Of a DNA stretch of 64,000 nt, positions 1 to 64,000 are shown piece by piece. Made by a program: the position numbers and the translations under genes. Numbering within the stretch: position 1 is the stretch's first letter; the number at the start of each line of letters is the position of its first letter. Source of the stretch: Datnioides undecimradiatus (taxonomy: Eukaryota > Chordata > Actinopteri > Lobotiformes > Datnioididae); the NCBI GenBank assembly GCA_008933995.1, contig WARS01000015.1:16004957-16068956 (forward strand), read 5' to 3'. The notes under the pieces were generated by a model. The model ran no database searches and was not told the origin of the DNA. It saw nothing but the letters and a program-made list of their open reading frames with translations.

Positions 1-1163
1 GAGGATCTCTGCGTTCCAGCATCCAGCAGAGAGATCTATCAAAGCTGGCCTGTGACATGGACACTGTTTGGGATTTATGGCCACTGTCGGGACACAAGGC
101 CTGTGCTCAATCAACCTGAGACGCAGACACTATTTTGTCTGCATTATATTTACATCCTAGACGTTTGGCAGACACTCTTGAAAAGGGGACGGTACACACA
201 TTTTGGGCTGCTCTGATGCTCTACAGGGGCTTAGCTGCTACAAGATCACCATTTTAATCATACACAAGCATCTTGTTGCCAGGAACATTCTCAATAGACT
301 CTTTGCAGTATAGTTTTTCTTACTGCAAGTGTTGGCAGTCTCCACTGCTGACCCACCCCGAAAAAGCACAGTGCCTCATGAGTCAGCATTCTTAATCAGA
401 GTGACCTTTATGAAGTTCAAGAGTTATGAACAGTGGCCTAAAGCTTAAATTCACTGACTTTGTATTTTACATTTACCTTTAAAAGACTGCAGAGGCCAAA
501 ACAACAAATATGTCTTTGTATCTGTGATCAGAAGGATTTCTGTGAACCTCAGTTGATAATTACAGGGTGACAGTAAAAGTAACAGAGGTAGTAGATAGAA
601 GTTTGCAGAAGACATGAAGGTGAGATGAGGAACAGGCTGCAGACGTCTGGTAAAGTCATTTCTAACTCAATAACCCCAATTCTTTTGTTATTTTCAGACT
701 TGCGTTCTTTAGACATCACTTGCGGACATTTGTCAGACTTAAAGCGGCTACTTCTGATGACATTAAAGGCTTTCAGCAACATATTGTAGCCCCCCAAACA
801 CACTGCAATGCTTAAAATCATCCTTCCTGGAGAAATTACAAAAATGTAATAGGTATGAAGAATAATCAAAATACCTACAGGTATTTAACAGCATAGGTTT
901 AACTTTGAAATTCCAGCCGTTAAAATCTCTAAATCATACTGTGGATGGTAGAGTGTCATGAAAAAATAATATGTCTAATTTTCTGAAACAGCACAAACAA
1001 ACAGAAGTATTTAAATGCACAAAATGTACATTTGTGCCACTTGAGGTTTATTTGACAGTTTTTAAATATTTAACTATTCGATAGTGATCAGAACAGAGTT
1101 TGCTGGCTGCTGTTGTGTGGCGAGTCACTGTGGTCACTGTGTGTGTAGGATAGTCTGGTGTAC
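1..1163. other. adamtsl2 intronic sequence
   Basis: Non-coding, AT-rich sequence downstream of the last visible adamtsl2 exon. The next coding segment would follow further left. I see no exon with splice signals, RNA gene or clear repeat here. Confidence 0.6.
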
Positions 1164-4100
1164 CAGAATGTTGATGGCCTGGTCGATGGGACCTTTGGCA
1201 ACAATGTACTCGATCCCAGTCTCGTACACATCCATGGGCCGGCGGTACTTGAAAACAGTTCCTGCTGCGTGGAAGTTCTGGGGTGTGTCTACTTTATAGG
1301 CCCCATTAAAGAAGAAGTTGCCTGCCTGGTCAGTGACAGCTGGATATGGAAAAATGGAAAACGGAAAGGTGTAAAACAAACTGAAGACAGCAAACTCTGC
1401 TTCGAGTCAGAAAAGTCCTGCATTTTCATCATCATCAAGTGAGATCTTCCATTAAACATAGAGAGGATGCACTCACCAAGAACATCAGCTGACTTCTTCC
1501 TCTCAATGATCTGGATGTCCCATGATCCTTCAGGGATTTGAGTGATAAAAGAGTAACCTTGATGAAAGACAACAGAAAGTCTATCATTTAGCCAAACGAT
1601 CGCAGATGGACAACATGAGACAAACGGAACCCAGAGGTTTACCGAGAGTCATGGCCCCGCGGCGGAAGTTCCCGGTAACTCTGCTGCAGCTGCTGCCGTC
1701 CCCCTGACAGACCCCACACTTATCCAAGGTGTTGGAGGAAAACAGTACTCCGTCGCATCCGATTGGCTAAACAGCAAAGCGAGAAGTGGGAGAAGAGAGG
1801 ATACCATTTGTGGGAAATCTTTGATAAATTATTAACAAATAAAGTTACACGTAGTAACATGGTAATGATGATAATAAGTGTGACATAAACCTGATCATTT
1901 AAACAAATATGTGTAGAGGATATGTTTTACCTGAAAGAACTGAAATTTACAGAATTTCTTCGATGGATTTCTTTTATTGTTTTGATTGATTCACTCATCC
2001 ATTTACCATCTCCATGTTGTGTTTTTATGTTAATACAGAGGTTAGAGCCATGGTTTAACTTTAATGTGAAAATTAGAGCAGTTTGGGTTCAAACTTGAAA
2101 GACCAATGCCCTGTGGAAAGTGTTTGCACTCTTTCTGGCTTCTTGCCATTTCTTGATTCATGTAACTTTTTGGATACAAGACACTTTTATGAATATTTTG
2201 TATTTGAAATCTGAGATGCTGCTGCAGCGGCTTCCTCTCTGCGGGTTTGCCGGTCACTTGGGGTGGTGCTTTCACTGGTGCTGAAAACTAAATGCGGAGA
2301 GAAACTGTTTGAGGGGAGGTTTAATAGGGACAAAGTAAAGAAGACACTGCACTCACCTCACACTTACCGTCCACGCAGACGCCACGGTAGCTACTGTACT
2401 TGCAAGAAGTGCCGTCTCGTGCCGTCACCATCAGCTGCCTCTGGCCATCGGTGGTGGTGCAGTGGAGGTCACAGGGGTTGCTGGAGATGTGAACGTAGTC
2501 GTCTGAAGAGAAGCACAGGTCAAGGTTGCTATCTTGTGACATATGAACACTGATTATAAGGCAAGTTCTACTCCTACCTACTGTACATATCCCTAAGCAT
2601 TGCTGCATCCAGCTCCGATACAATACTGCTTTTTTATGGATAACCTGACAGCCTTGTATTGTCTTTGTAAAGTTGTTATGGCAACATGTAAATGAATTAC
2701 ACATCCAGCACCCATGTTTTAAACACCCTGTAGTGTTCACTCTGAAAAGCAAAGCTGGTGTGTTAGTCTGCGGGACTAACCACTTTCCCAAACTATTTGT
2801 TGTTGATGTAAAAAAAATAAATGAATAAACAAAATGAAAAAAAAAAAGAAAAGCCTTTTAAATTTGAATAAGAAGGAGTTGTAAACACTGCATTAGCAGG
2901 CAGTTTCATCTGAAAGACAGCTGAAAGCATTAAAGCATATCAGGTGGCACCATTTGTTTTAAGAAGTCATATAAAAGATGCTACTGTTTTAGATGCAGGG
3001 CATGTTGAATTTCAGCAGCTCAGACAGCAAAGACCTCAGTCACCTCTGGGCTTTTTAATGGGGTGATGAGAAGCTGACAAGGTCTTTTATGGGTGTTATT
3101 ACCAGGATACAGAGGTTTCCACTGGTAGTTCCTCCCATTGTAAAGCTGGGAGTTGAAGGACCAGCACTGCTCCTCTCTGAAGCTCCTCCCAGTGGCAGGA
3201 CATTCCTACAGCACAGAGAGACAGTACAGGCCATTAAAGGAGGTCTGTTTCACACTTGTTAAGGCTCGGTTTTACAGTATGTTGTACAAATAAACTCTCT
3301 TTAAGGGTTTATTTGTGCAGGGATGGTTTTCTGAGAATGCACGACTGTTCGGAGCCCCGCCCGGCTTCACTTTCATACAGCTACATTCAGTCACGCCTGG
3401 AGGTTGCCGGCCACAACCACAGTCTTCTGCTGTCAGCCAATCACAGGAACTGTGTTTGTTTTAATGGGAAATAAAGTGATGAGAAATTAATTTTCTGGAA
3501 GTCTGTGCCTTACTTTGGTGTTGCAGAGATGATATTTCTTAGCGGTTCCTGTGCAGGTCATGTTGTCCTTCCCAGCGGCTACTTTCTTTCTTTGGACAGA
3601 AAATCAAAAACTATATGAATTAGATATAAACCATAATAAAACATAGGAAACAAACAATAGGAAATCAATAGGATATCAGGTTAAGATGCATTAAAAGTGA
3701 GGTCAATTGCCGGTAACCACAAATAAATTCATTATATTAATATTATTATTTGACTGCTAAACACTTCCAAGTTCATGTAACATGTTCATATAACACGTTT
3801 TGGGTGCAATAACTAGTCACTGTTTCCCCGATTGAAAAGTCTATATAATCCTATATACTTCATCTATACAGATGACTAGTGTGTGAATGAGTACATACAG
3901 TGCATGTGTAATTGTGCCTGTGTGTATATGTGTTTTGGTACATGAATTATTTATGTTGCAGGGACAAAAATGTGGTCAGTCACACTGTGAAGATGCCCTT
4001 TGAGGGCAATAAGTTGGTCTCAATAAAAACAAACTGTTTACTTCAGGGTTGGGTTGGATTATGGTCAAGGTTACAAGGTTTAGAAGAAGAAAAAGTTTGA

Positions 4101-5423
4101 ATGTGTAGAAAAATATGAATTATTTACCTTCTTAGCAAGAGTTTATCTCATGTGTTCGGAAGAAGAAGAAGAAGAAGATCAATGCATGGCATTAATCATA
4201 TTTCTCAAAATGTCAAACTACTCCTTGTAGATTACCAGAGAATAAATTAGAGAGTTTAAACCAAGGTCAGGATTGGGATCAAGATGCAAATGTATTTAGA
4301 CAAGACCATGTGTCACTTACGTAATTGTCCAGGCCTATATTTGTTTTTATGTTGACCTTTATTAGTGTGATTGAACACGCCCACGTTCTTAGCAGTGTGG
4401 TGTGTGCACACAGCAGGTTACACAGGCGATTAAGAAAGATTAAGAAACTACAAAGCAATCCCATCACGAGAGGCATGGCAGTGCTGTGGCAGTGAGCAGG
4501 TTCTCCACTTCCATTTTCCAAATTTTAATTTAAAAAAATGCAAATAAGTGTGAATTAATTGTCTTTTCCACTGTTACCAAATAGGTTTCATGTGTTAATT
4601 TGAGGACGCTTTCAGTCTGCTCATGGCCCCCACACAGCTTCAATGGATATTCATATGCATAAAGAAACAGCAAAATGATCAATGTCTGAAATGTTTTGTT
4701 ACAGTACACAGAGGTTGTTGACTTTATTTATGAAATTCGCTTGTTGAACATTCACTTAAAAACTATGAGTAGCACTGATGTAGATCTGAATACGTATACA
4801 AGTACAAATCTGTGTGTGTGCAGACTGAGTGACCTCTGTTTGAGGCAGTGTCTCTCCTGTGACATCACTCCCCCTCCACAGGTACGAGTGCAGGCTGTCC
4901 ACTTGGCCCACTCTCCCCACCAGTACGTGGTCACCTCTAGCTCCTCCTCCAGACTGTTGGATGCTACACCATCCTCCTGAAAATACATAAACACACATAA
5001 GACACAACTGTGGTTTAACAACAAGATGTAGTTGTAGCATTACCCATATTAATAATGCTTCATCCAGTCATATCTGTCTCTATAGCTGTGTAGTGTCAGT
5101 TGCAGTTTTGTCAGCTGGAGGTCATAATGAATGCTTTTTTAAATGACTGCTTACCAAGTTCATTTAGCCCTCACACCATCATTGGGTAAGTGATGAATCC
5201 ATCAGAATGTGGCTGCGTGACCATGGCCACAACACAACCTTGAGCGCTGAGGTTCTGAGACCGGGTTTTAACATGGGCCGCAACTGGACCACCACTTAGC
5301 CTCTATGACCAGGCCTGTGTCCATAAAAGCAAATTACATTTGATTTGCTGCATGTGGGGGATATTTGCTCCAGAATTTCAATTCTGCCAGAATCCCAATA
5401 ATAAATCTTGCACGTAGCTGATT

Positions 5424-5457
<34 letters not shown>

Positions 5458-6811
5458 TTTATGCATCCACAGAAACTGCTCTAAAACTTCAACTTCATAT
5501 CTTCCTACTGCTGCTATTGCTATAAATGGCCAGTTAGTGCCTAAACTCGACCACATTTTGGCTGCCTTCCATAGAAGTTACAGTAGTTACGAGTAACACG
5601 TGGCAGTACAGCAGCAGCAGCAACAGCAGCAGCGGAGCTAGCGGCAGTTAGTCGCTGTTACAGCATTAATGGATGAGGTGCAGAAACAGAAGTGGTGGGA
5701 GCACCTGTAGTAGTAGTAGCAGTCACAGACATGGGTCCTAAAAGTAAAATTATTACAAGCTGCTGTGGAAGTAACAGCAGATTAGTAATTGTTGTCGTAT
5801 AACTTGAGGTATTATTACTAACAGTGCAGCAGTTGCAGGGATTGCAGCAGTTTCATTACTGCTCTGATTCCCCAGCGTAAAACTGCTGCACACATGGTTG
5901 GACAGGCCGTGTAAGTGCGTCAGAACCACATGGGATGACAGTAGATGAGCGTCAGAGTTATTATGCACTCTAATGTGTGAAGACGGTCAGCATTTCACAC
6001 ATTCCTGATGTGCAGGAGCAGCATTAATTCGGTCCGATGGCTGCGTCCCTTCATTCAGACAGATTCATCAGAGTGACCGCTGGAATGTGCGCTGAGCTCC
6101 TTGTAAAGGTGTGAGATAGAGCAGCTGTGAGAGAGGGTGAGAGACACTGGAAATACCAGACAGAGAGCGTAAGTGAGACAGAGAGAGAGAGAGAGAGAGA
6201 CAGGGACATATACTGTAAATGGGTAAAAAGAGAGATAGAGAGAGACAGAAGAAGTTTTTAGGGTATAGACATAAAGGACTCAGATCATCACTCTACCTTT
6301 ATGACATACCTGTAAAATAGGACATTGCAGGACATTATGCAGACAGCATGTTATTGGCTACTATACTTACTACTACTATACTATACTGCTTAGAAAACAG
6401 GGTTAATACACAAGAAATGTCCATCATAAATTCACACATTATGTTGTTGTGAGCGACCTGAGTTTCGTATGTAGTCATATAGTTACCAGCAGACTAGCAA
6501 AGGTGTAAGAAGTATTCGGATACTGTGTTTACAGGTGAAAAAACTTTGTAACAAATCCATTTCAGACTCTTACTTTTCTATCATTTGAATGGTACAGATG
6601 GCAAAGGTGGAGCTGATTTCAATCACTTCAGGAACAGGGGTTGACAACAGTAGAAAGAAAGAGTTTCACTGTAAGTCGGCAGAACCATTTCCTGTGTGTT
6701 GTGTACCTGCAGCCCCCTGGTGGACAGGTTCCCCACACATACTGCCAGGGTCAGGAAGCCCAGTAGGACCACGCCCGTCTCAGCGCACTGTTCCCATGAC
6801 AACACCCTCAT
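1164..6811 (-). CDS. adamtsl2: ADAMTS-like protein 2, 5' part (continues left of window)
   Basis: Secreted extracellular-matrix glycoprotein of the ADAMTS-like family: it has thrombospondin type 1 modules but no protease domain, and in mammals it acts at fibrillin microfibrils and in TGF-beta control. Coding exons on the minus strand, in transcript order: 6811-6707 (start codon and hydrophobic signal peptide), 4976-4834 (TSR1, [18 protein letters not shown]), 3589-3514, 3205-3103 ([14 protein letters not shown]), 2502-2357 (cysteine-rich, SSNPCDLHC), 1766-1643 ([13 protein letters not shown]), 1557-1477 ([11 protein letters not shown]) and 1339-1164 (spacer domain, [16 protein letters not shown]). 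Every junction has GT-AG signals and matching phase. The 3' limit of the last exon is the least certain, because its donor (CTG|gtacac) is weak. The start is the first ATG of an exon that opens ten bases upstream, after a good acceptor. The central and C-terminal TSR modules are missing because the window ends. adamtsl2 is chosen over other ADAMTSL genes by sequence and by its mymk neighbour. Confidence 0.93.
5426..5454. repeat. poly(T) tract, 29 bases
   Basis: Uninterrupted T run within the adamtsl2 intron between 4976 and 6707. It could be the poly(A) of a minus-strand retroposon, but no retroposon body was recognised next to it. A short CAG-rich stretch (5609-5633) and a GA run (about 6179-6200) lie in the same intron. 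Confidence 0.85.
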
Positions 6812-8527
6812 CCTGGTTAATCTGAGAGACAGCAGGGCAGACAGAAAGAAAGAAGGAAAGATATTTAATATGTGCACAAGAAACTGAACCAGCATAACCA
6901 AGCACTCCTCTGTAACTGAGCTGAGGAATGTAAAACCTCTCGACTCTTTTAAGAATACATACTGTAACCTGGATTTCTAAAGATTGCATTTTGTCTCGAT
7001 AGTTAGTAGTAAAAATAGTTGGACCTGCCATGTGAGTGATGAAAAGACCATCAGCTACAAGAAATCACCAACCCCTCATTTGCTCAGACACTCAGACAAG
7101 CATCGTGGATGTGACATGGAGTTTTCACCGAACACAGAGCAGCCAGCGTTAGGATTAATGGATGGTATCTGAGCCAGAAATGTGTCTGTGTACCCAGTGA
7201 TGAGTCTTTAACAAAAACTGAAGGGTAAGGAGGGAAATATCATGACCACTAATGAGTTCTCGTGGCATTAAAAACCCACGTCCAGGCACTTATGTGAATT
7301 GTGGATTAAAGCATATTGCTGAGACGTGTGGGTGTGTTTTTTTTTCAAGGCTTTTCCCTCTCCAAATTGTAGCCTCTCAGCTTCCAAACCCACAGAAAGG
7401 CCTGAAGTTGGATTTTTTTACGCCACGAGAACACATTTGCGGTCGTAATATTTCCTTTCCGACTCTCCAGTGAAATCCCTCGCCTCCAAGAACATCTGTG
7501 GTTGTTTAGGGGGGGGATACCTGAAGTGCTGCCGCTGTCTTTTACCTTTGCACAGACAGGAGGGTGTTGGACAGTAAATCACGTCAGTGCTGATCTAGGA
7601 TTCAACATTCAAGAACGCATAGCAGTAGGGACTGCTATACAGGGACTGTTTCAAACAGCAGAAAGTGGACATGCATCCAACACTTAATGAATTGCAGAGA
7701 GCCGTGACCCGAGGATGTCGTACATCACTGATCTTGCAACACAAATTTGCATTTAGGCAGCGTGATCAGGCATTTGTACTTAAATATTTAATCTATCCTA
7801 GCCCAACTCAGCTAGCCCAGCTCTGTTCAGTTCAGGAACACACCTACCAACACCTCTAAAGATCTCTAATTTGTTTAAACTTGTTTATTTGTTAGATTGA
7901 TTGATTGTTCCTAGTCCCTCAAGCTGTTTCCCCTAACCCTTCATTTTGAGTTCCCCTAAAGAGATTCCTTCTCTGTCTAACACTGTGTAAATGTACTTAC
8001 ATAAATAGTGTTTATATGTGTTTGTAAAGATCCAGCCTGGCTCACATTATTGCCTTAACTGAATTAGAGTTGTATCTTGTGAGCGCATACTTAGCTGTTC
8101 TGGATTACAGCATCAGGTGAACTGCACTTCAAATGCAAACCAGTATGCGCTGTCGGGTTTCCAGGCACGTCAGAGAAACGCCAGCGAAACAACGGCACGG
8201 CAAGCAAAGGGCTTTTTTCTCAAACAATGCACGCTCACGCCAAAAGCAGCGTGCCAGCTGTATGTATTTGAATGTGCTGGCAGACCATGGCGGGCTGGCG
8301 CTGGCATGTGGAGAGTGACACAGACAGGCTGTTGAGAGGCCACAGGTGCTGGAGACGGGAGTTGGACAGCGGAGGGGCCTGTGTAAAAGTTAAACAAGCC
8401 CCAATGTGCTGGAAGGACGAAGGTAAGTTTCCTAGAACTTTACACAGGTAGGCCTTTGTTGGGCTCTTCAGACTATAAGGAAGTGTAGATGTCTGTATGT
8501 AAAGGCTAACATGAACAGGCACAGACA

Positions 8528-8570
8528 CACAGGAAAAGGAGGGTACTCCAAGAACCCTCCTTTTCCTGTG
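8528..8570. repeat. perfect 17-bp inverted repeat (hairpin)
   Basis: The arms CACAGGAAAAGGAGGGT (8528-8544) and its exact complement (8554-8570) are separated by nine bases. Base pairing does not extend outside the arms. The loop and stem are short for a microRNA precursor, so no RNA gene is claimed. Confidence 0.8.
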
Positions 8571-8994
8571 GAAGGTAGTTGTATATATGAGTTTAATTAC
8601 TCAATGAAGCCTTTGATTTAAAGGAATACTGAACCTAAAGCCTACGTTTAGTGTACAATACACTTAAATTAGCAGGCTACAGACACAAAGCTCTGAAAAG
8701 TTAGTCCCCTATTGTGGTGCTTGAAATCACAGCAGTCTCATAGCAAGACATGTAAAATAAAAAAAAATTAAAAATAGATATTCCAGTGAAATTTGTCATT
8801 TTTGCAGCAGCATCCAATTGTTTGTTAATCTACAGGAAAAGAAACTACTCACCCCATAGTATCACTGTTAACTGTTTATCTTTATGTGCATTTATAATTA
8901 TACCATTTACCATAAAGTAAAGTTGCAGCAGCTGTTTGATTGAGGTTGTCTAATGTTTAGAGCATCATCTCACACTAAACTGATCACAGAATGA

Positions 8995-9008
8995 GTTGCC
9001 ATGGCAAC
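8995..9008. promoter_or_regulatory. perfect palindromic X-box (RFX-type site)
   Basis: GTTGCCATGGCAAC is a self-complementary 14-mer that matches the full inverted RFX consensus. It lies in adamtsl2 intron 1, about 5.4 kb inside the presumed promoter. Binding is inferred from the motif only. Confidence 0.45.
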
Positions 9009-9582
9009 GATCAAAAACTGTTGCTTTTTGTCATATTTTAGCAAAAAGGAATTTATTCCAAACACTCGTGGTGACTTTGATTTATTGGTCGGATCTAACT
9101 GTTTCGTTTGACTGATGTCACTTTAAATGTAGGTAATATCAAGTCCAGCGTGAACTTGTGAGGTCCTGAACTGAACCGACCAATTGAAAAGACAATTGAA
9201 AAGAAAAACAACAACAAAGCAAAAACATGATATTGTAATTTCTTGCAAATATGTCTTAACAAAACTCACAAGCCTTTATATATTCAATCCTTTGGGCTAG
9301 AACGTCAGGGAAACACTCATGGTTTCAATGTCTGAATCAGCAAAAGGGGAGCTGAATGATTTCTGGAGGCTCTGTAGCTTCTAGGAAAGGGTTCATAGTA
9401 CATCCCGTGTCCTTAGGTCCAGTTAGGCAGCCTTGTTAAAATAAGCAAACAGCTCGTCTCGCCCTGTTTGCAGTCTGGCTTTCTCTGGCACTAAATATTG
9501 GTGACAGGTGTCTTAAAGCAGGCGCAGCAGCACCTGGACTTCATTATCCAACCAGACACAGCTGGAGCCCGGCCAGCTGCCA

Positions 9583-9630
9583 AACACACACACACACACA
9601 CACACGCACACACGCACGCACACACACACG
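9583..9630. repeat. (CA)n microsatellite
   Basis: CA dinucleotide run with interspersed CG units. A second, shorter CA-rich stretch follows at about 9700-9724. Confidence 0.9.
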
Positions 9631-11399
9631 CCCAGAGGAGACGGACACTCAGTCAGACACAGCTCCACATGTGTATACACTCAGCCAGTGGCGTGACTGA
9701 ACACACACACACTCACACATACACGTTGCCCACTGTGCACACTCAAGCTTGAGCCATGTGCACATGCAGGTATGCAAATGCCTTAGCATGGTTGGACACA
9801 CTGTTAAACACAAATGCATGTACTTTCTGGCTTAACTGTTGGCTTCACCCAGAGACTTGTGTCTCTGCTGCTTATATGCATATACAGGTTTGTAAAACAC
9901 ATATAGGGGCTTTCTCCATCCCATAACACCACCGTTAGGCATCATAGCTTTCTTAACCCTGACCTAAGCCCTAAGTCGAAACCTGAACCTAAGACTAACC
10001 CTCTGTCCTCAAATGGCACCTGTTTAAAATGTTTTTGCAACAATGTTCTCTGTTTGACCAACACAGCCCATTTTGCCATTTTCCTGAAAAATGTGCATTT
10101 TTTGGGGTTCACTCTTAAAATAACCACTACAACTAAAATAGTAACAATAACTATAAAACACTATTTTCACATCGTCAAAAAGTCAGCACTCTGCACCTCA
10201 CAACAGCCTAGTCTTCCTCATTTTGCCTAACTTCTGCCATATCTTCACCTTATTGAAGTATCCTCAATTTGTCACGGTGTCCACATGTTGCTGAATTCAT
10301 TCATGTCCTTCAATGACCCCCATTTGATGACACTACCCTACTTCACCGCAGTGTCCTCACTTTAGTCATCTATCCACCTTTTGCCACCATATGATCGTTT
10401 TGCTACATCTTCGCCTGGTTGTAACATCTGGACTTGGACGCAATATCCTAACTCAGTACAGTTTGGTCCTCACCAAATTAGTGGGGCTCACACATACTAA
10501 AGATCACGTACCCAAACTTCTGCATCAAGTCTATGTGCTAGAGATTTTTGTGGCTCTCTCTCTCTCACACTCACACACACACACATGCACACACAAGAAT
10601 TAGTCTGTTGCCTCTTGCCCGTCCAGACAGGGTCTTCCTCCTTCCTCCTCCCCATTGCTGTCATTTCCCAGCCAGCCAGGCAGGGCAGGCACAGAGGACA
10701 AAAGTAAACACAGTCCCCTCATCCTCACTGTCTCCCTCTCCCTCACCCCTGTGCCGTCCCCTCCCTGACGGCCCCCTGGGGCCCCTCGCCTCGCTGTCTT
10801 GTTTTTGTAGCACTGGCAGCCTCCTCAGACAGTCAGACAGCAGTAGTCTGTCCCCTGGGAGATTGGACTAGAGCGGAGCAGTCAGACCGATATAACAGAC
10901 CAATATTGGACGTGTATTATCTAATACTGGTTGTCAGCCAAACATGGCTGACTTCAGAGTTAAGAAGTTTAGAATAAAGTAGCGCTGAAATGATGAGTCA
11001 GTTGTTCAGTTATCACTATGAACATTCAATCGATTAACTAGTTTGATGAACAATTCGTTTTATCAACTTAATGTTTCATTTATCTTGCATTTTCCACTGA
11101 ATTTACAATTGTTCTCAGTTTATCCTATATAAAATTATATATCTCAATATCCTTGTGAGTTTTGCCTTTGACACTGTATGGCATTAAGCATATTGGTCCA
11201 CATAAACCAGGTAAACCCACATCTCTCTTCATACAGTTCTGACTGATTGGCACTGACGAACATGAGATAGCTCCAAAGTGCCGTTATTTTGAATATACCT
11301 ACTTTACACATTGCACGATTATACCCTGATGCACCAGATGGTTTCTTACACAGAACCATCTGTGAAGTTGTCCGTAGAAACTGGAGAAGAATAGGCGCT

Positions 11400-11650
11400 C
11401 TGAAGAAATACTTGGCAGGTGATTGGATAAACCAGCTGTCCATCACAGATCAACCAATCAAACCATACGCTGAAGCCAGGACAGGAAAAGAGCCAAAAAA
11501 AAAAAAAAAACATCTTTTCCATTGAGAAAATTCTTCAGTGCCATTCTTTGCTCCTCTTTCAATGAAGAAATACTGTCCAGTTCAGATATAACTGATACTC
11601 TCGCATCTAGCCAACCTCTCTGGGAGCCACTAATGTTTTTGTTCAGCACT
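11400..11650 (+). repeat. dispersed repeat, copy A
   Basis: Shares blocks with 60650-60910 in the same order and orientation: GGCAGGTGATTGG near the left, then TTCAGTG, TTTGCTC and TCAATGAAGAA. Copy A also has a 16-base A run in the middle. The family is not identified and the limits are approximate. Confidence 0.55.
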
Positions 11651-13992
11651 GTCAGACAGAAATCAAGCTTGTTGCTGTAAGTAGTTCCTCATATAATGCT
11701 GAACAATTTTGGTTCAGCCACAAGCACATAACATAGAGCCTGGCAAGATGACTCTCTTGTTACATCTGCCAGGTCAACTGCCAATCCTGTCTACCTACAG
11801 ATCCTCACCCCAATGCTTCAAAACACCTGCTGACTCCACAGGCAGGCCACAATTGTTTAACATATGCTAAAGCATGTCCAATGTGATGGACACCACCAAA
11901 GCAACTTTACTTGCATTTTCTATAGCTAAACTACTGAACAACAAATCAGGCATTTCACTGAGAGTAAAGAGAGAATGGAAATGCTCCAGTCCAGCACAAA
12001 CCCAGGACACTGCAGTCACATGTTAATAATAGAAAGTGGCAACAGTCATATGCATAGTTTCAGCTGAGAGATTGATGGTTAGATGGTTGAGACAATTCTG
12101 TTGATTAGATTTGTATGAAAACCACTGCATAGTTTTAATTTTTTAAATAGTTGTAACAGTGGTATGACATATTGGTGATTGTGATTAGTGCAGTGCCTTC
12201 CAAAGCCCATATCGGTCAAACTTGGAGGAGGAGTGTGGGATGGTTGTGGATGTCTGCTTGTCAGCGGGCAGACTCATCTCTTCTGACTTATGCTCCATGA
12301 GCCAAACTTTCTTCTTTTTCCTCAGCGGTGGTCCCTTCTCAAGTACACATGCAAAGTGGAAAATGGATCGGGGCTCTCCTCAGCCTCTTGTATACAAAGA
12401 AGACCAAGAGAGCCAACAGAGAGACAGGCAGACAGACAGACAGATGGGCAGACAGACAAAGAGATTGGGAGAGATGATGAAGGCTAAAGAGAGAGAGTGA
12501 GAAGGGAAAGAGAAAATCAGAGGCAGTCTGAGAAGTTGAGGAGAGGTCAGTGGAGTTTAGTTGCCCCTTGGGCAAACAGAAGCCAGGGTGGATTGCTCAC
12601 ACTTGAACTCTGACCTATTTATTGACTTGCTCTTCAGGGTTTTCCCAGGAAAACAACCAGGCTCAGTTCATCTGTATTACATTCACTTAGAATGAAACAA
12701 AAACGATATGACTCCCAAGCAGGTTTTGCAAAGGCAAATGAGCCCATTAGTGGTTTGTCTGACCACAAGACTTCTTGAGGCAAGTCTGTACAGTTTAATA
12801 GCACATTGGTAAAGAACACAATTCTGCCACTCCAAAAAAGGCAGAGACTTCTATCTGTTTCCAAACTGCACAATCGCTGCTGTCTTTATGTACATTCAAC
12901 GTGAAAATGGTTTTGTTAATCACATAAGATAGAAACACAGTCACAAAGCTTAAAAGGTGGAGAGCACCACCTACAGTAATGAAAACCTTAGCAAAAGATT
13001 TTTTATAAACTGGCCAAAAAAACCCCACAAATGCAACATTTGAATTTAACTATATTGAGGTAAAACAAAAACTGGGAACACAAATCAACAGCAGGGAAGC
13101 GGATTATGAATGATGTTTAAGAAGTTGCTAAGAAGAGTGTGTTTTGATGACTACCAACGGATCTGTATAATACTTAGATCAATCATAATTAAATGAAAAA
13201 TGAATCTGCAGAGGAACACAGTTTCTAGTTCAGGTTGTAATCAGTTTGAAGTCTGATTAGTATTGACCAATCACCTTTGAACAGGCTTTAGTTGCACATC
13301 CATGAACAGTCCATGTGGAGAGCAAGACAGGTGGAATGTACTGGCGGCAATCTCCGAACACATCGGCTACCAACTGAAAACAAATGGGCTTTATATTAGC
13401 TGCATTCATGATCCATTATCTAAATATCTGCTGGCTACATCAGAAGCATTGGAATATTGGCCCCAGAGGATAACCTGTCATCACACGATGGGTGATGGGT
13501 TCAGATATTGTGAATGTGTAAGATTCAGGTTGTCCTGACATGAAACCGACATGTAGTTTACAAAGTACATTACCTCAACTGGATTTAAATGACCATCCTT
13601 TGTGAGAGAGGGTAGGCGGATCATTGGCAACACTTCCCAGGATAATGCAATGCAATTCATGAGCCTTAGTACAGCCTTAATTTGAATTAACTTTCTAGGT
13701 GAATCAGCACATTTTCATAACAAAAACTGAACATTGTAACTTTCCTGAAGATAGGGTTTATCGCAGGTCTGTTGTTCTACATTAGTTTCAGCCAGACAGG
13801 CCTAATAAGTGATGATTTCATCACGTAGTTTAGTTCTCTGCAACAGTTTAGAGCCACAAAAAAACAGAATCCACAGTCTGACAAGTAGCAGTGGCATGAA
13901 TGTTAGCCTCTACCTCACCAGTTTACATTCACACACGCATGCTCTCTTACACACACACACAACTCCCAACAGCTGACAAGTTCCCAGACAGA

Positions 13993-14174
13993 CTGGCCTC
14001 TTCAGGCACACACACACACACACACACATGCCTGCACAAAAACACACACACACACACTGCTGAAAAAAAGAGTCAGCATTATTTTGTGGATTTGTTTTGG
14101 TCTGGTGCAAAACACAAGTCTCATTGGCTCTGGTGTACCTCGTAAAGTGCACACACACACAAACACACACACAC
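13993..14174. repeat. CA-rich microsatellite cluster
   Basis: Several (CA)n runs (about 13993-14028, 14040-14058 and 14146-14174) separated by unique sequence. CA-rich sequence continues loosely to about 14390. Confidence 0.85.
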
Positions 14175-14409
14175 AGCAGATGCAAACCACACCAGCACAT
14201 GCAGACATAAAAACAGCCAACACACACGCATGCATGAACACACACTAGGACATGCACACACTGAATCACAAAACACACAATGAAGCACACAAACTTAACA
14301 CAACTTTTACACAAACTCTAACACAATATACACAAAGTCACTCAAACACAAACATGCACATGCACACACACGTTCACACACACAACGTTTCAAATATTTA
14401 CCCACTCAC

Positions 14410-14521
14410 CTCGCCTGCAGCAGTCCAAGGGCGTCTCGGTCTCTGTTGAGGATGCCGCTCAGTGTGTGCGTGTCTGTGTGTGTGTGTGTGTGTGTGTGCG
14501 TGAGTGTATGTGTGTGTGTGT

Positions 14522-14567
<46 letters not shown>

Positions 14568-14860
14568 GCGTGCCAGCGACAGCGGTAGTGTGTTGTGGTG
14601 TGTTGGTGAGTGCTGCTGTCGCTGTGGAGTGAAGAGGGAGAGACAGACAGAGGGAGGAAGAAAGAGAGGAAGGGAGGGAGGTAAGGTGTGCTCTCCCTGC
14701 ATCCTTCTTCTTCCTCCTCCTCCTCCTCCTCCTCCTCCCCAGTCAGCAGGAGCAGCAGAGTGGCAGCAGAGGGAGAAGGTGGGAGGATCAGAGGAGTTGG
14801 AGGAAAAAAAAAACAGGAGCAACCCTGGCTGGTTGCTCTTCTTTCAGTCTCTCTGACCAT
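14410..14860 (-). other. adamtsl2: candidate 5'UTR exon of adamtsl2
   Basis: The minus strand has a strong donor at 14410 (GGCGAG|gtgagt) behind a non-coding, purine-rich and TG-rich stretch, about 7.6 kb upstream of the adamtsl2 start-codon exon. That exon opens with an acceptor at 6821, so at least one upstream untranslated exon must exist, and this is the best candidate seen. The stretch carries a (TG)n tract at about 14461-14565 and a CCT repeat at 14704-14738. The 5' limit is a guess. No protein reading is claimed. Confidence 0.4.
14461..14565. repeat. (TG)n microsatellite
   Basis: Long TG run with a few interruptions, inside the candidate adamtsl2 5'UTR exon. Confidence 0.92.
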
Positions 14861-16140
14861 TTTTTCAGACTGGGATTATTGCTATGTCATCTTAAACTGA
14901 CTGGATGTTCAAAAAAAAAAAAAGGCTGTGCAAATACAAACTGGTTAAACCCTTCAAAGGATTTATATAAAATCCATATCTACTTAGCACCTTAGTTTCC
15001 TAGGGAATGTGTTGTCAGGGTGAAGAATAACAAGAGACAGACAAACAAATGGACAAAGATGCAGAAAGACAAACAGATTGGAGGCAAAGGGGAACTATAA
15101 CCTATTTCCCACAGTGCTCTCCTCCCCAGGGTCCTCTGCCTCCACACTGAGCTGAAACATCAGTTTCCAGAAGAAACTTTCTCATTCAGTTTTCTCAGGT
15201 TGCACTGATATGGTTTTTTTTCTTTACAACTTCAGATTTGTTGTACAATAATAGGCCGATGCTAAGAATCAGTACTGACTGTTAATATATTATTGCTTCC
15301 TTTTTTCTCACTTCACATTTTAATGTTGTGAATATGTGCCTAACCAAATTGTGAAAATGTTGGAAAAGTTGTTTTATGTTTGTGGAAAAAAAAAATCAGG
15401 GGGGACTTTGAGTTTGTTAAATTGGGTTTTCGGTCTTTCATTGAGCAACTCCGATGATGGTTAGCAGATGCAGTCAAAAAAACAAGTAGGACAAATTTCA
15501 GAAGAAGAAAGACAAGATGCCACAAATTGACATATTTAGATTTGTAGACTGAAAACTTGCTGTGTGAAAATGCCACCGCTCCATTCTGATCCTGCACACA
15601 AAGCAAAGTAACAAAGTAATGCAAGTCATTCAATACAGTCCACCAGACGGTAAGGGCATGACTCTCATGAAGCTGACACAGACAAGAGTCTATACCTCTC
15701 GTATAAAATATCATCATAAAAAAAGATAGAGACCTAGAATGGGTTTTGCCAGCCTCTAAACACTATTGCCTCCTGAAGATAACCTCCTATGATTTGTGCT
15801 TTGAGCTTCCTGGAATCTTAAATAGGGATACCATTTTTCCAAAAGACAATGCACGTCTTGATTGCTGCTCAGTCTCCACACCTGCAATCCATCTACTCAT
15901 CTTCTCTGCAGTATAGCAACCCTAGTCCTTTAGCCTTGGCGCCAGACTGTCGTGGATCACTACCTGCCAGCCCGGGGTCCCCATAGGAAAGCAGAGTATT
16001 CTGAATTTTTTAGTTCACGATCATTGTTACTATTGTTAGTAAAGGATGTGCTAGTTACTAGGGAAGGCAACAACACCCTAGACTCGAGAATCCAAAAGGA
16101 AGAGAGTAGCTGAAACAACACCCCACAGTTCTCAGGCTCT
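14861..16140. other. intergenic sequence left of the transposon remnants
   Basis: No gene, RNA or recognisable repeat was found apart from A/T runs. The promoter of adamtsl2 should lie near the left edge of this stretch if the 5'UTR exon call is right. Confidence 0.45.
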
Positions 16141-16150
16141 ATGATGGTGC

Positions 16151-16245
16151 ATTCCCGAGACCTTCTTAACTACTCCATCTTCGTGTATCTAGATGATATT
16201 TTGATCCTTTCCAGGAACATCAGGGATCCCATCCAACAATGTCTG
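16151..16245 (+). mobile_element. Ty3/gypsy-type reverse transcriptase fragment
   Basis: One short open stretch encodes DLLNYSIFVYLDDILILSRN. This contains the YLDD catalytic box of Ty3/gypsy reverse transcriptases with its usual flanks (a DLLN-type helix before and an ILIxSR motif after). No LTRs, integrase or gag were recognised around it, and the frame is lost on both sides, so it is a dead scrap of roughly 100 bases. Confidence 0.7.
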
Positions 16246-17105
16246 GGTCATTCCAGAATTGGAAGACAATTTAGGGATCAAAACTTTTGAAAAATCGACC
16301 CATTATTTTATAATTTTCTTTCACATATTTAAGAAAACCAGGTAATAAACCATCAAATAATTTGATTCGTCCAGCTCAAGCATCAAAGGTACACTTTTGA
16401 TGAGATGTTTTATTGGTTGTGCACTATGTTTCGTGCAACCCTGTTATGAAGACTCTTTCAGATAAAACTTGACATATTGATTTAAGAAACTTTTCAAATC
16501 TAGCTTGCCCAACTTTTCAATAGCCACATGCTTTTTTAAAACTAATTTCAGTATTAATTTTCAAATATTTGTTTAAAACCATTATGCATCAAATCATTAA
16601 AACTATTAAAAAGTCAAGAGGTCAAACCCTCATGAGTTTAGAAAATCATTTAATATTATTTTAGTAAAAATGATATGGTAACAGGGTTGAAATTACAGTA
16701 ACAGGGTTGTGCAAAGTAACAGGGTTGAATGGACACATTACTTTTGATTGTAGATCATAACATAAATGTGACAAATGAATACTCAGAACCACAGAAATGT
16801 TGTTTAATAACATCTTATGTCATATATCAACCTGCAATGCTTATGATTCAATGGTTTACATATTTGAAATATTAGGTTTCGCTGCTTTCTCTTTTATATA
16901 ACTGTAAACTATAACTAGCTGTAAATGTATAACATCTTACATAAACATGTCAACAAGACCACAAACTGGATCTGACCAAATATACAATAGGCAAAACATT
17001 AGGAAAAACAGTATTACAGTAGGCCGAGAACCTGGCTTTAAATTGAATGAAGATATCAAAAATAGTCATGAACTGATTAATACTTTAGAAACCTGATGTC
17101 CAGAT

Positions 17106-20100
17106 TTAATTTTCGTGGTTGGCCAAAGTATCCCATACCTCTCTTGCAATGGCCTTGTGGCGTGAGGTAACATTCTCTGGGGAAGGAATGAGGGTCAGCA
17201 TATCCTCGAAGGGATACCAACAGAGATCATCCCTCAATGGCCAGAAAAAAAGGATTTTCCCCCACTTTCTGCATACATTTCACCTGGCAGTGGGTCTCAT
17301 TCACCTCCTGGATGATGCCTGGATAGATTGTGTGATTGTACACCAGGGCACACCATTTCCCCACAGTGTCTGGACTGTGCCATTGCACTTCTTCTGGTGT
17401 GCTGTGTATGGGATCTTCTGTGTGGTTATGTATGGGATTAAAGCTGAAGCACTTTTTTGGCAGTCACACCCCAGATTCCCTGTTGCACAGCACATGCAGC
17501 TCATGTCACGGTAGAGAATCTTGCCAGGTGAAAGAGCGACCACCTGGTGGAGCCTCATCGTGGACAGTACGGCTGGAAGGTCAGCTGGCATTTCTTTCAT
17601 TGCATCCTCCACAGCTTGCTCCTGAATGTAAAACAATTTCACCTTCGATTGTCCCTCGCTCAGAGCTTGGTAAAGGGATAATGCAGTGGGGATATCAACC
17701 CCTTGGCTGACAAGCCTGTCGGCCCTCCTTTTCAATGTGCCACCCACGCCATCTGGGGCACCTTTGCCATGGCTAGCCTCGAAATAGTTCCAGGTTCCTC
17801 TTGTAAACCCCTTCTTGAAAATTTTAGTACAAAAGAGGTAAAAATTACCACGTTGCTTGTACTGTGTGCATGGACCATCACTAAAAAAATGTATGGCTAT
17901 CACATCGGGGCACCTCTCTCAGATTTCCTTCAGGATGGGCTCCAGGTGTTGCCATATGGCAGGTGGTCCCTTCAATCTGGATGCTGATACAGTGCAGAAG
18001 GAGGTAGGGGCAGATGCCCCCCCCAACCAGATAGTAAACCCCAGTGTATAAAGTGGCCTGTTGGTGTGATGCACCAAAATGTAAAGCTCGTATTTCAGCA
18101 CTGTGCTTGCAGCTGTAGTTTTCTGAGAAGTCAATATGGACTGCACATTCGTTTGCAGGGAGGTTCAGCTTCAACTTCTGGAGCAAAATGCTAAACGTTT
18201 CCACCAACTCTTGTTGAGAACATTCAAATTCTTTTTCCAAAGTGATCTTTGAGGCTACTCCAGGATCATTTTTGTGCTTTTTGTCCACAGTTGCCCACTA
18301 AAGGTAGATGATACTATCAGTGGCTTTGTAGTGGCTTGTGAGTGTATAGGTCTTATTGCTGCACTGCTCACATTCCTCATACATACATGTCAGCCATCAC
18401 ATGTGACATGACATTCTTGTCATGTCACATGTGATGGCTTGGGTCAGGCTCTCCAAATTGGATGTGTCGATGACATGCATCTGGTGAAGCTTTTTGGCAA
18501 TAAAACCTAGATTTTCATGCTGTTTGCACATGCATGTTTCTCAATCTGCCAATGTTGGATGCACAACCCAGTAGGGGCGAAGTGTGCAGAACAGTGAGTA
18601 TGATAGACAGAGGTTGGTCTGCTCAGCCAAGAACTTCACATGGAGGTTCTTCACTGAATCTACCAGTAATCTTTTCTGCATTTTCTTCTTTTCTTTTGTC
18701 ACTGTTTGCTTTTTTCCTGTTGTGATCCTGCTGACATCATCACGTAAAAAGAATGATCTCACTGTTGATCTCAGTGTCGCAGCAATCCCCCCATGTTTCT
18801 TCTTCTGGTACCTGCAGACATTTTTATTTCCAAGTTTTCTCCACCTTCTCCTTGAAAATCCAAAAACCTCCTCTGCCAATCTTTGTAGCCTGTACTTCTT
18901 CAGGATTTTGCTGGCGACTATTCCTGCAATTGCTTGTCTGTCACTCTCTCTCTTTGAAACTGCGTACTTGGTACGTACTTCTTCAGCTACTGCTGTGTGA
19001 AATAGCACGGTTCTTCTTAAGGATGTGCCCGAGATTTGCCGAATCAACTTGTTGACTTTGAATCTTGGAGGTGGATTGTCCTTTTTCAATCGATGGAGAC
19101 GCTTTCTGTATTTTTCTGCTCATTGTTCAACTTTCCTCAACTGATCCTGTAGTTTCTGCAACTCCCTATTTAATTTTGCTTTGGCAGCCCTCCTTTTTCT
19201 TCTGCCAAGATCATGTTGCCTAAAAGAAACATATAAACATATTGTCACTAAAACATTTCAATTGCTATAAATAGACATCACCAGCCATTAACTGTAACGA
19301 TATCAATACTTTCATATTTGATGTGTGCTTACACTAACTTGCATTCCTCAATAACTTAAACTGCTGTCCTGACCTTGAGGTCCCAGGCTAAGGGCTGACT
19401 GGAGATTCTAGGCTGACTGGAGGGGTGTTTAATCCTTCAAATACCCTTTTCCTGGCATTACACCTCTTATGACCCTCTCTCCACTTTTTTTGCTGGGCAC
19501 GCTGCTCTCTCAAACTGCAGCCGTTTTGCCTCTTTTTCTTCCCTGTTTCTACATCTTTCCTCCACTTCTCTCTCTCTTTTTCTAAGTACTGCTGTCTCCT
19601 CTGTTCATCAGCATCACGCCTGGCACGGTACTGTCTCTGCTTTCTAGCAGCAATCAGTGGTGTGCGAGAACTCTGTAAAAATCAGTCAAAGATTTTTAAA
19701 ATCTCTATTGTAAATAATCTGAACATGAACACTTAAAAACAGTTGAGGTCATGTTTAGTTAATAATCCCATCCATGTAGTTATTGCAACACTGACATACT
19801 TATGTTACCTGGTGGCAATAAAAGAAAAAAATGGCAATTTATGTTCTGGAAAATATGGCAATACATTTAAAACAAGTAAATTATGCTAAATTATATGTAC
19901 ACATTTGATTTTACTATAGATAATGGGCTGTCCCTTCTGAGTGAACTGTAATTACAGTTACAGGGTTGCAAGTAACAGCGTTGAAAATCAATGCTAATGC
20001 ACTAATGTTAGCTGTTTTTCAGAAATAGATGCTAGCTGGGGAATGTAATGTTACTGTTAGTGTCAAGGACAGACTTAGTTACATTAATAAATACATAAAA

Positions 20101-20230
20101 CTTTGAATTAAGTTGTCATATTCTGATAATATGACTAACAGGGTTGCGTTGGTTAGAGTGACACAATCAGTCAAGGCTGAAAAAATGGGAAAAATATGAA
20201 AAAGAGAGGACATACCTTTGGTCTACCCAT
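17106..20230 (-). pseudogene. decayed transposon-like gene of an unnamed fish family
   Basis: Reads on the minus strand as: mini-exon 20230-20216 (MGRPK, then gtatgt), exon 19672-19374 (basic, AARKQRQYRARRDADEQRR), then one long segment from 19219 to 17106. The long segment holds a coiled basic part, a Cys-rich part (CMCKQHEN, CEQC), a DDE-like core (HIDFSENY, FFSDGPCTQYK, EASHGKGAPDGVGG) and a C-terminal end (FFWPLRDDLCWYP). I recall this architecture from many uncharacterised, repeated fish and invertebrate proteins, but I cannot give a family name. The copy is dead. It has at least six in-frame stops, one inside a palindrome at 18392-18439. It also has frameshifts at the C run 18017-18024, between about 17340 and 17400, and at the A run 17245-17251. 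At least two stops look like CGA-to-TGA changes. The catalytic role is inference. Confidence 0.72.
18392..18439. repeat. perfect 22-bp palindrome with 4-base loop
   Basis: The arms 18392-18413 and 18418-18439 are exact reverse complements around the loop TTCT. It sits in the Cys-rich region of the decayed transposon gene and places a TGA in frame. The extra residues interrupt what should be a short DMT-to-CMYEEC spacing, so the second arm looks like a templated inverted duplication. Confidence 0.85.
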
Positions 20231-20334
20231 GGTGTTAGCATAGGGCTTGATGATGTCATTTCCTCTGTGTCACCTGACTCACTATTTTTCTTCTTGTTCT
20301 GCTGCAATGCTAAAAACGTTTCAGTAACAGTTGC

Positions 20335-23300
20335 GCACATGTTGTGGGACACAACTTCAGTACATCATTACTATTATTTAAAATATGTTGATAATTACAC
20401 TAATTGTTTTAACAATTACAAGAGACACATATCAACAAAATTATACAAAAAAAAGTGTATTTCAAACTTATTTTAATGGTTATATTTGGCATGTAAGTTT
20501 GTCATCAAAGAAGGTGGGACAAGAGAAAAATGCCAGTTTAGGGGGTGCTGGAGATCTGTTTAGTATTTTTAATAATATTTTGAAACATATTTTCCTACAA
20601 TCATATTCACATTTTGCTTCAGCACAAGAACAATTTACACAACAAGTGCATGTCTTAGTGTTTTGTGCTTGGATTGTTTGATTTTTTTGGGTGGGACAGA
20701 AAATGTCCTCCAGTTCTGGAATGTCCCGTCTGCTAAATGCTGCAAAGGCCTTTTGAGAGTAATCTGTTCATTTAGGCTGAAAAGTGTGAGTTCTAAGTGA
20801 GTTCTGTCAGCCACCTGAGTTGCATCATTAAAGGCAGGGAGGTAAAGACAAATCCTGAAACGATTCAAGATGTTGCAAAGCAGCTGAATCCAACCCCTGT
20901 GGAGCAGCTACAGTGGTCCCTTGTCCCTTTTCCAACTTGACGCTTCATTTGTGACTACAGTTGAGTTGTTGCACCACCTACCTAACATCTGCTATCCCCT
21001 TCACTTTTCCTTCACTGCCTTTGCTAAATTACAGAGATGCGTCACCTCTGCTACAGTATTGGTCCAGCCCTCTTGCCTTCTTATTTTGGAGATGGATGCT
21101 TCTGTCACTAGCCTCGGGACCTTTTCTGGTTCAGAAAAGGAACATTTACTGTTCAGGGACCTTTTCTTTTAAGATGTGAGTTTGCATTTGAACTAGACAT
21201 GGAGACGTGGAGACATTACTTACTGGATAAGAGTTACAGGCCATTATGTAACAGCTTGCACTACCTTGTCTACAATCCTGACATTTTCACAGTGTCACTG
21301 TGGACCTCAAATATCAGCAGAGTTCAAACATCAAGACCCATGTAAAACTCAACCTTCATGATGTGGATCATACTATGACAGGACCTGGTGTTACTATACT
21401 ATGACCTGGTCTTGAGAACATGGTAAAGTTTTGCATTCAAAACTGCTTTTAACTGTTCAGGTCAATTACTCCTTTTATGTGATGGTGACCTGGGATTCCT
21501 CCCTGTCTGTAACACTGAGAAAGACAGAGAAAGCCAGAAACAGATGGAAGGACAACAGTTCAGGCAGAGGAATGACAGGCAAGGAGAAAAGAGTGATGAG
21601 ATGAGAGGAGGACGAGCAGACGTCTGAGGACCACCATGTCTGCCCACCATGTCGTCTTCCCCTCTTTTTGCTCATCTGTCTGTCTCCCTCCCTCTGACTT
21701 TATTACAATTTCTCCTCTTCTCGCTCTTGTTTTTCTCTCTTTTTCTGCTGTTTTTTCTCACCCCTCCCTCTCCTCCTCTATGTATGTTTCGCCCTCTCCT
21801 CTCTCAGTCACACTCCTTTCTTCACTACTCTGTTTCTACAGCTGTTTCTTTGCAGCTTTGCACTTGCTCTCTCAATTACTCTCTTTTCCCTTTCTTGATC
21901 TCCCATTCAGTTCTGTTCATGTATACTGCTAAGTTCATAATCACACAGATTTTGTGTGTTATGTGACTTTGATGATTTGGCAACACATCTGGTTACTAGT
22001 GCATTTTAATAATCCAGGTCATGGAATTTTAATGGAAATGACACCACTGGTGTTGGCAAATATGCCTTGAGCAGCTACTCCTGTCAGAAATCTTTGATCT
22101 CTTAGACTCTCATTCTTTATCCCTTCATGGTCTCTTATCCTTTTCAATCCATTTCTCTCCTTTGTCTGCTGCTAGTGTGTCTGTTGGCAACGTTAGCAGT
22201 CGCTTTGCTCCATCACTAGATTCATAAGCAGATAGACAAAGTTCAAGGAGGCTGCCAGACATGAGGAATAAGCCCCACCCACCATTGCCACCAATTAAAG
22301 CCCACCACCCTCCACACGACACAAAAACAAAAGCTACAGAGAAGCCATGTTCCATGAAGGCTTACAACGCTCCCATGGGTGTGTTTTTGTGTGTGCCCAT
22401 TTGCAGCATGCCAAACAAAGTCTGGAGTCATTAGGGTTGGCACATGCAGACAAAAGACCAATTAAAGGCGTTATAAACACAACCACAGCAAGAGGGAAAA
22501 ATGAAATAAAAAAAGCACTCCAAGTCACTCTAAAATGTGTGAAGCAAAAAGTACTTCTTCCTGAAAACACTTGGATGGAAAAATAGATTTAAAAATACAT
22601 AAAGACAGAAGTAAACTTGGAAGTTCAGTGTGTTCATTGCAGTAAAAGGAGTGTCATTAGTTTTTCTCTCTCTCTAATGGAGTACAAACAACAGCAAAAA
22701 TACCCGAATATAAACACCAGCACATCATCACAGGTAAAAACCGCATCTATTTGAACACTATATGTACTATATTTTACACTATATTTTAAATGGAAATTTC
22801 AGTATTAATAAACCCAGACAGTATTTTCTCATGTTGTCATGTCTGAATGACATCTAGGGACAACAAGTTTTGAAATCAGTCCAGTGTAGAACAAGTTGTC
22901 AGATGAAAAACTACAATGTATGGCAATTTATGTAAACTAGTGCAATCACACCCTGTCAATGTCCACTTTTTGCCACTGACAGGCTCAGATTGTTGTTAAA
23001 ATTGTCTGGCAACATTATGGAACAGAGAACTCTCTGAAATCTAGTAACAGTGTTTAGAGGAGAGAGGAGCGCTGTGAGTTTGTTGTTTGGAAGGACAGAA
23101 ATTGGCACTTAGTGTTCTCTAAAAGATTAGAAACAACAGTTCATAGCTGTACATTTCTGAACTGTGGCTACAAAATGTTACACAACACTTTGATCAAGTT
23201 TCATAGGTTGCCTTTGTCAGGTAAGCACATGCTGAAATTGTGGCTTGTTGTGCTACAAATGGATGCTAACACTGCTCTGATCAATCATTTTAACCAGGAT

Positions 23301-26300
23301 AATTTTGATGACAACAATCTGAGCCTGACAGTGCCAAAAAAAACTGGACCGACAGTGAGGAGTTGCCCTAAATTATGCATTGTAGCCCATTTCCCAGGGA
23401 ATGGGTCAATCAGTACTAGACCAGTTACAAAAACTGCTGTTCTCACTGTCATTTGGCCACCAAAAGAAGGGGTATAGGTTAAGAAAATACCCAAGTTCTC
23501 CTTTAAGTACTCCTGAGTAGCCTTTTTACATGATTGAAATGATCCTTAATTAAAATGCAATGGTAATATGTTGTGTTTTCCTCCAACCATATTGTTAGTA
23601 CTAAAATTCCTTCAAGAAAACTATATAACTATCACTGTTGATGAAAGCTCTGTTTCTTTGTTATACATTCTTCTGTGCAATGAAATGTTTTATCAATGGA
23701 ATTAACTGTAATAAACTGTTGTGGACAGAAGAGGTTGGTCTGAGAGTTTTTGAAACTATCCAGAATAAAACAAGGCTTAACTTTTAATTAAAGTTTGACA
23801 AAGTAGGAAAATGGCCAAGAGTCTCTTTAAGGGAAAAATATAATTTCCTGCTTATTAAGTCATTTTATATGATTAAATGGACAAATAGGGGATTTTATTA
23901 CAATCTAAATCAAAACAAAGAATGAAAATAAAATGTCTGATTAATTAAAAAGTACAACAAAAACGTCACGGTCAAGGTGACCATTTACTGACAAGGTAAA
24001 ATAACACCAGATCTGAAGTGAATTGTTCCACTCACACTGGTTCACGGTTCACAGTTGTCCTGAGTGACTGGCTGGCTGAAACATAAGTACTGCCCTCCAA
24101 TTATTTATGAAAGAAGGCCCGAGGGTCAGCGGTCACAGCTATTTATTACTGAATCAAAAGGAAGCCCGGTGTTTTTTCAGATGCATACAGGAAGTCTGCT
24201 CTACATTCCCACACTAACCCGCCGTGTTTAGACTGAGGGGTCCTGAGGTGAAAGTCACCACAGGCCACAAACTCTCCTGGACAAGAAGAATTGAGGGTCC
24301 TCACATTTCACTGCCACAAAAACATAGATTAACTAGACATTTAGTGAGTCTAAGAGCTACACTAGATGAGCATTTTTCCTACATATATGTAAATTCTCTT
24401 AGCAATGCCTACTGACTGAGATACTCTTAAGACTGTCTGGACTAAATTTTTGTTCGTCTGAATACTGACGTGAGAATGGTCACTGGCGGTAAATCTGAAA
24501 TCGTGTTATAATATTTATCATAAAAAAAACTGTACGCAGCATCATAGACCCTCTGCCAAAATAAATGTTGACATTAAAATTATGTTATCTATGCTTTTCT
24601 TCCAGCAAATTTAGGATTTGTATTCAAACAAGTATTGATATATTTTTTAAAAAAAAAATCATTTAACTTTTATCAAGAAAAGACACTGGCTTTAACTCTA
24701 GTCACTAGTTGTTATCTAGTTAGTTGTTAAAGTTAAGTTAAATTCATACATCTTATGTCAATGGTAAGGGCTGTAAGCTGTAAGGGTCTATATTATGTAA
24801 ATGTCATCATGTGCGCATGCCTACAAGGGTCAGCAACCAAAAAAATTAGGACAGCACGGACTGTACACATGAACTACATACAGTCTATAGACTAAGAAGA
24901 GCTGCATGAGCAGCACTGACCTGATGTCCATTTCTGTGCCCATTGTACTGTATGTTAGGGCCTTTAACCTTCCAGCCTTTCTCCCACTTTCACATTGTAC
25001 ATTCCAAGGACACCAAGGACTTGAGGTTGGGGTTGGGCGTGTAAGGTCATCTGATGGTACTAAGGAAGCCTCTACAGCGTCAGTTTACCTCACTGTAGCA
25101 AATTAGTTTTCTTGCACAGGTGGGTAGGACACACCTTCTGGACACACTTCCAGAAGGACATTCTTCTCACAGAAAGTGGCAAACCCCCTGCTGAGTCCCG
25201 CAGTGGGAAACCAAAGGTCACTGAGAGTGACCTGCACCACAGTAGAACCAGTTAAGCACTTGTTACATTATGATGACCTGAAGTGTTTTGTATATGCACA
25301 TGAAGAAGTACAAAATACTCCATGATCTTTGTCTGCTTTCTAAAGCACTTACTAGAATGGTTGGGTTCAGGTGGGAACAAAGAGGTTGGAGACCCCTTTT
25401 GAACACAACAAATCTGCAGTGGCAGTGTTTTCCAAAACCATCGGCCCTGGGAGTTTGTTTCCAGAGCTGGCCTCAGCAGCTCAGGTTACTGAAACACTCT
25501 GAGAATTTGAGGCGTGGGGTAAAACCCCTTAGCAATACTGCACCCTTTGTGTCGCTTCCTCAAGCCCCTTAGCAGGTGTAACAGCTGAGGGGAGAGCAGA
25601 GGAGGGCAACTGCTGCCTCAACACCATCACGGGCTTGTTTAAGACGTTCACACAGAAATCCTTTTTGGGAACAACAGCGCAATGCAGAGTCAAATATGGC
25701 TTCACTAACATGAGGCAAACAGAAATTGGCCTTATGTGGAACAAGAACACTGTTTATAAAAACCTGTCTTTCACAAGAGGCTGTCTCACAAGACTCAGCC
25801 AAAAAAGTCACATTTAGACCAAATTATATAAATTATGTTCTTTATTCATCATCATCATAGAGGAAATATCTTGTTTTTTTAGGCAGTGCAAATGACAAAT
25901 TACTGCTACTCATTATTTGTTGTTTTGCCACTGCCAATTTTGCCGTTTGACCGTTGTGAGGCCTAATTGTTCCACAGTCTGTCAAACTGCCCTTGTGCCC
26001 CTTGGGAATCAGGATATTTATGGATTAATTGTTAATTTACATAAAGTGGGGATCAAAAATCTGTGACCACCCTTATTGAGTTTTCCATTTCACTTGAGTA
26101 GAAAAGTAGTCTCAGACTTTTGGTCCCCACTTTATATTAGGTTTGAGCTGTACAGTCTATCATACAATAATGGTGAATGTAATCATGTTTGTTTGCTGAA
26201 AAGCTACATGTGAAAAAAACCTGGCAATGACGTGTTATTACAGAAACAATGTCAATGGGACTTCAGACATTGAGGATGCATTGGAATGGATTATGTGAGA

Positions 26301-27360
26301 ATGCTTTCAATTACTGCAGTGTGGAGATGGAGCTAAGGTGTCTTTGTTGAGCTTTTGATGATGTAATGTGAGTGCCAAGGCATTTGAATCAGACAGTATT
26401 TGTGCCCAGGACTACATTTATGAGATTATAAAAGGTCCATGTTTGGTCAGTTCACAATATAACCTAGGATCTATTTTCCAAATGCCAAGAGCGCAACAGC
26501 TGAGTCAGCTGTGTCATCTGAATCATGATGAGATAATGGCAGTGAAATCTATGTTTTGCTCTCTCACAGCCAGAGCAGCAGACTGGGCCACTTTACACGC
26601 TACCCAACCCAGTGCTGGATGAATGTCTTCTTTTGGTGGGACAAACTCAGCAAATTGGAATCAATGCCACGTAACACAGCCACAACAAGCATAAATCCAT
26701 GACGGCTGTTTTAATGTCCTAATATATACTCACCAAAAGAAGTGGCAAATAAAAACTACAAACTGTCACCAATTAGCATCATTCAGTTAATTTAAAGCAT
26801 CAAAGATCATCTCTACCTCAAGTATTTCTGACCATTTGGTGAAGACATTATTTAATTAATGCACATGCACACATACAAAGAGAAAGCTCATCTGGCATGC
26901 GTGCTGGTGAAGCATGCTACTTCCTGTACTAGCACTGGTGTTAGCAGTGTACATTAACTATGTACTCAGGCTACATAACCATTAAGTATGTCTCTTTCCA
27001 ACATTGTGTTGATGCATATAGTCAGTAGTAGCCTGTTCTACCAATAAGGATAAAACAATCACTGAGAAAAAATTGACAGATCATGTTCAGCTCTAGCTTG
27101 GCATGCTAGCCCTTGCCCTGCCCACCCAGGCCACACTGCTATGCAAACAGCTGCCCAGCCATGACACTGCACATGCAGGCCACTGTAGACCTGTCAGCCC
27201 AGGGGACATTTAAACTTTAAAGGGCCAAACTGGACAGCTGGGTGTGTTCATGGGCGTGTATGTATGCTGTATGTGCATTCTCTAGCTCATCCACAATCCT
27301 CCAATCCAACTCATTAGTCACAGACAAGAAGGACTAAGGGACCCGAGGACGTCTACTTTC
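20335..27360. other. intergenic sequence between transposon and mymk
   Basis: About 7 kb without supported genes. It includes a pyrimidine-rich block (about 21640-21920), the 89-bp MITE at 26044-26132 and two short palindromes at 25134-25157 and 25214-25232. The open frames here are short and lack family similarity. Confidence 0.55.
26044..26132. mobile_element. 89-bp MITE, Tc1/mariner-like
   Basis: The terminal inverted repeats begin AAGTGGGGAYCAAAARTCTG on both strands and are flanked by TA on each side (26042-26043 and 26133-26134), the expected target duplication for Tc1/mariner. The interior has no coding capacity. Confidence 0.72.
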
Positions 27361-27501
27361 CCAGCTGATTTTAGATTATGTACACAGCTTATACTCAATC
27401 GTCTTAGCTCATTCATGAAATAATTTCAAAGGCTGAGGACCCTTCTGAAACCCAAAGGATATTTTATCATCTACAAGCCTTCGCAGTTTTTATTTCAGCT
27501 G
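27148..27501 (+). promoter_or_regulatory. mymk: mymk upstream region with four CAGCTG E-boxes
   Basis: CAGCTG occurs at 27148, 27235, 27362 and 27496, within about 375 bases before the start codon. CAGCTG is the preferred MyoD/myogenin E-box, and mymk is a known target of myogenic bHLH factors. The last copy sits in a T-rich, acceptor-like context (tttttatttcag|CTG), so an upstream untranslated exon is possible. No clear TATA box was seen. Confidence 0.55.
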
Positions 27502-27520
27502 TGTTTACTGTCACTCCAAC

Positions 27521-30400
27521 ATGGGTGCATTTATTGCCAAGATGCTGCTTCCTACAGTCAGCAGCCTGGTGTTCCTGCCTACAGCCAGTGTTGCTGCTAA
27601 GAGGGGCTTCCACATGGAGGCCATGGTCTACTTCTTCACCATGTTCTTCACAGCGGTGAGAAAACACTTATTGTTGTTTTGATGTGAAAAAGTGAAACTG
27701 TGTTGCTTGATTAAGATGTTTGAGTGATGTGCAGATAGTGGACAGCACTGATGTTTCTGACTGAAAGATTTCATATTTACAGGTTTGCTTATATAAAACT
27801 ATATAACCTTTTGCTAGCAAGATGACTTATTTGCCATCTCTCAGAATGACAACAAATTTGGTTTGGCATCAGTCTTCGCTGATAAAAAACTTGAAATCCA
27901 AACTTATCAAATCCATGCGTTTTACCAACGTAGAACATTGACACTTAATCCGATTGATTAGAGCTAAGGAGAGTTGTGCAGATTTATTTTGATGGAAGAG
28001 AATTATCCTGATGCCTCTGTATGATGCACAACTTATTTTTTTCTTAAAACATGGAATGTTTGTAAAATTTATTAGTAGCCCTACAAGATACTGCAAATGT
28101 CTGTTTGACTTAAAATTACATGCCATTATGTAGATCTACCATGCATGTGATGGACCAGGCCTCTCCATCCTATGCTTCATGAAATACGACATTCTGGAGT
28201 ACTTCAGTGTTTATGGCACGGCTCTCTCCATGTGGGTCACACTTATAGGTAAGTCCACGTATATGTTCCCCAATTACAGCTACAGAAGTGACCAAAATGT
28301 CCTCTGATTCTACTAGTTAGTGGTTGCAGCAGGTTCCAGCATTCTTAGTATCTCTACATGAATCTTTCATGCATAATGAATGCCCATAATCATGACCTTG
28401 ACATAGACGGTACAGTTGAAGCTTTTTACACACAATGAGACTGCTTATGTCTGCTTTTTTTGTTTGTTTTTGCGGACATTCAAAATTCAAACAATTAGAA
28501 ACACTAGCCAGTATTCAACATCTACACTTCCCAAGCACATTGAAGCTCTGGCTGCAACAGCTGGTGATGACATATGCTGTGTCTTTGAGTTCAGCGCACA
28601 TGTGCTCAGACATACTTGCTGTTAGTCCCTCACAATATCACACACCCATTAGGACATTTGCTCTTCTCCCATGTACCCATCTAAGCCCATGGGGTTTTGC
28701 TACAAGGGCTTTAAATCACGTGCTGCGATAGGTCATATGCTTCAACAGCTGACTTCACTGACTGGTCTACCCCCTTTGTCAAAAGGTGTACTGATTATAA
28801 AAATGGCTCTGCTTAAAAATGTCTTCTCGCGAGAGCCGCTGTCTGGCAGATAAGCCCCCAGGACATCTGACTATCCCTCGTCATGTCTTTTTTGTTCTGA
28901 CACTTGAACTGTTAAAATTACACAACATACAAGATTCTATTCCTCGTTGATGACAGCAGAATGTAAAATGTGAAACAGTCTGAACAGAAAAACTTCAGGC
29001 TCTTCACACTGAGTTTTCTGGGATGTCCTGGAGCTTCATTGGTCTCTAGATAAGTAAGGGCGAGTGGGATACTGGTCTGCATTTGATAAAAAACTGGTCT
29101 GTCTCTTAGTCTGATATTAAAAATAAATGTAACATGTAAAGGCTGAAAACTTATTTCTGACAGCTTGAACGTGTGTCCTTGTTCCAGCCCTGGGTGACTT
29201 TGATGAGCCCCAACGATCCAGCATCACCATGTTTGGCGTGTTGACGACTGCTGTGAGGATCTACCAGGATCGCTGGGGTTACGGGATCTACTCTGGTCCC
29301 ATCGGATCAGCTGTTTTCATCATCACTGTCAAATGGGTGAGGGGCCTCAGAATGGGCAGGTTACTGTCCACAGTCAGATTTGAGTTGGTGCAGGAAAAGT
29401 ATATGGTCATGTAATTTCTATGTTTTCTGAGTCAAACTCTCCTGCTGTCAAATCAATCCATCTTTCTGATTTTCAGTCTCTAACCTGTGTCTACTCTTGT
29501 ATTTTCAGCTGCAGAAGATGAAGCAGTTGAGAGCAGTGTATCCAGAGAAGACAGTGTACACACAGCAAGTTGGTCCAGGCTGCTGCTTTGGTGCTCTTGC
29601 TCTAATGCTGCGTTTCTACTTTGAGGTGACAATAATCACGAGATAGATATAAATGTTAGAAAAAGAAAAATTCATGGTTAGGTTGTGAGATCTTGCCATA
29701 TTGCTACATTCCTGCTTTTTTAACATACACACTGGTTAACTAGATCATCAATTTCTACATTGTTTATGGATATTATACAAGTAATCCATTACCCAGCCAC
29801 AATAATGTTCTAATTTCTCTCTGGTCTGCTCATTAATATACAACTATTAAAAAGGCCCATTCTCTTTTTAAATATTTAAAAGGTAAATTAACCTTGATAA
29901 ATGAAATCACTATAACAGTGTGTACTGTATTCTCTTCACTGCAGGAGTGGGACTATGCCTATGTCCACAGCTTCTACCACCTATCTCTGGCTGTGTCCTT
30001 TGTCCTCCTGCTGCCAAAGAAGAACCGCTATGCAGGGACAGGACGGAACGCTGCTAAGCTCAGCTGCTTCACTCTCTGCTGCTGTGTATGTTACATTTAT
30101 TAGTGAAAGGGAAAGTGAAACTATTTAGAGGGTAAACTGAGGTCGCATTATTCACTGTCAGTCAAGTTCAAATGTCTTTTCTCATTTTTTCTTCTTCAGT
30201 CCATGTCCCCTGGTACTTCTAAAGAGAAGACTGACAAGCCGAAGAAGAAATCGTCTCGAACTGTGTGGACAGTCCCCACTGAGAAGCTGTGGACACGAGG
30301 CTGCAGCACACCTACCCTGCCTCTTTACAACCCCCCGCCGTCCACACCGATCAAAGGAACCAGCATCAGCAAGCTCAAAGAGATGAATGGCTGGAAGTGA
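27521..30400 (+). CDS. mymk: myomaker, myoblast fusion membrane protein
   Basis: Seven-pass plasma-membrane protein needed for myoblast fusion (TMEM8C). Exons: 27521-27655, 28134-28248, 29188-29336, 29509-29625, 29945-30085 and 30200-30400. The first five give 219 residues that align along the whole mammalian protein: MGAFIAKMLLPTVSSL at the start, then HACDGPGLSILCFMKYDILE, DFDEPQRSSITMFGVLT, DRWGYGIYSGPIGSA, QVGPGCCFGALALMLRF and EEWDYAYVHSFYHLS. Exon 5 ends in Cys-Cys-Cys, matching the palmitoylated Cys-rich end of myomaker. Splicing to exon 6 through gtatgt adds a 66-residue hydrophilic tail ending in a TGA at 30398, giving 285 residues. Reading through the donor instead gives five residues and a TAG at 30101, giving 224 residues, close to the 221 of mammals. 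All junctions are in phase. Confidence 0.95.
30200..30400 (+). CDS. mymk: extra 3' coding exon of mymk (C-terminal tail)
   Basis: A 67-codon open exon follows a good acceptor (tttcttcttcag|TCC) and is in phase with the gtatgt donor at 30086. It encodes a tail rich in Ser, Thr, Pro and Lys (KEKTDKPKKKSSRT, PLYNPPPSTPIKG) that ends KEMNGWK. Mammalian myomaker has no counterpart. The coding call rests on the open frame and splice signals. No RNA evidence is available here. Confidence 0.68.
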   Translation, partial: SMSPGTSKEKTDKPKKKSSRTVWTVPTEKLWTRGCSTPTLPLYNPPPSTPIKGTSISKLKEMNGWK

Positions 30401-33400
30401 AACTAAAAGCATAACTGTAACATCTAACATAGGAAGACTTCATCCTGAAGTACAGGTAGAGATAATGGTCCACTATGAGCGGGAAACGGGAAAATCACCA
30501 AATAACTGTCAGCCAAATGCTGATAAACTTGTATGTGGCTGGTAAGTTAATCTACTTCAGCAGGAAACCAACCATCATGTGGACGTTCCTTTCTACTCGA
30601 AAAAGTCATTTTTGGCTGGTAGAATATTTAAGGTCAGCAGCGACTTTAGGAATCCAACAGCAACTGTAGCCAGCAGGTAAAGAAACAAAAACACCCTGAT
30701 GTGGTTCTGAAATTTAGGGGCAAGAACAAGAGACGAATCAGGCCTCTGATGCCCTCAAAGACCCAATAAGAACACAGCTGTCTGAAGCACTTGTCCAAAG
30801 CTGAGGACAGGCAGCACGCTACGAAAGAACACACACAGCAAGAACAGGGAGACGGTGGCGGAGACAAGCCAGTAAAACTGACTGGAAAATTTATGAGAAG
30901 AACAAACAGGCAGATGTTTTATCTCTCCAAAATATATAAATTGTCTTTAGAAATGTTCCTCAGGGGAGACCCTTCGTCTGCTCGCCTGTGTCTGTCGTCC
31001 CCCCTCCTCTTTCTTTTTCCCGTCTCTCTCTCAAGGAAAGGAACCGTGCAGCTGAATTCGTTTATAAGAATTACAAGACTGTAAAGCAAATTTTACCGTT
31101 TTTAAATGTACTCGAGGTGCCAAATGTGTCATGTGGAGCATCAGACGTCAGACTGAGGGGAAACAGCGGCCCAGACATCAGCCTTAGCCCGACGGAATCA
31201 TCTTGATGTGTTTCTGGATCAGCAGGTGGACTCCTCTGTCTGTTAACTCTGGTTCACTGACGGAGCAGCTTTGGCTACGACCTCTGTCTCTAATGTGCAT
31301 TGTTCAGACTGTCTAATGTTTCTGGGGAACATTTATTAATATATTGTTATTTATTAAGGTACAGAATATTGTATATTCAGTATAGCATGTGTTTGCTTTT
31401 GATAATTTTGTAAATGTTTGTAAAATGAAATGCTGTTACCCCGTTTTAACTAACTGGTCTTTGGAGACTGGATGGAATTTTAACAGCCTCATCCATCCAA
31501 GTCATTATCATAATGCAGTGATATGTACTTAACAGAAGCCAACCATTGACAAAAACCCTGACTGGCACATACTTCAAGGCCCACTCCAGTCTAGCAACAT
31601 TAATCCAATTCAAAATCCACACATCTCGTTCTACTTTCACTTCAGGAGGACATGGAGTCGTGTGTCAATGCACGTCACCTGCCCAGAACACTACCCAAAG
31701 ACTACAAACCTGTTCCACGTATCTTAGACAAAACAGTCTCCAGCCAAAACGTGAATGAACCTCCCCTCCACCAGGGAATGTGCTGAGCTGGGGCCAAGCC
31801 ACCAGCTCCTGTGCCCAGAGAAAGGTGTTTTTGTCTGGCTTCAGAAACCTGGCTGGCTGGGCCACCTGCACCACCCAGCTGCGCCGCCCTGACAGGACGG
31901 TAACTCGAGCCTTTTATTGCACAAGTGTGAAACACTTTGCAGCTCCTTTACGACCACTGTCTATCCCGCGCCACTCTGCTGAGGGGCCGAAGCCCACACA
32001 CATTTACGCATGTATTACTGTACTTGTAAAGACTTTTTACTAGCTGTAATTCTAGACCTTAACAGTGCACTCACAGAAATCTAATACTAGCAATTCCTAA
32101 TCTTGACCCAAAATTCATGCTGTAACCTTAAAAAGCTGTTGCAATGACAAGCAAAAGTCCTCAGTTTTAAGAGTTTTGTGGATTAATTGACCTCTAGGAC
32201 AGGTCCTCAAAGGCACAGAAACACACACAGACAAACACACACCGTCTGAGGGTCTGAACCCAGGTCTGTCCACCGCAGGTCGTATTTGACAGTCCCACTG
32301 CTTAGCAAACACATCGACAGTGTCAACACAATAGGTCGACAAGAAAGTGAGCATGGTCGTCTCCTCCGTGGTCGTCTGCACCCACATTCCATAGCAGCAT
32401 TGAATTTCAGTGGGTATCGAAATATAATAAAGAAATACATCTGAACAAATAGAAAAATGTGAATTCTACACCAGAAAAGAGCCCTTTCTCCAATATTCCA
32501 CATGTGGCGGCTTATTCAGAGAAGGTAAAGAGAAAATATGCCGTATCCAGTTTCAGTTAATGTTAATTAAGCACCAAAGTGCACTGTGTGAAGTGACTGT
32601 GACAGACTTCAGTATGTTTGGTATGTTTATGCTTTTAGCTATGTGGTGTGGGTACTCTCTATGGTGAGACAGCAGCCAGTGTGCCACAGGTCCTTTCTCT
32701 GTGTGTCAGCTGTTGCCACAGCTGTTGTTAATGCTGTGAGGTCAGCTGTCTCTCAGAGAACACCAAAGAGCTGCAGCCACAACACACTTTCACTGCTGAT
32801 ACTGATTACCTGCAATGCAGAGTCATATTGACTGCTTCTGCTGGGCAGCAGAAGAGTTAGGGTCACGGGAGGGAAATCACTAACTTGGTTATATAATACG
32901 TGGGTGGCATCAGTAACCAGTGTCATTCTTGGCCTTGGGAACTGAAATTTCTCAAAGGTTATCTTCATCTGTGGTCCATATATCCTTGAGTTAGGATTAT
33001 TTTGTCAAACAACACACAGATGAGTGCTATTTGGACAGCTCAAACTGAGTAAACAGCATTATCTTGTAGTGCATGGACCACTTTCCCTTTATTTACAGTC
33101 CACACATTGCTCATTTGACAGTGGTAAAAGTTAGCTAGTAAGAAAACTGTCTGCAGAGATGTATCATTTAATTGATATGCAATATATACAGGGCTACATA
33201 AGATACACTTCACGATGCCTTTAACAAATGCTATGCCTGAGCGCCATGCCCCCACACTTTTTAAGGGCGGACTGAATTTTTGTAACTTTTTGAAAAAGTC
33301 AGTCCAACACCCATGCCAAATTAACAAAAGGGTTCCTCTGTTCGGAAATAAGACAGACAAGATGTTTTCTCTAAAGTTCTCCGCACACCTACTTCTATCA

Positions 33401-35219
33401 TTTTTTCATGGATGGAACTGAGGCAACATTATAAAGGCCTCTGAATTAGGGACAGCACAAAAAAGTAAGCTGTGTTATCCCCACTGGTACACCAACGCGA
33501 TGTCTCTCACCCATCTCTAGGTTACGTTTGGCCTTAGACACGGTCAGACCACATGGCAAACATACTAGTTTGAGCCCATTCAGATCCTCAAATGATGTGT
33601 AATTGACCCGAACATTACAGCTCTTATGTTGCTTTGACCCAGCTGCCCCTCATCAATCAATAAAGAAGCCATCTTGTGCATTATGTTGTGTGAGAAGTCT
33701 CTTTGAATACACTGACACAGATTTGACACGTGGTAGATTTGAAAGTTCAGACATTGTTTAGCTTCAGGAAACAGGTTATTATGGTGGGGAGTTTGATTTA
33801 ATGATATTGTGAACATGCATGCACTCTTAGTATCTGCTCCAGAAAAACGTTTATCCTCTGTCATATTAATCTGTGGGATTCTGTAGTTTAGCAGTAATGC
33901 CCGATTCAGTTTCACAAAAGTATAATCATTGATTTGGTATAGTCATGATGGATTACTTCTCAGTTTAGGTCTCCAAAGATATATATTGAATAAAGCAAAT
34001 TAGACAAACCTGCTCACTTGCACACCACATTTGACTCTACCTGCAGAATTTTCAGACTAAATAGAGTCATCTTATGATATATATAAACAAAATACTACCA
34101 GTCACATAGTTGTAGAGGAGCCTGAAAAATGCCAACATGCTAAAATTGTGCCTCTGCTGCCACCTATTGGATAACAGTAAACAGTAACATCCTGGGTAAA
34201 AGATCGTACCAATGTGTCTGCAACTGTTGACTTGGACTCTGCAATCTGCCTCTCTGTTCCCCTTTGTGTATGAAGGACATTAAGATGATGCAGGTGAAAC
34301 ATGTACCACCTGTTTTTATAGGATATTTCCTTAGTTTTTACTAAGAGACAGAGTGTGAAAGAGTGGGTATTGCTTTGGTAAAAGACCATAGATGTGGTTT
34401 TACATGTTGCAGATTTGCTTTAGTGTAAAAGATTATTGTTGAACGTGATTCACAATGTGTACGGCAAATGTTTAAGTATATCAAACATCTGCTAGTAGTG
34501 TTTTAAAGTTGGAGACAAAGAGAAATGCATGTAAAAAGAAAGCACAGAACACCCCAAATCTCTTGTTGTAGTACCACCTCCCCTTATGTCTTAAGGTGGA
34601 CTGGTCCTGTTCCAGTGTGTGAACGGGGGTGGTGGGTGGTGTGCGGTGAGGCGTGGCCCAGTGTGGTGCACAGCTGGACCATCAACGATCAAAAAGGCAT
34701 CCTTAACCTGCCACAATATACAGAGAAGGAGAGTTGTAGTTCAGCCTGACAGCAACACTGCTTTGATGAAGCTGCCATAAAAAAATGACAGGAATGATCA
34801 TTTTATCATCTTTGTGATTCTGTTTGCTGATTGTGTATTGGTCACAAGCACGACATTTAAATCAATGCCAAAATCAGCAGGAGTGGCAATTATCTCTTGT
34901 TGAATATTGAGAGCTTTTAAATGTTGACACTCAACGTTTGAGTATAAAACACTAAAAGGTTTGAAGGGTGGTTTTGAAATCACTTGTGTGAATTTGATCA
35001 TAATATTATTCTTGATGGTAAAATTTTTAGTTTGGTTTAATGTGGACTTTGAGTTGTAAATGATCTCTCCTTACGAATATTTTCTTTTTAGTTATACAAG
35101 AATCCTGGTCAGTTGTTGAGTATATGTGTTTATATTCAAGTCACCCATTCAGAGAGGCATGGCTGAGACATTTCTAATCTTCCTGTCAGCACCTGCAGAG
35201 GGCTAATCCACATCCCTGG
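30401..35219. other. mymk 3'UTR and convergent intergenic region
   Basis: Convergent space between mymk and ttc16. The start must hold the mymk 3'UTR, but no AATAAA was found close to the stop. The closest recognisable AATAAA on the plus strand are far away, near 32425 and 33990. No further gene or clear repeat was seen. Confidence 0.5.
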
Positions 35220-38200
35220 TTAGTTTACACACAACCTCAGCTCCTTTCCTGCTTCAGACGGCTCTTGTGATTGGCTTGCTGAGTTCTCGCTGGTCAGAGT
35301 CAACTTCTGGAGCGTCTCACTCAGTCTAAGAACACAACACAAAAAGAAGGAGTACCCAGCTGGTCAGATGCTGGTCAGAATTTGGATGAAAAAGAAACAG
35401 AAACAGCAGTGACGATAACTGTAAAAAAACATTTTTATTTTAAACTTTTTCAGTGTAATTTATGTGGTTTCTCTTCTAGTTGCTCAATACAGGGAGGTTG
35501 TTTAAAAGACTGCATTTTACAGTCAGTGGGTGTACCACTGCACTCACTTTGGTAGGAGAGTAACACTGGCCACAGTTATGTGGGTAGTGAGTCAGTAAGG
35601 CTTCTCCCTCTAGCTGTTCAGGAGGCACCAGCAGTAAATTGATCTATTTTTATAAGTTAGGATGCAATGCATTGTTCCTTACATCAGCCAGCTGTTTTAC
35701 AATTAGTATGAAGCAGATGTGTTCCAGCCTGGAAGTGAGTTTTTGTGTTGCTAACCTTTGTTGGTCGGAGGAGGACCTGCGGGTCTGGATGGTGTCCATT
35801 AGCTGAACTTTGACTGCTTGTCCTGTTGGACTGGACAAAACATCAGACACGCTGCAGCCAGGGAACAGATTCATGAGCATAGGAGGCAGCTAAACAAACA
35901 CAACAGAAACACACACACAATTAATTGCTTTTGTTCACACCAGCTTTAGAAATACTAATACCAAATTAATTGCTTTCTAATGCATATCTAAAAATGTGGA
36001 TGTCAGTGGGTCTGGAGGGTGAGACGGAGTGGAGCTCTGACCTCCTCATTGGTGGGATCCAGGATCAGCGTACAGATGAAGTCGTGTCTTGCACGTTCAA
36101 AGTTGAGGAGCCTTCGGAAGGCCTTGGCTCTGTGCTCATAGTACTGACTGGCTGTGGGATTGTACTGGATGGCCAGAGAAAACATGTCAGCTGCCTCCTG
36201 GAAACGCCTGCCCATACAGACACGCTCATTAATATTTACACAGTATTACCTTTCTCTCAAGATTACTGTGTGTAAATGTCTTTCTGTGTGTGTTCATTTA
36301 TGTTTTTATGTGTGCATGTGTGGTTCTGACCCATCCTGGAAGCAGAAAGAGCCCAGTGTGTTGTGGAGGACAGCAAGGCGGAGACGGACAGCGGGGTCAT
36401 CAGGCTGCATCATCTCCTCGGCCTGCTGGTAGTCAGCAAGGGCGTAACACCAATCACCCTGCTTAAAGAAACAGTCTATACACACACGACCACATTTTGT
36501 GCAACCAGCAGTCCAAATCTCAGAAAGATACTTTCCAATCATATCAAACAGTGAAAATCAAAACTTAAAATATAACAAATACAACAAATAAACATAAACA
36601 CTGGTGAGTGTTACAGTAACTTATGTGCTCTGCTGCTGAGAAATGTCGAGCAGGTCTGTCAGGTTACACCTGTCTGACAGTTTCAGTGACACCAAATTTA
36701 ATACACACACCTTACATGGCTGAGCAACGTCATGTTTGCTTCATTCAAAAACAAGGAAAGAAATGTCACAAATGTCGCACTGGATACTCAAAAATGATTG
36801 TTTGTGTGCTTAGTAAGACAAAAGATGTATGTACACAAACACACAGAGTCACACTGTAGTCTCACCTCCTCTGTTGAGGTACAGGCCTGCCTGGCCCTTC
36901 TCCTCCTCGATGGCCTTGTTGAGAAGTAGAGTTGCCTCAGCATAGAGCCCTCTGCTAAAGCACTGAACGGCGAAATCATTGTAGGTGAGGACCAGCTGAA
37001 ACTGCGCCTCCTCTTGCACAGACTCACTCTCATCCTTCCTATCTCTGGTCTCTAACTGACCGCTGACCTCCTTCTTCTCTTCCTCTTCACTCAGCTCCAC
37101 AGCCTGGACAAGGTCCTCAATAGCTGCTGTAAAGTCTTTCAGGCCACGATACAGAGTCCCTCTGTCAGAGGGAGGATTAAAATGAATGAAACATTTTTTT
37201 GAAAAAATATTTTATAATTTCCTAAATCAAATTTAGGACAAAAGGAGTGAATTTAAACAAATTAATGAAAACTAATGAAGTGTTATAAATGTACCCCAAC
37301 TGCTGCAGAGCTCAATAGTTTCTTGACTGATTCTTGTAGATAGTTAATATCAAAGAAAACCAGTCATCATGACTAAAGTTTTCTCTTTTTTGTAAAATTT
37401 TTATTTTCTTTTTTTTAGTATCATTTACTCAGTGTTTTTTGGTTGTTGCTCGTTCTAAATAAGCAGTTACAAAACTGTATTAATTCATTCATGACAGCCA
37501 TCCATCACATAAAAACATGTTACATTTTACTAATAGCATGCATGTCAGACTTAGTTGTTTGTCAACTTACACATTTTCTCATCTTTACATCACCTTTATG
37601 ATTGAGAGTTGTGTTCTTCCTTTTTACACACTGTATTTTTCTTTCTATTTGAGACTCACCTGAACAGGTAGAGGCGTCCGTCCTCTGGACAGTTCTCCAG
37701 AGCAGCATTTATCATGCACAAGGCTTCAGGCAGCTGACCAATCAAAGCTTTGTCCACGGCCTTTTGCCTGGCCTGTTCACAGGCTTCCTGCAGCTGCAGC
37801 ATCAGGGCTCTGGCCTCTGGACACATTGGATTCAAAGCCAACGCCAACTTCACATCTCGGTAACATCTTGATGTCTAGATAAGAGAGAAAACCACTGATT
37901 GTGTGTTATGTAAACGGTATATGCTACTGGTTTTAGGTAAGTGTAAGAGTTCCCTGCATTTGTAACCTGGTTGAGACGTTTGTGCAGTCGGGCTCTGAGG
38001 ATGTGAAGGTCAGAGGTGGGACCATCTGACATCATCCAGTCATTCACCAGCTTCAGACAGTCAGAGTGGTGACCTGCAGCGGTCAGACAGGCCAGGCTGG
38101 GATATAAGGTACAAAACAAATTATTCCCCAATGTGCATGAATTACATTCAAACTAGATACTAGACTAGAAAAATTTAAAAAATATAAATTGTTAGTAAAC

Positions 38201-40601
38201 CTGAGCGCCAATACACAATTTTAATGTAGATCTCAGTATGCCGGTTGCTGACCTTCTGACTTCGTAGGCCCTGCAGCCTGGCTTAACCTCAGCTGCTTTG
38301 GTGAAGGCCTTCAGAGCTTCCAGGAAAAGACCTCGGTCAAACAAACACTGGCCCTGAGGACAATAGGAAACAGCATGATCACCACTGCATAATTTTATGT
38401 TTATGTGTTTAACTTTTTATGAAGGGTCCCTTATAAATAGTGTTATAGCAGAATACACTTGAATTCCAAGCTGAATGACATGATTAATGTTCACACCAGA
38501 AAAACACTGGATAAAGCAGCTCAGTACAGTAAACATCATTTAACAGTAGCCTACTGTTGCACAGCAACAACATGAATAGCAAATGCAATGTGAGCTGTTT
38601 ATATGACAGTAGAAAGTATTAGTAAGTTGAAAGGTACAGTTCTTGCAGCTTGTGTGTCACTGTACTGCGATGTTCAGAAGATAAGGCACTGAAGAAAACA
38701 CTCAGTGTTTCCATTTGATTTATTTCCAATGTTTCTGTTTCTCTTTTGAAGGTTTCTGGAGCCAGCTGCATCCCAATCATCAAAGTTGTCACATTGCTAT
38801 ACAGAAGTTAGAAGAAACAACAAGTCACCTATTGTGTAAACAGCAAAGGTGCTAAGTTGTTTTTGTGTTGCGATAAATTGTATACTTGTTACTGTATAAC
38901 AGTAGCAATAAACCCTAAACTGAGCAAAGGACGGTTACCTGGAGATAGTAGATGAAGGCCAAACGATCACTGTAGGTTCTGGGCTCCAGGAGCCAGGCCC
39001 GTTTATAACAGGCTGCTGCTGACTGGAAGTCACACAGCTGCAAGTAGGCCTCCGCCTGGCTCACATACAGCTGAGTCTAAAACACAGTAGTTGCTATTGT
39101 TTAACATACCAAGAGGGGAAAAAATTGTGTCTGGAGCATATTAAAACATTGAAATGAATGAAACTGAAACCAGCTAGGTATTACATATATTTCACAGGTA
39201 ATGTGATTTTGCTTGAGCAGATTATACGACTCTGTAACTACAGCTGCTTCCCCCTTGAACGCAAGTACACCATTGGAGGAATGGCACACCAGACACTAGA
39301 TTTGAAATGAAAAACAGAAATGTTTATCTGGCAGTGATAGGCTAAATCAGCATTGCCTGAACTCATGTGTCAAGGGTTCAAATGTATCAATGTAAAATCC
39401 TGCACCTTAACTTTAAGCTAAAATATGAAACAAAACTCAAAATAAAAATGGCATGTAATCAATAAAATAGTGTAAGTTTTAACATGGGTAACTTTGTGTC
39501 CTTCTTATTCCGGTACCTGTTCTGGCTGTAATGTGATGGCTTTGGAGAAGCATATAACAGCCTTCTCATACTGCAACGTTTCCATTGCCTCTTTTCCATT
39601 TGTGTAACTGCAAAGAAAAAAAAAGAATTTATCAACCTTGAAAAAGGCATGTTACAACATCGCACTAGTGTCCAGCAAAGATCCCTTTTATCTGGTTTTC
39701 CGATCCTTGTATCCTTGCATCTCTAGAAAACACCATTTCAGTGAATCCTAGAGGAAAATAGTATAGTATAAAGTCACAACACATAGATGTAAGTGAAGCT
39801 AAAGCAGAATGATTCTCACTGCTCTGCAGCTTTGCTCTGTGTAATGAGGCTCCCCTGTAGCTCTGGCCTTTGGGGACATTCCTCTCCTGGTGCCAGACAA
39901 ATTTTACTAGAAGCAAAAAGCTGCTTGAGGTTGCTTTTTCTCCTGGCCTCGTCCAGCTCCTCTTGTGACACAGCACTGAGAAATAAACCTTTCTCCTCTG
40001 CCTGCCGGTGGAAAAATCAAATAACAATGACATTCAATACCAACACACAGTTTTCCTGAGGTGCTCCAAACTAAAATAGCAATAATGAGTCTGACAGATG
40101 ATCGAAACATGTTAATTATCTATAAATAATACAAACAACAAACAATACAATGCATTTTCTACAGCCTCAGATACTACTGAGTTTGTTCAGAAGTGTGCTG
40201 TAATGAATTAAGATACCCATTAAACAAAATTAAACTTCTTAAAATCGTAATTGACAAAAGGTTTACTTTTTTATAGAGAGACATTACATCGCCAATTATG
40301 TCCATTTTGCATACTGCCTTGAATAGTCAACGTTAACAAGTAACGCTGGCTAGCTGACTGAAGTTAGCTGACTGACAGGTTGTTTCATTTGGCTAGTTTG
40401 GCTATCTTTAGACGGAAAGTCTAGCTTATTGTAAATGTTGCGTTAGCTAAATATCTTTTGAGTTTACCTCATGGTTGTAACATGTAAGAAGTCTAGGTAC
40501 TGTTAGCTAGCCAACAGGACTCAGAGCTAACTTTCTTTGCTATTGTTTTGCAATAAACGTTTGTTTACCGTCTGGTCACTTCTTTCCTCGGAACTGTCCA
40601 T
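35220..40601 (-). CDS. ttc16: tetratricopeptide repeat protein 16
   Basis: TPR-repeat scaffold protein of unknown biochemical role. Twelve exons on the minus strand, in transcript order: 40601-40569 (MDSSEERSDQT), 40001-39820, 39607-39517 (YTNGKEAMETLQYEKAV), 39076-38939, 38353-38253, 38096-37967, 37874-37660, 37161-36866, 36475-36331, 36207-36042, 35889-35756 and 35325-35220 (stop). They sum to 1737 bases, 578 residues, with all phases consistent. TPR units repeat at about 34-residue spacing from near residue 70 to 525. Landmarks shared with human TTC16 include QLVLTYNDFAVQC, LYLNRGDCFF, ALADYQQ, NLFPGCSVSDVLSS and CYRDVKLALALNP. Human TTC16 is 873 residues as I recall; this copy lacks the long Ser/Lys-rich C-terminal extension and ends ELRLCVN. 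It is transcribed away from slc2a6. Confidence 0.93.
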
Positions 40602-41482
40602 GGTGTCGATCAAATTGTCGGTATAATTTTTACATAGGCCTGACTCCTTTTGTATTCGAATTTATTTGTATTTATTCACTGGCTATTTAAGTTGATAAGT
40701 TGATGCCCAGTGTTAAAAAAAATCTGGATATCACTATGGAAACCAATTTCAACACTTTGCGCTCGAGGAGCCAGATGCTTTTATTTTCTTAAGGAAGAGT
40801 TTGTACTGTGCGTGAGACTGTGCGTCCATGCCGTTTCCGGTGCCGTTTCAGTCCCGCCAGGTTAGTGTCAAGTCGTGTAATATTTAGTATCTACCACTGT
40901 TAATGATATTTTAGGTGCGAAAATAACTTAAAATAGAATTAAACTGTGATTATGTTAGCACAGTTGGCGCTCAACGAGTGCTGTACAACTGGAAATGACT
41001 CTAGGTCTGTTCCTCCGTGTCCAGTCGACAACTATTTCGGTTTGACCTCATTTAAACACTGCTGCTGTCGTTCTTACAATGAAAGTTACACCGCCTTCTG
41101 TTACTGAACGCATAGCTCTCTACACCAGACTTTTATTTTGGAAACCGGAAATAGCGGACACACGACGATCAGCTGACTGAAATGTTGACAAAGCAGGCAG
41201 GTTGCCGGTGGAGGAAGCAAAAACCTCTGCAGTTAGTTTCGGCGATGTGTAGCTGGGTTTTGCGACCCTTAAACGTTTGGTGTTTACTCTACGGCGACCG
41301 GTAATACTGTAACGTGTATGTGTTCCGATTCCGTCATCGTGTGACTAAACGTTTTCCAGCTTGTACGTCAGCTACCGCTAATGTTAATTATCTTCAGAGT
41401 TTCTGGCTAGCTTGACCTGTAATCCATGTAAAAGGTGAACAAGAGAAGAGGGTCGACAACAGGAAGCGCTACTGCTGTCAGC
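40602..41482. promoter_or_regulatory. head-to-head ttc16/slc2a6 promoter region
   Basis: 881 bases separate the two start codons, which point away from each other, so both 5'UTRs and probably both promoters are here. An ETS-type CCGGAA lies at 41145-41150. No TATA box was identified. Confidence 0.6.
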
Positions 41483-44400
41483 ATGGACATCCAGAGCGAG
41501 AGGAGAAGGCTGCTGGATGAGGAAGGTGGAGATGAAGATCCGACAGGACAGCCTGAGCAGGCTGCTTATCTGAGGTCAGATATAAATCCAGTCTGTATTC
41601 TGGATCACAAAGTGGAAGAGAATGAAACAGTGGCTAATAGTTTTGCATGTCTTATCCATTTACTTCCAAGAACATACTTTACACCAAGTATGTCAAAAAC
41701 ACTTGAATGCATTTTTCTGTCATAGTTTAGATTAGATTAGATTAGTTTGTTCCCATTCATTTCTATAAACTGTGACAATTAATTAATAGACTCCTGACAC
41801 CCACCTAATCTGCTCATGTCAACGTATCAAATGTGAAGTACTGTGACAAAATAACATCATCATTTTGGTGTAATCAGTCTGCGCAATGCAGCTGACCTTC
41901 GTGCAGCAGCTAAAGCATAATTGTCTAGCCAGTAAACTGTTAGTAAGTAGTGAAAAATAATCCGATACACACTGGTGTTGTGCGGCGCGGTCACACACTG
42001 CAAATCCTTTTCTGCCACATTATCACTGCGTCCATGTATTGCTCACTGGGCACTATAAAAAATGGGTTAAAGTATGTTTTTTTTCAATTTTCCTGACAGT
42101 TTAAATGTTTATTATAAGTCATAAGTCATAAGCTAAAACCACACCATGACTGTGACTCATCCGCTAACATAAACAACATGCAGCTCCTGTTTATCATACC
42201 CATGCAGTTAAAAAAAGAAAACAGAACATAAGTGATATTAGTTTACTTCTTAAAAATGACCCAAAATGCACATCTTGATGTCAGCTTGTACACAGTCTTC
42301 CATACTCGACTCTTAACTGAGGCCATTATTATGCTCAAGTGTACTTAGGTAAACAGCTGAACTGTAATTATGTTTGACACCCTGACCTTTGACCTTTACC
42401 TTCACGTCTGCTCTGTTCCTGTTTCCGCCCACAGTAAAGTAAAGAACAAGAAGTTGTACCTGGCGACTTTTGCTTCGGTTCTGGGTCCCATGAGCTTCGG
42501 GTTTGTGTTGGGATACAGCTCTCCTGCGATCCCCGAACTCACCACGAACGCTGACCCCCGACTTCGGCTGGACGGCATCCAGGCCTCTTGGTTTGGGGTA
42601 TGATTGCAGCCGTGACATTTTCATATCACGTGCATTAAAGCAGAACAGCCTTTAGAGTTTACTGTTTTGAACATATCAGCAGTTTTATGAAATCACATGT
42701 TGTCTGAATACAACTTGCTGGATTGAGTTCAAAACTTACTGTATAAAGAAGCACAAAGGAAAGAGATCTCATAGTAACAGAAGTCAGATGCAATTAAAAT
42801 GAAAGATTTGATTGACTTTGGTTACTCATGGCAATAGTCTATCTTTCTAGTTGTTACTTTTACTTAACTTGGAGTATTTAAAAGGGTCATGTATAGGCTT
42901 AAGAGGCTCTGTGTTGTTTGATTTCAGTCCATAGTGACAGTGGGAGCAGCGGTGGGCGGCTTGCTGGGTGGTTGGATGGTGGAGAAGATCGGCAGGAAGC
43001 TCAGTCTGATGTTCTGCTCGCTGCCATTCGTCTTCGGCTTCACCATCATCATCGCAGCGCAGAATGTGTGGATGCTTTACCTCGGCAGAGTGCTCACCGG
43101 CCTCGCCAGCGGCATCACATCTCTGGTCGTCCCAGTAAGAAGCACCTGATTTGAATGGGTTTTAAGCTATTTCATGGACAAAACAATTGTTGGATGTGCA
43201 TTTCCTCTGATTGCAGCAGTTTTAGACAACAAATTACGAGAGTCAACATTTTTATCAATAAAAGAAATGACAGTTAGTTAATCAGCAATAGTAGGACTGA
43301 CTGTTTTGCTTGTACTGCTATGAAAGCTCATTCATTATTACATTTCTATAGATAACACCTCTGCTGAATGTGTCATTTTTGTTTCCCTCTCTACGCAGCT
43401 GTATATCTCAGAGATGGCACACGAGCGGGTACGTGGGACATTAGGCTCCTGCGTGCAACTCACAGTGGTTTTAGGCATCATGGGAGTGTATCTTGCAGGT
43501 ACGTGTCATCTCGGCTTAAAGTGTTTACGGCGTAGTACAGTCTCCTTTTGTAAACTCCGGGTCATTGATAGTGGCTGAACGTTTAGATGAAAGTAGGACA
43601 GTGAAGAGTGTGTACTCGAACACACTTTACAAGCTGTAAATCACGCAGAGTTTCCCATGATGTAACTTCCAACTTTACAACATCCAACAGTTACATGACG
43701 CAGACCTACAAATCTGTGTTATCCGTATTAAGTGTCTTTGTCGCTCACTCAAACCCCACGTGACAAGAAAGTTGTTTAAAGTGCTTTTTCTGTGGTTGCT
43801 GAATTGATTGTGAAGTTGAGGTGTTTAAAACCTCATGTGATCATCCTCAGATATGATCAGAGTCCTGCTCTGTCTCTTCGACAGCGGCCTCACTGCTTGA
43901 CCTGCGTGAAAGTAGCTGTTTCTAGCTAATCTGGTTAGCTGCATGCCATCCATGTTTGCTCAATAGAGAGTGTCACATGAGGTGGGTTTGTCTCGTGTTA
44001 GAGGTTATGGGAAAAAAAAAAAAAAAGGTTTATTGTGTCATTTGGGTTGGATGGCCCTTTAATATGCACCAAATTTGGTATGTATTGACTAGACGTCATA
44101 AAAACTGCAAGTGAAGAAAGCGTCAGGTTAGCAAGTGATCAGATGAACCCAAGATCCGTGGACGGTCCCTAAACTTGATGGCATATTTTTGCATCAGACA
44201 CAGTGAAGAGAAATTAATCAGGCAGGGTGAGGAAATATCTTCCTTTGAAGTGGCGACTTTGTCCCAAACCGCCGACCGTTCAGCAAAAAGGTGAACAGTG
44301 TGATCGTAGAAAATTCGGTGGAACAATCAGATCAGCAGAGAGGTCTATATTTAGAAGCAGCAGATGAAGACATTCAGGAGGGAACGTGGACTGGACAAAG

Positions 44401-47400
44401 CTCCACTGTGTCCTGCAGCCTGCAGTCTGGCATGGACGGTTCAGTACCTGAACGCAGCTCAGACCCTCTTGGGTAAAAAAATGGGGGCTGGAGAGGACAA
44501 AGGCATCTGTTTTTCATTTTAACAGAAAATGTTCCTCAAATTTTCAGTGGGATTCGTCTTTGTCCAGCACTGACAGCATCATCTCGCTCTGACACCTGAC
44601 TCATACACCAAAATTAGTTTGCTCTTGGATCATGAATTTAGCATATTAGTTGGATCGTCCTTCAGGATTCTTCAAATTTGCCGGTCCTCGAGACAGAAGC
44701 AATGCAGGAGATAATGCGTGGAACATTAAATTAATCATTTCTAACAGCCGTTATACAGCTGCTGCTTTACCATCTTGCCATAGATCCATAGGTCAAGGTC
44801 TACAAGAAAAGGCATTGATGTCTTTTAGATCTTTTCATTTTATTGTAGAGACAAATGATTTTACATGCAAGGGAAATTCTATTAGAAAAGATCAAGAGCA
44901 CATCTAATTGTTTAACATTTGTTTCAGAATGGAAATCTAATTTAATATATTGAGGGCAAAGAAAAAAAATGGGTGCTAACAACGTGCTTAAAGAATGTTA
45001 TTCATGTAGCATTCGATATTTACACAAACAGTTTAAAGATATAAAAACAAGAGGTTATCACTGCGACAGAAGATCCAATAAACTGTCCAAACATTAGGGA
45101 ATGAGTCAAACCAGTAAGTGAAAAGGTGTGGGTGTGGTAAGGAGAGTGGCTCTGCTGTACGTGTAACCCATCAGTGATGTCATGAGTGCATCCCTGCAGC
45201 AAGCTGAGAATCTGAACTACTGGTGGTCAACAAGGGTGTCAAGTTAATCTTTATTCAGGTATCGGATGACTGTGCTAACTCAGGATTGCAAAGGATCATA
45301 ACATCATATAGTTTACACTAACTATCAAGCAAAGCTGACGAGATCAGCTTACGCACACCACACACACATACACACACACACACACGTACACACACATGGA
45401 GTGGCGTAGCAAATAGACAGGCTATATACTTTGGCAGACTTCCCCAAGTCACTAGAAAGAGTATTGTCTGTAGTATTATTATAAAAAACGATACTGATAC
45501 CAATATGGCCGCCAGCATGCTGAATGAGCAAGAATGAAATTAGACATTAACTTTGTGGATTTTGCACAGGCATGACTATACAGAGGTACCCAGAAAGGTG
45601 CTAACTTAAACTGTATTAAAGTATATTAGTTAAATGTTGTTTATGCAGTCTCTCTTGTTTATTACAACAAGCATTTTTCTGCGATAAGTACCAGGAAAAA
45701 ACGATTAAGACATAGGTGCATATCAGGAATATGCACACAAACAATGAGATGGACTGTACTGGACTGAGCTGAAACTATTGATCAGTTAGTCAATCCACAG
45801 AAAAAGTATGAATATGTGTATGTTTTGATGACTGATGAGGTTTTTGTAACCCATCCTGCAGGGCTCTTCCTGGACTGGCGTTGGCTGGCGATCTGCAGCT
45901 CCATACCACCCACACTTATGATGATCTGCATGTGCTTCATGCCCGAGACGCCCCGCTACCTGCTGTCACAGGGCAAGAGGCGGGAGGCTGAGGAGGCTCT
46001 GCGCTTCCTGCGAGGACCGGACGCCCCCGTGGAATGGGAGTGCGCCCGCATTGAAGATGCCTGTGATGAGCAGGTGAGTTTGATCAGAAAGCTGAGGCAC
46101 CGTCCTCCTTAAAACCAACCAGTACCGTTGGTTTTGAAGTAAACACCCAGACTGTTTAGGTCAAGGGGTCAAACAGTCCCAGACAATAAAACATCCCACT
46201 CACTGTGTCATTTTCTCCCAGGGCTCTAGCTTCCAGATGTCCGATCTGAAGGATCCTGGCGTCTACAAGCCTCTGGTGATCGGCGTCATGCTGATGTTTT
46301 TTCAGCAGATGACGGGGATCAACGCCATCATGTTCTACGCTGAGACCATATTCGAACAGGCACATTTTAAGGTGAGGGAGGCTTTAACTTATTTTATATT
46401 GAAAGGAAAGTAACACATACTCTCAGCTTTCCATTCAGCTACATTTACAGATGTGCCATTTTTGGATTCGTCCTCTCATTTTATCCTTTAATTGTGCTCT
46501 TGCTTATGTTCTCTGTTGGTTGATGAAGTGCTTTGATGTAGTTTCATGTAAAATTATTGATTTATTAGCAACCTTAACCTTAAGCATAATAATTGAAATA
46601 ATTAATCCTATCAAACATATCTTTACGTACTGTTGCACTGCTGTTGCACTGGAGAACCTGTTCTAGGACATACTTAAAGGTTCTGACTTAAAAATGCTAC
46701 ATTTTTTAATATAAATAAAAATAAAAAAAAATATGATATTTCAAACAATGAAGTTCAAACACAACACTATCTTATCAATCAGTCAACTTGTGAAAATCTA
46801 CTAAGATAAAGATATATCAACCACGTTTCAAGCAGAAATAAAACAAACACATCAGAAGATTAAATCACATTTTGTAAATTCTTGGTGAATCTCCGTTCTA
46901 TCTCGTTAAAAATAAAGATTTGAATGTTTTGTGGTCTTTTTTTTTTCAGGACAGCGACCTGGCTTCAGTGATTGTTGGTCTGATACAGGTCATCTTCACA
47001 GGTGTGGCAGCGCTCATCATGGACAAAGCTGGAAGGAAAGTCCTTCTCATCATCTCAGGTATTTTCATATTTTAAATACAAAAGCTTAATTTCAAGTACT
47101 TTTTACATGGAATTTAACAATTTTTTAAGTTTTTGGAATGAATTCATTTCATCACTTCAGCTCTCTCCTTGGACTGTGAGCTCATAACAGATGTGGTTTG
47201 TTTTTCCCTATTAATAATCAAGGTGTTGCCATGGCAATCAGCACCACAGCATTCGGGGTTTACTTCTACATCGTGTCCAAACTTGACAGCACCATGTCCC
47301 TGAGCACCTTGATGCTGTATGAGGCTGGAGAAGAGCCACACACTAACCTGGCGTGGTTGGCCCTGGCCAGCATGGGCGTATTCATCACAGGTAAGCTATT

Positions 47401-49440
47401 TATTTAAATGCTCAGGTCAACATGAGGAATGCAACATCCAATGGTGCAGGTCTTCTTCTTCTACACAAATCCCCTAATCCCCAAATCCTAGCAGTCGAGG
47501 AAAGTGCTCACAAACTAGTGGTTTCAAAGGGAAACAGGAGAATGTTCTTAATCTGTCACCTGTCACGCTGATTATTTTGCCTGTGATTCATTTTGTCTTT
47601 GGGTAATGTAAGATGTTGCATCACAAATTCACAAAGCTAAACGTGGATGTCATCTGCAAAATATCGAATCCACCAAATTTCTTTTGAAGACAAAGTTCAA
47701 GGCAACTACAGAAGTGATGGTAACTCTTGAGAACATATGAATCATACACACATTATTAATTAACAAAATACTCTGTTTAGGTTTTGCGCTTGGTTGGGGT
47801 CCAGTCCCGTGGCTGGTCATGTCAGAGATTTTCCCAGTCAAGGTGAGGGGGGTTGCCAGCTCTGTGTGCGTCCTCACAAACTGGGGCATGGCATTCGTCA
47901 TCACCAAAACCTTCCAAGACATGATGGTGAGTGCTCCACAGGACACAATTTTAAGGGTTTAAAACAGGGGTCGGGAACCTTTTTGGCTGAGAGAGCCATG
48001 AAAGCCACATATTTTAAAATACATTTTTGTGAGAGCCATATAATATTTTTAAACGCTAAATACAACTAAATGCATGTATTTTTAAGTAAGACCAACAATT
48101 TTATATTTGACCGTTTCATCGATGAAATTTTATCATTGCATATTAAACACACCGCAGAACCTACTCTCTCCACAAAGGCGAATTCTTCTGTCCATTCATG
48201 CTGAAATGTACGACACTCTGCATCTTTTTTTCTTTTCGCCATATTCTTCATCAAAAGGGTTTGCTCTGCATAAAATAGCTAGATGACTTTTTTGAATAAA
48301 TGGAGGGAAGTTTAGTTCTCGACTTCACGACTCTTACTCACACTCTTACATACGTGTCTGACCCTCCTCAGAAATAAGAAGAAGGCGCGAGACTGACAGT
48401 CATATGAGCCATTAAGATTCACAAATGTTATTGATCCAAAAGCGGGACCTAACGATAAAGCGCTGCGGGAAAAACTGGGGTCAGTTTGCGGACTTTAGCG
48501 GGATGTTTCTCCGTGATAGCAGCGCTTCAGATCCATGTGCAGACCGGAGCATGCTCTTTGGCCCTGGGTTGATAGATACACATTGTCACCTGCGTTAACG
48601 TGCGTCAAAATATTTGTGTGGGTAATAACGCTAACGTTTTGACATGTCCAACTCTAATAAAATGGTAAATATTGGTAGGGACTATTTTGCCTTCCCAAAA
48701 TGTTGGTCGTGACATGTCCCTACCATCTTAATACAAACCTACGCCAGTGTCTGTGAGCCAGATGTAGCCACCAAAAGAGCCACATATGGCTCGCGAGCCA
48801 TAGGTTCCCTACCCCTGGTTTAAAATGATATAGAAATTTTGGAACATCTTGTCGAGGTGGGACATGGGTATACATATGTCTTGATAAAAGAACTCATTTT
48901 AAAATACAGTCTCAGTAGCTGTTCCATGAATGTGGCACAACATCCTGTCCAAACTCGGATGTTATGATGACAGTATATGTAATCAAACACATTTTTGAAA
49001 TCAGGACATGACTAATGTCAAGGTCAAGATCTTGACCGAGACTATGACAAATCAAGAGTAACATTACATACATTAAAATTTGAGCTACAACAATCACTTT
49101 GAGTATCTATTTAGACCATTCAATCATTTATATAGACTAAATGAAAAATGAATCTGCAAATGATCATGAATAAATAGTGCTTAGCTGCAGCTCTAGCTTC
49201 TTCCCTTGGTGTGCATTCTCTGCTGTGAAACTGTGAAACCTCTCCAACATCACTGCCACATCCGCGTAGCTAACTATCTGCTTCGTCTTCCAGAATCTTT
49301 TAACCAGCGCGGGAACCTTCTGGCTGTTTGCGTCTATGTGCATCATCAACGTTATCTTCACCATTGTCTTCATCCCAGAAACCAAGGGCAAGACACTGGA
49401 GCAGATCGAAGCCAATTTCAGAGGGACATCAAACACGTGA
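41483..49440 (+). CDS. slc2a6: facilitated glucose transporter member 6 (GLUT6-type)
   Basis: Twelve-helix sugar transporter of the major facilitator superfamily, class III GLUT. Exons: 41483-41574, 42435-42597, 42928-43134, 43399-43498, 45862-46073, 46222-46371, 46950-47058, 47223-47390, 47781-47926 and 49294-49440, giving 497 residues with consistent phases. The start is the ATG of [14 protein letters not shown], whose ERRRLL is an [D/E]xxxLL dileucine sorting signal typical of intracellular GLUT6/8. GLUT signatures follow in order: [70 protein letters not shown] and [12 protein letters not shown]. Length fits GLUT6 (507 in human) or GLUT8 (477). GLUT6 is preferred because human SLC2A6 adjoins MYMK. 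It most likely acts in lysosomal or other internal membranes. Confidence 0.93.
43499..45861. other. slc2a6 intron 4
   Basis: The largest slc2a6 intron, 2.36 kb. It contains an A run near 44011 and a (CA)n run at about 45356-45396. The short open frames have no family similarity. Confidence 0.7.
47965..48817. mobile_element. non-autonomous hAT transposon with target-site duplication
   Basis: Terminal inverted repeats CAGGGGTCGGGAACC (left) and CAGGGGTAGGGAACC (right, complement) bound an 853-bp element. It is flanked on both sides by a perfect 8-bp direct repeat GTTTAAAA (47957-47964 and 48818-48825), the hallmark of hAT insertion. It lies in slc2a6 intron 9. On the minus strand a short frame starting in 48254-48066 encodes [13 protein letters not shown] and [10 protein letters not shown], which resembles the N-terminal BED-like end of hAT transposases. 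The rest of the transposase is missing, so mobility would need another copy. Confidence 0.93.
48089..48242 (-). pseudogene. hAT transposase N-terminal fragment
   Basis: The minus-strand frame holds a basic start ([11 protein letters not shown]), then [19 protein letters not shown] and a KRSNIK segment. This matches the N-terminus of hAT/GTF2IRD2-like transposases up to the first zinc-binding cysteines. The frame then leaves the family, and no catalytic core is present within the element. Confidence 0.65.
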
Positions 49441-50975
49441 ATGAAAAGGCTGCTACACATGTGAAAGAATGAAAAATCTCAGGCCTCATTTTTCTGAACT
49501 TCTGACACATCCAACGGGCTCTATGTGGGCATTTTCTAAATCCATGCCGAACCTATAAAGCTATAAACTGATTATAACATTTTCCCGCCATTTGTTGAGA
49601 GCACAGAAACCTAATGCAGATTAACGCAACTGTAATAATTCCTGCCTTCATGAAGGTTCAGATTTAGACTAGTGATTTAGCTGTATGATCATTTTAAGAG
49701 TATGGTGCTGTTGAAATGTACATCTTTTTACTGGGGGCTGTTTCAGATATTTTGTTTATCCCACATACATCAATGAGGTCTGACTAAACTGGCAGCTGGA
49801 CATAAGTCATCTGGGTCTTTAGGAAGTCTGACATACAACATTACAAACATTACATTTGATAATCAGGTTGGTCAATCCAGTTTTCCGCAGGTCAAATACT
49901 TTAAATGCACTTGTGTAAACACTCTGTCACCGAGTGAATTCCCAGCATTAGGTTCAGTGTCGTGCTCAAAGACACTGACTGTGCTGATAAACTGTGCACT
50001 GTAACCTGTAGTAGGACAACTCTACACTGCCCACTGCAGGTCTCATTGCTGTACACCACCTTGAAGTCTTCACATTCACGGCAGCAAGGTTCTTCTGTTC
50101 TGTCTGTTAAAGCTTCCTCTCCTCTGGCATTTATTTCCACTGAATGTTGGTACAGAGTGAAAGTTAAATGTAACACTGGAGTAAAATTGGTGTTAAAGTC
50201 TTTCTCATCCCAAATCTTTAAGTGTCAAAGACTGTGGCTGTAGTAAGCTTTAATTAATGGGAGATACAATTTGTTGGGTTTGTGGAAAAGAAATTTCAGT
50301 TTCTCTATAGACGTTTATCAAACCTCTGTTGCTGCAGTTCCACTGTTCATCCATATTCCAGTTTTCAAAACATAGCATCTGTCCTCATCCTTATGTGTTG
50401 AAATATTGGTCACAGTACAAAATATTTTCTGTACTGTTGTCCTTTTACATAAACTGGCACAACGCTGGAGGGACTGGGAGAGTTTTTAAAACGATGTTGC
50501 TGTTTGGTTAGTTTGATTAATTCACAGCCAAATGCATCAGAGTGATTTTTCGTCTTGAAGGATCTTTACTGAAACTTTGCTGTGCTGATGTTTTAGTGAG
50601 GTGAGTGTGCTGTTTACACTGACTGTGCTGACTGTTAACTGTGCAGTTTACATCATCAGAGAAATGAAGTGAAATCAGACAGATTCTGTGATGCAAAACT
50701 TGCTGAACTTCTCTCATCAATAGACTTACGAACTGCTCGCAGCAAACTCTCTTAAAAGACAATGTGGGTGTGCTTATGTCATGTTTGTAATAATTTCCCA
50801 CGAGATACACTTCTACACAATATGAATGGTGGTGATCTTTTTGTTGATTTTTATATTCAAGAAGTTACATCTTGTAACCTGATTTCCTTTCTTTTTTAGA
50901 GTTTATCTGTTTTTGTGTCTCTTTTTTTTACTCTTTCATCTCCATTGGAATAAATAACTGTTTTTGGTGTTTGCT
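49441..50975 (+). other. slc2a6: slc2a6 3'UTR
   Basis: Non-coding sequence after the TGA at 49438-49440, leading to AATAAA at 50949-50954. A TG/T-rich stretch just after that signal (tgtttttggtgtttg) fits a cleavage element. The resulting 3'UTR would be about 1.5 kb. The exact end is inferred. Confidence 0.55.
50949..50954 (+). terminator. slc2a6: polyadenylation signal AATAAA of slc2a6
   Basis: Canonical hexamer followed within 20 bases by a T/GT-rich region. It is the first good signal seen downstream of the slc2a6 stop. Confidence 0.5.
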
Positions 50976-51649
50976 CTAAGTTCAGTGAAGCTATGAAATA
51001 GATCAATTATTCCACTTGGCTGGATGTATTTTACATGTTCACTTTACAAATTCAATTTAAATTCAGTTTGAACATTATTGATTTGTCCCACACTAAGTAT
51101 CCTGCTGTGAAACTGAATTTTAACATTAATGGTTTTAATGGGGATAAAATCACTGTATTGTTTCAGACATCTTGTGTTTTGCAGTATGTTACGCAGGATT
51201 CAAGGATCTTCAGCTTTATTGTTGTTTTAATAGTTATTATTATTAGTCGTTGACATGTAGCGATCAGGGCAGAAACTCAGCAAAATAAGAGTGTAAACAT
51301 AGTAATACGAATGCTACATTCTGGTGCGGTGATGTACTTACTGTATGTAAAATATCCATGTATATCCACGTAAACAGAGTATTCAACTTTGATCCCTGGT
51401 GGGACCATAAAACCCACTTTTTTAGAAGATCTTGAAATGGAAAAATTGAAATACTCATGACTCAATTCAAAATGACTTGGATTGCACCTAATGAAGATGA
51501 GCTAGGCTTTATCAGAACAGTGTTTAACGTAATACTACAGCATAGTGTACTCCAGCTGCTGCTGATGGGAGTAGAGTTTAATTGTGTAATGTCACAAGTA
51601 ATGGATCACCACCTGTCTCCAAAACTCCTCTTTCAAAAATGAGTAGTTT

Positions 51650-52750
51650 GCTTATATCTCACCATAGAAGCAGGTCTTGTAGATATATGAAGAAGCAAGT
51701 TCCCAAGAAGTAGAGACTTCACTTTCTATTCAAGCAAACATGCATTTTATTCAAGGATGGGCTATTCTGTTACTCCCAAAGTGGAATTACATTGGATAGT
51801 GAACATTGAGATACTACCTATTACTAGCTCTGATCATGCCCCTATTGCCTCTATGAAGTGGGACATAGGATAAAGACCAGTCTCCAAATAGTGGAGACTC
51901 AGTGCATCCCTTCTGAATGATGAAGACTTTGGTTCTTTCACCAGAGCTGAACTTTAAGACATTAATGCCAAAGCATACATCAGAGGCCACATTATTTAAT
52001 GCCACATTATTTAATTTGCAAGTGCTAAGAAAAGGAAGAGGGAAGCTAAACAAAAAGAATTGCAGGACAAAATAAGAGAATACAAACATAAACAATCTAC
52101 ATCTACAAATCATGTAAAACTTTAAACCCATCTCACATGGAGCTTAATAGTTTACTATCAGGGAAGATCGAGGGAACCTTAAGATTTACTACACAAAGAT
52201 ACTTTGAATATGGAAACAGATTGAGCAGATTACTAGCATTCAGACTGCGATCATCAAATATAGTACAGAGACTAAAATCACAAGAGACTTTTGTTACAAA
52301 AGTAGATAAGAGAGTGGAATGTTTTACAGTTACAATGTTTTACAATGCGTTATATAAGAAAACAGATACTTGTTCTGCAAAAATAGCAGAATTTCTAAAT
52401 CGCATCAAACTATTGGAACTGAGAGAATCAGCAGCAAAGGAACTAGATGAGCCAGTTGAGGAATGCAAGATCAAGCATGTGATTTCTGCACTCAGAAACA
52501 ATAAAAGTCCAGGGCCAGATGGATATTTTACCAAATTCTACAAAACATTCAAAGACTTGCTGTCTCTCCTACTATTAAAAGCATACCGTTAGCATTCAAT
52601 CAAAACATTATCGCACCATCTTTGACAGAAGCAAATATAAAAGAAATAATCATAAATCTGCACCAGTAGAAACATATTGTCTAGTTGATGTGTAATAAGT
52701 AAAAACTTTATGTTAAACCATCAGATTACAGACTACATGCCAAGTACATG
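51650..52750 (+). mobile_element. broken L1-type LINE ORF2 fragment
   Basis: Plus-strand translation in several frames shows the C-terminal end of an L1 endonuclease (FPRSRDFTFYSSKHAFYSR, LPITSSDHAPIAS), the linker (KAYIRGHII) and the start of the reverse transcriptase (NNKSPGPDGYFTKFYK). One frame is open for 151 codons (52137-52592). Stops and frameshifts elsewhere, and loss of the catalytic RT boxes, show it is dead. Weak LINE-like residues may continue to about 52750. The remainder up to 53600 is AT-rich and unassigned. Confidence 0.82.
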
Positions 52751-53600
52751 AAATGGAAAGAGCATTAGTCTGCAAAAAATGGCCATAGTGTATCCATATT
52801 GGACAGTACAAGGTAAAAACCAGAATGAAAAATACCAAGACATAAAATTTTAACAATGAAATCAAGATGAATTATTCAAGGGTGGGAGTCTCATTTAAGT
52901 AATTCATACTTGAGGACTCTTAAAATGCTGAGCTGAGGATATTTTCTGAAAAGCTTTAGTTTAATTTAGTCACAACATTTTCTCACTCCTGAAACAAAGA
53001 ACAAAAAATGCAATAGTAATAAAATAAGTGCTAAAAAATATAAATAATAGTGACAACTGAAAAGTGGAAATTACGTTAATGGGAGCAAATACTAATTATT
53101 TACTGATGTCAGTTACAAAAGGAAATCAAAACTAATGAGAATATTGGATAAAGCTTTGATGGGAATGTAATATATTCAAAAGTAGAAATTACAGAGATTG
53201 GATGATAAAAAAAAGCTATAGCAACACCGTCCAAAGACCAGATCAAGCTCTTGCTTACCAGTCTCAATATCTGTCTCAAGGTTTTTATATCTGAATTAAA
53301 TATTTTTGTCAGCAAATATTACTCAAGATCATTTAAATCACATTACAGAGACAATTGCCTCATCATACTATTTACGACCGTTTAAATTTTGCGATTGCGC
53401 ATTTCAATTTATGTAACTTTTCAAAATAAAAGCCGTGTCAGGAAAACAATGCACCGACGTGACAAATTATACAATTTTTGGTCAAGAGTTTGATTAATTA
53501 CTGTAAAAAAGAACATATAATTCAATGAAAGCCACGACCGAGTATTTATTAAAATGTTATCTTTTTAAAAAACTACAAGGTTCCTATCCTGCGGAACTAT
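52751..53600. other. AT-rich intergenic stretch before hira
   Basis: No gene or clear repeat was recognised. It may contain unreadable downstream remains of the LINE. Confidence 0.4.
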
Positions 53601-53895
53601 TATGATAGCTGCGCTCCACGCTCTTCCGGTCCGCGGTCAAAAATACCGGAAACACTTCCTGAATCGCCTGGTGTCACCTCGCCTGTCGTCCGGGGCTGCT
53701 TGTCTGCCGCTGCTCGACTCCGAGATTCGGGGATGCTGCCGCAGAGATGGAGTTGAACCACAAAAACAACAAAGTGTCGGCCAGAGTTTGAGACAAAGGG
53801 AGGGGGGTTAGCGTTAGTTCTTCAACTGAACTGATCGCTGGATGGACTGTTTGTGTAAAGTAAGATAGGAGGAATTTAAAACAATCGGGTCGAAA
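53601..53895 (+). promoter_or_regulatory. hira: hira promoter and 5'UTR
   Basis: GC-richer block immediately before the hira start. Two ETS-type sites lie in opposite orientation, TTCCGG at 53624-53629 and CCGGAA at 53646-53651, a common arrangement in TATA-less housekeeping promoters. The transcription start is not determined. Confidence 0.5.
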
Positions 53896-56800
53896 ATGAA
53901 GCTGTTGAAGCCGAGCTGGGTGAGCCACAACGGTAAGCTTGTGCAGGAATCTGTTGGACCAAGTTGGGCTTTTGTTGTCGGAGGGGGGTGAATTGATAAG
54001 GAGGCATGATGGTGGTCGTGGTCGACACTTGTGTAACTTGTTTGGCACTTAATAGCTGCTCACACAACAGACGTACTTCACCAGCTGAAAGCACACACCG
54101 AGTGTTTTTGTCATTATCAGTAACACTTCTCGCTGGACCAAATGTGTTAATGTTTGCTAACCTTAGCTAGCTAGCTGGTTAGCCCCCCGGCTAGCTTAGA
54201 TGCCCTGTCGCTAGCTAATTTACCTGCCAAATGACCCACGTCGAAGTTGCTATCTCAAAGTGACTTTTTATTTAATGTTTTCCATGCTCCATACGACATT
54301 TTTAGCCGACTTATCCCATTTTGGTGACAGTGGAGAAGCTCAACGTGAGGATATAAAAGTATATGTTGTGAAATCTTGAAGCTGTCAGTTTGGAAAGTTA
54401 ACCGTGAGGGCGATGGCGTTCATTAAGAGTGCAGCTTAACGGGTATTGTCAATGGTGAAGCAGTTTGTTTAGATTGAATCAGCCAGTTAGTCTGCGAGGC
54501 ATCCCACAAATTTGCAAATGTCTGCCACAGCATGGAAGAAAACCAAATGGGCAAGTGATACGTTCACATGCGCGCATGTTATCTTGATTTAAAGCCTTTA
54601 GCTGTCAAGATTCACAGTGTGATGAAACGGAGACAGCCTGCCCCGTTGTAATCCAAATGATCGACCAGCACGAGTCGCCTTCTTGCTCCACTGTGCACAA
54701 GTTCAAATGTTTTGTTTCAACGTTTAGGTTTAGACACAGACATGGAGAGCTCCATGAATAATAGGGCATACTAGTAACAATTTGGCTGGTTTGTTTTTAA
54801 GTAATGTGTCCATATTATGGTGACAATAATCAAATGACTAATTACCTCTTAAACCATTTGTTGAGAAAATAGAGAGATGCTGCTCAGATGTGTTGTTTTG
54901 TCTGCCCTCGCTGATAGGGATATACAACACAGAAAAGCAGTGAAACCTCACATTTGAGGAGCGTGTCACGTTCATATTTTCGCCTGCGTTACGCATTAAA
55001 ATCAATAATTAGACATTGTGAGTAACACAACATTTGCTGCTTTTAGTGTCTGCATCTTACCACTGCTCATGTTCTCTGCCAGAGTATGAGTGGTGTTTAT
55101 AGGCCCAACACTAAGGTATTTTTATCTGTGTATTTTTGCTCCCTGTGTTGTCCCCACATATGTTCTCGTATTGCACCTGCTTCATATAAAGAAAGTTTAA
55201 GAAAGTATAAGTTACATACCCCTTTTTTTTAGGACTATTGTGGATTTAGCTGCACTGTAAACAGACACGCATTTAATATATCCTGTGAGTGATTTCAGAG
55301 GATTTCACAAATCAGCCCCCTTTTACAGAAAATGTCTGAGAATGCACATTGAGCTAATCCACAGTCACTATCAAAACCAAGAAAGAAAGAACACTCTGAG
55401 ATCGCCGACATGCTCCGACTTAGCTGTGGAAAATCACGGAAAAGTTGAGGAATTTTCCGTCAGGCCAAGAGTGCGAAGCCTGATTAGGAAACACTGTAGT
55501 CACTGTGATGTTCCTCTGTTGTGCTGCAAAGTGTCTCATGCACTATTTCCACCCTGAATAACTACTTTTTAAATTCTGATCTCTATCATTTTTATTATTA
55601 TTATTATTATTATATATCTACAGTATCAGTTCTTTTGTGTCTATGAATCTATGAAAACAGATCATGTGCTGACTTGTGTATTTCAACAGGCAAACCCATA
55701 TTTTCGGTCGACATCCACCCTGATGGGACAAAATTTGCGACCGGTGGCCAAGGTGAGACCAGTGGCATTTCATTGTTTTCACCGTTCTGCACAGGCGTTT
55801 GCCATTTAGACAGTGACAGTGTTCGGTGCTTGATGCAGTAGTGATTTCATTATCAGTGTTGGTGTCAGTTCTGAATGTGTATCACACCAAACTAAATGTT
55901 CTCCTCAGACTGCAGGACTGTTTCGCTTTCCTCGTTCTTCCAATGAGGTCTTCAAATTTCAACACACAGACATTTTTGTCGTTCAGTCATGGAACAGTAA
56001 GTCTGGGGTGTGTGGGTAGTGCTTTTTCATTAAATGTTGGATTTGTTCTCAGGAGAGGATTCTGGCAAGGTGATGATCTGGAACATGGCGCCAGTCCTCA
56101 GGGAGGAGGACGAGAAGAATGAGAATATTCCCAAGATGCTTTGCCAGATGGACAATCACCTAGGTAACCAGCCTCAATCTGTACGAGCTTTCAGGCTGAT
56201 TCAAAAAAAGGCCTGTTAAATGTACAAATGTTTGTTTAATTGATATGTTTGTTAATGAATACACCTCCTCTGAGCAGATAGGTAATCCGAAATTTCAAGA
56301 TACGGTTTCTGTCGGCAGGATTTGATTTCTGCTGCCGACAGAAACTCAAGAAACGCCGCTGCTGTAGACTGACACAGCGTCTGTAGGAACCAACATACGT
56401 GACATTTCCTTTTCCTCCTCAGTAGTCATGTCATCACTGTCTGGGACTGACTGATCATTATCCTTCCGCCAGGTTCAAAGTCCCATTTTAAATCATTTAA
56501 AGCAGATGCTGCTTTCCCCACCAGCAGGAACCGACTGCTGTTTATTTTAACTTGGAGCAGTGAAATGAGTTCTGCGACTCCTGCTCCTACATTTGCATGT
56601 ACTGTTTGTACTTCTACTATAAATAGCAGCAGCGGTAAGGTGCCAGCAGCCTAAAGGTTTGAGAAATCAGATTCAGATCAGATAGACGCCAGTTTCAATC
56701 TTTTTCCACATTTATTTATTGCTGATTTAATGGCGTTCCCTAGACAAGCAGATTTAAATAACCTCATCAGTGCTGCACTAATGCCAAAACACAAGCTGCG

Positions 56801-57059
56801 GCAGTGTTAAAAGCGCCAAAATAAGAACATTTTGCTCTGCACTTTCCATTAATGGCTGCCGTAACAGACAGACAGCCGCATCAGCACAAATCCATGCAGG
56901 TTCTATTTATGACTGGAGTCAGCAGAGGTGTGTGTGTGTGTGTGTGTTTGTCTCTGCAGCCTGTGTGAACTGCGTGCGCTGGTCCAACAACGGGCTGTAC
57001 CTGGCATCAGGAGGAGACGACAAGCTCGTCATGGTGTGGAAGAGAGCTGCGTATGTTCG

Positions 57060-57115
<56 letters not shown>

Positions 57116-60100
57116 CAAGTAAACAGCGTAAATACACGTGATGTATTTTAGAAAGTAATTTAATATTTTTAGATCAGTTTTTAATTGTTAACCACAGACA
57201 GTCTGAAGGGAAATGTTTAAGGCTTGTGCTGCTTGTGTTTTGAACAGTCAGAGCTGACTGTTAGTCCTGTTATTTTAATTGCGTGTGTGTGTGTGTTTTT
57301 CTCTGTAGGTTCATTGGTCCGAGCACAGTGTTTGGGTCGAGCAGCAAGCTGGCCAATGTGGAGCAGTGGAGGTGTGTGACCATCCTGAGGAACCACACTG
57401 GAGGTAAGACATCTGCACACACGCGCTCACAGATTTTTAAATGTGTTCACAAAACGCGCGACTGGACAGTCCGGAACCATGGGCACGAGATGATGTGTGT
57501 GCGTTCCTTGTTTGCAGACGTGATGGACGTAGCGTGGTCTCCTCATGACATGTGGCTGGCCTCCTGCAGCGTGGACAACACCATCGTCATCTGGAACGCT
57601 CGGAAATTTCCAGGTAGGAGACTCACCGTGTCTGTGTGATGGAGGACGCATTAAACAGAAGCATGAATTAATCCAGACTCATAACTACATTTTTCAATAA
57701 TAAAGGGACAACCTGACTTTGTGTCTTACCATTTCTAATGAACACAATTTAGACGAAAACAAAACACTTAGAAATTTGTCTCCCGTCAGATCAGCATCAC
57801 TGCCTCTGTCTTTGTTTCGTCTCATCAGAGATGGTAACGTGTCTGCGAGGCCACACCGGGTTGGTGAAGGGCCTGACGTGGGACCCTGTGGGGAAGTACA
57901 TCGCCTCTCAGGCCGACGACCACAGCCTCAAAGTGTGGAGGACAGTGGACTGGCAGATGGATGCCAACATCACCAAACCCTTCAGCGAGGTACCAAAACA
58001 CCGTCGGCTGTGTGTGATGATGCTGCAGAATTTCTTACACAGGAACATTTGTATTTAAGTTTTCACTCAAGTATTTAGGTTTTTCTTTTAATTTGTCACC
58101 ATATCACCAGTGAGCTTTTGAATAATTTTCCGTCTTTCTGTGTGCGTGTGTGTGTCAGTGCGGCGGGACGACCCACGTCCTGCGTCTCTCCTGGTCTCCA
58201 GACGGTCAGTACCTGGTGTCGGCCCACGCCATGAACAACTCCGGTCCCACAGCGCAGATCGTGGAGAGAGACGGCTGGAAGACTAATATGGACTTTGTTG
58301 GCCACCGTAAAGCCGTCACTGTGGTGGTAAGGCCGTTTCAGCCACACGCTGAGATGTTTAAATGTACACTTTACCCAAAATCTCACCTGCGTACTGAAAG
58401 ATCTGGTTTCTGTCTCTGTAGAAATTCAACCCAAAGATCTTTAAGAAGAAGCAGAAGAACGGCAGCTCGCCGAAACCGGGCTGTCCGTACTGCTGCTGTG
58501 CTGTTGGCAGCAAAGACCGATCGCTCTCCGTCTGGGTCTGTTCACGCTCACTTTGCCGCTGTAAAGTTTTAAAGCATATAACCTTCCTTCCTGTTGAGCG
58601 TTGACGAACATATGAACGGGTCCTGACTGGAGCAATGTGGTCTGTCTCCTCAGCTGACCTCTCTGAAGCGCCCCCTGGTGGTCATCCACGATCTGTTTGA
58701 TAAATCCATCATGGACATTTCCTGGTGAGTTTCAAACAGCCGTTGTGTCGCACAGCCCCACACGTGCAGCAGTGTCTCCCTGTCTGAGCGTGCTGGCCTG
58801 TTGACTCTACACTGAGGTGACATCACTCATACAAATCGATTCTGCTTTTTACAGCTGCTTTTTTAAGATGCTTCAAAAAACCTTCAGATTGGGTATTTTA
58901 CTGATCAGTTTCATGTTTCACTCTCTCAAGCCCGTGTTAACTACACTAGATTTCAGTCATTTAACCAAAAACAGAAATTGACTTTGAGACAAAGGAACCG
59001 GAAGAGCAAAAATGCTGATTTCAGGGTTTTAGGACTTCTGCAACACTCTGATTAGTGTCTAAGGTTTGAAACTAATGAGCAGGACTATGAGTCATCACTG
59101 GTACACACTCTGCATCTCCCTGTGTGTGTGTGTGCGTGCATGTCAGGACTCTGACGGGTCTGGGGATGTTGGTGTGCTCGATGGACGGCACTGTGGCCTA
59201 CCTGGACTTCTCACTGGATGAACTGGGAGACCCGCTGAGTGAGGAGGAGAAGGTTAGACGCACATCACAGAATCAGTCAGTGTGGCCGCAAACGCAAACA
59301 CGTTGTGATGCTCTGCCTGGACGTTGGCAGCGCATCAGAAATGTGTTTTGTTTTTTTTTTTAATTTGGTGAAGCAAAGCACATTAGGCTCATGTTCGAAG
59401 GTGGAGGAAAACCAGATGGGGTCTGCAATGAGACCTAAATTCAGAAGGTGTTTGGACTGTTTTTATCGAACTTCTAGCAGCCAAGTTTCTTTAAAAAAAA
59501 AAACAAATTAAAAGAAATCCTCACCTTGGTCCTGCGGCATTTTCTTTCTTCTTTATTTTCCTCTCTTATGAATGCTGCCCCTCCCTCCATCATTCTGTCA
59601 AGAACACTAAAAACACCAAAGTCAAATCTTTTCTCTTTTGTTCTCTGTTGCCGTGCAGAACAGCATCCACCAGAACATCTACGGTAAAAGTCTGGCAATA
59701 ACCAGCACGGAGCCTCAGCTCTCCACCACCATCATCGAGAACCCTGAGATGCTCAAATACCAGCAGGAGCGGCAGAACTCGGCCCAGGCTAACTCCGGAC
59801 CGGGCAGCACTGGGCCCGAATCCTCAGCCCCCAAACTCAACAGCGTGATGAACGGGGAGTCTCTGGAGGACATCAGGAAGGTGGGAATACTTCACTGCAG
59901 CATCCACCCAGTAGCCTAAACTGTTGGCTTGTTTCAGGACAAACACTTAGACTTTTCACTTAAAATGTGTTTATGCAGCATTATGAAAGGTTCTGGTGAT
60001 AAAGCTGTTCCCTTGGCAGACTCTGCATGTGTTACTGTAGGAATTTGCAGTATTTTAAGATTCAGAAAAAGACAAATAGTTGAAAAAGAACCGATTATAT

Positions 60101-62555
60101 TGACACATTCAGTGATGTATTTGATCCATATTTCTGTTGGTTTATACTTTTTTTTTTTTTTCTGAACTCTGTCTTCGAAAGCCGACAAAACAGTTTCTGA
60201 GACGTTGTATCGTGTCGTCTTGCAGAATCTTCTGAAGAAGCAGGTGGAGACGAGAACGGCAGACGGCAGGAGGCGGATCACGCCACTCTGTATTGCTCAG
60301 CTGGACACGGGGTAAGAAGGCATGAAGGACACACTGGACAGAAGAAACTCTTAGTTTAAGAGATGACTAACATCAGACCACGATACAAACTGATCTTAGA
60401 GTCCAAAGACAGTGGCTGGAATATTTATTTCTTGTAAAAGTGCCTTTAATTGTATAAAAACTGAAACAAAACATTCAAAACTTAGATCACAAGCTGAGCA
60501 TCTTAGATTAAAAACTGTGGGTGAAGTCTAAGTTGCATCTTTGTGGTACGGCTGTCACTTACTCCACTGACCGCCTAACCTAACAATTGTGCGACACACA
60601 AAACTTATCTGGAAAGTCATCTTTGGAGGAAGGACAGGCCCTTTTCAACAATACATGGCAGGTGATTGGAGGAACCTTCTGTATATTACCGCCAGTCGAG
60701 GGCTAAGGTCAACCCATCAGATCGTAATGTGACTCAGTAAGAGACCACTCACGAAAGTCCATTAGGAGAAGCACAAAATCATCGTTCTCCATTAGGGAAA
60801 GTCCTTCAGTGCTGTTTTTTGCTCTTCTGTCAATGAAGAATCACTCTCGCTCTCTCTGATAGAGACGATGCTCTAGCAGCATCTGAATGACCTTCTGTAG
60901 AAGCTGCCATTGTTGTTTTCAAATTAAAACTTGATTATTATTTTTTTCCTGTCGTCACACTTAAACCACACCTGTAGCTGCCAGTTAGTCCCCCGTAGAA
61001 CGCTGAGTGGTTTTGTAGTCTGGAAAGATGATTTTCAGCTTGCGTTCTGCTGAACCCATGAACCAGTCGTAGCTCAAGGTGCTTCTTTCTCTGCAGGGAT
61101 TTCTCCCCGGCTCTGTTCAACAGCGCTCCCATCCTGCCTTCGGGATCCTCCATGTCCAACCAGCTCACCTCTCAGCTCAGCTCTGACTCCAGCCCGGGAC
61201 AAGCCTCCTCTCTGGGGCTCAGGCCCAGCCATGACCCCATGCTCACCTCGCCTCCGCCCAGCAACGCAGCAAAGGCCCTGGAGGACAACAAGGACAGGTA
61301 CGAGTTCCTTTTGTCTGCTTCTGAGATGTTCTGTCTGTGGATGTTTACGTCTTCTTGTCCTCACTCCATCCTCCTCTTCTTCTGGTTTCATGATGTTTCA
61401 GTGTGAAGCCGTGCCTGCTGCTTACTTCCGCCTCCAAGATCGAGCCAATGAAAGCCCTGGACTCCAGGTTCACAGAAAGGTCAAAGGCCACGCCAGGGGT
61501 CACCGCTGCTATCTCCTCGACTGCAGGACTCACGCCTCTAGACAGGTGATTGGCTACTTGAGTGAAGTAGAAAAGCACTGTGAGGTGGATCGAAGGTCAA
61601 AGAGAACATACGTTGACTCGTTGTGTTCTTCCACCAGGCCGAAAGACGGCATCTCCGCCCTGAAAGACATAAAGTCCAAAGAAGACACCAGCAGCGACAG
61701 CGAGGACAAGATGGCCGTCATCAACAAAAACCTGTCGTTCAGCAAGAGGAAACCCGACCTGCTGATGGATGGAGGAGAGGTGCCCGAGAAGAGGAAGAAG
61801 GGCCGGCCCAGGAAAGACAAGATAGCCACTCCCATCGCCCAGCCCTTCGCTCAGGTAGAGAGAAGAAGGCAAAAGATGAACTAGTAGATGAATCTGGTGA
61901 ATTCAACAGATCCGTTTATTAATTTAAAAAATAAAAACATGAATCAACCAAAAAGGACGAATATATTTAGATCACGGAGAGGTGTAAGTCGGTTAAAGAT
62001 CAGGAAAATCTGGTGTAAAACACAACGTGAGGCGGAGTGAAAGCTTTTGTTGTTCGTGCGTCTTTGGAGCAGTCGTATGGAGATAAAAGAGTGCTTTGTC
62101 CCTCCTCTTCCTGTCAGATAAGTCCTCCAGCAGAGCGGGAGCCCAGCAGGGTGGCAGCTCCTCCAGCTGCTGTAGCTGCTCTCACACTACCAACACCGAG
62201 TATAAAGAAGGCCTTCAGTCTGCAGGTAACACGCCGGGACTCTGACTCGTTAAAGACTCCTTTCGTTTGCCCAGCTTTGTTTTTTCTGCTGCGTCATAAC
62301 TGACATCACGAACAGCATCCCAGCCACGCCGTAAAACAGAGTTACAGTAGGGAGTAACGTGAATGCCGGGTGTTCACGTTTACATTGGAGACCAAAGTCA
62401 GATATAAAAGACTGACTGTGACAAATTATATTAAAAGTCAACAGTTTCAAATTCAGTTTCTGCCAGTCCTCCATAACATCACCCCGTCCCTAGCAGTCTT
62501 CTGTGAATTCGTTGACCCGGTTTTTGACCTCATTATTATTGTGTGTGCTTGCCTG

Positions 62556-62588
<33 letters not shown>

Positions 62589-64000
62589 GTGAGCATGGAG
62601 CCATCTGTGTTCCTGGAGGTGGAGAACGAGGTGTCGGTGGTCGCTGGTTCGAGGCTCAGCCAGCTGCGATGCTCCAGAGACGGACGGGACTGGAACACAC
62701 TGCTGCCCAGCTCAGTGGTCACGGCTGCAGGGAGCAGGTAGGAGGCTCCGCCCACGGCTCCCATGTTGTTTTTTAAAACAGATGAAGCTGAATTCATGCT
62801 TGTTTGGAAAGAAAGTGTTCTGTAAACAATAAAACTGTAGCAACAGTGAATCAGCTTTTCTTTTCTTCCTCCCCCCTCAGTGACGTCCTCGCCGTCGCCT
62901 GTCAGGACCGGATGTTGTCTGTGTTCTCTTCCTGTGGGCGGCGGCTCCTTCCAGCCATCCAGCTGGCCACTCCTGTGTCAGCTCTGCACTGCTCCGCCCA
63001 CTTTGTCATGGTTCTGACTGCTGGAGCGACGCTATCCGTCTGGTCAGTGCTCACATACTTGGAAATGTCGTGTGGTTGACACATTTAGGATGTTTTCAGC
63101 TTCTGTCATTCTCCCACATCGTGATTAATATATATCCTTAACGACATGTGGTACGATGTAAACCCCTCACATATTTGTCAGCTGACTGAAAGGCAGCCTC
63201 AGCTGAGTGTTTCATGCAGCAGTGACGACTCTGCTGACGGTGTTGATTCGTTATCTGTGTGTGCAGGGACGTTCAGAAACAGAAGGCTCTGGTGAAGAAC
63301 GAGTCTCTGCTGACCATTTTATCTGGTGAGACACTGCAGCGCATTCCGGCACACAGCATCCCTGGAAATGATTCATTGTCAACGTTTTCATTTCTTTTAC
63401 TGTTTGTCAAATAAATAACATTCAGTATTTTAATAGCAACTGTTTCTTAGTTAGTTGGAGAGGCCAGGACTGGACTAGCTAGTTTTCTCTTGCTGCTTCC
63501 TCCTTCGTACTTAAAGGGACAATTTGGGTTTTTTGAAGTTCGAAGCAGCAGGAGTACCAGTGTAGGAAGACGTGTCGGCAGAATCGAGTCGCGCTGTTCC
63601 TCCTAAAAACATTTTGTTGGTGTCTGCAGGTGCTGACATCACAGTGGCTCAGTCTCTGCTGACTCAGCAGGGAGTTCCGGTCATCGGACTGTCCAACGGG
63701 AAGTCTTACTGCTTCAGCTTGTCCCTGGAGACATGGTGAGAGACAAAAGAGTGGGGGCGCACGTTACTGAAAAAGCCGCTACTGAGAATAAAAATGATGA
63801 GTTTGGATTCTTAGATTATTATATTATATTGATTATTTCTATGATGAAATCTTTGATTAAACTATGAAACATCCTGACACTGACTCAGTGATTCCCAGTA
63901 TAAACTTGAAGAATCTACTCTCCGCCTCTCTCTCAGGACTCTGATAGCAGATAAAGGAGACTCTCTGGTTCAGTGTGCTGACTTCAGGAGCTGCTTACCT
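53896..64000 (+). CDS. hira: HIRA histone H3.3 chaperone subunit, partial at right edge
   Basis: WD-repeat scaffold of the HIRA-UBN-CABIN1 complex, which deposits histone H3.3 outside replication. Exons seen: 53896-53932, 55690-55752, 56053-56163, 56960-57050, 57309-57403, 57518-57613, 57829-57989, 58159-58326, 58422-58535, 58654-58724, 59147-59252, 59659-59880, 60226-60311, 61097-61297, 61402-61545, 61638-61854, 62118-62225, 62589-62737, 62881-63042, 63267-63325, 63630-63735 and 63937 onward. These give about 877 codons of a roughly 1,000-residue family. It begins [20 protein letters not shown]. Seven WD repeats fill about residues 1-375. The ASF1-binding B domain ([16 protein letters not shown]) is in the 60226 exon, an AT-hook-like KKGRPRKDK in the 61638 exon, and the C-terminal HIRA domain begins near 62589. 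Phases agree throughout. The 3' end lies outside. Confidence 0.97.
53933..55689. other. hira intron 1
   Basis: 1.76 kb intron with an (ATT)n run at about 55594-55613. It has no coding exon. Confidence 0.75.
57069..57111. repeat. (CA)n microsatellite in hira intron 4
   Basis: Clean CA run of about 21 units starting less than 20 bases after the exon 4 donor. Confidence 0.93.
60312..61096. other. hira intron 13
   Basis: The intron contains copy B of the dispersed repeat and no coding exon. Confidence 0.7.
60650..60910 (+). repeat. dispersed repeat, copy B
   Basis: Matches copy A at 11400-11650 in the same orientation: GGCAGGTGATTGG at 60657, CTTCAGTGC, TTTGCTC and TCAATGAAGAA. Copy B lacks the internal A run of copy A. 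The family is unidentified and the ends are approximate. Confidence 0.55.
62558..62588. repeat. (TG)n tract forming the hira exon 18 acceptor
   Basis: An uninterrupted TG run continues directly into the TAG acceptor at 62588, replacing the usual pyrimidine tract. Confidence 0.9.

What the first reader, a model, noticed from the sequence alone, without database searches (positions are those of the whole stretch)
16435..20334. Dead copy of an apparently unnamed DNA-transposon-like gene
The gene begins with a five-codon exon (MGRPK), then a basic region, a Cys-rich part, a core with three acidic landmarks (HIDFSENY, SDGPCTQYK, GKGAPDGVGG) and a distinctive C-terminus (FFWPLRDDLCWYP). The order and spacing suggest a DDE-type nuclease, and I recall similar uncharacterised proteins repeated across fish genomes. 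I cannot place it in a named superfamily. Six stops and three frameshifts show this copy is dead, but the family may be an undescribed mobile element.
Basis: partly seen in the sequence, partly recalled or inferred. Interest (0 to 1): 0.75.

Follow-up and report, generated by a model that had tools for sequence, protein, structure and literature searches.

The report
Dead Sola-like fish DNA transposon

Summary
The gene is part of a complete but dead DNA transposon of 4,483 bp (16245-20727, gene on the minus strand). It has 28-bp terminal inverted repeats (24 of 28 matching) flanked directly by a 4-bp duplication, GTCT. It sits in a reverse-transcriptase relic: joining the flanks turns a marginal RVT_1 match into one that crosses the junction. 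The five exact AACAGGGTTG repeats of the window all lie inside the element.

Listed relatives are in fish, molluscs, butterflies and moths, a beetle and a leafhopper. Two models show an RNase H fold. Three aspartates are nearly invariant (206/207, 204/204, 203/203), so the triad is DDD, not DDE.

In a published description, Sola transposons have a DDD transposase, a 4-bp TSD, mostly 2-9 kb and TIRs of 11-1124 bp. This element fits all four, but no Sola transposase could be compared. I file it provisionally as Sola-like; a separate superfamily is not excluded. No second genomic copy could be aligned, because the genome search did not complete.

The parts
16245..20727 (-). complete dead DNA transposon, 4,483 bp; transposase gene on the minus strand
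   Evidence: TIRs, flanking TSD and interrupted reverse transcriptase
16245..16272 (+). terminal inverted repeat, low-coordinate end
   Evidence: 24 of 28 identical to the reverse complement of 20700-20727; score 36 reached by 1 of 600 microsatellite-masked control pairs and 4 of 172 unmasked
20700..20727 (-). terminal inverted repeat, high-coordinate end (transposase 5' side)
   Evidence: as above
16241..16244 (.). target-site duplication GTCT
   Evidence: identical 4 bp directly outside both TIRs
20728..20731 (.). target-site duplication GTCT, second copy
20216..20230 (-). transposase exon 1, MGRPK
   Evidence: GT donor follows; P0005 carries MGRPK before the exon-2 sequence, 1 of 314 listed proteins
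19374..19672 (-). transposase exon 2, basic helical N-terminal region; one stop
   Evidence: tblastn with P0003, P0005, P0012; AG/GT borders
17106..19219 (-). transposase exon 3: coiled region, Cys-rich region, RNase H core, C-terminal barrel; five in-path stops, three frame changes
   Evidence: tblastn with P0001
18130..18132 (-). codon of first catalytic Asp (HIDFSENY)
   Evidence: D in 206 of 207 aligned relatives
17877..17879 (-). codon of second catalytic Asp (SDGPCTQY)
   Evidence: D in 204 of 204
17751..17753 (-). codon of proposed third catalytic Asp (HGKGAPDG)
   Evidence: D in 203 of 203; fourth residue of the helix after strand 5 in the model
16436..16445 (-). subterminal repeat AACAGGGTTG
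   Evidence: 5 exact copies in 64 kb, all inside the element
16680..16727 (+). three more AACAGGGTTG copies (16680, 16700, 16718)
   Evidence: part of a 42-bp direct repeat of 19947-19985
20137..20146 (+). fifth AACAGGGTTG copy
16129..16244 (+). left half of the interrupted reverse-transcriptase relic (FVYLDDILI)
   Evidence: RVT_1 positions 138-168, E 0.039 alone, below Pfam's cut-off
20728..20931 (+). right half of the reverse-transcriptase relic
   Evidence: no match alone; joined with the left half RVT_1 139-202, E 6.9e-6

Best explanation
A dead autonomous cut-and-paste DNA transposon. Its three-exon gene encoded a transposase of roughly 800 residues (relatives P0003, P0005 and P0012 are 818, 883 and 803 aa): a basic helical N-terminal part and long helix (inferred DNA binding and oligomer contact), a Cys/His-rich module (inferred zinc site), an RNase H-fold nuclease with three metal-binding aspartates (D483, D566, D608 in P0003 numbering) and a small C-terminal beta barrel. 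It would bind the subterminal AACAGGGTTG repeats and 28-bp TIRs, cut the element out, and join it to a target with 4-bp staggered cuts, leaving the GTCT duplication. Shown: gene, ends, TSD, target, fold by model, invariant triad. Inferred: each catalytic and binding step. Provisional placement: Sola-like (about 0.55).
Confidence: 0.86

Rival explanations
1. It is a member of the named Sola superfamily (Sola1, 2 or 3), only unlabelled in protein databases.
For: DDD triad, 4-bp TSD, 4.48 kb, 28-bp TIR all fall in the published ranges (PMC10741241 passage); Sola is reported in zebrafish, medaka and stickleback (PMC4746887 passages) and in bivalves (PMC10294476 passages), groups of animals (teleosts, bivalves) where this family also occurs.
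Against: Sequence similarity to any Sola transposase not tested; TSD GTCT unlike the AT-rich ones of dictyostelid Sola2; PMC10294476 found Sola only in bivalves among the molluscs it studied, whereas this family is also in a chiton and a limpet; no relatives in the prokaryote contigs.
Confidence: 0.55
2. It is a separate, so far unnamed superfamily of DDD transposons, distinguished by DD41D spacing and an ExxH motif before the last Asp.
For: No Pfam transposase family matched any of 38 members at E <= 0.1; [quoted passage not shown] broad animal range.
Against: Pfam does not cover all named superfamilies (recalled), so absence there says little; the tested structural features fit Sola.
Confidence: 0.3
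3. It is a relic of a domesticated host gene derived from a transposase, not a transposon copy.
For: Three-exon gene with usable splice borders.
Against: Lies between TIRs and a TSD inside a reverse-transcriptase relic; several divergent proteins per species and a tree unlike the hosts'.
Confidence: 0.03
4. The gene was carried inside the retroelement whose reverse transcriptase flanks it, rather than inserted by itself.
For: Reverse-transcriptase sequence lies on both sides.
Against: The RT domain is interrupted in its middle, and its match runs on when TIR-to-TIR plus one GTCT is left out, apart from a frame change near the junction.
Confidence: 0.02

Closest known systems
Sola superfamily (Sola1/2/3) of DNA transposons
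   Same: DDD transposase, 4-bp TSD, size mostly 2-9 kb, TIR 11-1124 bp as published; reported in teleosts and bivalves
   Different: Sequence relation untested; TSD GTCT rather than the AT-rich Sola2 sites of dictyostelids; no relatives in the prokaryote contigs
Retroviral integrases and IstA
   Different: No integrase family in Pfam matches; D-D-D with spacings near 82 and 41 instead of the integrase DDE (recalled)
Tc1/mariner (Mos1)
   Different: TA duplication there, GTCT here; no Pfam match
hAT, P, MuDR, Kolobok, Dada group
   Same: A conserved xxxH motif at the end of strand 5
   Different: ExxH instead of C/DxxH; last catalytic residue Asp; TSD 4 bp and not TTAA

Membership tests
Sola | DDD catalytic triad | tested here: met
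   D in 206/207, 204/204, 203/203 at the three fold-consistent positions; third residue assigned by topology, not by experiment
Sola | 4-bp target-site duplication | tested here: met
   GTCT at 16241-16244 and 20728-20731; one site only
Sola | length mostly 2-9 kb, TIR 11-1124 bp | tested here: met
   4,483 bp and 28 bp against PMC10741241
Sola | significant sequence similarity to Sola1/2/3 transposases | not testable with these tools
   no Sola sequence held; the two source papers looked up are not held
Kolobok | TTAA duplication | tested here: not met
   GTCT; TTAA rule from PMC9587614
hAT / P / MuDR / Kolobok / Dada | C/DxxH motif between second D and last E | tested here: not met
   ExxH: E 196/203, H 203/203; motif from PMC9587614
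Tc1/mariner | 2-bp TA duplication | tested here: not met
   GTCT; TA rule from PMC10741241
Ginger / Gypsy integrase | integrase recognisable by sequence | tested here: not met
   no integrase family among the 16 Pfam families matched at E <= 0.1 by any of 38 members; fold similarity alone exists
Any Pfam transposase family | significant match | tested here: not met
   0 families for three of four window pieces and one chance match (E 0.052) for the fourth; of 38 members, no family matched more than 2, best E 0.0026, none of the 16 named as a transposase
RNase H-fold polynucleotidyl transferases | strand-strand-strand-helix-strand-helix-strand-helix core with acids at strands 1, 4 and the last helix | tested here: met
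   models and VIA-align; Foldseek itself gave nothing at E <= 0.001

The most novel reading that the evidence does not exclude
The family is a superfamily of animal DNA transposons not in the current Repbase list: DD41D transposases with an ExxH motif, a seven-Cys/His module and AACAGGGTTG-type subterminal repeats, spread over fish, molluscs and insects mostly under the label 'uncharacterized protein'.
Probability: 0.28. Interest if true: 0.65.

Novelty: new member of a known kind. Interest (0 to 1): 0.4.

Why it matters
The three searches list over 300 proteins of this one transposase family, and most of those with a name are called uncharacterized, hypothetical or unnamed; a fold, a catalytic triad and one set of ends give a way to recognise and mask them. 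If the family proves to lie outside Sola, it is a new transposase superfamily with long, apparently intact predicted proteins in fish, molluscs and insects, open to a direct transposition assay.

Tried and rejected
E599 was considered as the third acid (DD32E) and rejected: E in 196 of 203, replaced in beetle P0201, and at the end of strand 5, whereas D608 is 203 of 203 and in the helix. PDB sequence search with the profile gave only chance-like matches, best E 0.028; PHROGs gave nothing under E 0.2; BFVD gave nothing at E <= 0.001. Viral and prokaryote contigs: 53 and 71 pattern stretches, none a relative by tblastn. No second copy of the element in the rest of the window. Ten paper searches: no listed title or abstract start describes this family; only free-licence PubMed Central papers are searched, and in the HGKG search the 10 listed of 9,134 papers had no HGKG. 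Papers seen as passages only: PMC10294476, PMC3627910, PMC5753468, PMC4455052, PMC5199201, PMC4746887, PMC9587614, PMC3706591, PMC10741241. Rows dropped before counts: P0008 and P0092 (chimeric predictions) from the 210 proteins; 64 of 314 proteins lacking one of the motif patterns. One search used 58 of the 314 proteins, chosen by named species, plus P0001 and the window; P0008, P0092, P0103 and the MAG-labelled ones were left out. Alignment A1 used 93 of the 120 proteins then listed, A2 38. Of the 297, 181 and 154 hits in the three protein searches only the best 120 each were listed, so the species range is a lower bound.

Full report
On the minus strand the gene has exon 1 at 20230-20216 (MGRPK, followed by a GT donor), exon 2 at 19672-19374 and exon 3 at 19219-17106, with AG/GT borders chosen by eye to fit relatives. 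Aligned with relatives P0001 and P0005, the coding path holds six stops and three frame changes, plus a 17-codon deletion and a 7-codon insertion. Two further stops, at 17303 and 17282, lie in a frame that the coding path leaves in that stretch and are not counted. MGRPK itself was found in 1 of 314 listed proteins, P0005.

Relatives. A read-through with X at stops found 297 proteins at E <= 0.01, of which 120 are listed: fish including a sturgeon, a chiton, a scallop and many unnamed metagenome or Logan contigs. A profile of 34 of them added bivalves, a limpet, butterflies and a beetle (181 hits, 120 listed). A beetle member added several moths and a leafhopper (154 hits, 120 listed). A few hits are labelled as bacterial MAGs (Sedimenticola, Thiodiazotropha); I infer host contamination. 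No relative was found in the viral or the prokaryote contigs. Several species hold divergent proteins (Merluccius, Gymnodraco, Mya, Patella, Brassicogethes), and in a 60-sequence tree fish fall in two places and insects in several, with the window copy next to Gadus and P0001 at support 1.0. The two-place pattern was read from a midpoint-rooted tree and that branching was not tested. I read this as the pattern of mobile DNA rather than of one orthologous gene.

Ends. A 28-bp inverted repeat joins 16245-16272 and 20700-20727, 24 of 28 matching. In controls 4 of 172 random pairs scored as high unmasked and 1 of 600 after masking microsatellites, so the repeat alone is good but not decisive. Directly outside it both flanks read GTCT. 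The left flank encodes ...FVYLDDILI... of a reverse transcriptase (RVT_1 positions 138-168, E 0.039) and the right flank alone matches nothing; joined, with XX over the junction, the match runs from 139 to 202 at E 6.9e-6, 26.3 bits, still under Pfam's cut-off of 29.6. The two pieces are in different frames of the joined DNA, so the relic has a frame change near the junction as well as stops. I conclude that the element entered an existing reverse-transcriptase sequence at this point. Calling that sequence Ty3/gypsy rests on my recall of the consensus. All five exact AACAGGGTTG in 64,000 bases lie within the 4,483-bp element, and a 42-bp direct repeat links the two subterminal regions. With one mismatch allowed the motif is not above chance in the window as a whole (9 found, 6.4 expected).

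Placement. The published description of Sola is a DDD transposase, 4-bp duplications, mostly 2-9 kb, TIRs of 11-1124 bp (PMC10741241, passage). This element meets all four. Sola is reported in three of four teleosts in PMC4746887 (passages) and in bivalves in PMC10294476 (passages). Against it, the latter paper found Sola only in bivalves among its molluscs, Sola2 of dictyostelids duplicates AT-rich 4-mers (PMC3627910, passage), and no Sola sequence could be compared. [quoted passage not shown] I therefore file it as Sola-like by structure, with membership open, and keep a separate superfamily at about 0.3.

Limits. Only one genomic copy with flanks was available; the genome search did not answer in 16 tries.

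Noticed in passing
18392-18439: A 48-bp near-perfect palindrome (92%) inside exon 3 coincides with a 7-codon insertion and one stop, absent in P0001 and P0005; possibly a small insertion or templated repair scar.
   Followed up: partly
16129-16244 and 20728-20931: Reverse-transcriptase relic, Ty3/gypsy-like by recall, that is older than the transposon and was its target.
   Followed up: yes
P0008 (Merluccius polli): Predicted protein with a relative of this transposase between pieces of a P-element-like gene (TNP-like_GBD, E 1.3e-14), perhaps an insertion into a P element.
   Followed up: no
P0163, P0164, P0171, P0293: Proteins of this family listed under bacterial MAGs (Sedimenticola, Ca. Thiodiazotropha); probably contamination with host DNA.
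   Followed up: no
52092-52592: ORF with NNKSPGPDGYFTKFYKTF, recalled as typical of LINE reverse transcriptases; no Pfam match at E <= 0.01.
   Followed up: partly
2321-2857: Cys-rich ORF that recalls part of an ADAMTS protease; Pfam gives only a sub-threshold match to another family.
   Followed up: partly
61054-61884: ORF ending with a GRPRK stretch, perhaps a host nuclear protein exon; no Pfam match at E <= 0.01.
   Followed up: partly
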